Shown piece after piece: positions 1-64,000 of a DNA stretch of 64,000 bases (its first letter is position 1; every line of letters begins with the position of its first letter). Under the pieces are notes generated by a model. It ran no database searches and was not told the origin of the DNA. It saw only the letters and a list, made by a program, of their open reading frames with translations. The position numbers and the translations under genes are program-made. Origin of the DNA: Aureimonas sp. AU20 (GTDB taxonomy: Bacteria > Pseudomonadota > Alphaproteobacteria > Rhizobiales > Rhizobiaceae). The stretch is taken from contig NZ_CP006367.1 in the NCBI RefSeq assembly GCF_001442755.1, positions 2,170,001-2,234,000 on the forward strand, read 5' to 3'.

Positions 1-585
1 CCGGAGGCCGATCCGACCAAGCAGGTCGGAACCTATGTCGAGCCGAAGGACTGGAACGCGCTTCTGGCCGATCCCGATGTAGTGGTGATCGACACGCGCA
101 ACCGCTACGAAACGCGGGTCGGCACGTTCGAGACGGCGGTCGATCCCGAGATCGACAGCTTCACCGAGTTCAAGAGTTTCGTTCACGAGAAGCTCGACCC
201 CACGCGCCAGCCCAAGGTCGCCATGTTCTGCACCGGCGGCATCCGCTGCGAGAAGGCTTCCAGTTTCATGCTGGCGCACGGCTTCTCGGAAGTCTTTCAT
301 CTCAAAGGCGGCATTCTGCAGTATCTCGAAGACGTGCCGGCCAGCGAAAGCCGCTGGCAAGGGGAGTGCTACGTCTTCGATTCGCGCACGGCCGTCGGGC
401 ACGAGTTGGAGCAGACCGCCCAATGGGGCCGGTGCTTTGGATGCGGCGAACCCGTCACCGTCGAAGAGCAGGCCGATTCGGCCTATGAGCCCGGCGTTTC
501 CTGCCCGCACTGCATCGACCGGCTGACGCCGGAGCGCGCATATGCTCTAAGGATGCGCCAATCCCAGATGACTCAGGGGAAATAG
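1..585 (+). CDS. trhO: tRNA uridine(34) hydroxylase TrhO (rhodanese family), 5' end missing
   Basis: The reading frame is open from base 1, so the N-terminus lies outside the window and 194 residues are visible. The rhodanese domain carries the active-site loop CTGGIRCEK (Cys at visible residue 77), with the conserved GIRCEK signature of the TrhO/YceA (UPF0176) family. The C-terminus has a four-cysteine pattern (CFGC near residue 140 and CPHC near 172) typical of the same family and probably structural. By family knowledge, TrhO makes 5-hydroxyuridine at the wobble position of tRNAs using oxygen. A GTG at 82 could be called as a start, but it would remove part of the rhodanese fold, so I treat the gene as truncated by the window edge. 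Confidence 0.93.
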
Positions 586-711
586 CAAGGCAGCCTTGTG
601 GAAAGCGGTGGAATATCCGTCTTTTAGCTGCCGCAAGATTCGTTTTTCACTGCGCTGCAACAAATATCGATTAGATCGACTTCGATCCCCAACTGGTGAG
701 CGGAGGCGTCT

Positions 712-1110
712 ATGCAAGCGTTTCGTGATCGCAAAATGCACGTGGCCGGCGCAGCCGGTCTCTGTGCGACGGCAGCTTTTCTTCTCTACGACCGAATCGA
801 CATCATCCCCTTCGCGCGCGGCGCGACGGACATTCGGCACGAGATTTCCAGCCTTCAAGAAACACTTCCCGCCGAGCAGGGCGACGGCAGCGTTCTGGAG
901 GAAGTGACCTTCGACGGGCGCGTCGTCACGCTGCAATTCGTGGCGGACGAACGGGTGGGCATGGATGCGTGGCGCACACGCGACGAGTCCCGTCGCTGCC
1001 AAATGTGGAAGAAGGCGCTTCGCGCGCGTCAGGTCACGTCGGTGGAATATCGCTACCGCGCGGCGGGCAGCGTTTCCTCGGTCTTCATCGACCGGGCCGT
1101 CTGCGGCTGA
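712..1110 (+). CDS. Hypothetical protein with N-terminal membrane anchor
   Basis: A 132-residue protein I do not recognise. A basic N-terminus (RDRK) is followed by a hydrophobic stretch at about residues 9-26, consistent with a single membrane anchor or uncleaved signal. The rest is soluble with mixed charge and two late cysteines (RRCQMW near residue 101 and the penultimate residue). It stands alone, with trhO 126 bases upstream on the same strand and znuA converging from the right. The alternative ORF at 596-907 on this strand is Arg/Ser-rich and lacks such organisation. No function can be assigned. Confidence 0.55.
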   Translation: MQAFRDRKMHVAGAAGLCATAAFLLYDRIDIIPFARGATDIRHEISSLQETLPAEQGDGSVLEEVTFDGRVVTLQFVADERVGMDAWRTRDESRRCQMWKKALRARQVTSVEYRYRAAGSVSSVFIDRAVCG

Positions 1111-1123
1111 CGAGAGTTAGACT

Positions 1124-1151
1124 ATCCGGCCGGCGCTAGCGCCAGCCGGAT
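1124..1151. terminator. Long hairpin between convergent genes
   Basis: ATCCGGC at 1124-1130 pairs with GCCGGAT at 1145-1151, and the 12-base interior GGCGCTAGCGCC is itself a perfect palindrome, giving an almost continuous stem with one C-A mismatch. It lies between two convergent stop codons (1110 and 1167), where a bidirectional terminator is expected. No clear T-run follows on either strand, so intrinsic termination is inferred from position and structure. Confidence 0.5.
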
Positions 1152-1166
1152 GTGGATCGTTCGGGA

Positions 1167-2147
1167 TCAACTCGTCTTCAACGCCTTGACGATCTCGTCC
1201 GCATTGTTGCGGAACATGTCGAGATAGGTCGAGGCCGGGCCGCCGGCGGGCGAGAGTGCGTCCGAGAACAAGGCGCCGCCGACCTTGGCGCCGGTCTCGC
1301 GGCTGATCTGATCGATCAGGCGCGTGTCGGAGATGTTCTCCACGAAGACGGCACGGATCTTCTGCGCGCGGATCTGGTCGATGATCTTGGCGACATCCTG
1401 GGCCGACGCCTCGGCTTCGGTCGAGACACCCTGCGGCGCCAGGAAGCGCACGTGATAGGCTTGGCCGAAATAGCCGAACGCGTCGTGCGAGGTGACGATC
1501 AGCCGCTGATCCTCGGGAACCGTGTCGATCTCCGCGCGGATCTTGCCGTCCAGCGCTTTGATCTCGGCGATGTAAGCCTCTCCACGCTTGCGATAATCGC
1601 TGGCATGGGCCGGGTCGGCCTTGGCGAGCCCGTCCGTGATGTTGCGCGCGTAGATCGCGCCGTTCGTCAGACTCTGCCAGGCATGCGGGTCGACCGACCC
1701 GTGGTCGTGCCCATGGTCATTTTCGTGCGCGGCCTCTGCCGTCTTCTCGCCGGCGTGCTCGTGCGCCTCTTCGGCTTCCTCGAGCGCCTGCTCCTCGGGC
1801 GTCAGTTCGCGAGGCTTCACGCCGGTAGAGGCGATGACCGCCTCCCCCGAGAAGTCCGAGGTCTTCACGAGGCGCGGCATCCAGCCTTCAAAGTTGAGGC
1901 CGTTCTCGACCAGAACCTTGGCCTCGCCCAGGGCCTTCGCGTCGCGCGGCGTCGGCTCGAACACATGCGCGTCGCCGTTCGGGCCGACCAGCGTCGTCAC
2001 CGCGACGTCGTCGCCGCCGATGCGTTTGACCATGTCACCCAGAATCGAGAAGGAGGCGACGACCTTCAGCGGTTCCGCGAAGGCAGGCGAATAGGCCAGC
2101 GCCGAGGCGGCGAGCGCCAGCGCGAGGGAAAGCGAGCGAGTTGTCAT
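1167..2147 (-). CDS. znuA: Zinc ABC transporter substrate-binding protein ZnuA
   Basis: A 326-residue periplasmic zinc-binding protein of the cluster A-I family. A signal peptide ends at about residue 24 (PAFA-EPLKVV). Metal-ligand histidines appear in the expected order: AHVFEPTP near residue 60, a His/Asp/Glu-rich flexible loop at about 130-150 that ends HDHGSVDPH, and TSHDAFGYF near residue 218. The acidic His-rich loop is the mark of ZnuA against manganese-binding relatives. It is the last gene of the minus-strand znu operon, 27 bases after znuB, with a GAGGAC ribosome-binding site before its ATG. It should be derepressed under zinc limitation with the rest of the operon. Confidence 0.95.
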   Translation of the reverse strand: MTTRSLSLALALAASALAYSPAFAEPLKVVASFSILGDMVKRIGGDDVAVTTLVGPNGDAHVFEPTPRDAKALGEAKVLVENGLNFEGWMPRLVKTSDFSGEAVIASTGVKPRELTPEEQALEEAEEAHEHAGEKTAEAAHENDHGHDHGSVDPHAWQSLTNGAIYARNITDGLAKADPAHASDYRKRGEAYIAEIKALDGKIRAEIDTVPEDQRLIVTSHDAFGYFGQAYHVRFLAPQGVSTEAEASAQDVAKIIDQIRAQKIRAVFVENISDTRLIDQISRETGAKVGGALFSDALSPAGGPASTYLDMFRNNADEIVKALKTS

Positions 2148-2174
2148 CGATAGGTCCTCGAAGGACGGCCGGGT

Positions 2175-3044
2175 TCAGATGGGGCGGCGGAGCTGAATGC
2201 TTCTCGCCATGACGCTGTCGATCCGGCCGACAAGGACCGAAAGCGCGTAGATCACGCTGGCCGAAAGGATGATGGCCGGCGATGCGGGCAGGTTCTGATG
2301 GAAGGAGATCAGAAGCCCGACATAGGAGGAAACGATGCCGATGGCCGACGACATGATCATCTGGCCGGTGACGCTGGCGGACCAGAAGCGGCTCGCCGTC
2401 GCGGGCAGCATCATAATGCCGACCACCATCAAGGTTCCCAGCGCCTGGAACCCGCCCACGAGATTGAGCACCACGAGCGAGATGAAGGCCATGTGGACGA
2501 AGCCGCCGCTGCCGCCGACCGCGCGCAGGAACTGCGGGTCCAGGCATTCGGCGACGAGCGGTCGGTAGAGAAGGGCGAGAAGAACGAGCGTGGCGGTAGC
2601 AATGCCGGCGATCAGCAGGATCGCGGGATCGTCCAGCGCTAGGACCGTGCCGAACAGGACGTGAAGCAGGTCGACATTCGAGCCGTGGACGGACACCAGC
2701 AGCACGCCGATGCCGAGCGAGGCGAGGTAGAAGGCTGCAAAGCTCGCGTCCTCCCGCAAGGCAGTGAAGCGCGACACCATGCCAGCCAGGCCTGCCACGA
2801 GCAGCCCCGTCACGATGCCGCCGACCGTCATCGCGAACAGCGAGAAACCGGCGATCAGGAAGCCGACGGCCGCGCCCGGCAGGATCGCGTGGGACATCGC
2901 GTCGCCCACGAGGCTCATGCGCCGCAGAACCAGGAGGACGCCGAGCGGGCAGGCGCCGAGCGACAGCGCCAGACAGCCCACCATGGCGCGCCGCATGAAG
3001 CCGTAATCCGCGAAGGGGCTGGCGAAGAACTCGACGAGGGTCAT
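2175..3044 (-). CDS. znuB: Zinc ABC transporter permease ZnuB
   Basis: A 289-residue polytopic membrane protein of the ABC-3 metal permease family. It begins MTLVEFF and shows about eight hydrophobic segments plus the family motif SLVGDAMSHAILPG near residue 45. The ATG at 3044 is chosen because it overlaps the znuC stop in an ATGA arrangement, indicating translational coupling. The open frame extends to 4031, but the upstream part is low-complexity Arg/Pro/Gly sequence antisense to nothing useful and overlaps znuC in another frame, so it is discarded. Confidence 0.94.
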   Translation of the reverse strand: MTLVEFFASPFADYGFMRRAMVGCLALSLGACPLGVLLVLRRMSLVGDAMSHAILPGAAVGFLIAGFSLFAMTVGGIVTGLLVAGLAGMVSRFTALREDASFAAFYLASLGIGVLLVSVHGSNVDLLHVLFGTVLALDDPAILLIAGIATATLVLLALLYRPLVAECLDPQFLRAVGGSGGFVHMAFISLVVLNLVGGFQALGTLMVVGIMMLPATASRFWSASVTGQMIMSSAIGIVSSYVGLLISFHQNLPASPAIILSASVIYALSVLVGRIDSVMARSIQLRRPI

Positions 3045-3775
3045 GCCGCGACGCTCCCGAACGGATCGGCCCAGCGCTCCGACAGGTTGCGCGCTTCCCG
3101 CAAGCGCTCCTTGGTGAGCACCTCCGCCGTGCGCCCCCAGCCGATCAGCTCGCGGGCGATCAGCAGCGTTTCGGGGAAGTGCTCGCGCACCAGATCCATG
3201 TCGTGGAGGACGGCGATGATCGTGCGCCCTTCCGCATTCCAGTTGCGCACGATCTGCAGGAGATCGGCCGTCGTGCGCGCGTCGATCGCGGTAAAGGGCT
3301 CGTCCAGAAGCAGGAGCTTGGCGTCCTGCACCAGCATTCGGGCGAACAAGGCGCGCTGCAACTGGCCGCCGGACAGCGAGCCGATGGTGCGCGCTTCGAA
3401 CCCTTCCAGGCCGACCGCGCGGATCGCCTCGCGGACTCGGTCGAGATAGCGCCCCGCGATGCTGCCGAAGAAGCCGACCTTGCGCCACGTGCCGAGCGAG
3501 ACGAGATCGATGACGTCGATCGGGAAGCTGCGGTCGATTTCCGCGCTCTGCGGGAGATAGGCGACGTCGCGCCGCGAAATGCCGTCCAGCCGAATGCGCC
3601 CGCGCGAGACCGGCACGATGCCCATCAGGCCCTTGAGAAGCGTCGATTTTCCGGCGCCGTTCGGCCCGACGATCGCGGTGAGCGACCCCGGCGCGAAGCG
3701 GCCGGACACCTGGCTTACGGCCGGATGGCGGCGATAGGCCAATGTCAGATCGTCCAGCGAGACCGAAGCGTCCAT
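3041..3775 (-). CDS. znuC: Zinc ABC transporter ATPase ZnuC
   Basis: A 244-residue ABC ATPase. Walker A is GPNGAGKST near residue 38, the signature is LSGGQLQR near 137, and Walker B is LLLLDEPF near 157, followed by the H-loop in VLHDMDL. The start at 3775 (MDASVSL) is preferred over an in-frame codon at 3814, which would overlap the small gene upstream. It follows that small gene by five bases and overlaps znuB by four, so the operon is transcribed and probably translated as a unit. It energises zinc import through ZnuB. Confidence 0.94.
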   Translation of the reverse strand: MDASVSLDDLTLAYRRHPAVSQVSGRFAPGSLTAIVGPNGAGKSTLLKGLMGIVPVSRGRIRLDGISRRDVAYLPQSAEIDRSFPIDVIDLVSLGTWRKVGFFGSIAGRYLDRVREAIRAVGLEGFEARTIGSLSGGQLQRALFARMLVQDAKLLLLDEPFTAIDARTTADLLQIVRNWNAEGRTIIAVLHDMDLVREHFPETLLIARELIGWGRTAEVLTKERLREARNLSERWADPFGSVAA

Positions 3776-3780
3776 TGCGA

Positions 3781-3933
3781 TCAAGCCCAGAGAACCAGGG
3801 CGACCAGCACCCACAAGACGACGATCGGCCCGGCCAGGAACGCCAGACGCTGCGCGGCGGAGCGGCGCAGGGCGGAAGGGCGAAGTGTCGGGGAGGGAGT
3901 GGAGCGTTGCAACATGGGATCGGAGCCAGACAT
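3781..3933 (-). CDS. Small membrane protein at the head of the znu operon
   Basis: A 50-residue ORF not usually called by gene finders. It has a basic, Ser/Pro-rich N-terminal half (MSGSDPM, then LRPSALRRSAAQR) followed by one hydrophobic helix of about 21 residues reaching the C-terminus (LAFLAGPIVVLWVLVALVLWA). The topology suggests an N-in single-pass protein. It ends five bases before the znuC start and its ATG lies 11 bases after a Zur-like operator, so it would be the first gene of the zinc-uptake transcript. No Shine-Dalgarno sequence is visible, and the probable transcription start is only a few bases upstream. The function is unknown. Expression is inferred from position alone. Confidence 0.5.
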   Translation of the reverse strand: MSGSDPMLQRSTPSPTLRPSALRRSAAQRLAFLAGPIVVLWVLVALVLWA

Positions 3934-3943
3934 CGTGCTGAAC

Positions 3944-3958
3944 TGTTATAACGTAACA
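3944..3958 (-). promoter_or_regulatory. Zur-like operator overlapping the znu promoter
   Basis: TGTTATAACGTAACA has perfect inverted half-sites TGTTA/TAACA spaced by five bases, matching the AT-rich dyad used by the zinc repressor Zur in proteobacteria. Read on the minus strand it contains TATAAC, a good -10 hexamer placed 12-17 bases before the first ATG of the operon. Bound Zur would therefore block RNA polymerase directly. This short AT-rich dyad stands out in a high-GC background and lies exactly upstream of znu genes. Confidence 0.8.
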
Positions 3959-4033
3959 ACGCCGATTTCCAGTGGCCGCCTGACAGATTCTTGACCGCGC
4001 AGATCGAAACCCGCGATTTCCGGTTGTTCAACG

Positions 4034-4063
4034 AAAAAAGCCCGGGTGCGTGACCCGGGCTTT
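4034..4063 (-). terminator. Intrinsic terminator of the DEAD-box helicase gene
   Basis: A ten-base-pair stem, AAAGCCCGGG (4037-4046) with CCCGGGCTTT (4054-4063), encloses a seven-base loop. On the minus strand the stem runs into a T-run (the A-run at 4034-4039 of the plus strand). It lies about 100 bases past the helicase stop at 4164 and isolates that gene from the znu promoter. Confidence 0.85.
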
Positions 4064-4163
4064 GAAAGTTTGGAACGCCAGCGCACCGCTTCTGGCCGCG
4101 CTTTGGCCGTCGTGTATCGCGACGCCTAGCGGGCGATCGCGCGGCTAGGAACGATTGGCCCGT

Positions 4164-5987
4164 TCAGGCCTTCGGCGGGCGCGGGCGGCGGGGCTTGGCG
4201 CCGGCGGGCGGCGGGCCGCGACGCTCGGGCCGGTCCCCACCCGCCGCCGGGCGACGGTCGGGCTTGCTGAAGCCGCCCGGCTTCTTGCCGGTGCGCGGGC
4301 GCTCCGGGGCGCGCTCGCCCTTCGGCGGGGCCTCGGCGGTCGAGATTGTGATGTCATCGTCCAGGCCTTCTGCGCTCGCGGCAAACCGCTTGGCGGCGGC
4401 CTCGACGATCTCGAACCGCGTCTCGCGATCGAAGATGCGGATCGCGCCGATATCTTCGCGCGTGATCTTGCCCCGGCGGCAGAGAAGCGGCAGCAGCCAT
4501 TTCGGGTCGGCGTTGTTGCGCCGGCCGATATCCATGACAAACCACGAGGTCGGGCCGACGTCGCGGCTGCGCGGCGCGCGTTCCTCGCGCTCCGGCCGGT
4601 CGTCACGCCCGTCGTCATCGCGGCGCGGTTTCATGCCGCGCGGCTCGCCTGGATCGTAGACATCCTCCGGCGAGGGCAGGCGCTGATTGTAGAGCCGCGC
4701 GAAGGCGCCGGCGATCTGCTCGGGAGAGCAGCGAGAAACGAGCTCGCGGACCATGTCCTGGTCCTCCTCGCTCGGCTCTTCCGTGAGGATCGGGTCGGCC
4801 AGAAGCCGCTCGCGATCCAGCGCGCGGATTTCGTCCGCCGAAGGGGCGCCGCTCCAGACCGGCTTGATGCGTGCGTCCGCCAGGAGGCGCTCGGCCTTGC
4901 GGCGGCGCGACAGCGGCACGAGCATGACTGACACACCCTTGCGACCGGCGCGGCCGGTGCGCCCGCTGCGGTGCTGCAGCGTTTCGGCGTCGTTCGGCAG
5001 TTCGGCGTGGATGACCAGCGTCAGGCTCGGCAGGTCGATGCCGCGCGCGGCCACATCGGTCGCCACGCAGACGCGCGCCCGGCCGTCGCGCAGCGCCTGA
5101 AGCGCCTGGTTGCGCTCGGCCTGACCGAGTTCGCCAGACAGCGACACGGCGGCGAAGCCCCGATCCACCAGCCCGGTGTGGAGATGGCGAACCTGCTCGC
5201 GCGTGTTGCAGAAGACGATTGCGGCCGGCGCTTCGGCCTGCCGCAGAAGGTTGACCACGGCGAGTTCCGACTCGGTCGGCGCGATGCGCACGGCCCGGTA
5301 TTCGATGTCGGCATGGCTCGAGTTGCGCGCGCTCGCCTCAATGCGCACCGCGTCGCGCTGGTAGCGCTTGGTCAGCGTGATGATCTGCTTGGGAAGCGTC
5401 GCGGAGAAGAGCAACGTGCGTCGCTCGTCCGGTGTCGCCTCCAGGATGAATTCGAGATCTTCGCGGAAGCCGAGATTGAGCATCTCGTCCGCCTCGTCCA
5501 GCACGACGACGCGCAGGCCGCCGATTAGGAGGCGACCGCGCTCCAAATGGTCGCGCAGGCGGCCGGGCGTGCCGACCACGATATGGGCGCCACGCTGCAG
5601 CGAGCGCTGCTCGGCGCGCGGATCCATGCCGCCGACGCAGGTGACGATGCGCGCGCCGAACCCGGCATATAGCCAGTCGAGCTCGCGCTGCACCTGCAGC
5701 GCCAGTTCGCGCGTCGGCGCGACGACGAGCGCCAGCGGGTCGCCCGCTTCGGGCAGCCTGTCCGCTCCGCGCAAGAGCGTCGAGGCGAAGGCGAGGCCGA
5801 AGGCGACGGTCTTGCCCGAGCCGGTCTGAGCGGACACGAGAAGATCGCGCTCGGCGACTTCGGGCGCGAGGACCGCGTCCTGAACGGGCGTCGGGTCCTG
5901 ATAGCCGCGTTCTTCGAGAGCGGCGGAGAGGGCGGGGTGTGTCGGGCGGAAGGGCACCGGAATTCCTTGAAGATTGTGCCGTTCCAT
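4164..5987 (-). CDS. DEAD-box ATP-dependent RNA helicase with DbpA-type C-terminal domain
   Basis: A 607-residue helicase. Motifs occur in order: a Q-motif region (DPTPVQ), Walker A AQTGSGKT, PTRELA, DEAD in VLDEADEM, SAT in LFSATLPK, and HRSGRTGRAGRKG. After the two RecA domains (to about residue 400) comes a DbpA-like RNA-binding domain containing TSWFVMDIGRRNNADP, then a basic Arg/Pro/Gly tail. The start at 5987 (MERHNLQ) is chosen over the longer in-frame start at 6065, whose extra residues are Gly/Arg-rich and unlike the family. The probable role is in ribosome assembly or cold-shock RNA remodelling. DeaD/CsdA-like and DbpA-like assignments cannot be separated here. Confidence 0.92.
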   Translation of the reverse strand: MERHNLQGIPVPFRPTHPALSAALEERGYQDPTPVQDAVLAPEVAERDLLVSAQTGSGKTVAFGLAFASTLLRGADRLPEAGDPLALVVAPTRELALQVQRELDWLYAGFGARIVTCVGGMDPRAEQRSLQRGAHIVVGTPGRLRDHLERGRLLIGGLRVVVLDEADEMLNLGFREDLEFILEATPDERRTLLFSATLPKQIITLTKRYQRDAVRIEASARNSSHADIEYRAVRIAPTESELAVVNLLRQAEAPAAIVFCNTREQVRHLHTGLVDRGFAAVSLSGELGQAERNQALQALRDGRARVCVATDVAARGIDLPSLTLVIHAELPNDAETLQHRSGRTGRAGRKGVSVMLVPLSRRRKAERLLADARIKPVWSGAPSADEIRALDRERLLADPILTEEPSEEDQDMVRELVSRCSPEQIAGAFARLYNQRLPSPEDVYDPGEPRGMKPRRDDDGRDDRPEREERAPRSRDVGPTSWFVMDIGRRNNADPKWLLPLLCRRGKITREDIGAIRIFDRETRFEIVEAAAKRFAASAEGLDDDITISTAEAPPKGERAPERPRTGKKPGGFSKPDRRPAAGGDRPERRGPPPAGAKPRRPRPPKA

Positions 5988-6233
5988 CGAACTGCGGTCA
6001 AACCGACCGCCGCCCCCTGTCATGGCTCCATTGTGGCATGGAACCGTGATCCCGCTCGGGGGCACACGATTCCATTCGCGGAGCGGGGCATGTGTTCCGG
6101 TGCGCAGGGCAAGCCAGAGTGTCGCCTCAACCGCGAGAATGCGCCGTCTATAAGCACAAACGCCAGGGAAAGGCGACCCCCGACTTGAAAGCCGGTAGGA
6201 CTTGTCGAGCGCGCGAGAGAAGAGAGCTGGTTT

Positions 6234-6341
6234 CTACATCGCTAGGGCGATGTTCAAGGCCGTCAGCCAGAACAGGGACGACACCAACATACCGATGGTG
6301 AGGCCGCGGCCCATCGCAAGCGGATCGGTCATCTTTCGCAT
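6234..6341 (-). CDS. Very small single-pass membrane protein
   Basis: A 35-residue ORF starting MRKMTDPLAMGRG, followed by a hydrophobic helix of about 21 residues (IGMLVSSLFWLTALNIALAM). A GGGGGG Shine-Dalgarno run sits about five bases before the ATG, and the AT-rich region further upstream offers a promoter. A longer in-frame start at 6464 would add 41 residues of unlikely composition. It stands alone between the helicase and sulfate operons. The function is unknown. The ribosome-binding site and clean hydrophobic helix are the support. Confidence 0.5.
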   Translation of the reverse strand: MRKMTDPLAMGRGLTIGMLVSSLFWLTALNIALAM

Positions 6342-6705
6342 CGTGTCCCCCCGACAGAAAGCGCGCACGCTGGAGGTTTTCCTCATTGTCGAACGTCCGC
6401 GCATAAAGATTAAAATTGCATCTTTTTCTGCGAATGCAAAAATAAAATCGGGAAAAGCCTGCATTTTTCTGGGGGTTAGATCGGTTTCGCACCAGTTTCG
6501 TGGAACACACAGCTCCGTTTGAATGGTGGACTGGCGGAGCCAGAATCGGGTCCGAGCGGGCTTGCTAAGTCGAATTTTTCCCCGAAACCGTCTGCGGCAG
6601 CGGTTTCATTTCTCCTGCGAGGCCGAGGCCGGGACCAATTCGTCTTGTCGGAAACCCCACCTTAGAACAGGATCAATCCATATCTTCGATGGAGTATGGC
6701 CGTTC
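6342..6705. promoter_or_regulatory. Divergent promoter region between the 35-residue protein and sbp
   Basis: The 364 bases between two divergent starts contain no convincing gene. About 60 bases centred near 6430 are strikingly AT-rich for this genome, with A- and T-runs and repeated TGCAT/ATGCA words, and probably hold the promoter of the small minus-strand gene and upstream elements for sbp. I see no clear SAM or other riboswitch fold before sbp. Confidence 0.45.
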
Positions 6706-7722
6706 ATGAAACGCTTCCGTTCCAGCCTTCTCGCGATCGGCCTTTCGCTGGCTGCGGTTCTTCCCGCCGCCGCGCAGACGACGCTGCTCAACGTTTCCTA
6801 TGATCCGACTCGCGAACTGTATCGCGACTACAACGCCGAATTCTCGAAGTTCTGGGCCGCGCAGGGCCATGACGCCGTGACGATTCGCCAGTCGCATGGC
6901 GGCTCGGGCGCGCAGGCTCGCACGGTGATCGACGGTCTCGACGCCGATGTCGTGACGCTGGCGCTGGAAGCGGATATCGACGCCATCGCAAAGGGCACCA
7001 AGAAGATCCCGGCCGACTGGCGCGGTCGCCTTCCGCACAACTCGGCGCCCTACACGTCAACGATCGTCTTCCTTGTCCGCAAGGACAATCCGAAGGCGAT
7101 CAAGGATTGGGGCGATCTGGTGAAGGAAGGGGTGCAGGTCATCACGCCGAACCCGAAGACCTCGGGCGGCGCGCGCTGGAATTATCTGGCTGCCTGGGCC
7201 TATGCCAATAAGGCCTTCGGCAACGACGCGGCCAAGACCAAGCAGTTCGTCGGCGACATCTATCGCCACGTGCCGGTTCTCGATACCGGCGCGCGCGGCT
7301 CCACCACGACCTTCGTGCAGCGCGGCATCGGCGATGTCCTGCTCGCCTGGGAGAACGAGGCCTTCCTGGCTCTGGAAGAGCTGGGCCCAGACCAGTTCGA
7401 GATCGTCGTGCCGTCGATCTCCATCCTCGCCGAGCCCCCGGTCGCGCTGGTGGACGGCAATGTGGACGCGAAGGGAACGCGCGAGGCCGCGACGGCCTAT
7501 CTCCAGCATCTCTATAGCGACGTGGGCCAGACGATCGCCGCCAAGCACTACTACCGCCCCTCCGAGCCGGAGAAGGTCGCCGATAAGGCACTTCTGGAAC
7601 GCTTCCCTAAGCTCGAACTCGTCTCGATCGACGACGCACAGTTCGGCGGCTGGGCCAAGGCGCAGCCGGAGCATTTCGGCGATGGCGGCGTGTTCGACCA
7701 GATCTATAAGCCCGCCAACTGA
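6706..7722 (+). CDS. sbp: Sulfate ABC transporter substrate-binding protein
   Basis: A 338-residue periplasmic sulfate-binding protein. A signal peptide ([23 protein letters not shown]) is followed by the family start [15 protein letters not shown]. The oxyanion-binding motif [12 protein letters not shown] lies near residue 65, and [16 protein letters not shown] near residue 150. The ATG at 6706 is chosen over 6523 because it begins a proper signal peptide and has GGAG upstream. It opens the sulfate operon and is separated from cysT by a strong hairpin that should raise its expression over the permease genes. Confidence 0.94.
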
Positions 7723-7770
7723 GCGGGCGCTCCCCAAGGCCTTCTCCTCCCAGAGGTTTGGGGACTTCAC

Positions 7771-7800
7771 CCCGGCGGGACTTGTCCCGCCGGGTTCTTT
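7771..7800 (+). terminator. Intercistronic hairpin between sbp and cysT
   Basis: A perfect ten-base-pair stem, CCCGGCGGGA (7771-7780) and TCCCGCCGGG (7785-7794), with a CTTG loop is followed by TTCTTT. It has the form of an intrinsic terminator but lies inside the operon, 112 bases before cysT, so it probably acts as a partial terminator or 3' stabiliser for the sbp message. Confidence 0.75.
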
Positions 7801-7911
7801 CTACGCATGATGCCGGCTCACGGCAGGATCGAAGGGTTTCCAATGCTGCACCGGACCGGTTTCCGGCCGCAACCGCCCGCCCGCCGGGCCCGACGCGGGT
7901 TGCGCTGATCC

Positions 7912-8763
7912 ATGGCGTCATCCGTTCTGCCGCGCTTTCGCGCGCCGAGCGTCATCCCAGGCTTCGGCCTCGCGCTCGGATTTACGCTGGCCTATATCGG
8001 CCTTCTCGTTCTCGTTCCCCTGTCGGCTTTGGCGATCCGCAGTTCCAGCCTGGGCTGGGACGAGTTCGTCCGGCTGGCGCTGGACCCGCGCGTTTTGGCC
8101 GCGCTGCGCCTGTCCTTCGGTGCCTCCTTCGTGGCCGCGCTGGTCAATGCCGTGTTCGGCCTTCTGATCGCCTGGGTGCTGGTTCGCTACGACTTTCCCG
8201 GCCGCCGACTGGTGGACGCGGTGATCGATCTGCCCTTCGCGCTGCCCACGGCCGTCGCCGGCATCGCCTTGACCGCGCTCTACGCGCCCAATGGCTGGGT
8301 CGGCCAGTTCCTGGCGCCGCTGGGGCTGAAGGTCGCCTATACGCCGCTCGGCATCGTGGTCGCGCTGGTCTTCGTGTCGCTGCCCTTCGTGGTGCGGACC
8401 GTCCAGCCGGTCCTGGAGGAGATCGACGCCGAGGTGGAGCAGGCCGCCGCGACGCTCGGCGCCAACCGCTTCCAGACCGTGACTCGCGTCGTGCTCCCCA
8501 GCATCATGCCGGCGCTGCTCACGGGCTTCGCGCTGGCGCTGGCCCGGTCCGTCGGCGAATACGGCTCGGTCATCTTCATTGCGGGCAACATTCCCTATGT
8601 CTCGGAGATCGCGCCGCTTCTGATCGTGATCCGCCTGGAGGAGTTCAACTATGGCGGCGCCACGGCGGTCGCGGCCGTGATGCTCATCATCTCCTTCCTC
8701 ATGCTTCTCGCGATCAACCTCATTCAGGCCTGGAGCCGCCGGAGATACGGTCATGGTGCTTGA
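7912..8763 (+). CDS. cysT: Sulfate ABC transporter permease CysT (CysU)
   Basis: A 283-residue inner-membrane permease with about six transmembrane helices and the ABC permease EAA-type loop ([16 protein letters not shown]) near residue 168. The segment [16 protein letters not shown] is characteristic of CysT. The gene ends 11 bases inside cysW, showing translational coupling. The partner subunits are CysW and CysA downstream and Sbp upstream. It imports sulfate or thiosulfate for cysteine synthesis. Confidence 0.93.
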
Positions 8764-9646
8764 AGCTTCCCTGAACGCGGCGCCGCCTCTGGCCGTCCGC
8801 AAGCGCCGCCCGGTGACCACGGAAGGGCCGGCGGTGAAGTGGACGCTGATCGCGGTCGCGCTCGTGTTTCTCGGCTTCTTCCTATTCCTGCCGCTCGTCG
8901 CGGTGTTCGTGGAGGCGTTCCGCAACGGCGTCGCCATGTATTGGGCGGCGATCGTGGAGCCCGACGCGCTGGCGGCCATCCGGCTGACCCTGCTCGTGGC
9001 GGCCATAGCCGTGCCGCTCAACGTCGTGTTCGGCCTCGCCGCCGCCTGGGCGATCGCCAAGTTCGAGTTCAAGGGCAAGGCGCTCCTGATCACGCTGATC
9101 GATCTGCCGTTCTCGGTTTCCCCGGTGATCGCGGGCCTCGTCTACATCCTCCTGTTCGGGGCGCAGGGCTACTTCGCGCCGCTCTTGCAGGGGACAGGCA
9201 TTCACATCGTCTTCGCCCTGCCGGGCATCGTGCTCGCCACCGTCTTCGTCACGCTGCCCTTCGTGGCGCGCGAACTGATCCCGCTCATGCAGGAGCAGGG
9301 TACGGGTGACGAGGAAGCGGCGATCTCGCTTGGGGCCACGGGCTGGAAGACCTTCTTCCGCGTCACGCTGCCCAATGTGAAATGGGCGCTGCTCTACGGC
9401 GTGCTCCTGTGCAACGCCCGCGCCATGGGCGAGTTCGGCGCGGTGTCCGTGGTCTCGGGCCGCATTCGCGGCCAGACCAGCACCATGCCGCTGCATGTCG
9501 AGATCCTCTACAACGAATACAGCTTCTCCGCCGCCTTCGCCGTTGCCTCCATCCTGGCCTTCCTCGCGCTCGTGACGCTGGGTCTGAAGGCCTTTCTGGA
9601 ATGGCGCTATGCCGGCGACATCGCCTCCGCGCGCGGCGGCCACTGA
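8753..9646 (+). CDS. cysW: Sulfate ABC transporter permease CysW
   Basis: A 297-residue polytopic permease related to CysT. It has the CysW-type motifs [20 protein letters not shown] and an EAA loop ([17 protein letters not shown]) near residue 190, then the conserved [16 protein letters not shown] stretch. Its start overlaps the end of cysT by 11 bases, and cysA follows after 18 bases. The N-terminal 25 residues are cytoplasmic and basic. Confidence 0.93.
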
Positions 9647-9664
9647 GATCGAAGGACATTTCCC

Positions 9665-10708
9665 ATGGACATTCGCGTTCGCAACATCCGCAAGGAATTC
9701 GATCTCTATCCCGCGCTCCACGATGTTTCGCTGGACATTCGCTCGGGCGAGCTGATCGCGCTGCTCGGCCCTTCGGGCTCGGGTAAGACGACGCTTTTGC
9801 GGCTTATCGCGGGACTGGAATTCCCGACCAGCGGCCAGATCTTCTTCGGCGAGGAGGATGCCTCGTCGAAGACGGTGCAGGAGCGCAATGTCGGCTTCAT
9901 GTTCCAGCATTATGCGCTGTTCAAGCATATGACGGTGGCCGAGAATATCGGCTTCGGCCTCAGCGTGCGCGAGCGCGCCAGTCGGCCGGCCAAGGCCGAG
10001 ATCCGCCGCAGGGCGAACGAGTTGCTCGATCTCGTGCAGCTTTCGGGCTTGGAGAAACGCTATCCCCAGCAGCTTTCGGGCGGTCAGCGGCAGCGGGTGG
10101 CGCTGGCCCGCGCGCTCGCCATCGAGCCCCGCGTGCTGCTGCTGGACGAACCCTTCGGCGCGCTGGACGCCAAGGTGCGAAAGGAGCTGCGCCGCTGGCT
10201 GCGCGAGTTGCACGACAAGATCGGCCTCACCACCGTCTTCGTCACGCACGATCAGGAAGAAGCGCTGGAGCTGGCGGACCGCGTCGTGGTCATGAGCCAG
10301 GGCCGGATCGAGCAGGTCGGTTCGGCCGACGACATCTACGACCGGCCGCGCACGCCTTTCGTCTTCTCCTTCATCGGCCAGTCCAACCTCGTGCCGGTCG
10401 AGGTGCGCTCGGGCGAGATTCGCCATGGCGACATTCTTCTCGGCCGGACGGAGGAGGCGGACGGGTGCTGGAACCTCTATGTCCGCCCGCATGATCTCGA
10501 CATCGTGGAGCCGGGCAGCCCGGCGTTGAGCGGCACCGTCTCGCTGTCGCGCCGGGCCGGCGGCTCGCGCATTTCCGAGTTCGAACTAGGGCCGGATCGG
10601 CGCCGTATCGAAGTCGAAATGCCGGCCGACCGAGGCGGCGAGCCGGGGACCGAACTCCACGTGCGCCCACGCCGCTGGCAGCTTTATCGCGACGCGGCTT
10701 CCGTCTGA
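9665..10708 (+). CDS. cysA: Sulfate ABC transporter ATPase CysA
   Basis: A 347-residue ATPase. Walker A is GPSGSGKTT near residue 37, the signature is LSGGQRQR near 137, and Walker B is [14 protein letters not shown] near 157, with the H-loop in [10 protein letters not shown]. After the nucleotide-binding domain (to about residue 235) comes a C-terminal TOBE-type regulatory domain. It is the last gene of sbp-cysTWA, and a hairpin follows 42 bases later. Confidence 0.93.
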
Positions 10709-10749
10709 TCGGCTCGCTGCCAAAGCAGCGGGGTTGGCAGAAATGCTTC

Positions 10750-10781
10750 GGCGCCTTGGGTTCGCGACACCCAAAGGCGCC
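10750..10781. terminator. Hairpin between cysA and a convergent gene
   Basis: GGCGCCTTGGGT (10750-10761) pairs with ACCCAAAGGCGCC (10769-10781) with one bulged base and a seven-base loop. It sits between the convergent stops at 10708 and 10791, the right place for a shared terminator. There is no obvious T-run. Confidence 0.5.
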
Positions 10782-10790
10782 GGATGCGGT

Positions 10791-11465
10791 TCAGTTGGAC
10801 TTCAAACGGGCCGCCAGACGATCGATCTGGTCCTTTTCCGTAAGGCGCTCCTTGAAGAAGAGGTCGGCTTCGATTCCGAGAAGGGCAACGAGGGCTTGCG
10901 TTGCAGCCGCTTGTTTGGCGTCGAAGGGCGTGGACGGCTTCTTGCTATTGTAGAGAATGGACAGCGCGGCCTGTTCGCGGTGTTTGCCGCGCGTTCCACG
11001 AACATGTTTGAGCAGACCCTTGAGCTTGCGCTTGCCCTGGTCCAGCGCAGAAACACCCGTACTGAGAACCATGCCTGCGCCGTATCCCGCCGCGCCGCCG
11101 GCGATCGTGCCCGCAACTGGGACGATGGATCCGACCGTCGCGCCTGTAGCCGCGACGCCAACGGTGATCGCAACCTTCGCGCCGCCGATCACGAGCTTTC
11201 GCTGCGACTTCGTGCTTTTCTTACCGCGCGCGTGAAGGAGCGCCCGTTTCAGATCGTCGGGTTCGATATCCTTGCCATCGTAGACTTCGTCTCGCGCCTG
11301 AAAATACATCTGAAGAATGTCGCTCAGCTGCGTCGCCTTGTCCGCCGCTGCGGCGGCGGACATGAACTCTCCACCGCCGGGGACAAAATGTCCGACCACG
11401 CCTTTTCCGAGATTCCAGTTTCCCATCGCGAGTTGAGATTGCTTGACGGGCGATACGTTCGACAT
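10791..11465 (-). CDS. Hypothetical protein with glycine-zipper segment
   Basis: A 224-residue protein I do not recognise. The start at 11465 (MSNVSPVK) has a GGAG ribosome-binding site. The N-terminal part contains polar and Ala-rich stretches. Residues of about 93-135 form a Gly/Ala/Val-rich hydrophobic block (VAITVGVAATGATVG, then AGTIAGGAAGYGAG) with GxxxG spacing, resembling glycine-zipper membrane-inserting segments. The basic KRKLKGLLKHVRGTRGKH follows, and the C-terminus is helical. The layout resembles some pore-forming or membrane-associated proteins, but nothing in the neighbourhood (sulfate transport, two-component system) supports a specific role. Confidence 0.6.
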   Translation of the reverse strand: MSNVSPVKQSQLAMGNWNLGKGVVGHFVPGGGEFMSAAAAADKATQLSDILQMYFQARDEVYDGKDIEPDDLKRALLHARGKKSTKSQRKLVIGGAKVAITVGVAATGATVGSIVPVAGTIAGGAAGYGAGMVLSTGVSALDQGKRKLKGLLKHVRGTRGKHREQAALSILYNSKKPSTPFDAKQAAATQALVALLGIEADLFFKERLTEKDQIDRLAARLKSN

Positions 11466-11632
11466 GACGGGTCTCCGGAAACGGCTCCTTCGCAGTTTGT
11501 ACATGTCCGAAATCAAATCCGCATCTGGCCCGGACCTTACAAAGAGGATCAACGAAGATTATTTCGCCCGGCTCTTAACGGAGTCCCAACGTGCCATCAG
11601 CTGCACAAACCGTTAGGGACCTGACCGGCTGT

Positions 11633-12557
11633 TCAGCGCTCGCTCAGCGTTTTCATGACGAGGAACGTGGCCGTCGCGCGGTTTTCGACCCCAAGCTTGG
11701 CGAAGATCACTTCGAGGTGCTTGTTCACCGTGCGGGGGCTAAGGTCTAGGATCGCGGCGATGTCGCGGTTGGACTTGCCGCGCGCGAGCCAGAGAAGAAC
11801 GTCGGCCTCGCGCATTGTGAGGCCGAAATGCTGGCGCAGGAGCGCTTCCTCACCCGCCGTGTCGTCCACGGTGAGGCGGAACAGATGTTCGTCGTCGCCG
11901 ACCTTGCCGAGCGGGCTCAGCTGAAGCCGCATCCCGGCTTCCGAAACGAGTTCGCTCGCCACCGGAGCCTGCCCGGCCGCGCCGCCTTGAAGCCAGTCGC
12001 GAAAGGCAAGGGGCAGGGCGGGGCGCCCGTCGATCGGCTCCAGGACGCCGGCCAAAAGCCGCGTTGCCTGCGGCGTCGACCAGAGCACGACGCCGGCGCC
12101 GTCGCTTGCCAGAAGAAAGCGCCCGGCCGTGTCCAGAGCGGCGCGTGCGTTTTGCGCGGCGCGGGCATTGGCGAGGTGAACGCGCATGCGCGCCAGAAGC
12201 TCGTCCGGCACGATGGGTTTGGCGACGTAGTCGACGCCGCCGGCGTCCAGCCCGCGCACGACATGCTCGGTGTCGGCAAGGCCGGTCATGAAGATCACGG
12301 GAACATGGCGAAGCGCCGGGTCGGCCTTCAGGCGCCGCGTCGTCTCGAATCCGTCGAGTCCCGGCATGACCGCGTCCATCAGCACGATGTCGGGCGTGAT
12401 CGCCTGGGCGATGCCGAGGGCCTGCTCGCCGTCGAGCGCGACCAGAACGGTCGAGCCGCCCTGTTCGATCGCGTCGGTCAGCATCCGCAGCGTGTCGGGC
12501 GAATCGTCCACCACGAGCACGATGTCGCGCTCCCGCTCGCCGGCCCCGGGGCGCGCC

Positions 12558-12565
<8 letters not shown>
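11633..12565 (-). CDS. Response regulator with LuxR/FixJ-type DNA-binding domain
   Basis: A 310-residue regulator with a GTG start. The receiver domain spans about residues 15-130, with VDDSPDT for the acidic pocket, phospho-acceptor Asp64 in LMDAVMPG and the conserved Lys in YVAKPI. A middle domain of about 110 residues has no clear family. The C-terminal LuxR helix-turn-helix (about 245-305) contains LTMREADVLLWLARGKSNRDIA and SPRTVNKHLEVIFAKLGV. It overlaps the hybrid kinase gene by eight bases, so the two form one system. Location next to urtABCDE suggests control of urea uptake. Confidence 0.92.
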
Positions 12566-15992
<3,427 letters not shown>

Positions 15993-16043
15993 TGTTTCCG
16001 GCCGAGGGCCGAAACGCAAGACCAGCGACCCCACCGCCCGACC

Positions 16044-16059
16044 TACGTCATTCGACGTA
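16044..16059. promoter_or_regulatory. Palindrome in the divergent kinase-urtA promoter region
   Basis: TACGTC-ATTC-GACGTA is a perfect six-base inverted repeat with a four-base spacer, located 95 bases before urtA and 52 bases before the kinase start. Dyads of this size and TAC...GTA form are typical of LuxR/NarL-type response regulator sites. The response regulator at 11633-12565 is the natural candidate, but binding is inferred. Confidence 0.5.
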
Positions 16060-16153
16060 TGTGCGAAGCGTCGCGCGCAACCGATAGTCCAATCCGAACG
16101 CGGCGGGCCCTGGGGTGCCAGTCGCTCGGGGAAGACGAAGAGGGGTTCGAATC

Positions 16154-17458
16154 ATGACGTTCAAGGCCAGTTTCTTTGGCGCCGCGCTGGCTGCGGCCCT
16201 TTCCACCACCGCGCTTCATGGCGCCTTTGCAGCCGACGACACGATCAAGGTCGGCATTCTCCACTCTCTGTCGGGCACGATGGCGATTTCGGAGACGACG
16301 CTGAAGGACGCCATGCTCATGCTCATCGACGAGCAGAACAAGAAGGGTGGGCTCCTAGGCAAGAAGCTGGAAGCCGTCGTGGTCGATCCCGCGTCGGACT
16401 GGCCGCTCTTCGCTGAGAAGGCCCGCCAGCTCATCGCGCAGGACAAGGTCGCCGCGACCTTCGGCTGCTGGACCTCGGTGTCGCGCAAGTCGGTCCTGCC
16501 CGTGTTCAAGGAGCTGAACTCGATCCTGTTCTACCCCGTGCAGTACGAGGGCGAAGAGTCCGAGCGCAACGTCTTCTACACCGGCGCCGCCCCGAACCAG
16601 CAGGCCATCCCGGCGGTCGACTATCTCATGAACGAGGGCGTGCAGCGCTGGGTGCTGGAAGGCACGGACTATGTGTACCCGCGCACCACGAACAAGATCC
16701 TCGAAGCCTATTTGAAGTCCAAGGGCGTCGTCGCCGAGGACATCAAGGTGAACTACACGCCTTTCGGCTTCTCCGACTGGCAGACCGAGGTTTCGGCCAT
16801 CAAGGAGTTCGGCGGCTCGGGCAAGAAGACCGCCGTCGTGTCGACCGTGAACGGCGACGCCAACGTGCCCTTCTACAAGGAACTGGCGAACCAGGGCGTT
16901 TCGGCCGAGACCACGCCGGTCATGGCCTTCTCGGTGGGCGAGGAAGAGCTCGCCGGCATCGACACTGCGCCGCTCGTCGGCCATCTCGCGGCCTGGAACT
17001 ACTTCCAGTCGGTCGACACGCCGGAGAACGAAGACTTCATCGCCAAGTGGAAGACGTTCACCAAGAACACCGACCGCGTCACCAACGACCCGATGGAAGC
17101 TCATTACATCGGCTTCAACATGTGGGTGAAGGCCGTCGAGGCCGCCGGCACGACCGACCCGGACAAGGTGATCGACGCTATGGTCGGCGTCGCCGTGCCC
17201 AACCTGACGGGCGGCATGTCCTCGATGGGCCCCAACCACCACATCACCAAGCCTGTTCTGATCGGCGAGATCCAGGCCGACGGCCAGTTCGAGGTGGTGC
17301 ACGAAACCTCGGGTCTAGTGCTGGGCGACGAGTGGTCGGACTACCTGCCGGAATCGGCGCCGCTCATCTCCGATTGGCGCAAGCCCATGAACTGCGGCAA
17401 CTTCAACACGCAGACCGGCAAGTGCGGCGGCGCCGGCGCGCAGGCCGCTTCCAACTGA
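16154..17458 (+). CDS. urtA: Urea ABC transporter substrate-binding protein UrtA
   Basis: A 434-residue periplasmic binding protein of the branched-chain amino acid/amide type (peripla_BP_5). The start at 16154 gives a signal peptide (FKASFFGAALAAALSTTALHGAFA) followed by DDTIKVGILHSLSGTMAISE, the canonical UrtA beginning. FGCWTSVSRKSVLPVFKE near residue 105 and LFYPVQYEGEE are family hallmarks. It leads urtABCDE and is separated from urtB by 131 bases holding a strong hairpin. Confidence 0.96.
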   Translation: MTFKASFFGAALAAALSTTALHGAFAADDTIKVGILHSLSGTMAISETTLKDAMLMLIDEQNKKGGLLGKKLEAVVVDPASDWPLFAEKARQLIAQDKVAATFGCWTSVSRKSVLPVFKELNSILFYPVQYEGEESERNVFYTGAAPNQQAIPAVDYLMNEGVQRWVLEGTDYVYPRTTNKILEAYLKSKGVVAEDIKVNYTPFGFSDWQTEVSAIKEFGGSGKKTAVVSTVNGDANVPFYKELANQGVSAETTPVMAFSVGEEELAGIDTAPLVGHLAAWNYFQSVDTPENEDFIAKWKTFTKNTDRVTNDPMEAHYIGFNMWVKAVEAAGTTDPDKVIDAMVGVAVPNLTGGMSSMGPNHHITKPVLIGEIQADGQFEVVHETSGLVLGDEWSDYLPESAPLISDWRKPMNCGNFNTQTGKCGGAGAQAASN

Positions 17459-17502
17459 TCTCGGCTTTCCCGCCCGTCGATGCGCGGCGGTCGGGAGCCT
17501 GC

Positions 17503-17531
17503 GAAACGGTCCCCCTCGCGGGGACCGTTTC
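17503..17531 (+). terminator. Intercistronic hairpin between urtA and urtB
   Basis: A perfect 12-base-pair stem, GAAACGGTCCCC (17503-17514) and GGGGACCGTTTC (17520-17531), encloses a five-base loop, and the last stem bases supply a short T-run. The position after the binding-protein gene and inside the operon suggests partial termination or protection of the urtA transcript. Confidence 0.75.
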
Positions 17532-17589
17532 CATCTCCGGTTCGCGCCGGGGCATTTTTCCCGCCTTACCCCCAATGTGGGACGTTTCG

Positions 17590-19245
17590 ATGTTGACTGA
17601 GCTTCGAGCTGTGCTGACCGGCTTTCTGGAAGTGCTGGCCGTCGCCCTCGCGCTTCTGGCCGGCGCGTTTCTGGCGACCGGCGGCAAATCCTTTGCGCAA
17701 GGCGCCGACCCGGCCGCGATCATCGCGGGGTTCGCCGGCAAGAAGAGCTTCGAGGAGACGGAAGCCAATCTGCGCGCCCTGGCTGCGACGGGCGATCCCC
17801 GCGTCGCGCCGACGATGGACGCGCTCGCGTCTGGTGACCTCTACTATTCCAAGACCGACAACCGCGTGGTGATCGCGACGGGGCGAGGCGCGACGCTGGC
17901 GGCCATCGACCCCCTGACGTCGGTCCCGATCGGCGACCTGCCGAAGGCGAGCCTGGAGAAGGTGCGCGTCAAGAATTCCATCCGCTCGCTGGTGGCGGAG
18001 CTGAAAGGCGCGTTGACGCTCGGCTCCGACAATCCGGCCGAGCGCATGCGGGCCGCGAGCAGCCTGTTCGACAAGGCCGCGCCGGATCAGATTGGGGCGC
18101 TGGACGACGCCATCGCCAAGGAGAGCGAGCCGGCGATCCGCACGCGCTTCGAGGAGGCGAGGGCTGTCGCCGTCCTTCGCTCCGACCGGCCGGCCGCCGA
18201 GCGCGCCGAGGCGGTGAAGGTGCTTACCACGCGCGGAGACCGCACGGCGCAGAACGTTCTCACCACCTTCGCCAGCGACGCCGACCCCACCGTCGCCAAA
18301 GCCGCAACAAGCGGCGTCGCCGCCATTGCCGATACGATCGCTTTCTGGGGCCAGGCCCAGAACATCTGGTACGGTATCTCGCTCGGCTCGGTTCTGCTTC
18401 TGGCCGCCATCGGCCTCGCCATCACCTTCGGCGTCATGGGCGTCATCAACATGGCGCATGGCGAGATGGTGATGATCGGCGCCTACACGACCTTCGTCGT
18501 GCAGGAGGCGCTGCGGGTGAACGCGCCGCAATGGCTGGACTTCAGTCTCGCGCTGGCCCTGCCGTTGGCCTTTCTCGTCGCGGGCTTCGTCGGCTTCGTC
18601 ATGGAGCGCGGCATCATCCGCTTCCTCTACGGCCGCCCGCTGGAAACGCTGCTCGCCACCTTCGGCGTTTCGCTGATCCTGCAGCAGGCCGTGCGCACGA
18701 TCTTCGGACCGACCAATCGCGAGGTGTCCAATCCGTCCTGGATGTCGGGCTCCTTCGATGTCGGGCTGATGTCGGTGACCTGGAACCGGCTCTGGATCAT
18801 CGTCTTCGCGCTCGCCGTCTTCGCCGCGCTGCTCTTCGCGCTGAATCGCACCTCGGCCGGCCTGAAGATGCGCGCCGTGACGCAGAACCGCCGCATGGCC
18901 GCCGCGATGGGCATCCGCACCCCGATGGTGGACGCCATGACCTTCGCGCTCGGCTCCGGCATCGCCGGCATGGCGGGCGTCGCGCTCAGCCAGGTCGACA
19001 ACGTCTCGCCCGACCTCGGGCAGGGCTACATCATCGACAGTTTCATGGTGGTGGTGTTCGGCGGCGTCGGCAATCTCTGGGGCACGCTGGTCGGGGCCAT
19101 GAGTCTCGGCATCCTGAACAAGTTCCTCGAGCCCTATGCCGGCGCTGTGCTCGGTAAGATCGTGGTGCTCGTTCTCATCATTCTCTTCATTCAGAAACGC
19201 CCGCGCGGCCTCTTCGCTCTCAAGGGAAGGTTCGTCGACGCATGA
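17590..19245 (+). CDS. urtB: Urea ABC transporter permease UrtB
   Basis: A 551-residue protein. A signal-like hydrophobic N-terminus is followed by a soluble helical region of about 220 residues (charged, periplasmic), then the LivH-type permease domain with motifs GVMGVINMAHGEMVMIGAY near residue 285 and GLKMRAVTQNRRMAAAMGI. The long N-terminal domain is normal for UrtB and separates it from LivH. The start at 17590 is preferred to 17575 because GGGAC precedes it. The end overlaps urtC by four bases. Confidence 0.94.
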   Translation: MLTELRAVLTGFLEVLAVALALLAGAFLATGGKSFAQGADPAAIIAGFAGKKSFEETEANLRALAATGDPRVAPTMDALASGDLYYSKTDNRVVIATGRGATLAAIDPLTSVPIGDLPKASLEKVRVKNSIRSLVAELKGALTLGSDNPAERMRAASSLFDKAAPDQIGALDDAIAKESEPAIRTRFEEARAVAVLRSDRPAAERAEAVKVLTTRGDRTAQNVLTTFASDADPTVAKAATSGVAAIADTIAFWGQAQNIWYGISLGSVLLLAAIGLAITFGVMGVINMAHGEMVMIGAYTTFVVQEALRVNAPQWLDFSLALALPLAFLVAGFVGFVMERGIIRFLYGRPLETLLATFGVSLILQQAVRTIFGPTNREVSNPSWMSGSFDVGLMSVTWNRLWIIVFALAVFAALLFALNRTSAGLKMRAVTQNRRMAAAMGIRTPMVDAMTFALGSGIAGMAGVALSQVDNVSPDLGQGYIIDSFMVVVFGGVGNLWGTLVGAMSLGILNKFLEPYAGAVLGKIVVLVLIILFIQKRPRGLFALKGRFVDA

Positions 19246-20399
19246 TCACTGCCCGCTTTCTCGGACCCCGAGCCCTCTGGCTCGCCGCGATCCTGCTTCT
19301 CGTCGCGGTGCTGGTTCCCGTCTCGAACCTCGCGCTTCACGCCGGCCACCCCTTGCGCGTGCCGGACCATCTCGTTCCGCTCTTCGGCAAGTATCTGTCC
19401 TACGCGATCCTGGCGCTCAGCCTCGATCTCGTCTGGGGCTATGTCGGCATCCTGTCGCTCGGTCACGGCGCCTTCTTTGCGCTCGGCGGCTATGCGATGG
19501 GCATGTATCTCATGCGCCAGATCGGCAGCAGGGGCGTCTACGGCAATCCGCTCCTGCCGGACTTCATGGTCTTCCTGAACTACAAGGCGCTGCCCTGGTT
19601 CTGGCAAGGGTTCGACCAGTTCTGGTTCGCCGCGCTCATGGTGCTGCTGGTGCCGGGCCTCCTGGCCTTCCTGTTCGGCTACTTCGCCTTTCGCTCGCGC
19701 GTCACCGGCGTCTATCTCTCGATCATCACGCAGGCCCTGACATACGCCCTTTTGCTCGCTTTTTTCCGCAACGACATGGGCTTTGGCGGCAACAACGGGC
19801 TGACCGACTTCAAGGACATTCTCGGCTTCCCCATCCAGGCGGCCTCGACCCGCGCCGGCCTCTTCGCGGCGACGGCGGTGGCCCTGGCGCTCTTCGTCCT
19901 CGTCGTCTCCGCCGTCACGCGTTCCAAGCTCGGGCTGCTCATGGTCGCCGTGCGCGACGCCGAAAGCCGCACGCGCTTTCTCGGCTGGCGGGCGGAGCAT
20001 GTGAAGCTCTTCGCCTTCACGCTCTCGGCGGTCATGGCCGGTGTCGCCGGCGCGCTCTACGTGCCGCAGGTCGGCATCATCAATCCCGGCGAGTTCGCAC
20101 CGCTGAACTCGATCGAGGTCGTGGTCTGGACGGCGGTCGGCGGGCGCGGGACGATCCTCGGGCCGGTGCTCGGCGCGCTCCTCGTCAATGGCGGCAAGAG
20201 CTACTTCACCGCCGCAGCCCCCGAAAGCTGGCTCTTCGTGCTCGGCTCGCTCTTCGTGGTGGTCACGCTCTTCCTGCCGCGCGGCATCGTCGGCACGATC
20301 GACCATGGCTGGCGGGCGCTGAGCGAGCGACGCCGCGCCGCGCGCGCCGAAAAGGGCGTGGCCGGTGAGCCGGTCGCCAACCCCAGCCCGGCGGAGTGA
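19242..20399 (+). CDS. urtC: Urea ABC transporter permease UrtC
   Basis: A 385-residue LivM-type permease with about ten hydrophobic segments. It contains SLDLVWGYVGILSLGHGAFFALGGYAMGMY near residue 60, the standard permease signature, and RDAESRTRFLGWR in the cytoplasmic loop. The ATG overlaps the urtB stop by four bases, and urtD begins six bases after its stop. The C-terminal tail is short and basic. Confidence 0.95.
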   Translation: MITARFLGPRALWLAAILLLVAVLVPVSNLALHAGHPLRVPDHLVPLFGKYLSYAILALSLDLVWGYVGILSLGHGAFFALGGYAMGMYLMRQIGSRGVYGNPLLPDFMVFLNYKALPWFWQGFDQFWFAALMVLLVPGLLAFLFGYFAFRSRVTGVYLSIITQALTYALLLAFFRNDMGFGGNNGLTDFKDILGFPIQAASTRAGLFAATAVALALFVLVVSAVTRSKLGLLMVAVRDAESRTRFLGWRAEHVKLFAFTLSAVMAGVAGALYVPQVGIINPGEFAPLNSIEVVVWTAVGGRGTILGPVLGALLVNGGKSYFTAAAPESWLFVLGSLFVVVTLFLPRGIVGTIDHGWRALSERRRAARAEKGVAGEPVANPSPAE

Positions 20400-20404
20400 G
20401 AGCC

Positions 20405-21247
20405 ATGACCGAGACCACGACCCAGACCGCTCCGCGACTGTCGCCCCATCCCTACGCCACGCTTCTGGCCGAAGCGCGCGAAAGGGAGGACGCCGGCAAG
20501 CCGCCGCGCGGCGAGACGCTGCTCTATCTCAACGGCGTCACCAAGAGCTTCGACGGATTCAAGGCGATCAACGATCTGTCGCTTGTCGTCGCGCGCGGCG
20601 AGATGCGCGCCATCATCGGCCCGAACGGCGCCGGCAAGACGACGATGATGGACATCATCACCGGCAAGACCCGGCCCGATGCGGGCGAGGTTTATTTCGC
20701 CGGCGATACCGACCTTACCACGCACGATGAAGCCGAGATCGCCTCCATGGGCATCGGCCGAAAGTTCCAGAAGCCGACCGTCTTCGAAAGCCACACGGTG
20801 GAGGACAATCTGGTTCTGGCCCTGTCCGGCCGGCGCGGGGTTTTTGCGACGCTGTTCCACAAGCGCACGGGCGAGGAGCGGGCGCGGATCGACGGCATTC
20901 TGGAGACGGTGCGCCTCTCAGCCAAGCGGCATCTGCCGGCGGCCGATCTCAGCCACGGCCAGAAACAATGGCTGGAGATCGGCATGCTGCTGGCGCAGGA
21001 CCCCGAGCTTCTTCTGGTGGACGAGCCGGTGGCGGGCATGACCGACGCCGAAACCGAGGAAACGGCGCGGCTCCTGCGCGAAATCGCGCAGACGCGCTCC
21101 GTCGTCGTGGTCGAGCACGACATGCATTTCGTGCGCGCGCTCGGCGTGAAGGTCACCTGTCTGCACGAGGGCCATGTGCTGGCCGAAGGACCGCTGGATC
21201 AGGTTTCGGCCGATCCGCGCGTCATCGAAGTCTATCTGGGGCGCTGA
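20405..21247 (+). CDS. urtD: Urea ABC transporter ATPase UrtD
   Basis: A 280-residue ATPase with Walker A GPNGAGKTT, the LivG-family signature LSHGQKQWLEIGMLL and Walker B LLLVDEPVAGM. An N-terminal extension of about 40 residues precedes the nucleotide-binding domain. The ATG at 20405 lies eight bases after a GGAG box formed by the end of urtC. A GTG at 20396 is possible but would remove that spacing. It pairs with UrtE to drive urea uptake. Confidence 0.94.
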   Translation: MTETTTQTAPRLSPHPYATLLAEAREREDAGKPPRGETLLYLNGVTKSFDGFKAINDLSLVVARGEMRAIIGPNGAGKTTMMDIITGKTRPDAGEVYFAGDTDLTTHDEAEIASMGIGRKFQKPTVFESHTVEDNLVLALSGRRGVFATLFHKRTGEERARIDGILETVRLSAKRHLPAADLSHGQKQWLEIGMLLAQDPELLLVDEPVAGMTDAETEETARLLREIAQTRSVVVVEHDMHFVRALGVKVTCLHEGHVLAEGPLDQVSADPRVIEVYLGR

Positions 21248-21250
21248 GCC

Positions 21251-21946
21251 ATGCTGCGTGTTTCCAATGTCGATCTCTTCTATGGCGCGGCGCAGGCCCT
21301 GCGGGGCGTGTCGATGAGTGCGGAAAAGGGGCAGATCACCTGCGTCCTCGGGCGCAACGGCGTCGGCAAGACCTCGCTGATGCGCGCCATCGTCGGCCAG
21401 CAGGCGATCCGCGCGGGCGAGATCGCGCTGGCCGGCGCCGACCTCAAGGGTGCGGCGCCCTATGCGAGGGCGAGGGCCGGCATCGGCTTCGTGCCGCAGG
21501 GGCGCGAGGTGTTTCCGCTACTCACGGTGAAGGAAAACCTGCAGACGGGCTTCGCGCCGGTGAAGCGCGCTGAGCGCACGATTCCCGATCATGTCTTCGA
21601 GCTTTTCCCGGTGCTGAAATCCATGCTGGGCCGGCGCGGGGGCGACCTGTCGGGCGGCCAGCAGCAGCAGCTGGCGATCGGCCGGGCGCTGGTCACGCGC
21701 CCCAGCCTCCTGGTGCTGGACGAGCCGACCGAGGGCATCCAGCCCTCGATCATCAAGGACATCGGCCGAGCGATTCGCTACCTCAAGGACGAGGCCGGCA
21801 TCGCCGTGCTCCTGGTCGAGCAGTATCTCGATTTCTGCCGCGAGCTGGCCGACAAGGTCTACATCATGGATCGCGGTCAGATCGTCTTCGAAGGCGTCGG
21901 GGCCGATCTCGACGACCCCGAGGTTCGCAGGCACCTGACCGTTTAA
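21251..21946 (+). CDS. urtE: Urea ABC transporter ATPase UrtE
   Basis: A 231-residue LivF-type ATPase with Walker [10 protein letters not shown], signature [15 protein letters not shown] and Walker [19 protein letters not shown] is characteristic of UrtE. It starts three bases after urtD. Its stop codon overlaps the stop of the convergent acetoacetate-CoA ligase gene by three bases, leaving no space for a terminator between them. Confidence 0.94.
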
Positions 21947-23913
21947 GCCCGCAGTTCCGGTCGGTCGCGATAGAGGTCGAGCGCGTCCGGGTTCGCCAAC
22001 GCCTCCTTGTTCTTGACCTCGCGGCCATGCACCGTGTCGCGAACGGCGAGTTCCACGATCTTGCCGCTTTTAGTGCGTGGGATGTCGGAAACCGCGACGA
22101 TCACCGCCGGCACATGGCGCGGCGAGGCGCCGGTTCGAATCGTGCGGCGGATCGTCTCCTTCAGCGCGTCGGTCAGTTCGGCGCCGTTACGCAGCGTGAC
22201 GAAGAGCACGACGCGAACGTCGCCATCATATTGCTGCCCGATGCAGATTGCCTCGTTCACCTCGGGGATCGTCTCGACCTGTGCATAGATCTCGGCCGTG
22301 CCGATGCGCACACCGCCGGGATTCAGCGTCGCGTCCGAGCGTCCGTGGATGACGAGGCCCCCATGCTCCGTGGTTTCGGCAAAGTCGCCGTGGCACCAGA
22401 CGCCGGGGAAGCGCTCGAAATAGGCGGCGCGATATTTCGCCCCGCTCTCGTCCGCAAAGAAGCCAAGTGGCATGGCGGGGAAGGGCCGGGTGCAGACCAG
22501 CTCGCCCTTCTCGCCGATCGGGGCGGGTTTGCCTTCGTCGGTCCAGACTTCCACCGCCATGCCGAGGCCCGGCCCCTGGATTTCGCCGGCATAGACGGGC
22601 CGCGTCGGGTCGCCCAGTACGAAGCAGGAGACGATGTCCGTGCCGCCCGAAATCGAGGCGAGGTGCAGGTCGGACTTGATCCCCTCGTAGACAAAGCGGA
22701 AACCTTCGATGCTGAGCGGCGAGCCGGTGGACATCATCGCGCGCAGCTTCGTCAGGTCGTGGCTCTCGGCGGGCCTCGTGCCGCTCTTGCGCAGCGCGTC
22801 GATATATTTGGCCGAGGTGCCGAAATGCGTCATGCCTTCCCGTTCGGCATAGTCGAACAGGACGGGCGCCGAAGGGTGGAAGGGGGAGCCGTCGAAGAGA
22901 AGCAGCGTCGCGCCGCGCGCCAGCCCCGAGACGAGCCAGTTCCACATCATCCAGCCGAGCGTGGTGAAGTAGAAGAGCCGATCGCCCGGCTTCACGTCCG
23001 TGTGCAGCCCATGCTCCTTCAGGTGCTGGAGCAGCACGCCGCCCGCCCGGTGCACGATGCATTTGGGTGCGCCCGTGGTGCCGGACGAGAAGAGAATGAA
23101 GAGCGGGTGGTCGAAAGGCAGGCGCTCGAACCGAAGCTCCTCCGGTTCGAAACCCGCCGTGAAGGTCTCAAGGCTCGTGCCGCCCGGCAGGCTCGCGGGG
23201 TCGAGATCGCTGCCGATGAGCGGCACGATCACGAGCTTCTTCAGCGTCGGAAGCTGCGGCAGAACCTCGGCCAGTTTCTCCCGCAGGTCGATGCGCTTGC
23301 CCGCGTACCAGTAGCCATCCACGGTCACGAGCAGCTTGGGTTCGATCTGGCCGAATCGATCGAGCACGCCGCGCGGTCCGAAATCGGGCGAGGCCGAGCA
23401 CCAGACCGCGCCGAGCGAGGTGGCGGCCAGCATGGCGGCGATCGATTCGGGAATGTTGGGCAGGAGGCCGGCGACACGGTCGCCCGCCTCGATCCCGGCC
23501 GCCCGCATCGCCTGTTGAAGGCGAGAAACCTCGGCCCGAAGCCGGTTCCAGGACCAGCGGGTTTCCGCCTTGTCCTCACAGATGGAAACCAGCGCGTCGG
23601 CCTCGCCGTCGATCCCGGGAAGGGGCCGCAGCAGGTTCTCCGCGAAGTTCAGTCGCGCCTCGGGAAAGAAGCGCGCGCCCGGCATCCGGTCCCCATCCGC
23701 GATCAGCGCTCCGCCCTTATCGCCGACAACCTCGAAGAAGTCCCAGACGGCATCCCAGAAGAGGCCCGGCTCGGATAGCGACCATTCGTGCAAAGCCGTG
23801 CTGTCTGCCATGGCCGCTCCCCGCCGAAACTCGCAGAAGGCGCGGAAGGCGTTCATGCCGCTGGCGGCAGCGCGCTCGGGCGAAGGGGTCCAGAGCGGGG
23901 ACGAATGGGACAT
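21943..23913 (-). CDS. aacS: Acetoacetate-CoA ligase
   Basis: A 656-residue member of the adenylate-forming family. It has the AMP-binding motif [15 protein letters not shown] near residue 275, [15 protein letters not shown], and the C-terminal lysine motif [11 protein letters not shown] near 620. The length and the N-terminal FCEFRRG... [13 protein letters not shown] pattern match acetoacetyl-CoA synthetases better than acetyl-CoA synthetases. It activates acetoacetate to acetoacetyl-CoA in the cytosol, which could use the acetoacetate made by HMG-CoA lyase (48545-49402). No operon partner is adjacent. Confidence 0.93.
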
Positions 23914-24088
23914 GGACGCAAGACCTCGAAGGCGGGAATTCGAAAGGAGTGGAGACCGAAGCCCGGCCGAGCGTCAAGCACGGTCGAGGCGGCTTCGGCC
24001 TCAACGTGGCGTTCGCGCCCAGGCGCGCATTCCAAGGGTGTCCTTAAGATTTGGCGGTCATCATGCCGCCAGACGGAAGGATCGCTGC

Positions 24089-26095
24089 ATGATGTCGACG
24101 ATCGAGTATCTCGGGATGCGTTTTCTGGACGCCAATCCCTCGGGGGTGCGCGCCGCGTTTCGAGAGGCGCTGAAGGGCGGATTCGGCTATGTCGTCACGC
24201 CCAATGTCGATCATGTCGTGTCCTATCATCGTGGCGACGCCGCCCTGCGCGAGGTCTATGACGGCGCTCGTTTTCAGATTTGCGACAGCCAGGTTCTCGC
24301 GAAGCTCGCCGCTCTTTCCGGCGTGCATCTGACGCCCTATCCCGGTTCGGACCTGACGCGCGATCTTCTGGAACACCCGATTCAGCGCGGCGTGCGCATC
24401 GCGGTGATCGGGCCGGACGAGGCGGCCTTTCGCGATCTCGTGGCGCGCTTTCCCTCGATCGCCCTTCGTCATGTGCCTTGCGGCGCCCGGCTTGCCGTCG
24501 GTTCGGCCGAGTGGCGGGAGACGGTGGCGCGTGCCGTGGCGGCGGAATGGGACCTTCTCCTCGTCTGCCTGTCCTTTCCCAAGCAGGAACTCTTCGCCCG
24601 CGATCTCGGGCTTGCCGGGCGCCAGCGCGGCTTGGCGCTCTGCGTAGGCGCCAGCGTCGATTTTCTGACGCAGCGCCAGATCCGCGCGCCCGAGCCGATG
24701 CGACGCGCGGGCCTCGAATGGCTGCACCGCTTGGTGAGCAATCCCCGGCGCATGGCCGGGCGCTATCTCAAGCGCGGACCGGTGATCTTCGCTTTGGCGG
24801 CCGGCGCCTTTTTCAAGGCCAAGCCGGCGGAGCCGGTGGTGCCGGGTCGTCGCCGCGTTCTGTTCTTGACGACCGTTCTGCCTCATGGCCGCACCACCGG
24901 TGGCGAGATCGCCTCCATGAACTTCATCGACGGGTTGAAGGCTGCGGGCTGCGAGGTCGAGGTCGTCGGCTATCACCGGCAGGGGCAGGACACCAATCCG
25001 CCTCCGGGTTTCCTGTCGCCTTGCGACTGGCCGATCGAAAGCGCGGGCAGGCCGCTCCAGGCCGGGCTCTGGATGGGCAGCGCGCTACTGACCGGTCGGC
25101 CTTACTCCGTGCAGAAATATGTCGGCGCGGCGATGAAGCGCTTCGTGCGCCTTCGGCTTCGCACCCGGCCCGCCGATCTCGTCGTGGTCGACCATGCGCA
25201 GGCCAGCTGGCTTCTTCCCGCCTTGCCGCGCGAGCAATCGGTGGTGCTGATCGCGCACAATGTCGAGCATCGGCTCTATGGAAGCCATGGCGATGCGATC
25301 GCCGGCGCGGCCAAGCCGGGCCTACGGCAGCGGTTGAAAAGCGTGGTCTATCGGCGCGAGGCCGAGACGCTTCTGCGAATCGAACGGGCGGCGGTGGCCC
25401 GCGCAGGGCAGGTCTGGACCTTATCGGAGGACGACGGATCAGCCTTCGCCCAGCTGGAACCGGGCAGGGTGGTTCGAACCTTCGGCGTTCCCGGCCAGGC
25501 GTTTCGCGGGGCCTCGCAGCCGCTGCCGGACCCCAGCGTCGATGTCGGGCTTCTCGGTAGCTGGAACTGGGACGTGAACCGCGCCGGTCTCGACTGGTTC
25601 TTGGCGAACGTCGCGCCGCGCCTGCCGAGGCATCTTCGGATCGTCGTCGCCGGGCGAAGCCATCATGCGCCGGGAACGTCGCTCGGCCCGGTTCGCTTCG
25701 CCGGCTTCATGCCGGATGCCGGCGCCTTTCTACGAAGCTGCGCGGTGGTTGTGATCCCGAGCACCGTCGGCTCGGGCATTCAGATCAAGACGATCGAGAC
25801 GTTGGGCCTCGGTGTGCCGACCGTCGCCACATCGATCGCCCTGCGCGGCATCGACGATCCGCCGCTGGACCTTCGCGTCGCCAATGGCGCCACCGACATG
25901 GTGAGTGCCATTTTGGAAGCGCTGAACACGCCGAGGCCGGACGGGCGCGACGGTGCGGCTTGGCGTCTTGCGCGCGAAAAAGCGTTCCAGGCGGATGTCG
26001 CCGCCGCGCTGGACGGGTTGCTCTGCCTGAAACGAGGGCCGGAAGTGCAAGCGAAGGAACCAGCCTGGGCTGCCTTCGAGGGCATGGTGGTCTGA
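24089..26095 (+). CDS. Fused glycosyltransferase: WecG/TagA domain plus GT4-type domain
   Basis: A 668-residue protein with GGAAGGA before the ATG. Residues 1 to about 235 form a WecG/TagA/CpsF (GT26) domain, with the motif VTPNVDHVVSY near residue 33, FQICDSQVLAKL near 67 and LGLAGRQRGLALCVGASVDF in the C-terminal half. A short linker leads to a GT-B fold from about residue 252 (RRRVLFLTTVLPHGRTTGGEI) with the GT4 donor-site pattern VIPSTVGSGIQIKTIETLGLGVPTVAT near 555-580. It could add two successive sugars to a lipid-linked precursor of a surface polysaccharide. There are no polysaccharide genes beside it. Confidence 0.88.
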   Translation: MMSTIEYLGMRFLDANPSGVRAAFREALKGGFGYVVTPNVDHVVSYHRGDAALREVYDGARFQICDSQVLAKLAALSGVHLTPYPGSDLTRDLLEHPIQRGVRIAVIGPDEAAFRDLVARFPSIALRHVPCGARLAVGSAEWRETVARAVAAEWDLLLVCLSFPKQELFARDLGLAGRQRGLALCVGASVDFLTQRQIRAPEPMRRAGLEWLHRLVSNPRRMAGRYLKRGPVIFALAAGAFFKAKPAEPVVPGRRRVLFLTTVLPHGRTTGGEIASMNFIDGLKAAGCEVEVVGYHRQGQDTNPPPGFLSPCDWPIESAGRPLQAGLWMGSALLTGRPYSVQKYVGAAMKRFVRLRLRTRPADLVVVDHAQASWLLPALPREQSVVLIAHNVEHRLYGSHGDAIAGAAKPGLRQRLKSVVYRREAETLLRIERAAVARAGQVWTLSEDDGSAFAQLEPGRVVRTFGVPGQAFRGASQPLPDPSVDVGLLGSWNWDVNRAGLDWFLANVAPRLPRHLRIVVAGRSHHAPGTSLGPVRFAGFMPDAGAFLRSCAVVVIPSTVGSGIQIKTIETLGLGVPTVATSIALRGIDDPPLDLRVANGATDMVSAILEALNTPRPDGRDGAAWRLAREKAFQADVAAALDGLLCLKRGPEVQAKEPAWAAFEGMVV

Positions 26096-26132
26096 AGAGC
26101 ACCCTTTGGCCACGTCGACGCCAGGAATAGCA

Positions 26133-26173
26133 CCTTTCAGCGGCCACTTGCATAGGAGCCATGCGCTGAAAGG
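26133..26173. repeat. Inverted repeat downstream of the glycosyltransferase fusion
   Basis: CCTTTCAGCG (26133-26142) and CGCTGAAAGG (26164-26173) form a ten-base perfect inverted repeat around a 21-base spacer. It lies 37 bases past the stop and before a stronger hairpin at 26243-26273. It could fold in the 3' untranslated region. The role is unknown. Confidence 0.4.
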
Positions 26174-26242
26174 GGTAGCTCACGCGGCTGGAATTTGGTT
26201 CAAGTGACTTGCAACACTTCCTCCCAGAACGTTGCATCGCTA

Positions 26243-26273
26243 GAGCCCGCTCTGTCCTCCCTAGAGCGGGCTC
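26243..26273. terminator. Terminator hairpin between convergent genes
   Basis: GAGCCCGCTCT (26243-26253) pairs with AGAGCGGGCTC (26263-26273), 11 base pairs with a nine-base loop, followed by ATTTGTG on the plus strand. It separates the glycosyltransferase fusion from the convergent phospholipase D-like gene ending at 26287. Confidence 0.7.
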
Positions 26274-26286
26274 ATTTGTGTCCGGC

Positions 26287-27810
26287 TCAGGCGGGCTTGG
26301 CCTTTCGCCAGTTGCGAGGCTTCAGCCTACGGAACAGGCCGCGCTTTTCGAACCCTTCGAACATCTCGTCCGGCCCTTCCGGGTCCAGAACCTCGTTGTC
26401 GGCCAGCCATTGCTCCATGCCCGTGAGCTCCGGGCGCTCATAGGGGCGCAGGGTCTTGCCTTCGCCGCGCAGCGCCTCGATCGTGGCGATCAGCGATCCG
26501 GTGCGTTCGATCTCGGCCGTTACGACCTCGCGCTTCACACCAAGATGCTCGGCGAGCAGATCGTCCCGCAGATGGAGGATCGTCGGCCCCTTGTCGAAAT
26601 TGCCCGGCAGCGAGGTGTCGATCGTCACGTCGCATTCCGTGTCGAGGCGCATCGAGCGGTTGTTGAGGTTGGAGGAGCCGACGCGCAGAATGCGGTCGTC
26701 GACGATCAGGATCTTGGCGTGGACATAGATCGCGTCTCCCCCATCCGTGAACGGATGGTAGATGCGGAAGCGGCCATGCCTGTCGTGTTGTCGCAGAACC
26801 TCGTGCAGGCGCGCGCGTGCCGTGTCCATCGCCAGCGGTTCCAGCCAGCCCTGCGCGTTCAGAGGGTTGATGAGGACGATCTCCGGCCCGTCCTCCTCGT
26901 CCAGCCGCTTGGCGATCGCCTCGGCGATGCGGCGCGATGCGAAATATTGGCTCTCGGCGTAGATCGTCCGGCGTGCCGAAGCGATCTGATCGAGATAGAG
27001 CGTCTCGATCTCGGTGATCGGCCCATGGGTGTGCGAGGGCGGGCTCGATCGCGACACGGCCATGCGCACATTCTCGAAATGCGGCTTCAGTTTCTCGGGC
27101 CACGGGTCGTAGGTGCGGCCCAGCGGCTCCATCGGTCGCCCGCCGGCATCGTGCCAGCGGTCGCGTGCGACCTGCGCCAGCGCCAGCGCCATCGGGCCGT
27201 CCACGGCTGTCGTCGCGTCGTGCCAAGGTTTGTGCGGCTTGCCGCTGACCAGAAGCCGGCGAGGGTCGTGATGGACGTGCTCGCGCGTGTCCCAGCGCTC
27301 CTCCGTCACGTCGATGCCGCCGCAAAAGGCCAGGCTCTCGTCGATCACGACGATCTTCTGATGATGCGAGGCGCCGGGCGGATGGGTGCTGTCGAGCTTG
27401 GTGTGAATGCGCCGATGGCTCATCCACTTCATCACCGTGAAGAGGGTGGAGCCCCGCACCAGCGTCTTCAGGGCGCCGAGGTCCCAGCGCAGGAGATAAA
27501 CCTCCAGGGCCGGGTTCTGGTCCACCAGCCAGTAGATGAAGTCGCCGACCTTCTCCGGCGCGTTGTCGCCTTCCGGCCGGCCAAGGCGAATGCGCGCGTC
27601 GAAATCCCAGCCCACCAGAACGATGCGGCGCTTGGCGCGCAGCATGGCCGCGCGCGCGTGAACGAAATACTCGTCCGCATCCACGATCAGCGCGGCTCGA
27701 TGGGCCTCGGCCACGCAGAGGCAATTCCCGCCGGGACGAAATTGGACTCCCTTCGCTGCGTCGAGAGAGTGCGGGGAGGCGGATTTCGGTTCCGAGGCGC
27801 GACCGTGCAT
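26287..27810 (-). CDS. Phospholipase D-like phosphatidyltransferase
   Basis: A 507-residue protein with two HKD motifs, HHQKIVVID near residue 148 and HAKILIVDD near residue 361, which together form the PLD active site. There is no N-terminal membrane helix, unlike classical cardiolipin synthases, and the C-terminal part has an acidic stretch. ENVRMAVSRSSP and ESQYFASRRIAEAIAKRL match the bacterial/eukaryotic PLD-type family rather than ClsA. The start at 27810 (MHGRASE) has an AAGGA box. Longer in-frame starts add Arg-rich sequence. It probably hydrolyses or transphosphatidylates membrane phospholipids. Confidence 0.87.
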   Translation of the reverse strand: MHGRASEPKSASPHSLDAAKGVQFRPGGNCLCVAEAHRAALIVDADEYFVHARAAMLRAKRRIVLVGWDFDARIRLGRPEGDNAPEKVGDFIYWLVDQNPALEVYLLRWDLGALKTLVRGSTLFTVMKWMSHRRIHTKLDSTHPPGASHHQKIVVIDESLAFCGGIDVTEERWDTREHVHHDPRRLLVSGKPHKPWHDATTAVDGPMALALAQVARDRWHDAGGRPMEPLGRTYDPWPEKLKPHFENVRMAVSRSSPPSHTHGPITEIETLYLDQIASARRTIYAESQYFASRRIAEAIAKRLDEEDGPEIVLINPLNAQGWLEPLAMDTARARLHEVLRQHDRHGRFRIYHPFTDGGDAIYVHAKILIVDDRILRVGSSNLNNRSMRLDTECDVTIDTSLPGNFDKGPTILHLRDDLLAEHLGVKREVVTAEIERTGSLIATIEALRGEGKTLRPYERPELTGMEQWLADNEVLDPEGPDEMFEGFEKRGLFRRLKPRNWRKAKPA

Positions 27811-28206
27811 GACATCCTTCGGTGCTTCTTCATTATGGCCTGTCCTTAAGCGAGCGACGCCTCGCTGGGATGACAGGTCCGGACCCTCGCGGCTCCGTGA
27901 GCAAAGATGCGGCAAGATGCGCAAGGGACAAGCGGCAAAAGGAGGAGCGACTGATCTCCGCCTCCTGATCCCGCAGCTCATGCTTCGGTGATCCTTAACG
28001 CCTTCATCTCGTACGGCCCGATCTTCGGCGAAGTCTCGCCACGCTTATGTTGCAAGGCAACAGAAATGACTCCCCGACGTTTCCGACCATCTCGCCGCCG
28101 TACCAAGGCGAGAGGAGAGAGACCGACGACGCTCGGACCCGACCAAGCTCCCGAACTGCGCTTTTGCGTAGGGAGCCGGTTCGACGCGAAACCGAACGAG
28201 GACCTC
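27811..28206. promoter_or_regulatory. Divergent region between the PLD-like and MscS genes
   Basis: The 396 bases between divergent starts have no convincing coding sequence. The mscS reading frame is open through part of it (from 27988), but the sequence there is Arg/Pro-rich with no signal peptide. It should hold both promoters. I see no clear operator. Confidence 0.4.
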
Positions 28207-30513
28207 TTGCTGAAACGACTTGTCGCGATCGCGGCCCTTTATGCCCTTGTCATCGCCGCGCTGCCGACCGCCGCGCTGGCCCAGATTCCGATGATCCCAG
28301 GCCTGACCACCGGGGCGGCGAAGACACCGCAGACCGAACCAACCGCTGCCGCGACCGATCCGCAGGCGGACCGCGAGGCCTTGCAACGGGTGATCGGCCT
28401 CCTCTCGGACGATGCGCGCCGCGCAGCCTTGCTGAACGAGCTGCGCTCGCTCGAGGGCGCTCTGCCCGCCGGCAAGGGGGAGGCCGCGAAGGCGGGTGCG
28501 GACGGGGCACAAGGGGCTCCGGCCGAACCGCCGGCAGGGGGCGAGAAAGCCCCCATCATCGGCGACAAAGGGTTGATCGGCGCCATCTCCTCGAGCCTTG
28601 CCGAAAGCGGCGAGGCGGCGCAGACGACATCCCTCGGCGCGCCTGTGGAGGAGAAGCTCACCCAGGCGGCCGACGAGCTTCAATCGCGCATCGACAGTTC
28701 GTTCGGCGGCAAGGCGACGCTCGATTTCTTGACCTGGGCGCTGCCCGGCGCCGTCGTGGTCGTCTGCCTCTACGTGTTCCTGTTTCGAAACCGCTGGCTG
28801 CGTCGGCGGCGCGAATTGCAGCAGCGCCCGATCGGCACGGCCTTCCAGATCGCGCGCCGGATTGCCCAATGCGTGCCCTTCGGCGTCGTGCCGCTCCTGA
28901 TCGTGGTGGGCGCGGCCTCGGCCTGGGCCGCCGCCTTCGCGCCGACCTGGCGGGACGGGCGGCTCTTCGTCGCCCTGTTCTCGCCGCTCTTCGCCGCGCT
29001 CGTGACGCGCCAGCTTCTCTACTACATGCTGATCGCGCTTGGCCCGACGCGCGGCTGGCGGCTGATCGGCTATGCGCAACGCCGCCTCCTGCGCTGGGTT
29101 TCCACGCTGGCCGCCCTTGCTGCGACGGCGGCGATCCTTCGCGAGTTCAGCCTGCGGACCGTGGTCGGCTTCAACGTCGCCGACGTCGCCTCGCTGGTGA
29201 TCGACCTGTGCCTTGCTGTTCTGACGGCGGCCTTCATCCTGCGCCACAGGCTGACCGTGCGCAGTCTTCTCATTCGCGGCCATCGCGAGGGGCGTGCGAA
29301 GGATCGCTCGTCCGGCGTCCTGTCCTCAGCCTTCCGGGGGCTCGCCACGTCCTGGCATCTCGTGGCGCTCGCCTTCGTGGTCGCCAATGTCGTCGCGCGT
29401 CTGACGGGGACGGGCAACGGCATGTTCATTCTCGAGAGCACGGCGGCGCTTCTCTACATTTTCGGCGGCTTGGCGCTGCTGGCTGTGGCCAATGCCGGCT
29501 TCCGGCGCCTATCCGGCAACATGAGCCGGGGGCGCATCACGTTGCGGAGCGCGGTGACGCGGCGCTATCTCGATATCTTCCATCTGCTCTTGCAGATCGC
29601 GGTCGCCGCCTTCGTGGTGGTGCAGGCGGTGGATGTCTGGGGCTTCGACCTCGCCGGCTGGCTCGGCTCCGAGCGAGGCCAGCGCTTCGTTCAGCCCATG
29701 CTCTCGCTCATCATCGTCCCGGCCGTGATTTACGCCATCTGGACGACGATCGACACGGCCGTGACCCATCTCTTGGAGCCGACCGACAGCCGGGGCCGGG
29801 CGCGCACGCGCTCGGGCCGCATTCGCACGCTCCTTCCGCTTCTGCGCAACCTCGTCTTTGTGGTCCTGTCGATCGTCACCGTCATCGCCATGCTGGCCAA
29901 TATCGGCGTCGACGTCACGCCGCTCTTGGCCGGTGCCGGCGTCATCGGTCTGGCGTTCTCCTTCGGCGCGCAGCAATTGGTGCAGGACGTCATCACCGGC
30001 TTCTTCATCATCTTCGAGGACACGATCGCAGTCGGCGACGTGATCTCGACGGGCGATCGGACCGGAACGGTGGAGGGGTTGACGATTCGCACGGTGCGCA
30101 TCCGCGACGGCAACGGCGCCTTGCACTCGGTTCCATTCAGCCAGATCAAGGCGCTGCAGAACAACTCGCGAGGCTTCGGCATCTTCCCCCTCAACGTGTC
30201 CATCGCCTTCGGCTCGGATGCGGACCGGACCATGGAGATTATGCAGGAGGTCGGCCGCCAGATTCTGACCGATCCCGTCTTCGGGGCAGACATGCTGGCC
30301 CCGCTGGAGATTTGGGGCGTCGACGGCTTCACGCGGGAGGGCGTCGTCATCAAAGGCGCGATTCGCTGCAAGCCGTTGCAGCAATGGAGCGTCGGGCGGG
30401 AGTTCAATCGCCGCCTGAAGCGGCGGTTGGATGAGGAGCAGATCCGCTTCTTCGCCGCCGAGCAGCGCATCGCCGTTCACGAGGACGGGCAGATCCGCCT
30501 TGCGACGAACTGA
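28207..30513 (+). CDS. Mechanosensitive ion channel of the MscS family, large form
   Basis: A 768-residue protein from a TTG start at 28207 that has GAGGA five bases upstream and begins a signal peptide (KRLVAIAALYALVIAALPTAALA). A periplasmic Ala/Gly/Pro-rich region follows to about residue 170, then roughly ten membrane helices. The MscS pore helix and beta domain lie at about 560-650 (VTPLLAGAGVIGLAFSFGAQ, VQDVITGFFIIFEDTIAVGD), followed by a cytoplasmic vestibule domain. Much larger than the 286-residue E. coli MscS, it resembles the MscK/YbiO class. It protects against hypo-osmotic shock. Confidence 0.9.
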   Translation: MLKRLVAIAALYALVIAALPTAALAQIPMIPGLTTGAAKTPQTEPTAAATDPQADREALQRVIGLLSDDARRAALLNELRSLEGALPAGKGEAAKAGADGAQGAPAEPPAGGEKAPIIGDKGLIGAISSSLAESGEAAQTTSLGAPVEEKLTQAADELQSRIDSSFGGKATLDFLTWALPGAVVVVCLYVFLFRNRWLRRRRELQQRPIGTAFQIARRIAQCVPFGVVPLLIVVGAASAWAAAFAPTWRDGRLFVALFSPLFAALVTRQLLYYMLIALGPTRGWRLIGYAQRRLLRWVSTLAALAATAAILREFSLRTVVGFNVADVASLVIDLCLAVLTAAFILRHRLTVRSLLIRGHREGRAKDRSSGVLSSAFRGLATSWHLVALAFVVANVVARLTGTGNGMFILESTAALLYIFGGLALLAVANAGFRRLSGNMSRGRITLRSAVTRRYLDIFHLLLQIAVAAFVVVQAVDVWGFDLAGWLGSERGQRFVQPMLSLIIVPAVIYAIWTTIDTAVTHLLEPTDSRGRARTRSGRIRTLLPLLRNLVFVVLSIVTVIAMLANIGVDVTPLLAGAGVIGLAFSFGAQQLVQDVITGFFIIFEDTIAVGDVISTGDRTGTVEGLTIRTVRIRDGNGALHSVPFSQIKALQNNSRGFGIFPLNVSIAFGSDADRTMEIMQEVGRQILTDPVFGADMLAPLEIWGVDGFTREGVVIKGAIRCKPLQQWSVGREFNRRLKRRLDEEQIRFFAAEQRIAVHEDGQIRLATN

Positions 30514-31039
30514 GGTCGAGCAAGCATGATGCGGCCAGCGATGCGCTTGACGCGAGTGAGGAGCCCAATCTTCCTTGCCTACGCGTCTTCGATACCGCTG
30601 TTGAACACGCCATCATCTCCTCTCCGGATTTGGGGTCCTTCCGCGATCGGCTTCGGCCGATCGCGGGTCGATTCCGTACCGATTGCGAAAGCGAAGGCTG
30701 ACTGAGATTTTCCTGTATAATGGGCGTTCGGTCTGGACCGGCCTTTTCACCTGAGGTTACATGGCTCGAAGTTGCTGCGTCGAAGGGTGGACCTGTCCTT
30801 CCTTTGGGGCAGGGCGGTCAGAGCGAGGCTTGGGAAGGGCGGTTGAACCGCCATTCAATCCGACGGGGATTGCGGGTGACGGAATGTTATATCGCTCTTG
30901 CGTTCAAACCGCAGATCGGTGCCAATGTCGCTCGCACGGCATCAATTCGTTCGCGATGGAGTCGAGGCCATCGTGAGTCGCCAGCTGAGATGATCTCGGA
31001 ACAAGGGCCCCGGACGGGGCGTCAGGGAGGAAAGTCGAT
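30514..31039. other. 526-base gap before the polyol operon
   Basis: There is no gene I can support. The short open frames here (such as 30720-31058) have poor composition and no ribosome-binding site. The gap holds the UUCG hairpin at 30641-30666 and a TATAAT hexamer at 30716-30721 without a matching -35. A long leader or a distant promoter for smoE is likely. There are no recognisable riboswitch folds. Confidence 0.4.
30641..30666. terminator. Perfect hairpin with UUCG tetraloop
   Basis: CCGCGATCGGC and GCCGATCGCGG form an 11-base-pair stem capped by TTCG, an exceptionally stable fold. It lies 128 bases after the mscS stop. There is no T-run, so it may stabilise the 3' end or assist termination. 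Confidence 0.5.
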
Positions 31040-32368
31040 ATGCGCATGGGAAAGATGAACTGTTTCGTAGCGGCCGCGAGCTTGCTCGCGCTTGCCGGCA
31101 ATGCCAATGCGCAGCAGCCGACGACGCTGACGATCGGCACCGTCAACAACAATGACATGATCGTCATGCAGAGCCTGACGGGTGAATTCACCAAGGCTCA
31201 TCCGAACATTCAAGTGAACTGGGTGACGCTGGAGGAGAACGTCCTGCGTCAGCGCGTCACCACCGACATCGCGACCAATGGCGGCCAGTTCGACATCATG
31301 ACGATCGGCACCTACGAGGTTCCGATTTGGTCCAAGAAGGGCTGGCTCGCGCCGCTCGACGCGCTCGGAACCGACTACGACGCCGACGACCTGCTGCCGC
31401 CGATCCGCGCGGCGCTCTCGACGGACGGCAAGCTCTTTGCGGCGCCGTTCTACGCCGAGAGCGTGATGACGATGTATCGCAAGGACTTGCTCGACAAGGC
31501 CGGCCTCAAGATGCCGGAGAAGCCGACCTGGAGCTTCATCGCCGAGGCGGCGGAGAAGATGACCGACAAGTCGGCCGGCGTGTATGGCATCTGCCTGCGC
31601 GGCAAGGCCGGCTGGGGCGAGAACATGGCCTTCCTCGGCAACATGGCCCGCTCCTTCGGCGCCAACTATTTCGACGCGACCTGGAAGCCGCAGTTTGAGA
31701 GCGAAGGCTGGAAGAAGGCCGTCGCCCTCTATGTCGACCTGATGACGAAGTACGGACCTCCGGGCGCCGCTTCCAACGGCTTCAACGAGACGCTGTCGCT
31801 CTTCGGCCAGGGCAAGTGCGGCATGTGGATGGATGCCACCGTCGCGGCGTCCTTCGTCACCGACCCGAAGCAGAGCCAGGTGCCGGATAAGGTCGGCTTC
31901 GCCCCGGCGCCTTGCGGCATCGACAACTGCCCGAACGACGGCGCGAACTGGCTCTGGGCCTGGTCGCTCGGCATTCCGGCTTCCTCTCAGAAGAAGGAAG
32001 CGGCCGAGACCTTCGTGTCCTGGGCGACTTCCAAGGCCTATCTCGACCTCGTCGCGAAGGAGAAGGGCCTCGCCAACGTTCCTCCGGGCACGCGTCAGTC
32101 GCTTTACAAGAACGCCGACTACCTGAAGGCCGCGCCTTTCGCGCAGCAGACGCTGAACTCCATCAATAAGGCCGATCCGTCCATGGGCGAGAACAAGCCT
32201 TATGTCGGTCTCCAGTTCGCCGCCATTCCTGAATTCCAGGGTCTCGGTACGGCTGTCGGCCAGCAGATGGCGTCCGCCCTGTCGGGCTCGACGACGGTCG
32301 ATCAGGCGCTCGCCGCCGCGCAGGCGCAGGCCACGCGCGAGATGACACGCGCCGGCTACATCAAGTAA
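31040..32368 (+). CDS. smoE: Polyol (sorbitol/mannitol-type) ABC transporter substrate-binding protein
   Basis: A 442-residue periplasmic sugar-binding protein (SBP_bac_1 family). A signal peptide ends at about residue 24 (GNANA-QQPTTL). The sequence resembles the SmoE/MtlE type: TIGTVNNNDMIVMQSLTGEF, QFDIMTIGTYEVPIWSKKGW and a paired-cysteine loop PCGIDNCPNDGANW. GGAGGAAA precedes the ATG. Substrate specificity (sorbitol, mannitol or another polyol) cannot be fixed from sequence. It leads a four-gene ABC operon and is followed by a strong hairpin. Confidence 0.85.
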   Translation: MRMGKMNCFVAAASLLALAGNANAQQPTTLTIGTVNNNDMIVMQSLTGEFTKAHPNIQVNWVTLEENVLRQRVTTDIATNGGQFDIMTIGTYEVPIWSKKGWLAPLDALGTDYDADDLLPPIRAALSTDGKLFAAPFYAESVMTMYRKDLLDKAGLKMPEKPTWSFIAEAAEKMTDKSAGVYGICLRGKAGWGENMAFLGNMARSFGANYFDATWKPQFESEGWKKAVALYVDLMTKYGPPGAASNGFNETLSLFGQGKCGMWMDATVAASFVTDPKQSQVPDKVGFAPAPCGIDNCPNDGANWLWAWSLGIPASSQKKEAAETFVSWATSKAYLDLVAKEKGLANVPPGTRQSLYKNADYLKAAPFAQQTLNSINKADPSMGENKPYVGLQFAAIPEFQGLGTAVGQQMASALSGSTTVDQALAAAQAQATREMTRAGYIK

Positions 32369-32380
32369 GCTCCGAATCTA

Positions 32381-32411
32381 TCCTCCGGCCGGCCCTGTGC
32401 CGGCCGGAGGA
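32381..32411 (+). terminator. Intercistronic hairpin between smoE and smoF
   Basis: A 13-base-pair perfect stem, TCCTCCGGCCGGC (32381-32393) and GCCGGCCGGAGGA (32399-32411), has a five-base loop. It starts 12 bases after the smoE stop, inside the operon, and only a short TT follows. It probably protects the smoE message or causes partial termination. Confidence 0.7.
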
Positions 32412-32551
32412 TTCATATGTCGTCGTCGGATGATCGGGAGACATTTGCCGGCCTGAGACCTGTTCGGCCGGCGCACGCGTGGCGCCGAGATCGCGCGCTA
32501 TCCATCACCAGCCCGCACGGAAGAAGGCGGGCGCTTCGCCCGGGGGGAACT

Positions 32552-33415
32552 ATGGCGACAACGCATACCAAATCGGTCGCGCGCTGGATGATGGCGCCTT
32601 CGGTGGTCGCACTGTTCATCTGGATGATCGTGCCGCTCGCCCTGACGCTCTACTTCTCGACCCTGCGATACACCTATTACGACCCGATTACGCCCTTCGT
32701 CGGCATCGAGAACTACACCTACTTCCTGTCCGATCCGCGCTTCATCAGCGCCTTCCAGAACACGCTGATCCTCGTCGCCGGGGTGCTCGCGATCACCATG
32801 ATCGGCGGTGTTCTCATCGCGCTCCTTCTCGATCAGGCCTTTTACGGCCAGACGGTCGTGCGGCTTCTCGTGCTCGCCCCGTTCTTCGTCATGCCGACAG
32901 TCGCCGCGCTGGTCTGGAAGAACATGATCATGAACCCGGTGAATGGTGTGATCGCCTGGGCGCTGACCACCGTCGGGTTGCAGCCGATCAACTGGCTGAC
33001 CGATCATCCGCTCCTGTCGATCATCATCATCGTCGCCTGGCAGTGGCTGCCCTTCGCCACGCTCATCCTCCTGACCGCGCTTCAGTCTCTCTCCGAAGAG
33101 CAGAAGGAAGCGGCCGAGATGGACGGTGCCGGCCCGATCTCCTCCTTCTTCTACATCACGCTGCCGCACATGAAGCGCGCCATCACCGTGGTGATCCTGA
33201 TCCAGACGATCTTCCTTCTATCCATCTACGCCGAGATCTTCGTCACCACCGGCGGCGGCGAGGCGTCCTCGAACCTGCCCTTCCTGATCGCCTCGATTAT
33301 CTCGCTGGAAGGGGATGTCGGAACGGCATCGGCTGGTGCCATCGTCGCGGTCGTCCTCGCCAATATCGTGTCGATCTTCCTCGTCCGCCTCGTTGGCAAG
33401 AATCTGGAGGCCTGA
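32552..33415 (+). CDS. smoF: Polyol ABC transporter permease, SmoF type
   Basis: A 287-residue permease with six predicted helices and the EAA loop EEQKEAAEMDGAGPISSF near residue 185. The start at 32552 (MATTHTK) is taken because GGGGGGAAC lies directly upstream. The in-frame ATG at 32417 would add 45 Arg-rich residues. It is homologous to MalF-type subunits of the CUT1 family. It is followed after three bases by its partner permease. Confidence 0.87.
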   Translation: MATTHTKSVARWMMAPSVVALFIWMIVPLALTLYFSTLRYTYYDPITPFVGIENYTYFLSDPRFISAFQNTLILVAGVLAITMIGGVLIALLLDQAFYGQTVVRLLVLAPFFVMPTVAALVWKNMIMNPVNGVIAWALTTVGLQPINWLTDHPLLSIIIIVAWQWLPFATLILLTALQSLSEEQKEAAEMDGAGPISSFFYITLPHMKRAITVVILIQTIFLLSIYAEIFVTTGGGEASSNLPFLIASIISLEGDVGTASAGAIVAVVLANIVSIFLVRLVGKNLEA

Positions 33416-33418
33416 TCC

Positions 33419-34249
33419 ATGGCGCGCGCTGTTTCCAACCGTCGGAAGATCCTCACGACCGTGGTCGCCTGGGTCGTCGGATTCCTGATCTTCTTCCCGA
33501 TCCTGTGGACGATCCTGACCTCGTTCAAGCCCGAGATTGAGGCGATCGCCATTCCGCCGAAGTTCCTGTTCTTCAACTGGACGACGGAGAACTACGCGGC
33601 CATTCAGGAGCAGAGAAACTACTTCTCCTTCCTGATGAACTCGATCTACCTCTCGCTCGGCTCGACCTTCCTCGGCCTCGTCTTCGCGATCCCGGCGGCC
33701 TGGGCCATGGCCTTCTCGCCGACCAAGCGCACCAAGGACGTGCTCTTGTGGATGCTGTCGACCAAGATGATGCCGGCCGTGGGCGCGCTCGTGCCGATCA
33801 CCATCCTGTTCCGCACCCTCGGCCTGCTCGACAGCCGGCTCGGTCTGATCGTCGTCCTAACGCTGATCAATCTGCCGATCGTGGTCTGGATGCTCTACAC
33901 ATACTTCAAAGAGATCCCCGGCGAAATTCTGGAGGCGGCGCGCATGGACGGCGCCAACCTACGCCAGGAGTTGTTCCGCGTCCTGGCGCCGATGGCGGTG
34001 CCGGGCATCGCCTCGACCATTCTGCTGAACGTCATCCTGGCCTGGAACGAGGCGTTCTGGACGCTGCTGCTCACCACCACGAACGCCGCGCCGCTCAGCG
34101 CCTTCATCGCATCCTTCTCCAGCCCACAGGGGAATTTTTACGCCAAGCTTTCGGCGGCCTCGACGCTTGCAATCGCGCCCATTCTCATCATCGGATGGTT
34201 CTCGCAGAAGCAGCTCGTGCGTGGCCTGACCTTCGGCGCCGTCAAGTAA
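33419..34249 (+). CDS. smoG: Polyol ABC transporter permease, SmoG type
   Basis: A 276-residue MalG-type permease with six helices and the EAA loop [20 protein letters not shown] near residue 165. The N-terminus [23 protein letters not shown] is typical of CUT1 inner-membrane subunits. It begins three bases after smoF, and smoK follows after 13 bases. Confidence 0.88.
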
Positions 34250-34262
34250 GGGAGTAGACGAC

Positions 34263-35267
<1,005 letters not shown>

Positions 35268-35334
35268 ACGGGGCGCATGATACGCCCGGACGAGTGGACG
35301 GGCTTGGACTTCGCAGAGATGATTCGGAGTTGAT

Positions 35335-35360
35335 AGGGCGGCAGCGATGCCGCCTTACTT
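35335..35360 (+). terminator. Terminator after the polyol operon
   Basis: GGCGGCA (35337-35343) and TGCCGCC (35348-35354) pair around a GCGA (GNRA) tetraloop. Two more pairs (one G-T) extend the stem, and TTACTT follows. It lies 70 bases past the smoK stop. Confidence 0.6.
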
Positions 35361-35508
35361 CATTTCCGAGGCGGGGTTCGGTCCGGCAAACGCGCCGCAG
35401 GGCGACGCCGTACCGCGCTCGGAGAAGGGTCGGACCGATGGTCACGGACAATCCATTGACGTTCTCGCTCCGGTGACATAGTCGGCCGCAAGCAGGAGAG
35501 GGACGACC

Positions 35509-36612
35509 ATGGCCAACAGGCAGGATCGACGTTACGCGGCCAAGCTGGCGCGGCAGGCGGCGAAGGGGGATCGTTCACCCGCCGCCAAGGCTCTTCTCAA
35601 GGCGGCGGCCGATTTCATGGCGGACCAGCCCATCGAGATCGATTTCTCGATGGAGGATATGGATCGGGCCTGGGATCGTCTGAAGCCTGTGCTCTGGGAT
35701 CAGCTCGAAGAGGATTTTCCGCTTTTCCGACGCGCGCTGTTCGACGACTCGGCATCGCTTCAGGTGACGGCGACTTCGGCGGAGGGCGAGGAGATCGCTC
35801 TCGACATTCAGACGGTTCTGTTCCCGGTCGTCGGAAAGCGCGCGACGCTTGAGGCCTTCGCCGCCGACCAGGCGAAGCTTGACGAACTCGCCCGATCCTT
35901 GCGCGAGTCCGGCGTCGTGCCGGAGCGCTCGTCCGTCGCGATCATGCCGTCCGTCATCGCAGCCTTCTCCGCTGATCTCGATCTGTCGGGTCCGGATCTC
36001 GTCCATATGCTGACGAAGTCTCTCGCCGAAACCCTGCTCACGCCGGACGGCGCGGACGGAGCGCTGACATTCGAGGAAAAGGCCGACATGGTTCTCGAAT
36101 GGATGCCCTCGCTGATGCCGGAAACGGACGGCGAAGAGGAGGTGTCGGGTTTCCTCGTCGGCGTCGTGGCGGTGGAGATCGACACTACGGAATTGTCGGA
36201 GGACGAGCTCGAAGCGCAGGACCTCTCCCTTGCGGCCGCCGGACAGTCCTGGGCCGACACCTATGCTTCTGATCTTCCGTTCCGCTTGGGCGGGTTGTCG
36301 CTCTGGTCCGATGCCGGCGTCGCGAGCGCCTGGCACAAGGTAGCCTGCGACATCGACGCGGAGATCGAGCGCCGTGGGTTGCCACGCGAGATCGCCGAGG
36401 TCCACGCTTATCTCGAAGGTGGGGTTGAGGAGTCACTCCTCGCTGTGCGGTGCGGCGTGAGCATGCTGGGTCCGTTCAGGGTGTCGAACAGGCTCGTCTT
36501 TACGGATGTGGATGGTTTCGCGGCCGAGGCGGAAAGCCTCGGAGGCGAGCTCATCGAGTACGAGCGCGCCGAACCATTGCTGAAACTGATTGCGGCAACG
36601 GGGGCCCGGTAG
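35509..36612 (+). CDS. Hypothetical cytoplasmic protein
   Basis: A 367-residue protein with no recognised family. The N-terminus is basic (NRQDRRYAAKLARQAAKG), and the rest is acidic with no signal peptide or membrane helix. The repeated VVAVEID, EDELEAQ and long helical stretches suggest an alpha/beta soluble protein. Composition and codon use look like the surrounding genes, so it is probably real. It stands alone between the polyol operon and a convergent aldo/keto reductase. No function can be given. Confidence 0.7.
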   Translation: MANRQDRRYAAKLARQAAKGDRSPAAKALLKAAADFMADQPIEIDFSMEDMDRAWDRLKPVLWDQLEEDFPLFRRALFDDSASLQVTATSAEGEEIALDIQTVLFPVVGKRATLEAFAADQAKLDELARSLRESGVVPERSSVAIMPSVIAAFSADLDLSGPDLVHMLTKSLAETLLTPDGADGALTFEEKADMVLEWMPSLMPETDGEEEVSGFLVGVVAVEIDTTELSEDELEAQDLSLAAAGQSWADTYASDLPFRLGGLSLWSDAGVASAWHKVACDIDAEIERRGLPREIAEVHAYLEGGVEESLLAVRCGVSMLGPFRVSNRLVFTDVDGFAAEAESLGGELIEYERAEPLLKLIAATGAR

Positions 36613-36685
36613 AGGAAAACCAGAGCGCGATCTTGTCCGTCGATCCTCGTACGGCCTTTTTGGATCGACATTGTTCTCAGCGAAC

Positions 36686-36723
36686 GGCGTGGGGGGCAGG
36701 CGAGAGACCTCGCCCCCCACGCC
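36686..36723. terminator. Hairpin between convergent genes
   Basis: GGCGTGGGGGGC (36686-36697) and GCCCCCCACGCC (36712-36723) form a 12-base-pair GC-rich stem with a 14-base loop. It separates the convergent stops at 36612 and 36740. No T-run is present on either strand. Confidence 0.6.
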
Positions 36724-36739
36724 GAGACAAGCTTCCGGT

Positions 36740-37570
36740 TCAGAACTTCGCAGTCATAGGATCGGAACCGATGCGGCCGTCGCTTGCGTCCAGCGCGGCG
36801 ATGGCCGACAGGTCATCCGCATTGAGCCGGAAGTCGAACACATCGAGATTTTCGGCGATGCGGCTCGGCGTCACCGATTTCGGGATGACCACGAGCCCAT
36901 TGTCGATGTGCCAGCGAATGATGATTTGTGCAGGCGTCTTGCCGTGCCGCTGCGCGATTTTCGCGATCGTGCCGTCCGAGAGCAGCTGGCCTTGGCCGAG
37001 CGGACTCCAGGACTGGGTGGCGATGCCGCGCGCCGCATGGGCCTCGCGCAAGGCGCGCTGCTGAAAGCGCGGGTGAAGCTCGATCTGGTTCAGAACGGGC
37101 GCAACGCCGGTTTCGCCGATCAGCCTGTCGAGATGCTCGGCCGTGAAGTTGGAAACGCCGATGGATTTCGCCCGGCCTTCCTCCCTCAGGCGAATGAACG
37201 CCTTCCATGTGTCCACGAAGAGACCGCGCGCGGGCGAGGGCCAGTGGATGAGGTAGAGATCGACATGATCGGTGCCGAGCCGTGTCAGACTTTCCTCGAA
37301 GGCACGCAGCGTGCTGTCGAACCCCTGGTTCTCGTTCCAGAGCTTGGTGGTGAGGAAGACGTCGTCCCGCGTAACCGATCCCTTGCGTAGACCCGCGCCG
37401 ACGCCGCGCTCGTTCTCGTAGATCGCGGCCGTGTCCACATGGCGATAGCCAACATTCAGGGCCTCGGCCACCGCACCCGTGGCCGTGTCGTCCGGCACCT
37501 GCCACACGCCGAGGCCGACCTGCGGGATGGCCCGGCCATCGTTCAGGGGGATCGAGGTCTGTTCGCTCAT
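36740..37570 (-). CDS. Aldo/keto reductase
   Basis: A 276-residue NADPH-dependent reductase of the 2,5-diketo-D-gluconate reductase type. Motifs are GYRHVDTAAIYENERGVG (catalytic Asp and Tyr) near residue 45, LWNENQGFD with the active-site Lys, and DLYLIHWPSP with the catalytic His. The late IPKSVTPSRIAEN binds the NADPH phosphate. It reduces aldehydes or keto sugars, but the substrate is not predictable. It is a single gene on the minus strand. Confidence 0.9.
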   Translation of the reverse strand: MSEQTSIPLNDGRAIPQVGLGVWQVPDDTATGAVAEALNVGYRHVDTAAIYENERGVGAGLRKGSVTRDDVFLTTKLWNENQGFDSTLRAFEESLTRLGTDHVDLYLIHWPSPARGLFVDTWKAFIRLREEGRAKSIGVSNFTAEHLDRLIGETGVAPVLNQIELHPRFQQRALREAHAARGIATQSWSPLGQGQLLSDGTIAKIAQRHGKTPAQIIIRWHIDNGLVVIPKSVTPSRIAENLDVFDFRLNADDLSAIAALDASDGRIGSDPMTAKF

Positions 37571-37702
37571 CGCATCGTCTCCAGTCGATCTGCTCGCTTT
37601 TTGCCTAGAATTGGTTAGGCGAACTTACGGCAGCTTCCGAGGCAGACAGTTCGGGCGGAACGGGGAAAAGTCGAGAGGGTCGGCTTGGCCTACCGGTCGA
37701 TC

Positions 37703-38332
37703 TCAGGCGAGTTCGGCCGACCGGACGATGTGAAGACCGGGGCTGGCGGCGAGGGCCGCGTCTAGAAGCCGGCTGGCGATGCGCTCGGCCGGATTGATGC
37801 GCCAAGCCCTGGGTAGGATCGACCCGGCCGCGCCGGCGAGCGTAAGCGCGATGCGCTCCATCGCGCGATGCTCGGACCGCTCGCCGCCGATGAGCCCCGG
37901 CCGTAGGATCGTCGCGAACGAAAAGCCCAGTTCCTTCACCGCCTGTTCGGTCTCGCCCTTGACCCTTGGATAGAGAAAAGGCGAGCCGGCATTGGCGCCC
38001 GCTGCCGAAACGAGCGCAAGGGTCGGCGTGCCGTGCACACGTGCCAGCCGCAGCGCTCCGAGGGTGAGGTCGTGGTCGACATGCCGGGAAGCCGCTGCCG
38101 AACCCGCCTTTCGCCGCGTCGTTCCGAGCGCTGAGATCGCGGCGTCGGCTGCCCACCATTCCGCATGCTCGGGCAGGTTCTCGAAGTCGATTGGCATCAC
38201 GCGCAGTTTCCCCTGCGCGGGAATGGCGCGGCGCACGGGAGCGATGACTTCGGTAACACGCGGATCGCGCAGCGCCTGCGTGAGAACCTCAGCGCCGACC
38301 AGACCCGTGGCGCCCAGCAAGAGAAGCCTCAT
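37703..38332 (-). CDS. NAD(P)-binding Rossmann-fold protein (HTATIP2/YwnB-like)
   Basis: A 209-residue short-chain-like protein beginning MRLLLLGATGLVGAEV, with the nucleotide-binding GATGLVG motif at residues 7-13, SALGTTRRKAGS near 70 and the YPRVKGETEQAV helix with a catalytic-type Tyr-x-x-x-Lys near 120. The start at 38332 is chosen because it begins the Rossmann fold and has GGGGA upstream. The much longer open frame to 39112 lies antisense to the oxidoreductase gene. Related proteins are annotated as NAD(P)H-binding or oxidoreductases of unknown substrate. Confidence 0.85.
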   Translation of the reverse strand: MRLLLLGATGLVGAEVLTQALRDPRVTEVIAPVRRAIPAQGKLRVMPIDFENLPEHAEWWAADAAISALGTTRRKAGSAAASRHVDHDLTLGALRLARVHGTPTLALVSAAGANAGSPFLYPRVKGETEQAVKELGFSFATILRPGLIGGERSEHRAMERIALTLAGAAGSILPRAWRINPAERIASRLLDAALAASPGLHIVRSAELA

Positions 38333-38464
38333 TCCCCGTCTCTCCATCATCCAATTCCAACCCATCCCAGAGGGCGCCAAGCGATCCCTCGGGAACAATC
38401 GGGCGGTTGCATCTCTTGGCCTTTCATCACGAGGCGAGCCTCGTTTCTCAGCACGGAAGAGAGA

Positions 38465-39580
38465 ATGTTCGGAAGTCATAAGAAGGTCCGTTACGCCGTC
38501 GTCGCGGGCGGCCAGATCTCGCAGCAGGCGTTCATGCCCGGCATCGCCCGCACCAGCAATTCGGAACTGACGGCTCTGGTCACGGGCGATCCGGTGAAGG
38601 CCGACAAGCTGGCCAAGCTCTACGGCATCAAGGCCTGGAGCTACGAACAGTATGGCGAACTGCTCGCCTCGGGCGAGGTGGACGCGGTTTATGTCGCGAC
38701 GCCGAATTTCCTGCATCTCGCCTATGCCGTCCCGGCGCTCGAAGCCGGCGTCCACGTTCTTTTGGAAAAGCCCATGGCCGCCAGCGTCGAGGAGGCCGAG
38801 GCCATCCTCGCGGCGCAGCGGAAGGGCGGCGCCAAGCTGATGATCGCCTATCGCCTTCATCACGAGCCGGGAACGGTGGAGATGATCACCCGCGCCCGCA
38901 AGGGCGAGTTCGGCGAGTTGCGCAGCTTCGTTTCGACTTTCACCCAGAACATCCGCGAGGAGAATTCGCGCGGCCACAACGGCTATTGGTGCGGCCCGGT
39001 GCCAGACATGGGGACCTATCCCTTGAACGCCGTGCGCAACCTGTTCGGTCTGGAGCCGATCGCGGTGCATGCCGTCGGGACCAAGACGCCCAGCCGCGGT
39101 TTCAACTTTCACGATACGGTGGCGGTGACGCTACTTTTCCCCGGCGATCGCGTCGGGCAGTTCACGGTGAGCTACGCAACCGCGCCCTCGGAATCCTTCG
39201 ACCTCGTCGGCCGCACGGCGAGCATCCATGCCTCGCCCTGCTTCATGTTCGGTCCGAGCACCGGCATCGCCTATGTCGAGAAAACCGACGCTGGCGAGAC
39301 GAAACATAAGTTCGATCCGGTCGAGCAGTTCGGAAACGAAACCGAATATTTCTCCGAATGCATCCTGAACGACCGCCGGCCGGAAGCCGACGGCGAGGAG
39401 GGCCTCCTCGACATGCGCGTCCTCGCCGCCGTCGAACGCTCCCTGGAGACAGGCGAGACGGTGACGCTCCAGCCAAGGACGCGCGATCGCCATGTCGAGC
39501 CGGACCAGGCGCTCAAGCTGAAGCCGGCCAAGGCACCGAGCGAGGACGAAATGATCAACATCATTCCGCAGTCGGCCTAG
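38465..39580 (+). CDS. Gfo/Idh/MocA family oxidoreductase
   Basis: A 371-residue NAD(P)-dependent dehydrogenase. The N-terminal Rossmann domain (VRYAVVAGGQISQQAF) is followed by the EKPMAASVEEAE motif near residue 100 and a C-terminal substrate domain with RLHHEPGTVE and PDMGTYPLNAVR. It resembles glucose-fructose oxidoreductase-like and sugar dehydrogenase members. It is divergent from the Rossmann-fold gene with 132 bases between starts. The substrate is unknown, probably a sugar or inositol derivative. Confidence 0.87.
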   Translation: MFGSHKKVRYAVVAGGQISQQAFMPGIARTSNSELTALVTGDPVKADKLAKLYGIKAWSYEQYGELLASGEVDAVYVATPNFLHLAYAVPALEAGVHVLLEKPMAASVEEAEAILAAQRKGGAKLMIAYRLHHEPGTVEMITRARKGEFGELRSFVSTFTQNIREENSRGHNGYWCGPVPDMGTYPLNAVRNLFGLEPIAVHAVGTKTPSRGFNFHDTVAVTLLFPGDRVGQFTVSYATAPSESFDLVGRTASIHASPCFMFGPSTGIAYVEKTDAGETKHKFDPVEQFGNETEYFSECILNDRRPEADGEEGLLDMRVLAAVERSLETGETVTLQPRTRDRHVEPDQALKLKPAKAPSEDEMINIIPQSA

Positions 39581-39647
39581 GCAAGTTTTGAACAGGCGGC
39601 GCGCGCGGGGTGTTTCGTCGCCGCCCGTTCGCTGCCTGAAGCGCGCC

Positions 39648-40106
39648 TCAAACCGGAACGTAGGTCGAGGCTTTGACGCGCTTCAGGGTGAAACTCGTGC
39701 TGATGGAGCGCACGTTCGGCAGTTCCGTCAGCGCGTTCTTCACGGTCGCCTCGTAGTCGCGAACGCTGCGCGACACGACCTGGAGGAGATAGTCGTGCTC
39801 GCCGCTCAGCGAATAGCATTGGAGGATCTCGGGCACGTCGGCGACGGCCTTCTCGAACTCCTGCAGGCGCTCGCGTCTATGCTCGACTATCCTGACGAAA
39901 CAGAACACCACGATATCGAAGCCCACCGCTTCGGGGTCCACGAGATATCGCTTCTCGCTGAGGATGCCGGCGTCCTGGAGCCTTTGGAGCCGGCGCCAAC
40001 AGGGCGTATGGCTGAGCCCGGTCTGCTCGCCGAGCTCGCGCATGGTCAGATCGGGCTTCTGCTGGATGACCTGGAGTATGCGCCGGTCCGCGTCGTCGAT
40101 CTCCAT
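39648..40106 (-). CDS. Lrp/AsnC family transcriptional regulator
   Basis: A 152-residue regulator. The N-terminal helix-turn-helix (about 3-55, DADRRILQVIQQKPDLTMRE and THTPCWRRLQRL-like segment) is followed by the RAM ligand-binding domain (about 70-145) with the GEHDYLLQV signature. The start at 40106 (MEIDDADRR) begins the standard Lrp fold. It is transcribed divergently from the leucine-catabolism operon at 40289, making it the obvious candidate regulator, perhaps responding to leucine or another amino acid. Confidence 0.9.
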   Translation of the reverse strand: MEIDDADRRILQVIQQKPDLTMRELGEQTGLSHTPCWRRLQRLQDAGILSEKRYLVDPEAVGFDIVVFCFVRIVEHRRERLQEFEKAVADVPEILQCYSLSGEHDYLLQVVSRSVRDYEATVKNALTELPNVRSISTSFTLKRVKASTYVPV

Positions 40107-40288
40107 CGGCGGGGCCTCCCGTCCCCTCGGATCACAGCCTGTCACCTCTGGCGGGCGCTCGGGAGGATGCGGTCCTCGAAGAACGTATCATTCTGGGACA
40201 GAATCGCGAAATGAGTTTGAAACGGCTCTAAAAGAGGGACCGTGGCCTCTTCGGATCGTGCCAACGTCATGATGCTGGGAGGCACGTC

Positions 40289-43200
40289 ATGACCAAGTTT
40301 CTGACGCTGGACGACAAGTACGCGGCGGACCAGGGCTCTGTTTTCCTGACCGGTATCCAAGCTCTGGTTCGCCTGCCGATGACGCAGATGCGGCGGGACC
40401 GGGCCGCCGGCCTCGACACCGGCACCTTCATTTCCGGCTATCGCGGCTCGCCGCTCGGCGGCTACGACCAGCAGCTGCTCAAAGCCCGCAAGTTCCTCGA
40501 TCAGCATGACATCGTCTTCCAGCCCGGCCTGAACGAAGATCTCGCTGCAGCGGCCGTTTGGGGGAGCCAGCAGCTTCACCTCTCGCCAGGGGCCAGAAAG
40601 GACGGCCTTCTCGGCCTCTGGTACGGCAAGGGGCCGGGTGTCGACCGATGCGGCGACGTGTTCAAACACGCCAATGCCGCAGGCACCGCGCGCCATGGCG
40701 GCGTGCTGGCCATTGCCGGCGACGATCACACCTGCAAGTCCTCCTCGATCCCGCATCAGTCCGACCACGCCTTCATCTCGGCGGTGATGCCGGTTCTCTA
40801 TCCCTCGTCGGTTCACGAATTCTTGGAACTCGGCCTGCTCGGCGTCGCCATGTCGCGCTACTCCGGCTGCTGGGTCGGCTTCAAGGTCATTTCCGAGACG
40901 GTGGAAACCTCGACTGTCGTCGATCTCGCGCAGGAGAAACGGCAGTTTGTGCTGCCCGGCGATTTCGACCTGCCGGAGGGCGGTCTGAACCTGCGCTGGC
41001 CCGACCCGCCGCTGCTGCAGGACGAGCGGTTGCAGGAACATAAGGCCTATGCCGCCATCGCCTTCGCGCGCGCCAATGGCGTGGACCAGGTTGTGGCGGA
41101 CAGTCCGAACGCGCGCTTCGGCATCGTCGCCTCCGGCAAGGCCTATGAGGATGTGCGCCAAGCGCTGGCCGAGTTGGGCCTGCGCCAGCCCGAATGGGAC
41201 GCGATCGGCCTGCGCTTCTACAAGGTGCGCATGCCCTGGCCGCTGGAGCCGCAAGGCATCAGGGCCTTCTCGCAAGGGCTGGAGGAGGTGCTGATCGTCG
41301 AGGAACGGCGCGAGATCATCGAAAACCAGATCAAGCAGCAGCTCTTCAACTGGCGCGCCGATGTGCGACCGCGCATCATCGGCAAGTTCGACCACGAGGA
41401 CCATCCGTTCCTGTCGCTTTCGGCGGGGCTGACGGTCTCCACCGTCGCGCGGGCGATCGCCGATCGTGTGCTGCGGTTCGACCTGCCGGCCGATCTCGCC
41501 GCGCGCATTCGCAAGCGGCTGGCCTTGGTGGAAGCGGCCGAGGCGCGCGGCACGGCGCACACGGCGCCTGTGATCCGCCTTCCGCATTACTGCCCGGGCT
41601 GCCCGCACAACACCTCCACCCGCGTTCCGGAGGGGTCCAAGGCGATGGCCGGGATCGGCTGTCACTTCATGGTCCAGTGGATGGACCGCAACACCGAAAC
41701 CTTCACCAATATGGGCGCGGAGGGCGTGCCCTGGACGGCGATCGGGCGCTTCACCGAGGAGCGTCACCGCTTCGTCAACCTGGGCGATGGGACTTACTTC
41801 CATTCCGGTCATCTGGCGATCCGCCAGTCCGTCGCCGCCGGGGCGAACATCACCTACAAGATCCTCTACAACGACGCCGTCGCCATGACGGGCGGCCAAC
41901 CGATCGACGGCGTGCTGACACCTCAGCAGATCACGCATCAGATGCAATACGAGGGCGTCGCGCGGATCGTCCTCATGTCGGACCGGCCGGACGTCTACAG
42001 CCCGACCGACCTAGCGCCGGGGACCGAGATTCGACACCGCGACGAGATCGACGTCGTGATGCGTGAGTTGCGCGAGGTGCCGGGCGTCACGGTGATCGTC
42101 TACGAGCAGACTTGCGCCGCCGAGAAACGGCGTCGGCGCAAGCGCGGCACGGCTGTCGATCCCGACATCCGGCTCTGGATCAACCCCGCCGTCTGCGAGG
42201 GCTGCGGCGACTGCTCGCAGACCTCCAACTGTATCGCGGTGGAGCCGGAAGAAACCGAGATGGGGCGCAAGCGCCGCATCAACCAATCCGCCTGCAACAA
42301 GGACCTTTCCTGCGCCAAAGGCTTCTGCCCGTCCTTCGTCACCGTCCGCGGCGCCAAGCCGAAGCGGCGCGAGGCGCTGGGCCGCCCGGATGTCGCCGCG
42401 CTGCCCGAGCCGGCGCTGCCGCAGATCGACCGCGCCTGGAACATCGCCGTCACCGGCGTCGGCGGCAGCGGCGTCTTGACCATCGGCGCGCTGCTCGGCA
42501 TGGCCGCGCATGTGGAAGGCAAGATCCCGATGATCCTCGACATGGCGGGTCTCGCCCAGAAGGGGGGCGCCGTTCTCAGCCATGTGCGCATCGCGCGGGC
42601 CGACCGCCCGGTTGCCGCGCCGCGCATCGCGGCGGGGGGCGCCGATCTGCTTCTGGCCGCCGACTCTGTCGTGGCGGCGTCGAAGGACAGCATCGTCCTT
42701 TGCGATCCCGCCCGCACCTATGCCGTTCTCAACACGCGGACCATGCCTGTCTCGGACTTCGTGCGGCAGCGCGACTTTGACTTCAAGGAAGCGGCGGTCG
42801 AGCGCACGGTGGAGCGGGCCGTCCGCCACCGCGAGAATTTCCGCAACTTCTCCGGGCTCGCCGTCGCTCTGTGTGGCGACGAGATCGGGGCCAACATGCT
42901 GATGCTGGGCTACGCCTGGCAGAAGGGCTTGGTGCCGCTGGAGCGCCAGTCAATTACCCAGGCGATCGAGATCAACGCGGTTTCGGTGCCCTTCAACCTC
43001 GCGGCCTTCGACTGGGGCCGGATTCTCGCCGACGATCCCGCCGCGATCGCGCATCTGATGGAGGATGAGGAGCGCCCGAAGCCTCTGGCGGAGATGACCA
43101 CCGAGGAAATCATCGCCCATCGCAAGGCGCATCTCACCGCCTATCAGAATTCGGCTCTCGCGCGGCGCTACGGCAAGCGGGTGGAGCGCTTCGCACGCGC

Positions 43201-43756
43201 CTCTGCGCAATGGGACGAGAAGGGCGATCTCGCTCGCGCCGTCGCCATCGGCTACGCGAAGGTGCTGGCCTACAAGGACGAGTACGAGGTCGCGCGCCTT
43301 TATAGCGAACCAAGCTTTCGCGAAGGGCTCGGAAAGACGTTCGACGGCTCCTTGCGCCTATCCCTCAACCTCGCGCCGCCCATGCTGCCGGGCACGGACG
43401 CCGATGGGCGGCCGAAGAAGCGCGAGTTCGGCGCCTGGATACTGCCGGTCTTCGGCCTGCTCGCCCGCTTCAAGCGTCTGCGTGGCACAGCGTTCGATCC
43501 GTTCGGGCGCACGGCCGACCGCATGCTCGAGCGCCGGCTCATCGCGCTTTACGAGGCTGATCTCGATTTCGCCGAAGCGCACGTGTCTCCCCTGACCTTT
43601 GCCCCGACCAAGGCGCTGCTGGGGCAGGCCCAGGACATCCGCGGATTCGGCCCGGTGAAGGAGGCGGCCTTCGAAAAGGCCATGGCGAGGCGCGAGGCGC
43701 TGCGCGCCGAGATCGAGGCGGCGCGGGGGGCGCCGGTGGCGATCGCGGCGGAATGA
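40289..43756 (+). CDS. Indolepyruvate:ferredoxin oxidoreductase, fused alpha-beta (IorAB type)
   Basis: A 1155-residue 2-oxoacid:ferredoxin oxidoreductase. The order is an N-terminal TPP-enzyme pyrimidine domain ([16 protein letters not shown]), CPGCPH near residue 434, the TPP-binding segment near 470-550 ([20 protein letters not shown]), a cysteine-rich iron-sulfur region at about 630-685 ([22 protein letters not shown]), and the IorB-type gamma domain from about 717 ([26 protein letters not shown]). It oxidatively decarboxylates aryl or branched 2-oxoacids to acyl-CoA. It is the first gene of the liu operon, 22 bases before liuA, so branched oxoacids such as ketoisocaproate are plausible substrates. 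Confidence 0.93.
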
Positions 43757-43778
43757 GTTCGAGTTCGGGAGGACGCTG

Positions 43779-44942
43779 ATGTTCAACAATTCCATGGTGT
43801 TCGACCTCGGCGACGAGGTGAACGCGCTGCGCGATATGGTTCACCACTGGTCGCAGGAGCGGCTGAAGCCGATCGCGGCCGAGATTGACCGCACCAACAG
43901 CTTTCCGAACGAGCTCTGGCGCGAGATGGGCGCGCTCGGGCTTCTCGGCATCACGGTTGAGGAGGAGTTCGGAGGCGCGGCCATGGGCTATCTCGCCCAT
44001 GTCGTGGCGGTGGAGGAGATCGCCCGGGCCAGTGCCTCCGTCTCGCTTTCCTACGGCGCGCATTCCAATCTCTGCGTCAACCAGATCCGCTTGAACGGCT
44101 CGCCCGAACAGAGGGCGCGCACCCTGCCCAAGCTCGTTTCGGGCGAGCATGTCGGGGCGCTCGCCATGTCGGAGGTAGGGGCGGGGTCCGATGTCGTCTC
44201 CATGCAGCTCAGGGCCGAGAAGCGCGGCGACCGCTATGTCCTGAACGGCACCAAATATTGGATCACCAATGGCCCCGATGCGACGACGCTCGTGGTCTAT
44301 GCCAAGACCGACCCGGCGGCGGGCTCGCGCGGCATCACCGCCTTCCTGATCGAACGCGGGATGCAGGGCTTTTCCTCCTCGCCGCATTTCGACAAGCTCG
44401 GCATGCGCGGCTCCAACACGGCTGAACTTCTGTTCGAGAATGTCGAAGTTCCCTTCGAGAACGTGCTGGGCGAGGAGGGGCGGGGCGTCCGGGTCCTGAT
44501 GTCAGGGCTGGATTATGAGCGCGTCGTCCTGTCGGGCATCGGCCTCGGCGTCATGGCCGCCTGCATGGACGAGATCATGCCCTACATGGTCGAGCGCCGG
44601 CAGTTCGGCCAGCCGATCGGCTCGTTCCAGATCATGCAGGCCAAGATCGCCGACATCTACACCAAGCTGAACTCGGCGCGAGCCTATGTCTACGAAGTGG
44701 CGCGCGCCTGCGACCGGGGGCGGGTGACGCGCCAGGACGCGGCGGCCTGCGTCCTCTATGCCTCCGAGGAGGCGATGAACGTCGCGCATCAGGCCGTGCA
44801 GGCCATGGGCGGCGCCGGCTACATGAACGAGATGCCGGTCTCGCGCCTGTTCCGAGACGCCAAGTTGATGGAGATCGGGGCGGGAACCAGCGAAATCCGC
44901 CGGATGCTGATCGGCCGCGAACTGGTCGGAGCGCAGCGCTGA
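43779..44942 (+). CDS. liuA: Isovaleryl-CoA dehydrogenase
   Basis: A 387-residue acyl-CoA dehydrogenase. It has [13 protein letters not shown] (FAD/substrate site), [10 protein letters not shown], and the isovaleryl-CoA dehydrogenase pattern [13 protein letters not shown] with the catalytic Glu near residue 250. The C-terminal [33 protein letters not shown] ends the fold. It oxidises isovaleryl-CoA to 3-methylcrotonyl-CoA in leucine breakdown. Its stop overlaps the liuB start by one base. Confidence 0.95.
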
Positions 44943-46549
44943 TGGGCGTTCTCCGATCGAAACTCGTCGCCGGCTCGGCCCAGTTCGCCGCCAACCGGGC
45001 CGCCCATCTCGCAAGCATCGCCGAGATCGAGCGGGTCGCCGAGACGGTGCAGGCCGGCGGCAGCCCCTCCGCCCGCGCGCGACATGTCGAGCGCGGCAAG
45101 CTCCTGCCGCGCGACAGGGTGAACCATCTTTTAGACCCCGGCTCGCCCTTTCTCGAAATCGGCACCTTCGCCGCGCACGGGCTCTATGACGACGCCGTTC
45201 CCTCGGCCGGAATGGTCGCCGGCGTCGGCCGGGTCTCGGGTCGCGAGGTCATGGTTCTCGCCAACGACGCCACGGTTAAGGGCGGCACCTATTTCCCGCT
45301 GACCGTGAAGAAGCATTTGCGAGCGCAGGAGATCGCGGCCGAAAATCGCTTGCCCTGCCTCTATCTCGTGGATTCGGGTGGCGCGAACCTGCCCAACCAG
45401 GACGAGGTCTTCGCCGATCGCGATCATTTCGGCCGCATCTTCTTTAACCAGGCGCGCATGTCGGCGGCCGGCATTCCGCAGATCGCGGTGGTCATGGGCT
45501 CCTGCACGGCGGGCGGCGCCTATGTCCCGGCCATGTCGGACGTCACCATTATCGTGCGGGAGCAGGGCACGATCTTCCTCGCCGGGCCGCCCCTGGTGAA
45601 AGCCGCGACGGGCGAGTTGGTTACGGCCGAGGATCTCGGCGGCGGCGACGTTCACACCCGCCTGTCCGGCGTTGCGGACGCTTTGGCCGAAGACGACCGG
45701 CACGCGCTGGCGCTGGCGCGCCAAGCGGTCGCCAGCCTCAACTCCGAGAAGTGGGCCGCCCCTGCGCTTCAAGCGCCCGAAGAGCCGGCCTACGACCCGG
45801 AGGAGATCCTGGGCGCCGTGCCCGCCGATCTGCGCACCCCCTACGACATTCGCGAGGTGATCGCTCGGATCATCGACGGCTCGCGCTTCGACGAGTTCAA
45901 GGCGCGCTATGGCGAGACGCTGGTCTGCGGCTTCGCCCATGTGTTCGGCATTCCCGTCGGCATCGTCGCCAACAATGGCGTTCTCTTTTCCGAAGGCGCG
46001 CTCAAGGGCGCGCACTTCGTCGAGCTCTGCTCCCAGCGCTTCATTCCGCTGGTCTTCCTCCAGAACATCACAGGCTTCATGGTCGGGCGCAAATACGAAG
46101 CGGGCGGCATAGCCAAGGACGGCGCCAAGCTCGTGACCGCCGTCGCGACCACCGCCGTGCCGAAGGTGACCATGCTGGTCGGCGGCTCCTTCGGCGCCGG
46201 CAATTACGGGATGGCCGGTCGGGCCTATTCGCCCCGCTTCCTCTGGACCTGGCCGAACAGCCGCATCTCGGTGATGGGCGGCGAGCAGGCGGCGGGGGTT
46301 CTGGCAGATGTGCGCCGCGCCGCCATGGCGAAAGCCGGACGCGACTGGTCCACCGAGGAGGAGGAGGCGTTCAAGCGGCCGACCGTCGATATGTTCGAGA
46401 CGCAGTCCCGCCCGCTCTACGCCTCCGCTAGGCTTTGGGACGATGGGATCGTGGACCCGCGCAGGAGCCGCGAAGTCCTGGCTCTGTCGCTGTCGGCTTC
46501 GCTGAACGCGCCGATCGAGCCGACGCGCTTCGGCTTGTTTCGGATGTGA
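44942..46549 (+). CDS. liuB: Methylcrotonyl-CoA carboxylase, carboxyltransferase subunit
   Basis: A 535-residue beta subunit with the carboxyltransferase fold. Key segments are [20 protein letters not shown] near residue 145, [16 protein letters not shown] near 187 and [26 protein letters not shown] near 375. The acyl-CoA pocket pattern fits MCC rather than propionyl- or geranyl-CoA carboxylase, and the operon context supports this. It transfers CO2 from biotin to 3-methylcrotonyl-CoA. It is followed after 11 bases by the biotin subunit. Confidence 0.95.
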
Positions 46550-46560
46550 GGAAAGGCGCG

Positions 46561-48552
46561 ATGTTTCACAAACTCCTCATCGCAAACCGGGGCGAAATCG
46601 CCGTTCGGATTATCAAGACGGCCCGGCGTATGGGTATTCGCACGGTCGCCGTCCATTCCGAGGCCGATCGGAACGCGCTGCATGTGCGCGCTGCCGACGA
46701 GGCCGTGCTGATCGGCCCAGCGCCCGTCAGTGAGAGCTATCTTAAGGGCGAGGCCATCATCGAGGCCGCGCGCCGGACAGGCGCAGAGGCCATTCACCCC
46801 GGCTATGGCTTCCTGTCCGAAAATCCCGGCTTCGTGGAAGCGGTCGAGGCGGCGGGCCTCGTCTTCGTCGGGCCGCCCGCTTCGGCTATTCGCGCCATGG
46901 GCCTGAAGGACGCGGCCAAACGCTTGATGGAAGCTGCGGGGGTGCCGGTGGTTCCCGGCTATCACGACGCCGACCAGCAGACGGAGACCCTACGACGCGA
47001 GGCCGCCGCGATCGGCTATCCCGTCCTCATCAAGGCGCGGGCCGGCGGCGGCGGCAAGGGCATGCGACTGGTGGAGTGGCCTGAGGATTTCGCGGCCGCG
47101 CTCGACGGCGCGCGGCGGGAGGGGCAGGCGAGCTTCGGCGACCCGGCGGTTCTGATCGAGCGTTATGTCACCGCGCCTCGCCATGTCGAGATCCAGGTCT
47201 TCGCCGATGGCCATGGCCATGTCGTCCATCTTTTCGAGCGCGACTGCTCGCTGCAGCGCCGGCACCAGAAGGTCATCGAGGAAGCGCCGGCGCCGGGCAT
47301 GACCGAGGAAGTTCGCGAGGCCATGGGCCGCGCCGCCGTGGAAGCCGCGCGCGCCATCGGCTATCGCGGCGCCGGCACGGTGGAGTTCATCGCCGACGGC
47401 TCGGCGGGGCTGAGGCCGGACAGATTCTGGTTCATGGAGATGAACACGCGGCTTCAAGTCGAGCATCCCGTCTCCGAGGCGATCACAGGGCTCGACTTCG
47501 TGGAACTCCAACTGCGCGTCGCGGCCGGAGAGGCGCTTCCCTTCCGGCAGGAGGATTTGCGCATTCGCGGCCATGCCATCGAGGCGCGGCTCTACGCCGA
47601 GGATGCCGCCAAGGGCTTTCTGCCCGCGACGGGTTGGCTCGACCATCTGCGCTTTCCCCCGGCCACAGCTTTCGAACCCGGCCCCTTGCGCATCGACAGC
47701 GGCGTCGAGGAGGGGGACGAGATAACGCCCTGGTACGACCCGATGATCGCCAAGGTGATCGTTCACGGAAGCGATCGGCCGACCGCTCTCAGAGCACTGG
47801 CCGATGCGCTGGACGGGATCGAAGTCGCGGGCACGGTTACCAACATCGCTTTCCTCGCCCGCCTCGCGCGGGAGGCGAATTTCGTAGCGGGGGATGTGGA
47901 TACCGGATTGATCGGGCGCGCCGGGGAAGCGCTGCTTCGAGCGGGCGAACCCTCATTGGACGCGCCCATCGTGGCCGGCCTGGCGCTCGCCGGGCTGCTC
48001 GAACCGCCAGACGGAAACGATCCCTGGTCGCGCCTGCGCGGCTTTCGGTCCTGGGGCCGACCGGACCTTGCCTTGCGGCTGGTGCGGGACGGGGAGGAGA
48101 TCGAACTCTCGTTGAAGTTGATCGAAGGAGGCGTGCGTCTTCCCGACGGTGCAACGGTCCAGCTTCACCGCGACGGCGCGCGGGTCGTGGTGGAACGCGA
48201 GGGCCATTGCCGCTCCGTCGGGCTCGTGGTGAAGGGAAGCCGCGCGACGGTCTTCGAGGCCGGGGGTGCGGCGACCTATTCGCTGCCCGACCCGCTCGAC
48301 AGAACCACGGGGAACGCTGCGGGCGGAAACGCCATCTTGGCCCCGATGCCCGGCCTTGTGACGAAGCTGTGGGTTTGCGCGGGCGAGCGGGTCTTGGCCG
48401 GCGATCCCGTTGCGGTGGTCGAGGCCATGAAGATGGAGCACACGCTTAACTCGCCTCGTGACGGGGTGATCGGCGAAATCCTCGTTGCCGAAGGGGTGCA
48501 GGTCAGCGACGGCGACAGTCTCGCGATTTTGGAGCCGGCGGCGGATGGGTGA
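46561..48552 (+). CDS. liuD: Methylcrotonyl-CoA carboxylase, biotin-containing subunit
   Basis: A 663-residue alpha subunit. The biotin carboxylase domain (1 to about 445) starts MFHKLLIANRGEIAVR and has the ATP-grasp loop KARAGGGGKGMR and catalytic MNTRLQVEHPVSE. A short BT-type linker precedes the biotin-carrier domain, with biotinylated Lys624 in EAMKMEH. The start at 46561 is the family start. The frame upstream to 46435 lies within liuB. Its last eight bases overlap the next gene. Confidence 0.95.
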   Translation: MFHKLLIANRGEIAVRIIKTARRMGIRTVAVHSEADRNALHVRAADEAVLIGPAPVSESYLKGEAIIEAARRTGAEAIHPGYGFLSENPGFVEAVEAAGLVFVGPPASAIRAMGLKDAAKRLMEAAGVPVVPGYHDADQQTETLRREAAAIGYPVLIKARAGGGGKGMRLVEWPEDFAAALDGARREGQASFGDPAVLIERYVTAPRHVEIQVFADGHGHVVHLFERDCSLQRRHQKVIEEAPAPGMTEEVREAMGRAAVEAARAIGYRGAGTVEFIADGSAGLRPDRFWFMEMNTRLQVEHPVSEAITGLDFVELQLRVAAGEALPFRQEDLRIRGHAIEARLYAEDAAKGFLPATGWLDHLRFPPATAFEPGPLRIDSGVEEGDEITPWYDPMIAKVIVHGSDRPTALRALADALDGIEVAGTVTNIAFLARLAREANFVAGDVDTGLIGRAGEALLRAGEPSLDAPIVAGLALAGLLEPPDGNDPWSRLRGFRSWGRPDLALRLVRDGEEIELSLKLIEGGVRLPDGATVQLHRDGARVVVEREGHCRSVGLVVKGSRATVFEAGGAATYSLPDPLDRTTGNAAGGNAILAPMPGLVTKLWVCAGERVLAGDPVAVVEAMKMEHTLNSPRDGVIGEILVAEGVQVSDGDSLAILEPAADG

Positions 48553-49402
48553 GCGGGTCACACTGTTCGAAATGGGGCCGCGCGACGGGTTGCAGAACGA
48601 GGCGCGAGCGAATCCCACAGCGGACAAGATCCGCCTGATCGATCTCCTCTCCGCCACAGGCCTCCCGAAGATCGAGGTGACGAGCTTCGTCAGCCCCAAA
48701 TGGGTGCCGCAGATGGCGGATGCGGCCGAGGTTCTCGCCGGTATCTCCCGACGCTCCGGCGTCACCTACGCCGCGCTGACGCCCAATCTGCGCGGTCTGG
48801 AGAGAGCCATCGCGGCCGGGGCCAATGAGGTCGCGGTCTTCGCCTCCGCCTCGGAAGGCTTTTCCCGCGCCAACATCAATTGCTCGATTGCCGAGAGCCT
48901 GGCGCGCTATGCCGGCGTCATCGAGGCGGCGAAAGCGGCGGGGCTGCCGGTGCGCGGCTATGTCTCCTGCATCACGGATTGCCCCTATGACGGGCTTGTA
49001 GAGCCAGCGGCCGTAAGCGCTGTCGCGACGGCGCTTCTCGATCTCGGCTGCTACGAGGTGAGCCTTGGCGATACGCTCGGCCGGGCGACGCCGGAGAGAG
49101 TCGGCCGGCTCCTGCATCACCTCCTGTCCGAGGTGTCGGCGGCGCGGCTGGCGGGTCATTTCCACGACACGTCGGGCCGGGCGCTCGACAATCTGGAGGT
49201 TGCCTTGGAAGTGGGGCTGCGCAGTTTCGATGCCTCCGTGGCGGGGCTGGGCGGCTGCCCCTTCGCGCCCGGGGCCAAGGGCAATGTGGCGACCGAGGCC
49301 GTTGTGGCGCGCCTCGCCAAACTCGGTTTCGAGACTGGCATCAACACTTCTCGGCTGGCCGAGGCCGCCGCCTTTGCGCAGAGCTTGAGGAATCCGGCAT
49401 GA
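48545..49402 (+). CDS. liuE: Hydroxymethylglutaryl-CoA lyase
   Basis: A 285-residue TIM-barrel lyase. It begins GERVTLFEMGPRDGLQNEA with the catalytic Asp/Arg of the DRE-TIM superfamily, contains SFVSPKWVPQMADA near residue 46, the HMG-CoA lyase signature SVAGLGGCPFAPGAKGN near 230 with the catalytic Cys, and HFHDTSGRAL with metal-binding His. It cleaves HMG-CoA to acetyl-CoA and acetoacetate, the last steps of leucine degradation. It overlaps both neighbours by four to eight bases. Confidence 0.95.
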   Translation: MGERVTLFEMGPRDGLQNEARANPTADKIRLIDLLSATGLPKIEVTSFVSPKWVPQMADAAEVLAGISRRSGVTYAALTPNLRGLERAIAAGANEVAVFASASEGFSRANINCSIAESLARYAGVIEAAKAAGLPVRGYVSCITDCPYDGLVEPAAVSAVATALLDLGCYEVSLGDTLGRATPERVGRLLHHLLSEVSAARLAGHFHDTSGRALDNLEVALEVGLRSFDASVAGLGGCPFAPGAKGNVATEAVVARLAKLGFETGINTSRLAEAAAFAQSLRNPA

Positions 49403-50196
49403 GCTACGAGACCTTGGCCGTGGAGAAGGGCGCGCACGGCGTCGTGACGCTCACCCTGAACCGGCCGGAAAAGCGCAACGCGCTGTCGGCTGCGATGATC
49501 GGCGACCTGACGCGGTTTGCCGCCGAGTTGAACGAGGAAACGGGCGTCCGCGCCGTTGTGCTGCGTGGGGCCGGCGAGGTGTTCTGCGCGGGCGGGGATC
49601 TGGGCTGGATGAAGGCGCAGGTCGAGGCGGATCGAGCGATGCGCATGGCCGAGGCGCGCAAGCTCGCCGGCATGTTGAAGGCGCTGAACGAGTTGAAGGC
49701 TCCGCTGATCGGCGCGATCCACGGCGCGGTCCTGGGCGGTGGCGCGGGTCTCGTCAGCGTCTGCGATGTCGCGGTCGCGACCTCCGACGCGCGCTTCGGC
49801 TTCACCGAAACCCGCCTCGGCCTCATCCCAGCGACGATCGGACCCTATGTCATCGCACGGCTCGGCGAAGGCAGGGCGCGGCGGGTTTTCATGTCGGGGC
49901 GGGTGTTCGACAGCGAGGAGGCGCTGAGCCTCGGTCTCGTGGCACGCGTGGTCGAGCCTTCGTCGCTCGATCAGGCCATCCGTGAGGAGGTCGCACCCTA
50001 TCTTGCGGCCGCGCCCGGCGCGGTGGCTCGCGCGAAGGCGCTGGCGCGGCGGTTGGGCTCAGCCATCGACGAGACTGCAATCGAGGCTTCGATCGCGGCT
50101 CTCGCGGATTGTTGGGAAACGGAGGAAGCGCGGGCTGGAATCTCCGCGTTTCTGGAGAAGCGTTCGCCGCCTTGGGCGATCGCCTCGGCGGAATAG
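49399..50196 (+). CDS. liuC: Methylglutaconyl-CoA hydratase (enoyl-CoA hydratase family)
   Basis: A 265-residue crotonase-fold protein with LNRPEKRNALSAAM, the oxyanion-hole segments GEVFCAGGDLGWM near residue 60 and GAVLGGGAGLVSVCDVAV near 115, and the catalytic Glu region FTETRLGLIPATIGPYV. The operon position, between HMG-CoA lyase and the operon end, assigns it to 3-methylglutaconyl-CoA hydration rather than general beta-oxidation. It starts with a four-base ATGA overlap. Confidence 0.92.
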   Translation: MSYETLAVEKGAHGVVTLTLNRPEKRNALSAAMIGDLTRFAAELNEETGVRAVVLRGAGEVFCAGGDLGWMKAQVEADRAMRMAEARKLAGMLKALNELKAPLIGAIHGAVLGGGAGLVSVCDVAVATSDARFGFTETRLGLIPATIGPYVIARLGEGRARRVFMSGRVFDSEEALSLGLVARVVEPSSLDQAIREEVAPYLAAAPGAVARAKALARRLGSAIDETAIEASIAALADCWETEEARAGISAFLEKRSPPWAIASAE

Positions 50197-50231
50197 TCGG
50201 GCGGCACCGCCCAACCATCCCGCCTTACGCG

Positions 50232-51302
50232 TCAGGCCGCCTCGTAGTCCTTCGCGCCCGTCTTGACCGCTGCTGCGCCCCGATCGCCCCGCCAGCCCAG
50301 CGCCGGCGCGACATGGGTCAGGATGCTCTCGATCACATGCGCGTTGTAGGCGACGCCGAGCTGGTTCGGCACGGTGAGAAGCAGCGTGTCCGCCTCGGCA
50401 ATGGCCTCGTCCGCCCTCAAATGCTCGATCAGGCGATCGGGCTCCGCCGCATAGGACCGGCCGAACACCGCGCGCATGTTGTCGATGACACCGACCTGAT
50501 CGGTGCTGTCGCCGCGACCAAAATAAGCCCGGTCCTCGTCGTTTACGAGCGCGAAGATCGAGCGCGAGACGGACACGCGCGGCGTCCTCGCATGGCCGGC
50601 CTCCTTCCACGCTTCGCGATAGGCCCTGATCTGCCGCGCTTGCTGGACATGGAACGGCTCGCCCGTCTCGTCCGCCTTCAGCGTCGAGCTTTGGAGGTTC
50701 ATGCCCTGCTTGGCCGCCCAGATGGCGGTGGCGTCCGACGCCGAACCCCACCAGATGCGCTCGCGCAGGCCGTCTGAATGCGGTTCGATCCGAAGGAGGC
50801 CCGGAAGGTTTGGGAACATCGGACGCGGGCTCGGCTCGGCGAAGCCTTCGCCCTTGAGGAGTTCGAGGAAGACTTCCGCATGGCGACGGCCCATGTCGGC
50901 GTCGCTTTCGCCCGGCGCCGGCTGGAAGCCGAAATGACGCCAGCCGTCCACGACCTGTTCGGGCGAGCCCCGGCTGAGGCCGAGCTGAAGCCGGCCGCCG
51001 GCGATGAGGTCGGCCGAGCCCGCATCTTCCGCCATGTAGAACGGATTCTCGTAGCGCATGTCGATGACGCCGGTGCCGATCTCGATCCGGCTCGTCTTCG
51101 CCCCGACCGCCGCAAGAAGCGGGAAGGGCGAGGCGAGCTGGCGCGCGAAGTGATGGACGCGGAAGTAAGCGCCGTCCGCACCCAGTTCCTCCGCCGCGAC
51201 GGCGAGGTCGATGGACTGGAGCAGCGTGTCGGCGGCGGAGCGGGTGCCCGATCGCGGCGAGGGCGACCAGTGGCCAAAGGAAAGGAAGCCGATCTTTTTC
51301 AT
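50232..51302 (-). CDS. Luciferase-like flavin monooxygenase
   Basis: A 356-residue LLM-class oxidoreductase with the bacterial luciferase TIM-barrel. It starts KKIGFLSFGHWSP, has GAYFRVHHFARQLASPFPLLAAVG near residue 45, and GRLQLGLSRGSPEQV near 115. The start at 51302 begins the first beta strand. The open frame to 51449 adds unrelated sequence. It uses FMNH2 or F420-type flavin to oxidise an unknown substrate. It converges on liuC with 35 bases between stops. Confidence 0.87.
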   Translation of the reverse strand: MKKIGFLSFGHWSPSPRSGTRSAADTLLQSIDLAVAAEELGADGAYFRVHHFARQLASPFPLLAAVGAKTSRIEIGTGVIDMRYENPFYMAEDAGSADLIAGGRLQLGLSRGSPEQVVDGWRHFGFQPAPGESDADMGRRHAEVFLELLKGEGFAEPSPRPMFPNLPGLLRIEPHSDGLRERIWWGSASDATAIWAAKQGMNLQSSTLKADETGEPFHVQQARQIRAYREAWKEAGHARTPRVSVSRSIFALVNDEDRAYFGRGDSTDQVGVIDNMRAVFGRSYAAEPDRLIEHLRADEAIAEADTLLLTVPNQLGVAYNAHVIESILTHVAPALGWRGDRGAAAVKTGAKDYEAA

Positions 51303-51576
51303 GCGATGGTCCTCGCGACAAATCGGGACCGATGCGCAGGCGCTCCGATCACGATGGGAGAACGGACGCCCCGGCGTGCAGATGCGCAGCCAAGACCTCG
51401 TCCGTATGCACCGCAACTTAAGCTGCCTCTGGCCCGATATGAACGGCAACCGATGATGAAGCAGTGTTCAGTTCTAGTGAACGATCAACCGGTCATTTGA
51501 CATTTCGATACTCGTCATTCGTTCGCAGAAGAGCATCACCAACGGCGCGCCCGGCCTCGACCGATCAAGCCGTGTC

Positions 51577-52302
51577 TTATGCGTCGTCGCCATTCTGGTC
51601 TGTCGAGTTTGCCGTGTCGGACTCGCCATTTCGCCGTTCGACCATCGCGGCGTGAATGCCGGGTCGTTTCGCAAGCCGAGCGACGCTGTTGCGAACGCTG
51701 TCGGGAGACACGCGGACGAGCTGCACCACGAGATCGTTCTGGCCGTTTTGGCCGATCGTTTCTCTGACGCGCCGGATCTGTCCGCCCCGGACCTGAAGAA
51801 GGCTTTTCAGGTCTCCGGGCGAAACCGCATCATGGTCGGCCCGGATGCGCACGACGCAGCTTTGAAGACGCGTGCGATAGGCGTCCTCGAGCGGTTTCAT
51901 TCCGGCGAGGATCACGAGAATGATGACCGTCGCGGCGCCTGCTGCGAAATACAGCCCGCCGCCTGCGGCAAGCCCCAGCGCCGCCACGGCCCAGATGCTG
52001 GCGGCCGTGGTCAGGCCTCGCACGATGTTTCCCTTAAGGAGGATCGCGCCGGCGCCAAGAAAGCCGACTCCGGAGACGACCTGCGCCGCGATACGGGAGG
52101 GATCGAGCGTCACATGCTCCATCTCGGTCGCGTGCTGGAAGCCATAGGCCGACACGATCATGAAGAGACATGCGCCGACGCAGACCAGCATGTGCGTGCG
52201 TATGCCGGCCGACCAAAGAAGCCGCTCGCGCTCGAAGCCGATGAAACTGCCGAGGGCTGCGGCGGTCAGAAGCCGCAGGACGATGTCGCCATTCGAGATC
52301 AT
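51577..52302 (-). CDS. MgtC/SapB family protein
   Basis: A 241-residue protein with four to five N-terminal membrane helices (to about residue 140). The MgtC motifs are AALGSFIGFERER near residue 15, GIRTHMLVCVGACLF near 34 and VVSGVGFLGAGAILLKGN near 76. A soluble ACT-like C-terminal domain follows, with a hydrophilic Asn/Asp/Thr-rich tail. MgtC proteins modulate magnesium homeostasis, membrane potential and, in pathogens, intracellular growth. No Mg transporter gene is adjacent, and I see no leader-type riboswitch upstream. Confidence 0.9.
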   Translation of the reverse strand: MISNGDIVLRLLTAAALGSFIGFERERLLWSAGIRTHMLVCVGACLFMIVSAYGFQHATEMEHVTLDPSRIAAQVVSGVGFLGAGAILLKGNIVRGLTTAASIWAVAALGLAAGGGLYFAAGAATVIILVILAGMKPLEDAYRTRLQSCVVRIRADHDAVSPGDLKSLLQVRGGQIRRVRETIGQNGQNDLVVQLVRVSPDSVRNSVARLAKRPGIHAAMVERRNGESDTANSTDQNGDDA

Positions 52303-52428
52303 GGCCGGCTAACGATCACGCGCGCGTGAGGTTCCCATGGGCGGACTTGAGGGCCGCGTCTGAAGCAGGGCAGCGCTCTCCCACACGATAAGCCAGACCC
52401 TCGGCTCTCTCGAAGCCGATGCATTCCC

Positions 52429-52905
52429 TCAGCCCCGCCGTGCCGCCTCGATCGCGGCGACATCGATCTTGCGCATGGTCATCATCGCCTCAAACGCGCG
52501 TCGCGCTTGCTCTCCGCCGGCTGCCAGGGCCTCGGTCAGAACGCGCGGCGTGATCTGCCAGGACAGGTCCCACTTGTCCTTACACCAGCCGCAGGCGCTT
52601 TCCTGGCCGCCATTGCCGACGATCGCGTTCCAGTATCGATCGGTTTCCGCCTGGTCCTCCGTCGCGATCTGGAAGGAGAAGGCCTCGCTGTGCTTGAACG
52701 CCGGCCCGCCGTTGAGCCCAAGGCACGGCACGCCCGCGACCGTGAATTCGACGGTCAAGACATCGCCCGCCTTGCCGGACGGAAAGTCGCTCGGCGCGCG
52801 ATGGACGGCCGTCACCGCGCTGTCGGGAAAGGTCTCGGCATAGAAGCGCGCCGCCGCCTCGGCCTCGCGGTCGAACCAAAGGCAGATCGTGGTCTTGGGG
52901 CTCAT
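52429..52905 (-). CDS. VOC/PhnB-like protein
   Basis: A 158-residue protein of the vicinal-oxygen-chelate fold (PhnB or 3-demethylubiquinone methyltransferase-like family). It begins TTICLWFDREAEAAARFYAETFPDS and contains PCLGLNGGPAFKHSEAFSF and CGWCKDKWDLSWQITPR. These proteins are widespread and mostly uncharacterised despite the methyltransferase-derived name. It is a minus-strand gene between MgtC and a dienelactone hydrolase, each with its own spacing. Confidence 0.88.
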   Translation of the reverse strand: MSPKTTICLWFDREAEAAARFYAETFPDSAVTAVHRAPSDFPSGKAGDVLTVEFTVAGVPCLGLNGGPAFKHSEAFSFQIATEDQAETDRYWNAIVGNGGQESACGWCKDKWDLSWQITPRVLTEALAAGGEQARRAFEAMMTMRKIDVAAIEAARRG

Positions 52906-52965
52906 GCGCTCTCCTCCATAACCGAGCCTGAAGGTTAGGCTTTTCCCGTCACGCCGGCCAGATCG

Positions 52966-53856
52966 TCAGGTCAGATACCGGCGGAACCAGTCGATCGTGC
53001 GGGTCCAGGCGAGCTCGGCCGCCGTCTGATCGTAGCGCGGCGTCGAGTCGTTGTGGAAGCCGTGGTTCACGCCGGGATAGATATGAGCCTCATAGGTCTT
53101 GCCGTTCGCCTTCAGGGCCGCCTCGTAGGCGGGCCAGCCCTCATTGATGCGCGTGTCGAGTTCGGCATAGTGGATCAGAAGCGGTGCCCGGATGCGGGGC
53201 ACGTCCTCCGCCCTCGGCTGGCGTCCATAGAAGGGCACGGCGGCGCCGAGATCAGGACGCGCCACGGCCGCCGCGTTGGCGACCCCGCCGCCATAGCAGA
53301 AGCCCGTGATGCCGATCCGTCCCGTCGTCGCCTCGTGCGTGGTCAGGAAATCCACGGCCGCGAGGAAGTCGTTCATTAGCTTTTCGGGATCGACCTGCGC
53401 CTGCAGTTCGCGCCCCTTCTCGTCGTTTCCGGGATAGAGGCCGACCGACGTGAGCCCATCGGGCGCGAGCGCGACGAAGCCGGCCTTGGCCACGCGGCGC
53501 GCGACGTCCTCGATATAGGGGTTGAGTCCCCGGTTCTCGTGCACCACGACAACGCCCGGCACCTTGCCGGTCGCCTTGGCCGGCTTCACGAGATAGGCCC
53601 GCACCTCGCCATGCCCGTCGGGCGAGGGGTACATGATGTATTCGGGGACGATCTCGGGATCGGTGAACTCGACCTGAGTGGCCAGCGCGTAGTCCTGGCT
53701 GAGAGCCGTGAGGATCGCGGCCGCCGTCAGCCCGCCGACCGCGAACTTGGCCGCTCGCTCCAGAAACTCGCGCTTCGTGACGCGGCCATGGGCATAGCCG
53801 TCGTAGAGCTCCAGAAGCTCGGGATGGAAGTCCTTGGCCGTCAGGCGTTGGGTCAT
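52966..53856 (-). CDS. Dienelactone hydrolase family protein with Tat-like N-terminus
   Basis: A 296-residue alpha/beta hydrolase. The nucleophile Cys is in TGFCYGGG near residue 195, the acid Asp in ELDTRINEG near 240 and the His in GVNHGFH near 275, the Cys-Asp-His triad of dienelactone hydrolases. The N-terminal 60 residues carry KREFLERAAKFAVGGLTAAAILTAL, resembling a twin-arginine signal with Lys-Arg in place of Arg-Arg and preceded by an unusual 28-residue extension. This matches the YghX-like periplasmic subgroup. The substrate is unknown. Confidence 0.88.
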   Translation of the reverse strand: MTQRLTAKDFHPELLELYDGYAHGRVTKREFLERAAKFAVGGLTAAAILTALSQDYALATQVEFTDPEIVPEYIMYPSPDGHGEVRAYLVKPAKATGKVPGVVVVHENRGLNPYIEDVARRVAKAGFVALAPDGLTSVGLYPGNDEKGRELQAQVDPEKLMNDFLAAVDFLTTHEATTGRIGITGFCYGGGVANAAAVARPDLGAAVPFYGRQPRAEDVPRIRAPLLIHYAELDTRINEGWPAYEAALKANGKTYEAHIYPGVNHGFHNDSTPRYDQTAAELAWTRTIDWFRRYLT

Positions 53857-54439
53857 GAATCATCCTCCTGCCGAGACTTGAGCATCCTTCGCAATGCTTA
53901 GCAACGACGGGAGCGGGGTCGCCGCGTCGCGACCATGCGCGCAATTGTCTCGGAAGGGTTCGGGCGATTCGCCGTCGAAGCGCTCCGAACTTCCATCGCG
54001 AGCGGGGCAAGCTCAAGTGTGGAAGTACGCCACATGGAATCTTAAACCGTTTCATTCCGGGTTCTGCGCCTCGTGTGAAGCCGACCCTCCTGACAGGATG
54101 GCTCGGTTCGGCCAAAAAAGGGGCCGGGGCTGGCCGTTCGGGAACAGCCGTGCTCAGTTCGTTGCTGGCGAGCCGTCTCGAGGAGGCCTTCCGCAGCCGA
54201 TGTGCGGCGGGGGATAAGGTGACGGTTCGCCTGATGCGGACGAGGCATCGATCCAAGGTTCGCCTCACCCGGTGGGTCGCGCAGGCGGATCGTGCCGCGT
54301 CATGCGACGGCTCGGCGGAGGCTGGTTGCAGGCTTCGCCGCCGGCCGGTTTCGCGCCTGCCTGTGATCCCTGCCGGATCGGGGCCAGCTCGAATGCTATC
54401 GACCGCCATTGCGGTCCAGTCTGAGGGAGTGGGAGAGAC
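53857..54439. other. 583-base gap upstream of pntA
   Basis: I see no gene I would defend. Frames at 53894-54217 and 54075-54443 are open but Arg/Ser-rich, without family resemblance, and the second overlaps pntA by four bases. The pnt promoter must lie here. No clear operator or hairpin stands out. Confidence 0.4.
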
Positions 54440-56008
54440 ATGAAATTCGGTGTGCCCCGGGAGGTCCGGGCGGGCGAGCGGCGCGTGGCGCTGACGCCGG
54501 AAAGCGTCGGGCGGCTCGGCAAGTTGGGTTACGAATGCCTGGTGGAAACCGGCGCCGGAGACGCCGCGCGCTTTTCCGACGAAGCCTATGCCGCAGCGGG
54601 CGCTACGGTGGTGCCCGATGCCGCCGCGCTTTGGGCCGATGCCGACATCGTCGCCAAGGTCCGCCCGCCGGAGTCGGAAGAGGTCGAGAAGGCCCGCTCC
54701 GGCCAGATCCTCATATCCTTCCTCTACCCCGCTCAGAGCCCCGAGCTTCTGGAAAGCCTTCGCGAGAAGGGCATCACCGCTCTCGCCATGGACATGGTGC
54801 CGCGCATCAGCCGCGCCCAGAAGATGGACGCTCTGTCCTCCATGGCCAACATCGCCGGCTATCGCGCGGTGATCGAGGCGGGCAACCAGTTCGGCCGCTT
54901 CTTCACCGGGCAGATCACGGCGGCCGGCAAGGTGCCGCCGGCCAAGGTGCTGGTGATCGGCGCGGGCGTCGCGGGCCTCGCCGCCATCGGCGCCGCGCAG
55001 TCGCTGGGCGCGCAGGTGCGCGCCTTCGACGTACGGCCGGAGGTGGCCGAGCAGATCCAGTCCATGGGCGCCGAGTTCCTGTTTCTCGATTTCGCGGATG
55101 CCGCCGACGGCGCGGCGACCGGCGGCTATGCCGCCCCCTCCAGCCCGGAGTTCCGCGCCAAGCAGCTCGAACTCTTCCGCGCCCAGGCGCCGGAGGTCGA
55201 CATCGTCATCACAACGGCCCTCATTCCCGGCCGCGACGCGCCCAAGCTGTGGCTCGCCGACATGGTCGAGGCGATGAAGCCCGGCTCGGTCGTGGTGGAT
55301 CTCGCCGCCGAACGGGGCGGGAATTGCGATCTGACCGTGCCCGACGAGGTGATCGAGACCGCGAACGGGGTTCGGATCGTCGGCTACACCGACTATCCCA
55401 GCCGGATGGCGGCCCAGGCCTCGACGCTCTACGCCACGAATATCCGCCATATGATGGACGATCTGACGCCGAACAAGGACGGCGTGCCGGTGGTCAACAT
55501 GGAGGACGACGTCATTCGCGGCGCGACGGTGACGCACGCCGGCGCCATCACCTATCCCCCGCCGCCGCCGAAGATCCAGGCCATCGCCCGGCAGCCGGCC
55601 AAGAAGGCGGTCGAGGAAACGGCGGGCGAAAAGGCATTGCGGGAGGCGGCAAGCGCCAAGAAGGCGGGCCAGCGTCAGGTCATGCTGCTCGCGGCCGGCG
55701 CCGTTCTTCTCATGCTGATCGGCCTCACGGCGCCGCCGAGCTTCCTGCAGCATTTCGTGGTCTTCGCCCTGTCCTGCTTCGTCGGCTACCACGTCATCTG
55801 GAACGTCAGCCATGCCCTGCACACGCCGCTGATGGCGGTGACCAACGCGGTCTCCTCCATCATCATTCTCGGCGCGCTGCTGCAGATCGGCTCGTCCGGC
55901 TGGATCGTGACGATCCTGGCCGGGCTCGCCATCCTCATGGCGTCCGTCAACATCTTCGGTGGGTTCATGGTGACCCACCGGATGCTGAAAATGTTTCAGA
56001 AGAGCTGA
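54440..56008 (+). CDS. pntA: NAD(P) transhydrogenase alpha subunit
   Basis: A 522-residue proton-translocating transhydrogenase subunit. The NAD-binding domain I spans about 1-370, starting [20 protein letters not shown] with the RAPMSEVAGR-like region and [18 protein letters not shown] near 175. The C-terminal membrane part (about 410-520) has four helices. Many alphaproteobacteria split this into PntAA and PntAB. Here it is a single chain as in E. coli. With PntB it makes NADPH from NADH using proton motive force. Confidence 0.95.
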
Positions 56009-56024
56009 GCGGGGAGCCGATCAT

Positions 56025-57458
56025 ATGAGCCAAGGTCTCGTCGGCGCGTCCTATATCGTCGCCTCCATCCTCTTCATCCTGTCGCTGGGCGGCCTGTCCA
56101 ACCAGGAAAGCGCCAAGCGCGCCGTGTGGTACGGCATCGTCGGCATGGCGCTGGCGGTCTTCGCCACCATTACCGGGCCGGCCGTCGGTGCGCTCTGGCT
56201 GGTCGTGCCGCTCGTCGTCATCGGCGGCCTCACCGGCGGCTGGCTCGCCGGCCGCGTGCAGATGACGCAGATGCCAGAGCTCGTCGCCGCGCTCCACTCC
56301 TTCGTCGGACTGGCCGCCGTGTTCATCGGCTTCAACGCCGATATCGAGGCGGCGCATGTCGCTCATGCGCTGGCCACAGGCACGGGCGACCTTCTCACCG
56401 GCTTTGCCGCGACGCTCGCCCACAAGACGCCGGTGGAGCTGTCGATCATGCGTGTCGAGGTGTTCCTCGGCGTGTTCATCGGCGCCGTCACCTTCACCGG
56501 CTCGGTGGTGGCCTATGGCAAGCTCTCGGGGCGTCTGGATTCCAAGGCGCTGGTCCTGCCCAATCGGCATGCGATCAATCTGGCCGGCCTCGTCGTCAGC
56601 CTGATCCTCGGCCTTCTCTACCTGAACGGGGCCGGCATCTGGACGCTGATCCTCGTCGCGATCCTGGCCGGCGCGCTCGGGTGGCATCTCATCATGGCGA
56701 TCGGCGGGGCGGACATGCCCGTCGTCGTTTCCATGCTGAACAGCTATTCCGGCTGGGCGGCGGCGGCGATCGGCTTCACCCTGTCGAACGATCTCCTGAT
56801 CGTCACCGGCGCACTGGTTGGCTCGTCGGGCGCCATCCTCTCCTACATCATGTGCCGCGCAATGAACCGGAACTTCGTGTCGGTCATTCTGGGCGGCTGG
56901 GGCGGCACGTCCGGCCCGGCGCAGGAGATCACGGGCGAGCAGGTCGCCATCGATGTCGACGGCGTGGCGCAAGCGCTGGAGGATGCGGACTCGATCGTCA
57001 TCGTTCCCGGCTACGGCATGGCGGTGGCCCAGGCCCAAGGCTCGATCTCGGAGCTGACCCGGCGCCTCCGGGCCAAGGGCAAGACGGTGCGCTTCGCGAT
57101 CCACCCCGTCGCCGGGCGCCTGCCCGGGCACATGAACGTGCTTCTGGCTGAAGCCAAGGTCCCCTACGACATCGTTCTGGAAATGGACGAGATCAACGAG
57201 GACTTCCCGACCACGGACGTCGCGATCGTCGTCGGCTCGAACGACATCGTGAACCCGGCGGCGGAAGAGGACCCGAACTCCCCGATCGCCGGCATGCCGG
57301 TGATCGAGGTTTGGAAGGCACGCCGGGTGATCGTCTCCAAGCGCGGGCAGGGCACGGGCTATTCCGGTATCGAAAATCCGCTTTTCTACAAGGAGAACAC
57401 GCGGATGTTCTACGGTGACGCCAAGAAGTCCATCGACGACCTGCTGAAGCTGGTCTGA
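56025..57458 (+). CDS. pntB: NAD(P) transhydrogenase beta subunit
   Basis: A 477-residue subunit with nine or so membrane helices (domain II, to about 280) followed by the NADP-binding domain III from about 295. The nucleotide loop [14 protein letters not shown] lies near residue 325, with [23 protein letters not shown] near 360 and the NADP-site Lys/Arg pair in [18 protein letters not shown] near 435. It starts 17 bases after pntA. Confidence 0.95.
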
Positions 57459-57466
57459 GCCAATAG

Positions 57467-57502
57467 GGCGGAGCGCCGGGCAACCGCGCTCCGCCTTCTC
57501 TT
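57467..57502 (+). terminator. Intrinsic terminator of pntAB
   Basis: GGCGGAGCGC (57467-57476) and GCGCTCCGCC (57486-57495) form a ten-base-pair stem with a nine-base loop, followed by TTCTCTT. It starts nine bases after the pntB stop. Confidence 0.85.
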
Positions 57503-57860
57503 ACGCGCTGGGGCGTCTTGACGTTGGCTGGTTCAGGCTCGCGCTACGCTTGCCGGGACGCCAGCGGTAGAGCCGAAATTCGATGGGAGGGGAACGCGGA
57601 TCGATCGGCAGCCGCTGAGAAGCTGCTTTAGTCCCGAACAGCCGCCATCCCATTACGGAGCAAACGCCTGCCCGCACGGCAGTCCGTCATGAGACAGAAC
57701 TCGCATTCGTCTGAAGGCACCGAGGAGACGACGCGCAAACCATCGATCGCCTGAAATCAAACGCGGCGCAGCACTCGCGATCGTTTTAGTTACGAGCCGA
57801 ACGCGCAAGTCCAGCAAACCGCCACGACACTTGCATCTTCGTCGTAAGTGATTGATTGAA

Positions 57861-57906
57861 TGGTGGGCGCGACACGGATCGAACCTGTGACCCCCTCGGT
57901 GTGAAC
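57861..57906 (-). other. 3' half of tRNA-Val(CAC): candidate integration-site remnant
   Basis: Read on the minus strand, 57906 to 57861 gives an anticodon loop TTCACAC (anticodon CAC), the 3' strand of the anticodon stem CGAGG, a five-base variable loop, a T-arm with loop TTCGATC, the acceptor 3' strand CGCGCCC, discriminator A and CCA. The sequence 5' to it does not supply a matching acceptor strand (GGGCGCG expected) or a D-arm, so this is not a complete tRNA. The T-stem has a G-G mismatch. Such fragments are left at the far end of elements that integrate into tRNA 3' ends. Polarity places the element to the right. Confidence 0.75.
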
Positions 57907-58070
57907 GCGGGGGCCGCAACCTGAAATGCCCGCGTGGCCTGGGTTCCCGCTCTCCACTCGATACCATGGATGCCCTTTTGTTCCCGGGCGGCAATTCGCG
58001 GTGGTTTCTGTGTTCATGCCGGAGAAAGGCTTACGCGTCATGGTGCCCGTTCCTACATTTGCGAGGAATC

Positions 58071-58427
58071 ATGGCAGACGAAAAAGCCTCGTTTTGGGAG
58101 CACCCGGATATCTGGCCTGACGAATATCTCTATATGCAAGCCGTCGCGGAGAGCATGCAGCAGCACGCCCTTATGGATCGCCTTGCCGCCGTCGCCGCCG
58201 ATCCGGTCTACGAGCTGAAGAGCCTGTTCGGCGTGAACCACCGCACCGCGGAGAGGTGGATCAGCGGGAACACCACGATGCGCCGTCCGCTGCAGCTGAA
58301 ACTCGCCCATGCTCTAGTCGGAATCGCCGAAGCGCAGGCGAAATTGCAGGCGATGGACGCCCGCGAACGCCTTTTTTTCCGGATTGCGAGCACACGCGTA
58401 CAATTGAACTCACTCCCTAAAGACTAG
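58071..58427 (+). CDS. Small helix-turn-helix-like protein at the element's left end
   Basis: A 118-residue protein with GAGGAA before its ATG. The middle segment LKSLFGVNHRTAERWISGNTTMRR resembles a helix-turn-helix in which the RTAERWISG part is the recognition helix, as in many phage and Rhizobiales regulators. The N-terminus is acidic, and the C-terminus is a predicted helix (IAEAQAKLQAMDARERL). An insertion sequence begins inside its stop codon. The original TAA (TA plus the A after the right end) is replaced by TAG, so the protein is unchanged. Transcription regulation of the element is an inference. Confidence 0.65.
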   Translation: MADEKASFWEHPDIWPDEYLYMQAVAESMQQHALMDRLAAVAADPVYELKSLFGVNHRTAERWISGNTTMRRPLQLKLAHALVGIAEAQAKLQAMDARERLFFRIASTRVQLNSLPKD

Positions 58428-58489
58428 GCTCAGGACCTGTTAATTTGTTTTGACCTCTGATTCAGTTCGGCTTTGGGACGGAGGTTTCG

Positions 58490-58858
58490 ATGGCCGGACT
58501 GTTTCTGCTGAGCGAGCGTCAGATGGCACGGATATCGCTGTTCTTCCCGCTGTCGCATGGGGTGCCGCGGGTCGACGACCGACGGGTGGTGAGCGGGATC
58601 ATCTACGTCATCCGCAACGGCTTGCAGTGGAAGGATGCGCCTGCCGGCTACGGTCCGGCGAAGACGCTCTACAACCGCTTCATCCGCTGGTCGCGGCTCG
58701 GCGTCTTCGATCGCATCTTTGCCGGGCTCGCGGGTCAGGGCCCCGGACCTGAGCGCATCATGATCGACGCCACGCACCTGAAGGCGCATCGTACGGCGGC
58801 GAGCCTTCTCAAAAAGGGGATGTTCCCCGTCGTATCGGGCGAACCAAAGGCGGCCTGA
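58490..58858 (+). CDS. IS5/IS427-type transposase, first frame
   Basis: A 122-residue N-terminal part of the transposase. It has the family start LFLLSERQMARI, then VVSGIIYVIRNGLQWKDAPAGYGP and the first catalytic Asp in IMIDATHLKAHRTA. The last 12 residues come from reading past the likely frameshift site and are not family-like. The heptamer A-AAG-GGG at 58813-58819 would shift the ribosome into the second frame. Confidence 0.88.
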   Translation: MAGLFLLSERQMARISLFFPLSHGVPRVDDRRVVSGIIYVIRNGLQWKDAPAGYGPAKTLYNRFIRWSRLGVFDRIFAGLAGQGPGPERIMIDATHLKAHRTAASLLKKGMFPVVSGEPKAA

Positions 58859-59244
58859 ACTCCAAGCTGCACACCGTCTGCGACGGCGACGGACGGCCAA
58901 TCGTCCTGCTCCTGTCCGAAGGGCAGATGAGCGATCACAGAGGCGCACGCCTCGTGCTCGACGCCCTGCCGCCCGCCATCCACCTGATCGCGGATCGGGG
59001 CTACGACAGCGCCTGGCTCCGCACCGAACTCGAAGCGCGAGGCATTCAGCCCTGCATCCCGTCGAGCCGGAGCCGCAAGGTTCCGTTCCCCTATGACGCA
59101 GCCCTCTACCGCCAGCGCCATAAGGTCGAGAACCTGTTCGCCAAGCTCAAGGACTGGCGCCGCATCGCCACTCGCTACGACCGATGCGCCCACACCTTCT
59201 TCTCGGCCATCTGCATCGCAGCCGCCGTTATCTTTTGGATCTGA
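58819..59244 (+). CDS. IS5/IS427-type transposase, second frame
   Basis: The C-terminal part, read in the -1 frame from 58819, starts PRRIGRTKGGLNSKLHTVCDG, the usual continuation of the family. It carries the second Asp in LIADRGYDSAWLR and the Glu in HKVENLFAKLKDWRRIATRYDR, completing the DDE triad. Joined at the slippery site the product would be about 251 residues, normal for this group. On its own the frame offers only a later start at 58927. Confidence 0.88.
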   Translation, partial: DVPRRIGRTKGGLNSKLHTVCDGDGRPIVLLLSEGQMSDHRGARLVLDALPPAIHLIADRGYDSAWLRTELEARGIQPCIPSSRSRKVPFPYDAALYRQRHKVENLFAKLKDWRRIATRYDRCAHTFFSAICIAAAVIFWI

Positions 59245-59332
59245 TCAATGAGTCCTGAGCCTAAGGTCCACCTCTCTGTGTTCTTATCCTTCGCAAGTCG
59301 GCACAGGCCGCACTTTGAAGGAATTGAACCGG

Positions 59333-60904
59333 ATGCCCGACCCCACCGCAGAAGACCTGCTTGCGAACGCACGCGCCCATAAGCGCGACCTGACGCACCG
59401 CGCCGAGCGCCGCGAGGCGATTCTCGCAGGCGAATTTCCCCGCGACGAGGACTACGTCTCCGGCCTGCCTCCTCTCGGCGGCTCGCTATCCCGCGACATC
59501 CGCGCCGCGGCGACGCTGTGGTCCGAGCACCTGGCGACGAAGTCGCACCACACCATCGCCGGCAAGCTCGCGCCGGCCGTCGAGAAGCTCGAGCGCATTC
59601 CATCGGCGGTGACCCTGAAGGCCGTGTGGAAGCTCGTCTCCGCCCTTCCGCCGCGCCATGTGGCCTTCCCCCAGACCGGCCACCTGAAGATCCGTTTGGC
59701 GTGGTACATGGCGCTGCAACGCGACGTCGCCGCGATCGAGCAGCTCGTCGTCCTGATCGGCCCGACAAGCGACTTCTTCCGCCGCGCCTACCTCGCGGGC
59801 GTCACCGGCGCGCAGATCCACGTCGACCCGATCGACCCGCCCTTCGCCTTCCAGGCGGACATACTCGCCTACGGCGTCGCCGAACTCGCAGTGCTCGACG
59901 ACATGCTCGACCGCTACCTGCCTTTCGCGACGGACAAGTTGAGCGCACGGGACATCCTCGAAGCCGACGAGCAGGGCGCCGGCGAGGTCGAGCATGAGGT
60001 GAAGAGCTTATTCGACGACCTGTGCGTCGCTTCCCCGGTCGTCGCGACGCCGACGCCGTTCACGCATCAGGTCCTCCACCGCACCGAGGGGCACAAGACG
60101 AGCGAGAAGCGCGACGTCTCGAAGATGTACGAAGCGCTGACGTCCCCGATCCCGCTGCACCGCATGATGTATCAGCATCTGCGCGACTTCGAATGTGCAT
60201 GGCCGCATGCGGTCGATGTCGTGCGCGCCATTGGGGCTGACCTGCGCTTCGGGAAGCCCATCCGATTCCGCCCGGTCCTCCTCGTCGGCGGCCACGGCAC
60301 GGGCAAGACCTCGATGGCGATCGCGCTCGCGGAGACGCTCGGGCTGCGCTCCATCGTGTACCCTTGCGCGTCGTCGGCCGACAATTCGTGTGGCGGAACC
60401 CAGAGCCGCTGGTCGACGGCGTCGGTCTCGACGCCGCTGGAGCTCATCCGCCAGAGCGGTATCGCCAACCCCGTCGTCATCCTCGACGAGCTGGAGAAGG
60501 CGGGTCACCATCATTCCGAGAATCTCGAGGCTGCACTTCTCCCGTTCCTGGAGCCGCATACCGCGAGCCGCTATCACGAGGCCGCACTCGACACGTCGGC
60601 CGACCTGTCGATGGTGAACTACGTCGCGACCTGCAACAGCCTCGAAGGGCTGACGAAGCCCCTTCGCGACCGCTTCCGCATCATGAAGATGCCGGATCCG
60701 GGACCGCAGCACATCGGCGCGCTCGCCCGCCGCATACTGCTCGATATCGAGGAGGAGACAGGACAGGAGGGCATGATCCCGCCGCTGGCGCCGGACGAGG
60801 AGGACGTAGTCCGCCAGGCTTGGGGTGGTGGCACCCTGCGCGAGCTCCGCCGTGCCGTCGAAACGCTTATCGCGGTCCGCGACCGTCTGGAGGTGCGTCA
60901 ATGA
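59333..60904 (+). CDS. AAA+ ATPase of a mobile element, Lon-like ATPase module
   Basis: A 523-residue protein. An N-terminal region of about 270 residues has no family I recognise. The AAA+ module follows with Walker A GGHGTGKTS near 325, Walker B VVILDELEKAG near 386, sensor-1 in YVATCNSLEGL near 430 and an arginine finger in PLRDRFRIM. The ATPase part resembles Lon, but there is no protease domain with its Ser-Lys pair. The start at 59333 has AAGGA ten bases upstream. A TTG at 59315 is possible. Its stop overlaps the next gene by four bases (ATGA). A role as a remodelling ATPase for element functions or defence is inference. Confidence 0.75.
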   Translation: MPDPTAEDLLANARAHKRDLTHRAERREAILAGEFPRDEDYVSGLPPLGGSLSRDIRAAATLWSEHLATKSHHTIAGKLAPAVEKLERIPSAVTLKAVWKLVSALPPRHVAFPQTGHLKIRLAWYMALQRDVAAIEQLVVLIGPTSDFFRRAYLAGVTGAQIHVDPIDPPFAFQADILAYGVAELAVLDDMLDRYLPFATDKLSARDILEADEQGAGEVEHEVKSLFDDLCVASPVVATPTPFTHQVLHRTEGHKTSEKRDVSKMYEALTSPIPLHRMMYQHLRDFECAWPHAVDVVRAIGADLRFGKPIRFRPVLLVGGHGTGKTSMAIALAETLGLRSIVYPCASSADNSCGGTQSRWSTASVSTPLELIRQSGIANPVVILDELEKAGHHHSENLEAALLPFLEPHTASRYHEAALDTSADLSMVNYVATCNSLEGLTKPLRDRFRIMKMPDPGPQHIGALARRILLDIEEETGQEGMIPPLAPDEEDVVRQAWGGGTLRELRRAVETLIAVRDRLEVRQ

Positions 60905-61113
60905 TCCTCGCGCTCGCTCCCGACGTCGCGGCCCGCGTGGCCGAGATCGAAGCCCGCGAGGGCATCCCGGCCGTCGAGTTCTGCCATCAAGCAATCTCGG
61001 TCTGGAGCCGGCTCCGCACCGACGCGCAGCGGGCCGGCATGGGCCTCTGCATTATCCAGTCGACCATTCGCGAGATCATGAAGGATCGCGACGCGGCCGC
61101 CCCGCAGGCCTGA
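60901..61113 (+). CDS. Small protein coupled to the AAA+ ATPase
   Basis: A 70-residue protein starting MILALAPDVAARVAEI, with a predicted helical, mildly acidic fold and two cysteines (FCHQA, GLCII). Its ATG overlaps the ATPase stop in an ATGA arrangement, so the two are likely translated together. It has no family I recognise. Tight coupling suggests an accessory subunit or regulator of the ATPase. Confidence 0.6.
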   Translation: MILALAPDVAARVAEIEAREGIPAVEFCHQAISVWSRLRTDAQRAGMGLCIIQSTIREIMKDRDAAAPQA

Positions 61114-61162
61114 AATCTTTCTACGGCGTAGCTCCCCAACATCGGCGACAGGAGGCCGGCCC

Positions 61163-62140
61163 ATGCGCAACGTGCGACTCTGGATACAGTCCGACATCCA
61201 CAACGACGTCGTCCCCTACACGCTCCCTCGCGGCGTCGAGGCCGACGTCGCCATCGTCGCCGGGGACGTCGGCGGACGCCTGTCCGGGCAGGCCCGTCTC
61301 TGGCTCGAGGCGAATGCACCGGAGGGCATGCCGATGCTCGTCGTCGCGGGCAACCACGACTTCTACGGCGCCTCGCTCGACGACGAGGTCGACCGCGTCC
61401 GTCGCAAGACGAGCATGGGCGACCGCATCCAGGTCCTCGACGGCTACAGCACGATCATCGGCGGCGTCCGCTTCGTCGGCGCCACGCTCTGGACCGACGT
61501 CAACAGCTACGGCGACGGCTACACGTCGCAGCGCGACTTCATGGCCTACATGACGGACTGGCGGGCGATTCGTTGGCAGGGCCGCAAGCACACGCGGCAC
61601 ATTCGCAATTTCATCGATGCGCACCACCGTCAGATGCGCGCCTTCGAATCTGTCTTGGCGACGCCGTTCGACGGCCCGACCGTCGTGATCACACACCACG
61701 CGCCGAGCGCGCGGTCGCTCGAGGACGGCAAGGCGACGAAGCCGTTGGATGCGGCCTACGCCAGCTATTTGGAGGATCTGATTCACAAGCACGAACCTGA
61801 TCTGTGGGTGCACGGACACGTGCACCACAACCTCGACTACATGATCGGGCGCACACGGGTCGTCTGCAATCCGCGAGGCTACGTCATGCGCCACCAGTCG
61901 CCGCGCAGCCTGCCGACGATCGAGAACCACGCCTTCAACCCCGGCCTCGTCCTCGACGTCGCTGTCGATCCGCGTCCGCGCTACGAAGCGGCGAGCGTCG
62001 ATCACGCATCGGAGCATCCGGACGTCTTCCTGTCCCGCGTCGGGCCCGCCATCGCCTCGACGCCGGCGGACCACGCGGCCTGGCTGCGCGAAGCCGCCGA
62101 GGTCCACGACGAAGACGAACCGAAGGGGCCGTCGGTCTGA
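61163..62140 (+). CDS. Metallophosphoesterase
   Basis: A 325-residue calcineurin-like phosphoesterase. All metal-binding motifs are present in order: SDIHNDV near residue 10, AGDVGG near 33, AGNHDFYG near 66, ITHHAPS near 175 and VHGHVHHNLD near 215. After about residue 260 comes an acidic C-terminal tail. Its stop (TGA) shares one base with the ATG of the next gene. Substrates of this fold range from nucleotides to nucleic acids and phosphoproteins, so none can be given. Confidence 0.85.
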   Translation: MRNVRLWIQSDIHNDVVPYTLPRGVEADVAIVAGDVGGRLSGQARLWLEANAPEGMPMLVVAGNHDFYGASLDDEVDRVRRKTSMGDRIQVLDGYSTIIGGVRFVGATLWTDVNSYGDGYTSQRDFMAYMTDWRAIRWQGRKHTRHIRNFIDAHHRQMRAFESVLATPFDGPTVVITHHAPSARSLEDGKATKPLDAAYASYLEDLIHKHEPDLWVHGHVHHNLDYMIGRTRVVCNPRGYVMRHQSPRSLPTIENHAFNPGLVLDVAVDPRPRYEAASVDHASEHPDVFLSRVGPAIASTPADHAAWLREAAEVHDEDEPKGPSV

Positions 62141-62955
62141 TGCGCGTCCACGTCCTCTCCGACCTGCACCTGGAACACCGTGCCGGCGCCGGTTGGGAAC
62201 CGCTCGTCGTCGACTGCGACGTCGTCGTGGTCGCGGGCGACGTCGCGTCCCCGCCGGCGGCGTCCCTGCGCTGGCTTTCGGAGCGCTTTCAGGCGCCCGT
62301 GATCTTCGTCGCCGGCAACCACGAGTACTACGGCTGCGTGAAGGCCAGAGTGGAAACGCCGGACCCCGTGCCCGGCGTCCATCACCTCGAGGATCGCGCC
62401 GTCGTCCTCGGCGGAACCCGCTTCCTCGGCTGCACGCTCTGGACCGACTACGAGCTCTACGGCCCGGCGACGACGAGCTTCGCGATGGAGATCGCGGAGC
62501 GCGGGATCAACGACCACCGCATGATCGCGGCGTCGGATCCGGACGAGCACCGCCGCATCCTCCGCTTCATGCCCTAGCATGCGCGCACGCTGTACCTGGC
62601 GTCGCGGATCTGGCTGGAGGAGGAGCTGACGAAGCCGTTCGACGGCCCGACGGTGGTGGTGACGCACCATGCGCCGACGCCGCGGTCGATCCATCCGCGC
62701 TACGAAGGCGACGTGGCGAACCCCGCGTTCGCGTCCGATCTTACCGACCTTGTAGCCCGCGTCGGCCCGGACCTGTGGATCCACGGGCACGTGCACGACA
62801 GCTTCGACTACCGGATCGGGCGGACCCGCGTCCTCGCCAATCCGAAGGGCTACGGCGACGAGAACAAAGCGTTCGATCAGAGCCTGGTGGTGGACGTCCG
62901 GTACCATCCGAACTGGCGTGCGCGGATCCAGGACGCGCAGGAGCCGAAGCCGTGA
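62140..62955 (+). pseudogene. Second metallophosphoesterase interrupted by an amber codon
   Basis: A paralogue of the preceding gene, read in one frame over 271 codons with a single TAG at 62575-62577. The N-terminal part (145 residues) has SDLHLEH, AGDVAS and AGNHEYYG. The part after the stop has VTHHAPT and IHGHVHDSFD, needed for the metal site. The codon is where CAG (Gln) would fit the surrounding sequence, consistent with a single C-to-T change. Both halves stay well conserved, so the mutation is recent, or the stop is read through, or the base is a sequencing error. The GTG of the next gene overlaps its final stop. Confidence 0.75.
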
Positions 62956-63131
62956 GCCGCGAGGACCACGTCCGTCGGCGCGCCGCGTCGCTCGGCTACG
63001 ACCGCACGATTCGTGGGACCGGCGTCCTCCCGTCCGACCTCCACGAACTCTATGCGCTCGGAATGATCAGCCGGGAGGACCTCGTCTTCCGGCTGGAGCG
63101 CCTGGGCGCGCCGATCCCCGCCGTCGACTGA
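62952..63131 (+). CDS. Small protein coupled to the phosphoesterase paralogue
   Basis: A 59-residue protein with a GTG start overlapping the upstream stop by four bases (GTGA). It is charged, with an arginine-rich N-terminus (EDHVRRRAASLGYDR) and a C-terminal helix (ISREDLVFRLERLG). I do not recognise a family. Placement inside a run of overlapping genes is the main support. Confidence 0.5.
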   Translation: MSREDHVRRRAASLGYDRTIRGTGVLPSDLHELYALGMISREDLVFRLERLGAPIPAVD

Positions 63132-63153
63132 ACCCAACAACACGGAGACGACC

Positions 63154-63546
63154 ATGCGACTGATCCTCGCCACCCTTTCGCTCGCCCTTGTCACGCCGGC
63201 GGCGGCCGCGGACCGATACTCCGGACACTACCAGCGCGAATGCGACGACCTGGTCTGCGAGCTGCGCATGCTGCCGGCCGGGCGCGACGCCTGGCATCTG
63301 CGCTGGACGGCGACGGACCCGACGGACTTTTCGCTGACGCCGGTGTGCGAATTCGAGACGGAAGTGGAGCTCGGGATCGCGACGATCGGCGGGGCGATCG
63401 TGCGCGGCATCGCGGTCGGGAAGGCGGCGGGACGGCCGTTCGGGGTGTTCGATCTCGACCCGGGCCGCGTGTCGGTGTCGGCGGGGTGGGAGGCCTGTGC
63501 CGGCATGGGGCCGAAGGGCGTCTACGAAAGCGTCAGAGACCAATAA
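63154..63546 (+). CDS. Secreted hypothetical protein
   Basis: A 130-residue protein with a clear signal peptide (RLILATLSLALVTPAAAA, cleavage near residue 19). The mature part has four cysteines: C31 and C36 close together (RECDDLVCEL), one in PVCEFE near 68 and one in EACAGMG near 118, suggesting two disulfides. Beta-rich composition. No family is recognised. It follows the 59-residue gene after 22 bases and ends the plus-strand run. Confidence 0.65.
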   Translation: MRLILATLSLALVTPAAAADRYSGHYQRECDDLVCELRMLPAGRDAWHLRWTATDPTDFSLTPVCEFETEVELGIATIGGAIVRGIAVGKAAGRPFGVFDLDPGRVSVSAGWEACAGMGPKGVYESVRDQ

Positions 63547-63547
63547 G

Positions 63548-63573
63548 GGGCCTCCTCAGAGAGAAGGAGGCCC
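63548..63573 (+). terminator. Hairpin ending the plus-strand run
   Basis: GGGCCTCCT (63548-63556) and AGGAGGCCC (63565-63573) pair around an eight-base loop, two bases after the stop of the secreted protein gene. There is no T-run, so termination is inferred from position. Confidence 0.5.
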
Positions 63574-63673
63574 GAGCGGTGCGCAAAGCGGTGCGCAAAA
63601 ATGCGCTCATGACCCGTCCGAGGAAGGTCCCGTTAAAGCGAACGATATGACGTGATCGTTCGCTCCGACCCCT

Positions 63674-64000
63674 TCAGCCGAATGGCGGCCGCTGCTGCGG
63701 CTGCGCACCCCCCGCCATCGGACCGCCCGGAGCCGCTGCCGGACCACCTGGCGCGCCCGCGAACGGCACTCCCGGCTTCGGCGGCATCGCCCCGGCCTGA
63801 CCCGTCGAGCCCGGCATCCCCTGACCCATGGACGGGCCGCCCATCTGCTGAAAAGGCATACCCGGAACGCCACCGGCGGGCGGCTGCGGCTGCTGCATAC
63901 CCGGCGCCGGCATGCCTCCGGGCATCGCGCCCGGCATGGCCGGAGCGGGCATGAAGCCGGCGCCGAGCGGCGGGGCCGAGCGCATCGCGGCCGGGCCCGG
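63674..64000 (-). CDS. C-terminus of a Pro/Gly/Met-rich protein, N-terminus outside the window
   Basis: The minus-strand frame is open from the right edge to TGA at 63674-63676, about 108 residues. Composition is extreme: repeated GMP, GGP and PGM units with glutamine and almost no charged residues. Such tails are usually disordered and occur at the ends of some phage, membrane and secreted proteins. An ATG at 63985 could start a short protein, but the frame continues upstream, so it is more likely the tail of a longer one. It is convergent with the secreted protein gene. Confidence 0.55.
   Translation of the reverse strand, partial: PGPAAMRSAPPLGAGFMPAPAMPGAMPGGMPAPGMQQPQPPAGGVPGMPFQQMGGPSMGQGMPGSTGQAGAMPPKPGVPFAGAPGGPAAAPGGPMAGGAQPQQRPPFG

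What the first reader, a model, noticed from the sequence alone, without database searches (positions are those of the whole stretch)
59333..63546. Coupled AAA+ ATPase / metallophosphoesterase / small-protein cassette
Six genes follow closely, most overlapping by 1-4 bases: AAA+ ATPase with a unique N-terminal half, a 70-residue protein, two paralogous metallophosphoesterases, a 59-residue protein and a secreted four-cysteine protein. ATPase plus nuclease-like hydrolase plus small partners on a tRNA-borne element is a pattern seen in phage early regions and in defence or anti-phage islands. I recognise no described system with this set.
Basis: partly seen in the sequence, partly recalled or inferred. 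Interest (0 to 1): 0.7.

Follow-up and report, generated by a model that had tools for sequence, protein, structure and literature searches.

The report
Prophage-end AAA+, RHH and phosphoesterase cassette
This is a recurrent gene set carried at the end of prophages and other DNA elements inserted in tRNA genes, in which an ATP-driven protein-unfolding machine travels with a small antitoxin-like protein and one to three metal-dependent phosphoesterases, possibly as a phage-defence or toxin-type module.

Summary
The genes are real, but the second phosphoesterase (MPE2) is split by an in-frame TAG. An upstream HTH gene (58071-58427) belongs to the set; an IS5-family insertion separates it from the ATPase. 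The set recurs in the same order, MPE2 intact, in Aureimonas sp. SK2 and at one end of a predicted 70.9-kb provirus with integrase, terminase and portal; virion genes of that provirus follow the cassette here too. In 18 Aurantimonadaceae loci, 15 have the 70-aa gene at the ATPase stop (-4 to +17 bp), 15 have MPEs downstream, 13 a same-strand tRNA upstream. In related elements an FtsH-type AAA+/M41 protease fills the Lon-type AAA slot while RHH and MPEs stay. The 70-aa protein looks like a ribbon-helix-helix antitoxin (best PDB match EndoAI, E 0.0041). Best reading: a prophage accessory module in which an AAA+ unfoldase/protease controls an RHH protein and phosphoesterase effectors, probably for defence or addiction. 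Function is inferred; neighbouring genes gave no clear defence enrichment, and no structure prediction ran (18 'busy' answers).

The parts
57861..57907 (-). 3' fragment of tRNA-Val (cac): attachment-site remnant at the far end of a 37-kb island; the intact tRNA is at G000:C1:2264812-2264886
   Evidence: extent of 47 nt by eye; a relative's tRNA-Val region matches this place over 52 nt at 96%
58071..58427 (+). HTH-type protein (118 aa), first gene of the set
   Evidence: 114 of 119 positions, stop included, identical to the first gene of the provirus copy (L284); homologue upstream of AAA in L081. HTH assignment is by eye; Pfam gave nothing
58427..59263 (+). IS5-family insertion between the HTH gene and the ATPase; transposase in two frames (58490-58858, 58927-59244), terminal inverted repeat GGCTCAGGAC
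   Evidence: Pfam DUF4096 and DDE; the provirus copy is continuous where the window has this insert (blast blocks end at window 58428 and restart at 59264); repeat seen; ends approximate
59333..60904 (+). Lon-type AAA+ ATPase without protease domain, hypervariable N-terminal half
60901..61113 (+). 70-aa protein, probable ribbon-helix-helix fold
61163..62140 (+). Metallophosphoesterase MPE1 (phrog_1649 type), metal-binding motifs present
62140..62955 (+). Second metallophosphoesterase MPE2, interrupted by an in-frame TAG at 62575-62577; intact copies exist in relatives
62952..63131 (+). 59-aa protein, optional member
63154..63546 (+). Secreted-looking four-cysteine protein (130 aa), recurrent optional member
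63670..64000 (-). Start of a prophage virion-gene remnant that continues beyond the window
   Evidence: 86-87% DNA identity to provirus G600 next to its cassette

Best explanation
Shown: this is an accessory operon at the attachment-site end of a decayed prophage in a tRNA-Val island. It belongs to a family of modules in tRNA-linked elements with the order HTH, AAA+ machine, RHH-like small protein, one to three metallophosphoesterases (type A and/or B), plus optional extras. The AAA+ slot is filled by a Lon-type AAA without protease or by an FtsH-type AAA+ with M41 protease. Inferred: the AAA+ machine is a dedicated unfoldase/protease whose variable N-terminal half recognises a trigger or substrate; the RHH protein is the labile partner (autorepressor and perhaps antitoxin); acting on it frees or switches on the phosphoesterases, which cut nucleic acid or a nucleotide. 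The likely benefit is defence of the lysogen against other phages, or addiction to the element.
For: Same six genes and order in Aureimonas sp. SK2 and in the provirus. In 18 Aurantimonadaceae loci: RHH-like gene next to AAA in 15, MPE downstream in 15, two or more MPEs in 5 (some of these loci went into the profiles, see full report); 20 control regions of 12 kb gave no MPE-A, no RHH and one MPE-B match. The AAA slot holds AAA+M41 in L148, with RHH, MPE-B, two MPE-A and the 130-aa gene kept, and in L194. RHH: profile's best PDB match is antitoxin EndoAI, E 0.0041; Pfam RHH_1 E 0.0038 at best, 2 of 7 members. Walker A and B motifs in 19 of 19 Aurantimonadaceae-clade ATPases. ATPase profile: Lon first. 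All five MPE motifs in 14 of 14 type-A rows. Prophage location. Precedents: a metallophosphatase joined to a P-loop NTPase is the anti-phage system DS-8 (PMC13092281, passages); prophages and satellites carry defence hotspots (PMC9122126, search listing).
Against: No functional data. The RHH assignment is weak by sequence; in one search a chance-like hit (methionyl-tRNA synthetase, E 0.012) ranked above a CopG regulator (E 0.082). The Lon-type AAA has no protease domain, so degradation would need a host protease. MPE is missing in 3 of 18 Aurantimonadaceae loci (one at a contig end) and the RHH match in 3 of 18. More distant AAA relatives often lack both: 6 of 13 other loci have no MPE nearby and none of the 13 has an RHH match; 5 of 10 plasmid regions have no MPE match and none of the 10 an RHH match. 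Neighbouring genes show no clear excess of defence models. Fold and complex could not be modelled.
Confidence: 0.4

Rival explanations
1. Element-control module: the HTH and RHH proteins repress the element's own genes, the AAA+ protein is an antirepressor that removes a repressor on a signal (as ImmA removes ImmR, recalled), and the phosphoesterases help excision, replication or DNA repair.
For: An integrase lies between the tRNA and the HTH/AAA+ genes in L091, L092, L093, L098, L148, L194; Rha-type phage genes lie in L081, L082, L089, L104, L197, L199; the M41 version belongs to a true protease family.
Against: In G600 the cassette lies next to virion genes. Two loci beside tRNA-Thr with no hit to the two integrases queried keep AAA, RHH and MPE (L096, L097). 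Gain and loss of MPE copies is odd for core control genes.
Confidence: 0.25
2. Counter-defence or host-takeover genes: the phosphoesterases destroy host DNA or defence signal nucleotides and the AAA+ protein dismantles host complexes during infection.
For: MPE1 relatives occur in 152 of 50,697 phage records, 40 of them covering 80% or more of the query; the 15 rows listed have 36-40% identity. A phage MPE, Gp48, is reported as toxic, harmful to host DNA and blunting defence (PMC12287305, abstract, section list and passages).
Against: No full-length relative of the ATPase was found in phage records: the 8 of 50,697 records that match P0001 align over the AAA part only, at 25-34% identity, two of them annotated lon. 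The operon sits at the prophage end, as lysogenic cargo often does (recalled).
Confidence: 0.2
3. Unrelated cargo genes that happen to accumulate at tRNA sites, with no joint function.
For: The 59-aa, 130-aa and some MPE genes come and go; 6 of 19 MPE-A genes in the genus are not close to an AAA+ or RHH match, one of the 6 being 7 kb from it.
Against: AAA stop to start of the RHH match is -4 to +17 bp in 15 of 15 loci that have both; same order with two different AAA+ types; AAA, RHH and MPE together beside different tRNA genes.
Confidence: 0.08

Closest known systems
Lon protease AAA+ module
   Same: Profile of the ATPase family matches solved Lon AAA domains best (E 3.6e-27)
   Different: No Lon protease domain; different, hypervariable N-terminal half
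FtsH-type AAA+ / peptidase M41
   Same: Fills the same slot in related elements (L148, L194)
   Different: The window's protein is not of this type
Type II toxin-antitoxin systems with RHH antitoxin (MazE/EndoAI, CopG)
   Same: Small RHH-like protein directly upstream of an enzyme gene; best solved match is EndoAI
   Different: The enzyme is a metallophosphoesterase, and a dedicated AAA+ gene is coupled upstream; toxicity untested
DS-8 and DS-9 (DefensePredictor, PMC13092281, passages seen)
   Same: Metallophosphatase activity needed for phage defence; DS-8 pairs it with a P-loop NTPase
   Different: DS-8 is a single protein with a NACHT domain and an SMPDL3A-like phosphatase; no RHH or Lon-type AAA is mentioned for it in the passages seen; sequences not compared here
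PADLOC candidate PDC-S10
   Same: Model matches MPE1 (E 6.4e-10) and the intact MPE2 homologue (E 1.8e-14)
   Different: A candidate only; no paper in the library names it
IetAS
   Same: AAA ATPase plus hydrolase on mobile DNA (recalled)
   Different: Match only over a short stretch at the Walker A region (16.8 bits); partner is a protease in IetAS (recalled), not a phosphoesterase
Mycobacteriophage Gp48 metallophosphoesterase (PMC12287305, abstract and passages)
   Same: Phage-borne MPE, toxic to the host
   Different: Described as an early gene of phage infection; not compared by sequence

Membership tests
Lon protease | Lon-type AAA+ module | tested here: met
Lon protease | C-terminal Ser-Lys protease domain | tested here: not met
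   Pfam finds only AAA-type and related P-loop domains; the protein ends 73 residues after the AAA match
Type II toxin-antitoxin with RHH antitoxin | RHH antitoxin fold | tested here: inconclusive
   structure prediction not available
Type II toxin-antitoxin with RHH antitoxin | Adjacent toxin neutralised by the antitoxin | not testable with these tools
   needs expression tests
FtsH-type AAA+ protease | Peptidase M41 domain | tested here: not met
   absent from the window protein; present in the slot in L148
IetAS | IetA-type ATPase over its full length | tested here: not met
   only short matches around Walker A
IetAS | Subtilisin-like partner (feature recalled) | tested here: not met
   no such match in the set
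DS-8 | Metallophosphatase and NACHT in one protein | tested here: not met
   separate genes; AAA, no NACHT match
PADLOC PDC-S10 | Match to the PDC-S10 model | tested here: met
   no curated score cut-off is given for this library
Prophage cargo | Lies inside a provirus with integrase and virion genes | tested here: met
   G600 (predicted provirus, no completeness estimate): integrase, terminase, portal, head; the window copy is next to remnants of the same virion genes
Anti-phage defence system | Reduces phage infection | not testable with these tools
   no experiment
Anti-phage defence system | Enriched beside known defence genes | tested here: inconclusive
   150 of 226 neighbour ORFs against 150 of 192 control ORFs: KwaA, KwaB, MkoB, AbiJ among 20 families against DpdF, PsyrT, DrmC among 37 families, 25 shown

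The most novel reading that the evidence does not exclude
A new class of prophage-borne, proteolysis-gated effector system: a swappable AAA+ unfoldase or protease with a fast-evolving sensor half destroys or remodels an RHH antitoxin-repressor when it senses infection, freeing one or several metallophosphoesterase toxins.
Probability: 0.25. Interest if true: 0.85.

Novelty: new variant of a known kind. Interest (0 to 1): 0.6.

Why it matters
If the mechanism holds, it adds metallophosphoesterases to the toxin-type effectors with a dedicated AAA+ control, and shows that element-borne modules can swap a Lon-type unfoldase for an FtsH-type protease while keeping the antitoxin-like protein and the effector. 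Even without it, the family gives a clear experimental target: a compact operon beside tRNA genes and at a prophage end in Aurantimonadaceae, with looser relatives in Bradyrhizobium, Methylobacterium and plasmids.

Tried and rejected
Defence-island enrichment: inconclusive. Empty-site test by the pntB flank: all 21 genus genomes have the flank, but none of the 21 loci (the window's own included) shows a complete tRNA beside it, and nothing past the pntB stop matched in the 20 relatives, so the left boundary rests on the repeat alone. The right flank did work: found in 20 of 21 genomes, tRNA-Val(cac) in all 20 loci, and in the 9 relatives compared homology to the island stops at the tRNA 3' end. 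Viral contigs with the single ATPase: no hit; the alignment found three. FtsH-type protein: no match in plasmids at E 1e-40 or in viral contigs. The 70-aa protein alone is too divergent for a plain search (5 of 297 genomes; the second own copy at E 5e-4, the four other genomes at 9e-4 to 0.01, the limit). Aligning five small RHH-like neighbours gave no useful alignment. A DS-8-like protein was suspected for the 1063-aa gene in G600; the PDB search gave nothing and PHROGs matched an SbcD-like family. Rfam and ARAGORN found nothing in the window.

Considered and dropped: chance clustering (order and gaps too regular); a replication module (the provirus copy is at the prophage end).
Full report
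Observation. The window is G000:C1:2170001-2234000 of a 5.21-Mb genome; the closest named relative found for the ATPase is in Aureimonas. The ATPase (59333-60904) overlaps the 70-aa ORF by 4 bp; MPE1 starts 49 bp later; the MPE2 frame starts on the last base of the MPE1 stop; the 59-aa ORF overlaps the end of the MPE2 frame by 4 bp; the 130-aa ORF starts 22 bp further on. MPE2 has an in-frame TAG at 62575-62577. Both parts match phrog_1649. Intact copies exist, and dN/dS (NG86) against SK2 is low on both sides of the stop (0.155 and 0.132), so the break is recent, or an error of the assembly.

Boundaries. A 34-bp stretch at 57861-57894 recurs with one mismatch in the intact tRNA-Val(cac) 37 kb away, and with three mismatches at three other places of the genome. 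The right flank is conserved with tRNA-Val in 20 of 21 genus genomes, and homology to the island stops at the tRNA 3' end in 9 of 9 relatives compared. The left-flank test was uninformative. Between the HTH gene and the ATPase lies an IS5-family insertion; the provirus copy is continuous there.

A second copy. At the other end of the island, reading inwards from the tRNA, lie an Abi_C/AbiJ-type gene (Pfam E 4.5e-14; PADLOC AbiJ E 2.3e-20), a second ATPase (591 aa), a 70-aa relative (35% identity) and an MPE broken by a stop and a frameshift.

Recurrence. One genome-contig scan gave 31 loci: 18 Aurantimonadaceae (several from one genome) and 13 Bradyrhizobium, Methylobacterium or Methylorubrum. 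The profiles used were built in part from these loci (RHH: five of the 18, more; HTH: five; AAA and MPE likewise), so those match by construction. In the 18: RHH-like match next to AAA in 15 (none in L084, L088, L095; L095 is at a contig end), the AAA stop to match start being -4 to +17 bp in 15 of 15; MPE downstream on the same strand in 15 (none in L086, L094, L095); two or more MPEs in L081, L085, L089, L091, L093; the 130-aa gene in 5; HTH match upstream in 10; a same-strand tRNA gene within 3 kb upstream in 13, of six kinds (Thr-cgt six, Val-tac three, Val-cac, Pro-ggg, Pro-cgg, Arg-cct one each). Of the other 13, 7 have an MPE within 4 kb and none an RHH match. Control: 20 regions of 12 kb at round positions in seven genomes of the genus and family gave 0 MPE-A, 0 RHH, 1 MPE-B and 1 AAA-type match; 2 of the 20 hold any tRNA. 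Of 20 places fetched from the family search (22 non-Lon places stood in the list; the two weakest were left out), 11 have an MPE match, one of them weak. In plasmids 129 records match the ATPase; of 10 regions opened, 5 have an MPE match. In the genus set, 9 of 21 genomes have the ATPase (13 places) and 8 of 21 an MPE-A (20 hits; merging two pieces of one broken gene, 19 genes). Of these 19, 13 lie within about 3.5 kb of an AAA+ or RHH match, one lies 7 kb away, and 5 have none nearby (four of the five opened; the G505 one was not). The 130-aa gene occurs in 3 of 21, each time beside an MPE.

The swapped motor. In L148 the order is tRNA-Arg, integrase, HTH, 161-aa gene, a 543-aa protein with AAA (E 6.1e-29) and peptidase M41 (E 3.2e-14), RHH, MPE-B, MPE-A, MPE-A, 130-aa gene. 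A search of 297 family genomes with this protein gave 57 genomes with matches at E 1e-60 or better, the weaker ones perhaps ordinary FtsH. I fetched 20 of the best 23 places: RHH match in 4, HTH upstream in 6, MPE on the same strand within 4 kb in 11. L194 has the order tRNA, integrase, HTH, FtsH-type, RHH, RHH, MPE-B, MPE-A, 130-aa gene. So the RHH and MPE part is tied to an AAA+ unfolding machine, not to one ATPase family.

Prophage. An alignment search of viral contigs found three records. One, 70.9 kb (G600, predicted, no completeness estimate), carries at one end HTH (114 of 119 positions identical to the window's), ATPase (61%), RHH, MPE1, MPE2, 59-aa matches in two pieces and the 130-aa gene, an integrase at the other end, and terminase, portal, head and ejection-type proteins (10 of 73 ORFs tested, 8 with PHROG matches). 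DNA of its virion genes follows the cassette in the window genome at 87%, with about 2.4 kb missing, and in SK2. The window copy is thus beside remains of the same kind of prophage.

Proteins. The ATPase is of Lon type by profile (52 solved sequences at E 0.001 or better, Lon first) without a protease domain. In 19 clade sequences (171 pairs) the N-terminal half has a median 18% identity and the AAA part 55%; Walker A and B motifs are found in 19 of 19, my stricter patterns for the arginine-finger and sensor-2 regions miss some rows. The 70-aa family is RHH-like: RHH_1 E 0.0038 at best, 2 of 7 members; with 19 rows the best of six PDB matches is antitoxin EndoAI (MazE of Bacillus, recalled), E 0.0041; with 7 rows a methionyl-tRNA synthetase came first at 0.012 and a CopG regulator second at 0.082. 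MPE-A proteins keep the D-x-H, GD, GNH, second-histidine and GH-x-H patterns in 14 of 14 rows, the one type-B row keeping four of five (motif names recalled). Nearest solved MPE matches are weak.

Mechanism. The anatomy points to a regulated enzyme: two DNA-binding-type small proteins, an ATP-driven unfoldase or protease, and hydrolases. The simplest chain is: trigger, AAA+ action on the RHH protein, release or derepression of the MPE. Every step after the anatomy is inferred. RHH antitoxins are classic substrates of Lon-type proteases (recalled). Precedent for an MPE with a P-loop NTPase in defence is DS-8 (PMC13092281, passages). Rivals are control of the element and counter-defence. Neighbour survey: of 226 neighbour ORFs in 24 loci I scanned 150; KwaA, KwaB, MkoB and AbiJ matched among 20 defence models, but 150 of 192 control ORFs matched 37 models (25 shown), DpdF, PsyrT and DrmC among them. 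Integrases (phrog_1) matched 7 of 150 neighbours and are not among the 25 families listed for the controls, whose last listed rows have one member each, so at most one control matches. The data support integrative elements, not defence islands.

Literature. Searches for metallophosphoesterase with AAA, antiphage, AAA+ protease or toxin-antitoxin, for PDC-S10, and for Aureimonas with islands or prophage found no description of this set; the library holds open-licence papers only.

Noticed in passing
G000:C1:2260904-2264901 (L012): Second, diverged copy of the module beside the intact tRNA-Val, with an AbiJ/Abi_C-type gene between tRNA and ATPase and a broken MPE.
   Followed up: partly
window 58427-59263: IS5-family element inserted between the HTH gene and the ATPase; may change the operon's transcription.
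   Followed up: partly
G000:C1:2244805-2252416 (L011-L012): Large ORFs that by eye look like a cellulose-synthase operon, as cargo of the same 37-kb island (no family search made).
   Followed up: no
L288:2504-5692 (provirus G600): 1063-aa protein that by eye begins like a metallophosphoesterase, with an SbcD-like PHROG match at residues 561-835; possible further nuclease or defence gene.
   Followed up: partly
G000:C1:2239538-2239924 (L011): ORF that by eye looks like a PIN-domain toxin, inside the island.
   Followed up: no
L049 (Acidiphilium pACRY02): AAA relative with no MPE match, next to an MbcA/ParS/Xre antitoxin and RES-domain pair and a His-Xaa-Ser peptide cluster (annotation).
   Followed up: no
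L150 and L195 (G159): MPE-A beside an Abi_C-domain ORF (Pfam E 3.5e-10) and transposase-like ORFs (by eye), about 7 kb from an FtsH-type/RHH/MPE-B module.
   Followed up: partly
L155 (G501:C75), L149 (G159): Decayed module copies: ATPase and MPE broken by several stops near tRNA-Lys (L155); an IS3-type insertion by eye between a remnant of an FtsH-type gene, RHH and MPEs (L149).
   Followed up: no
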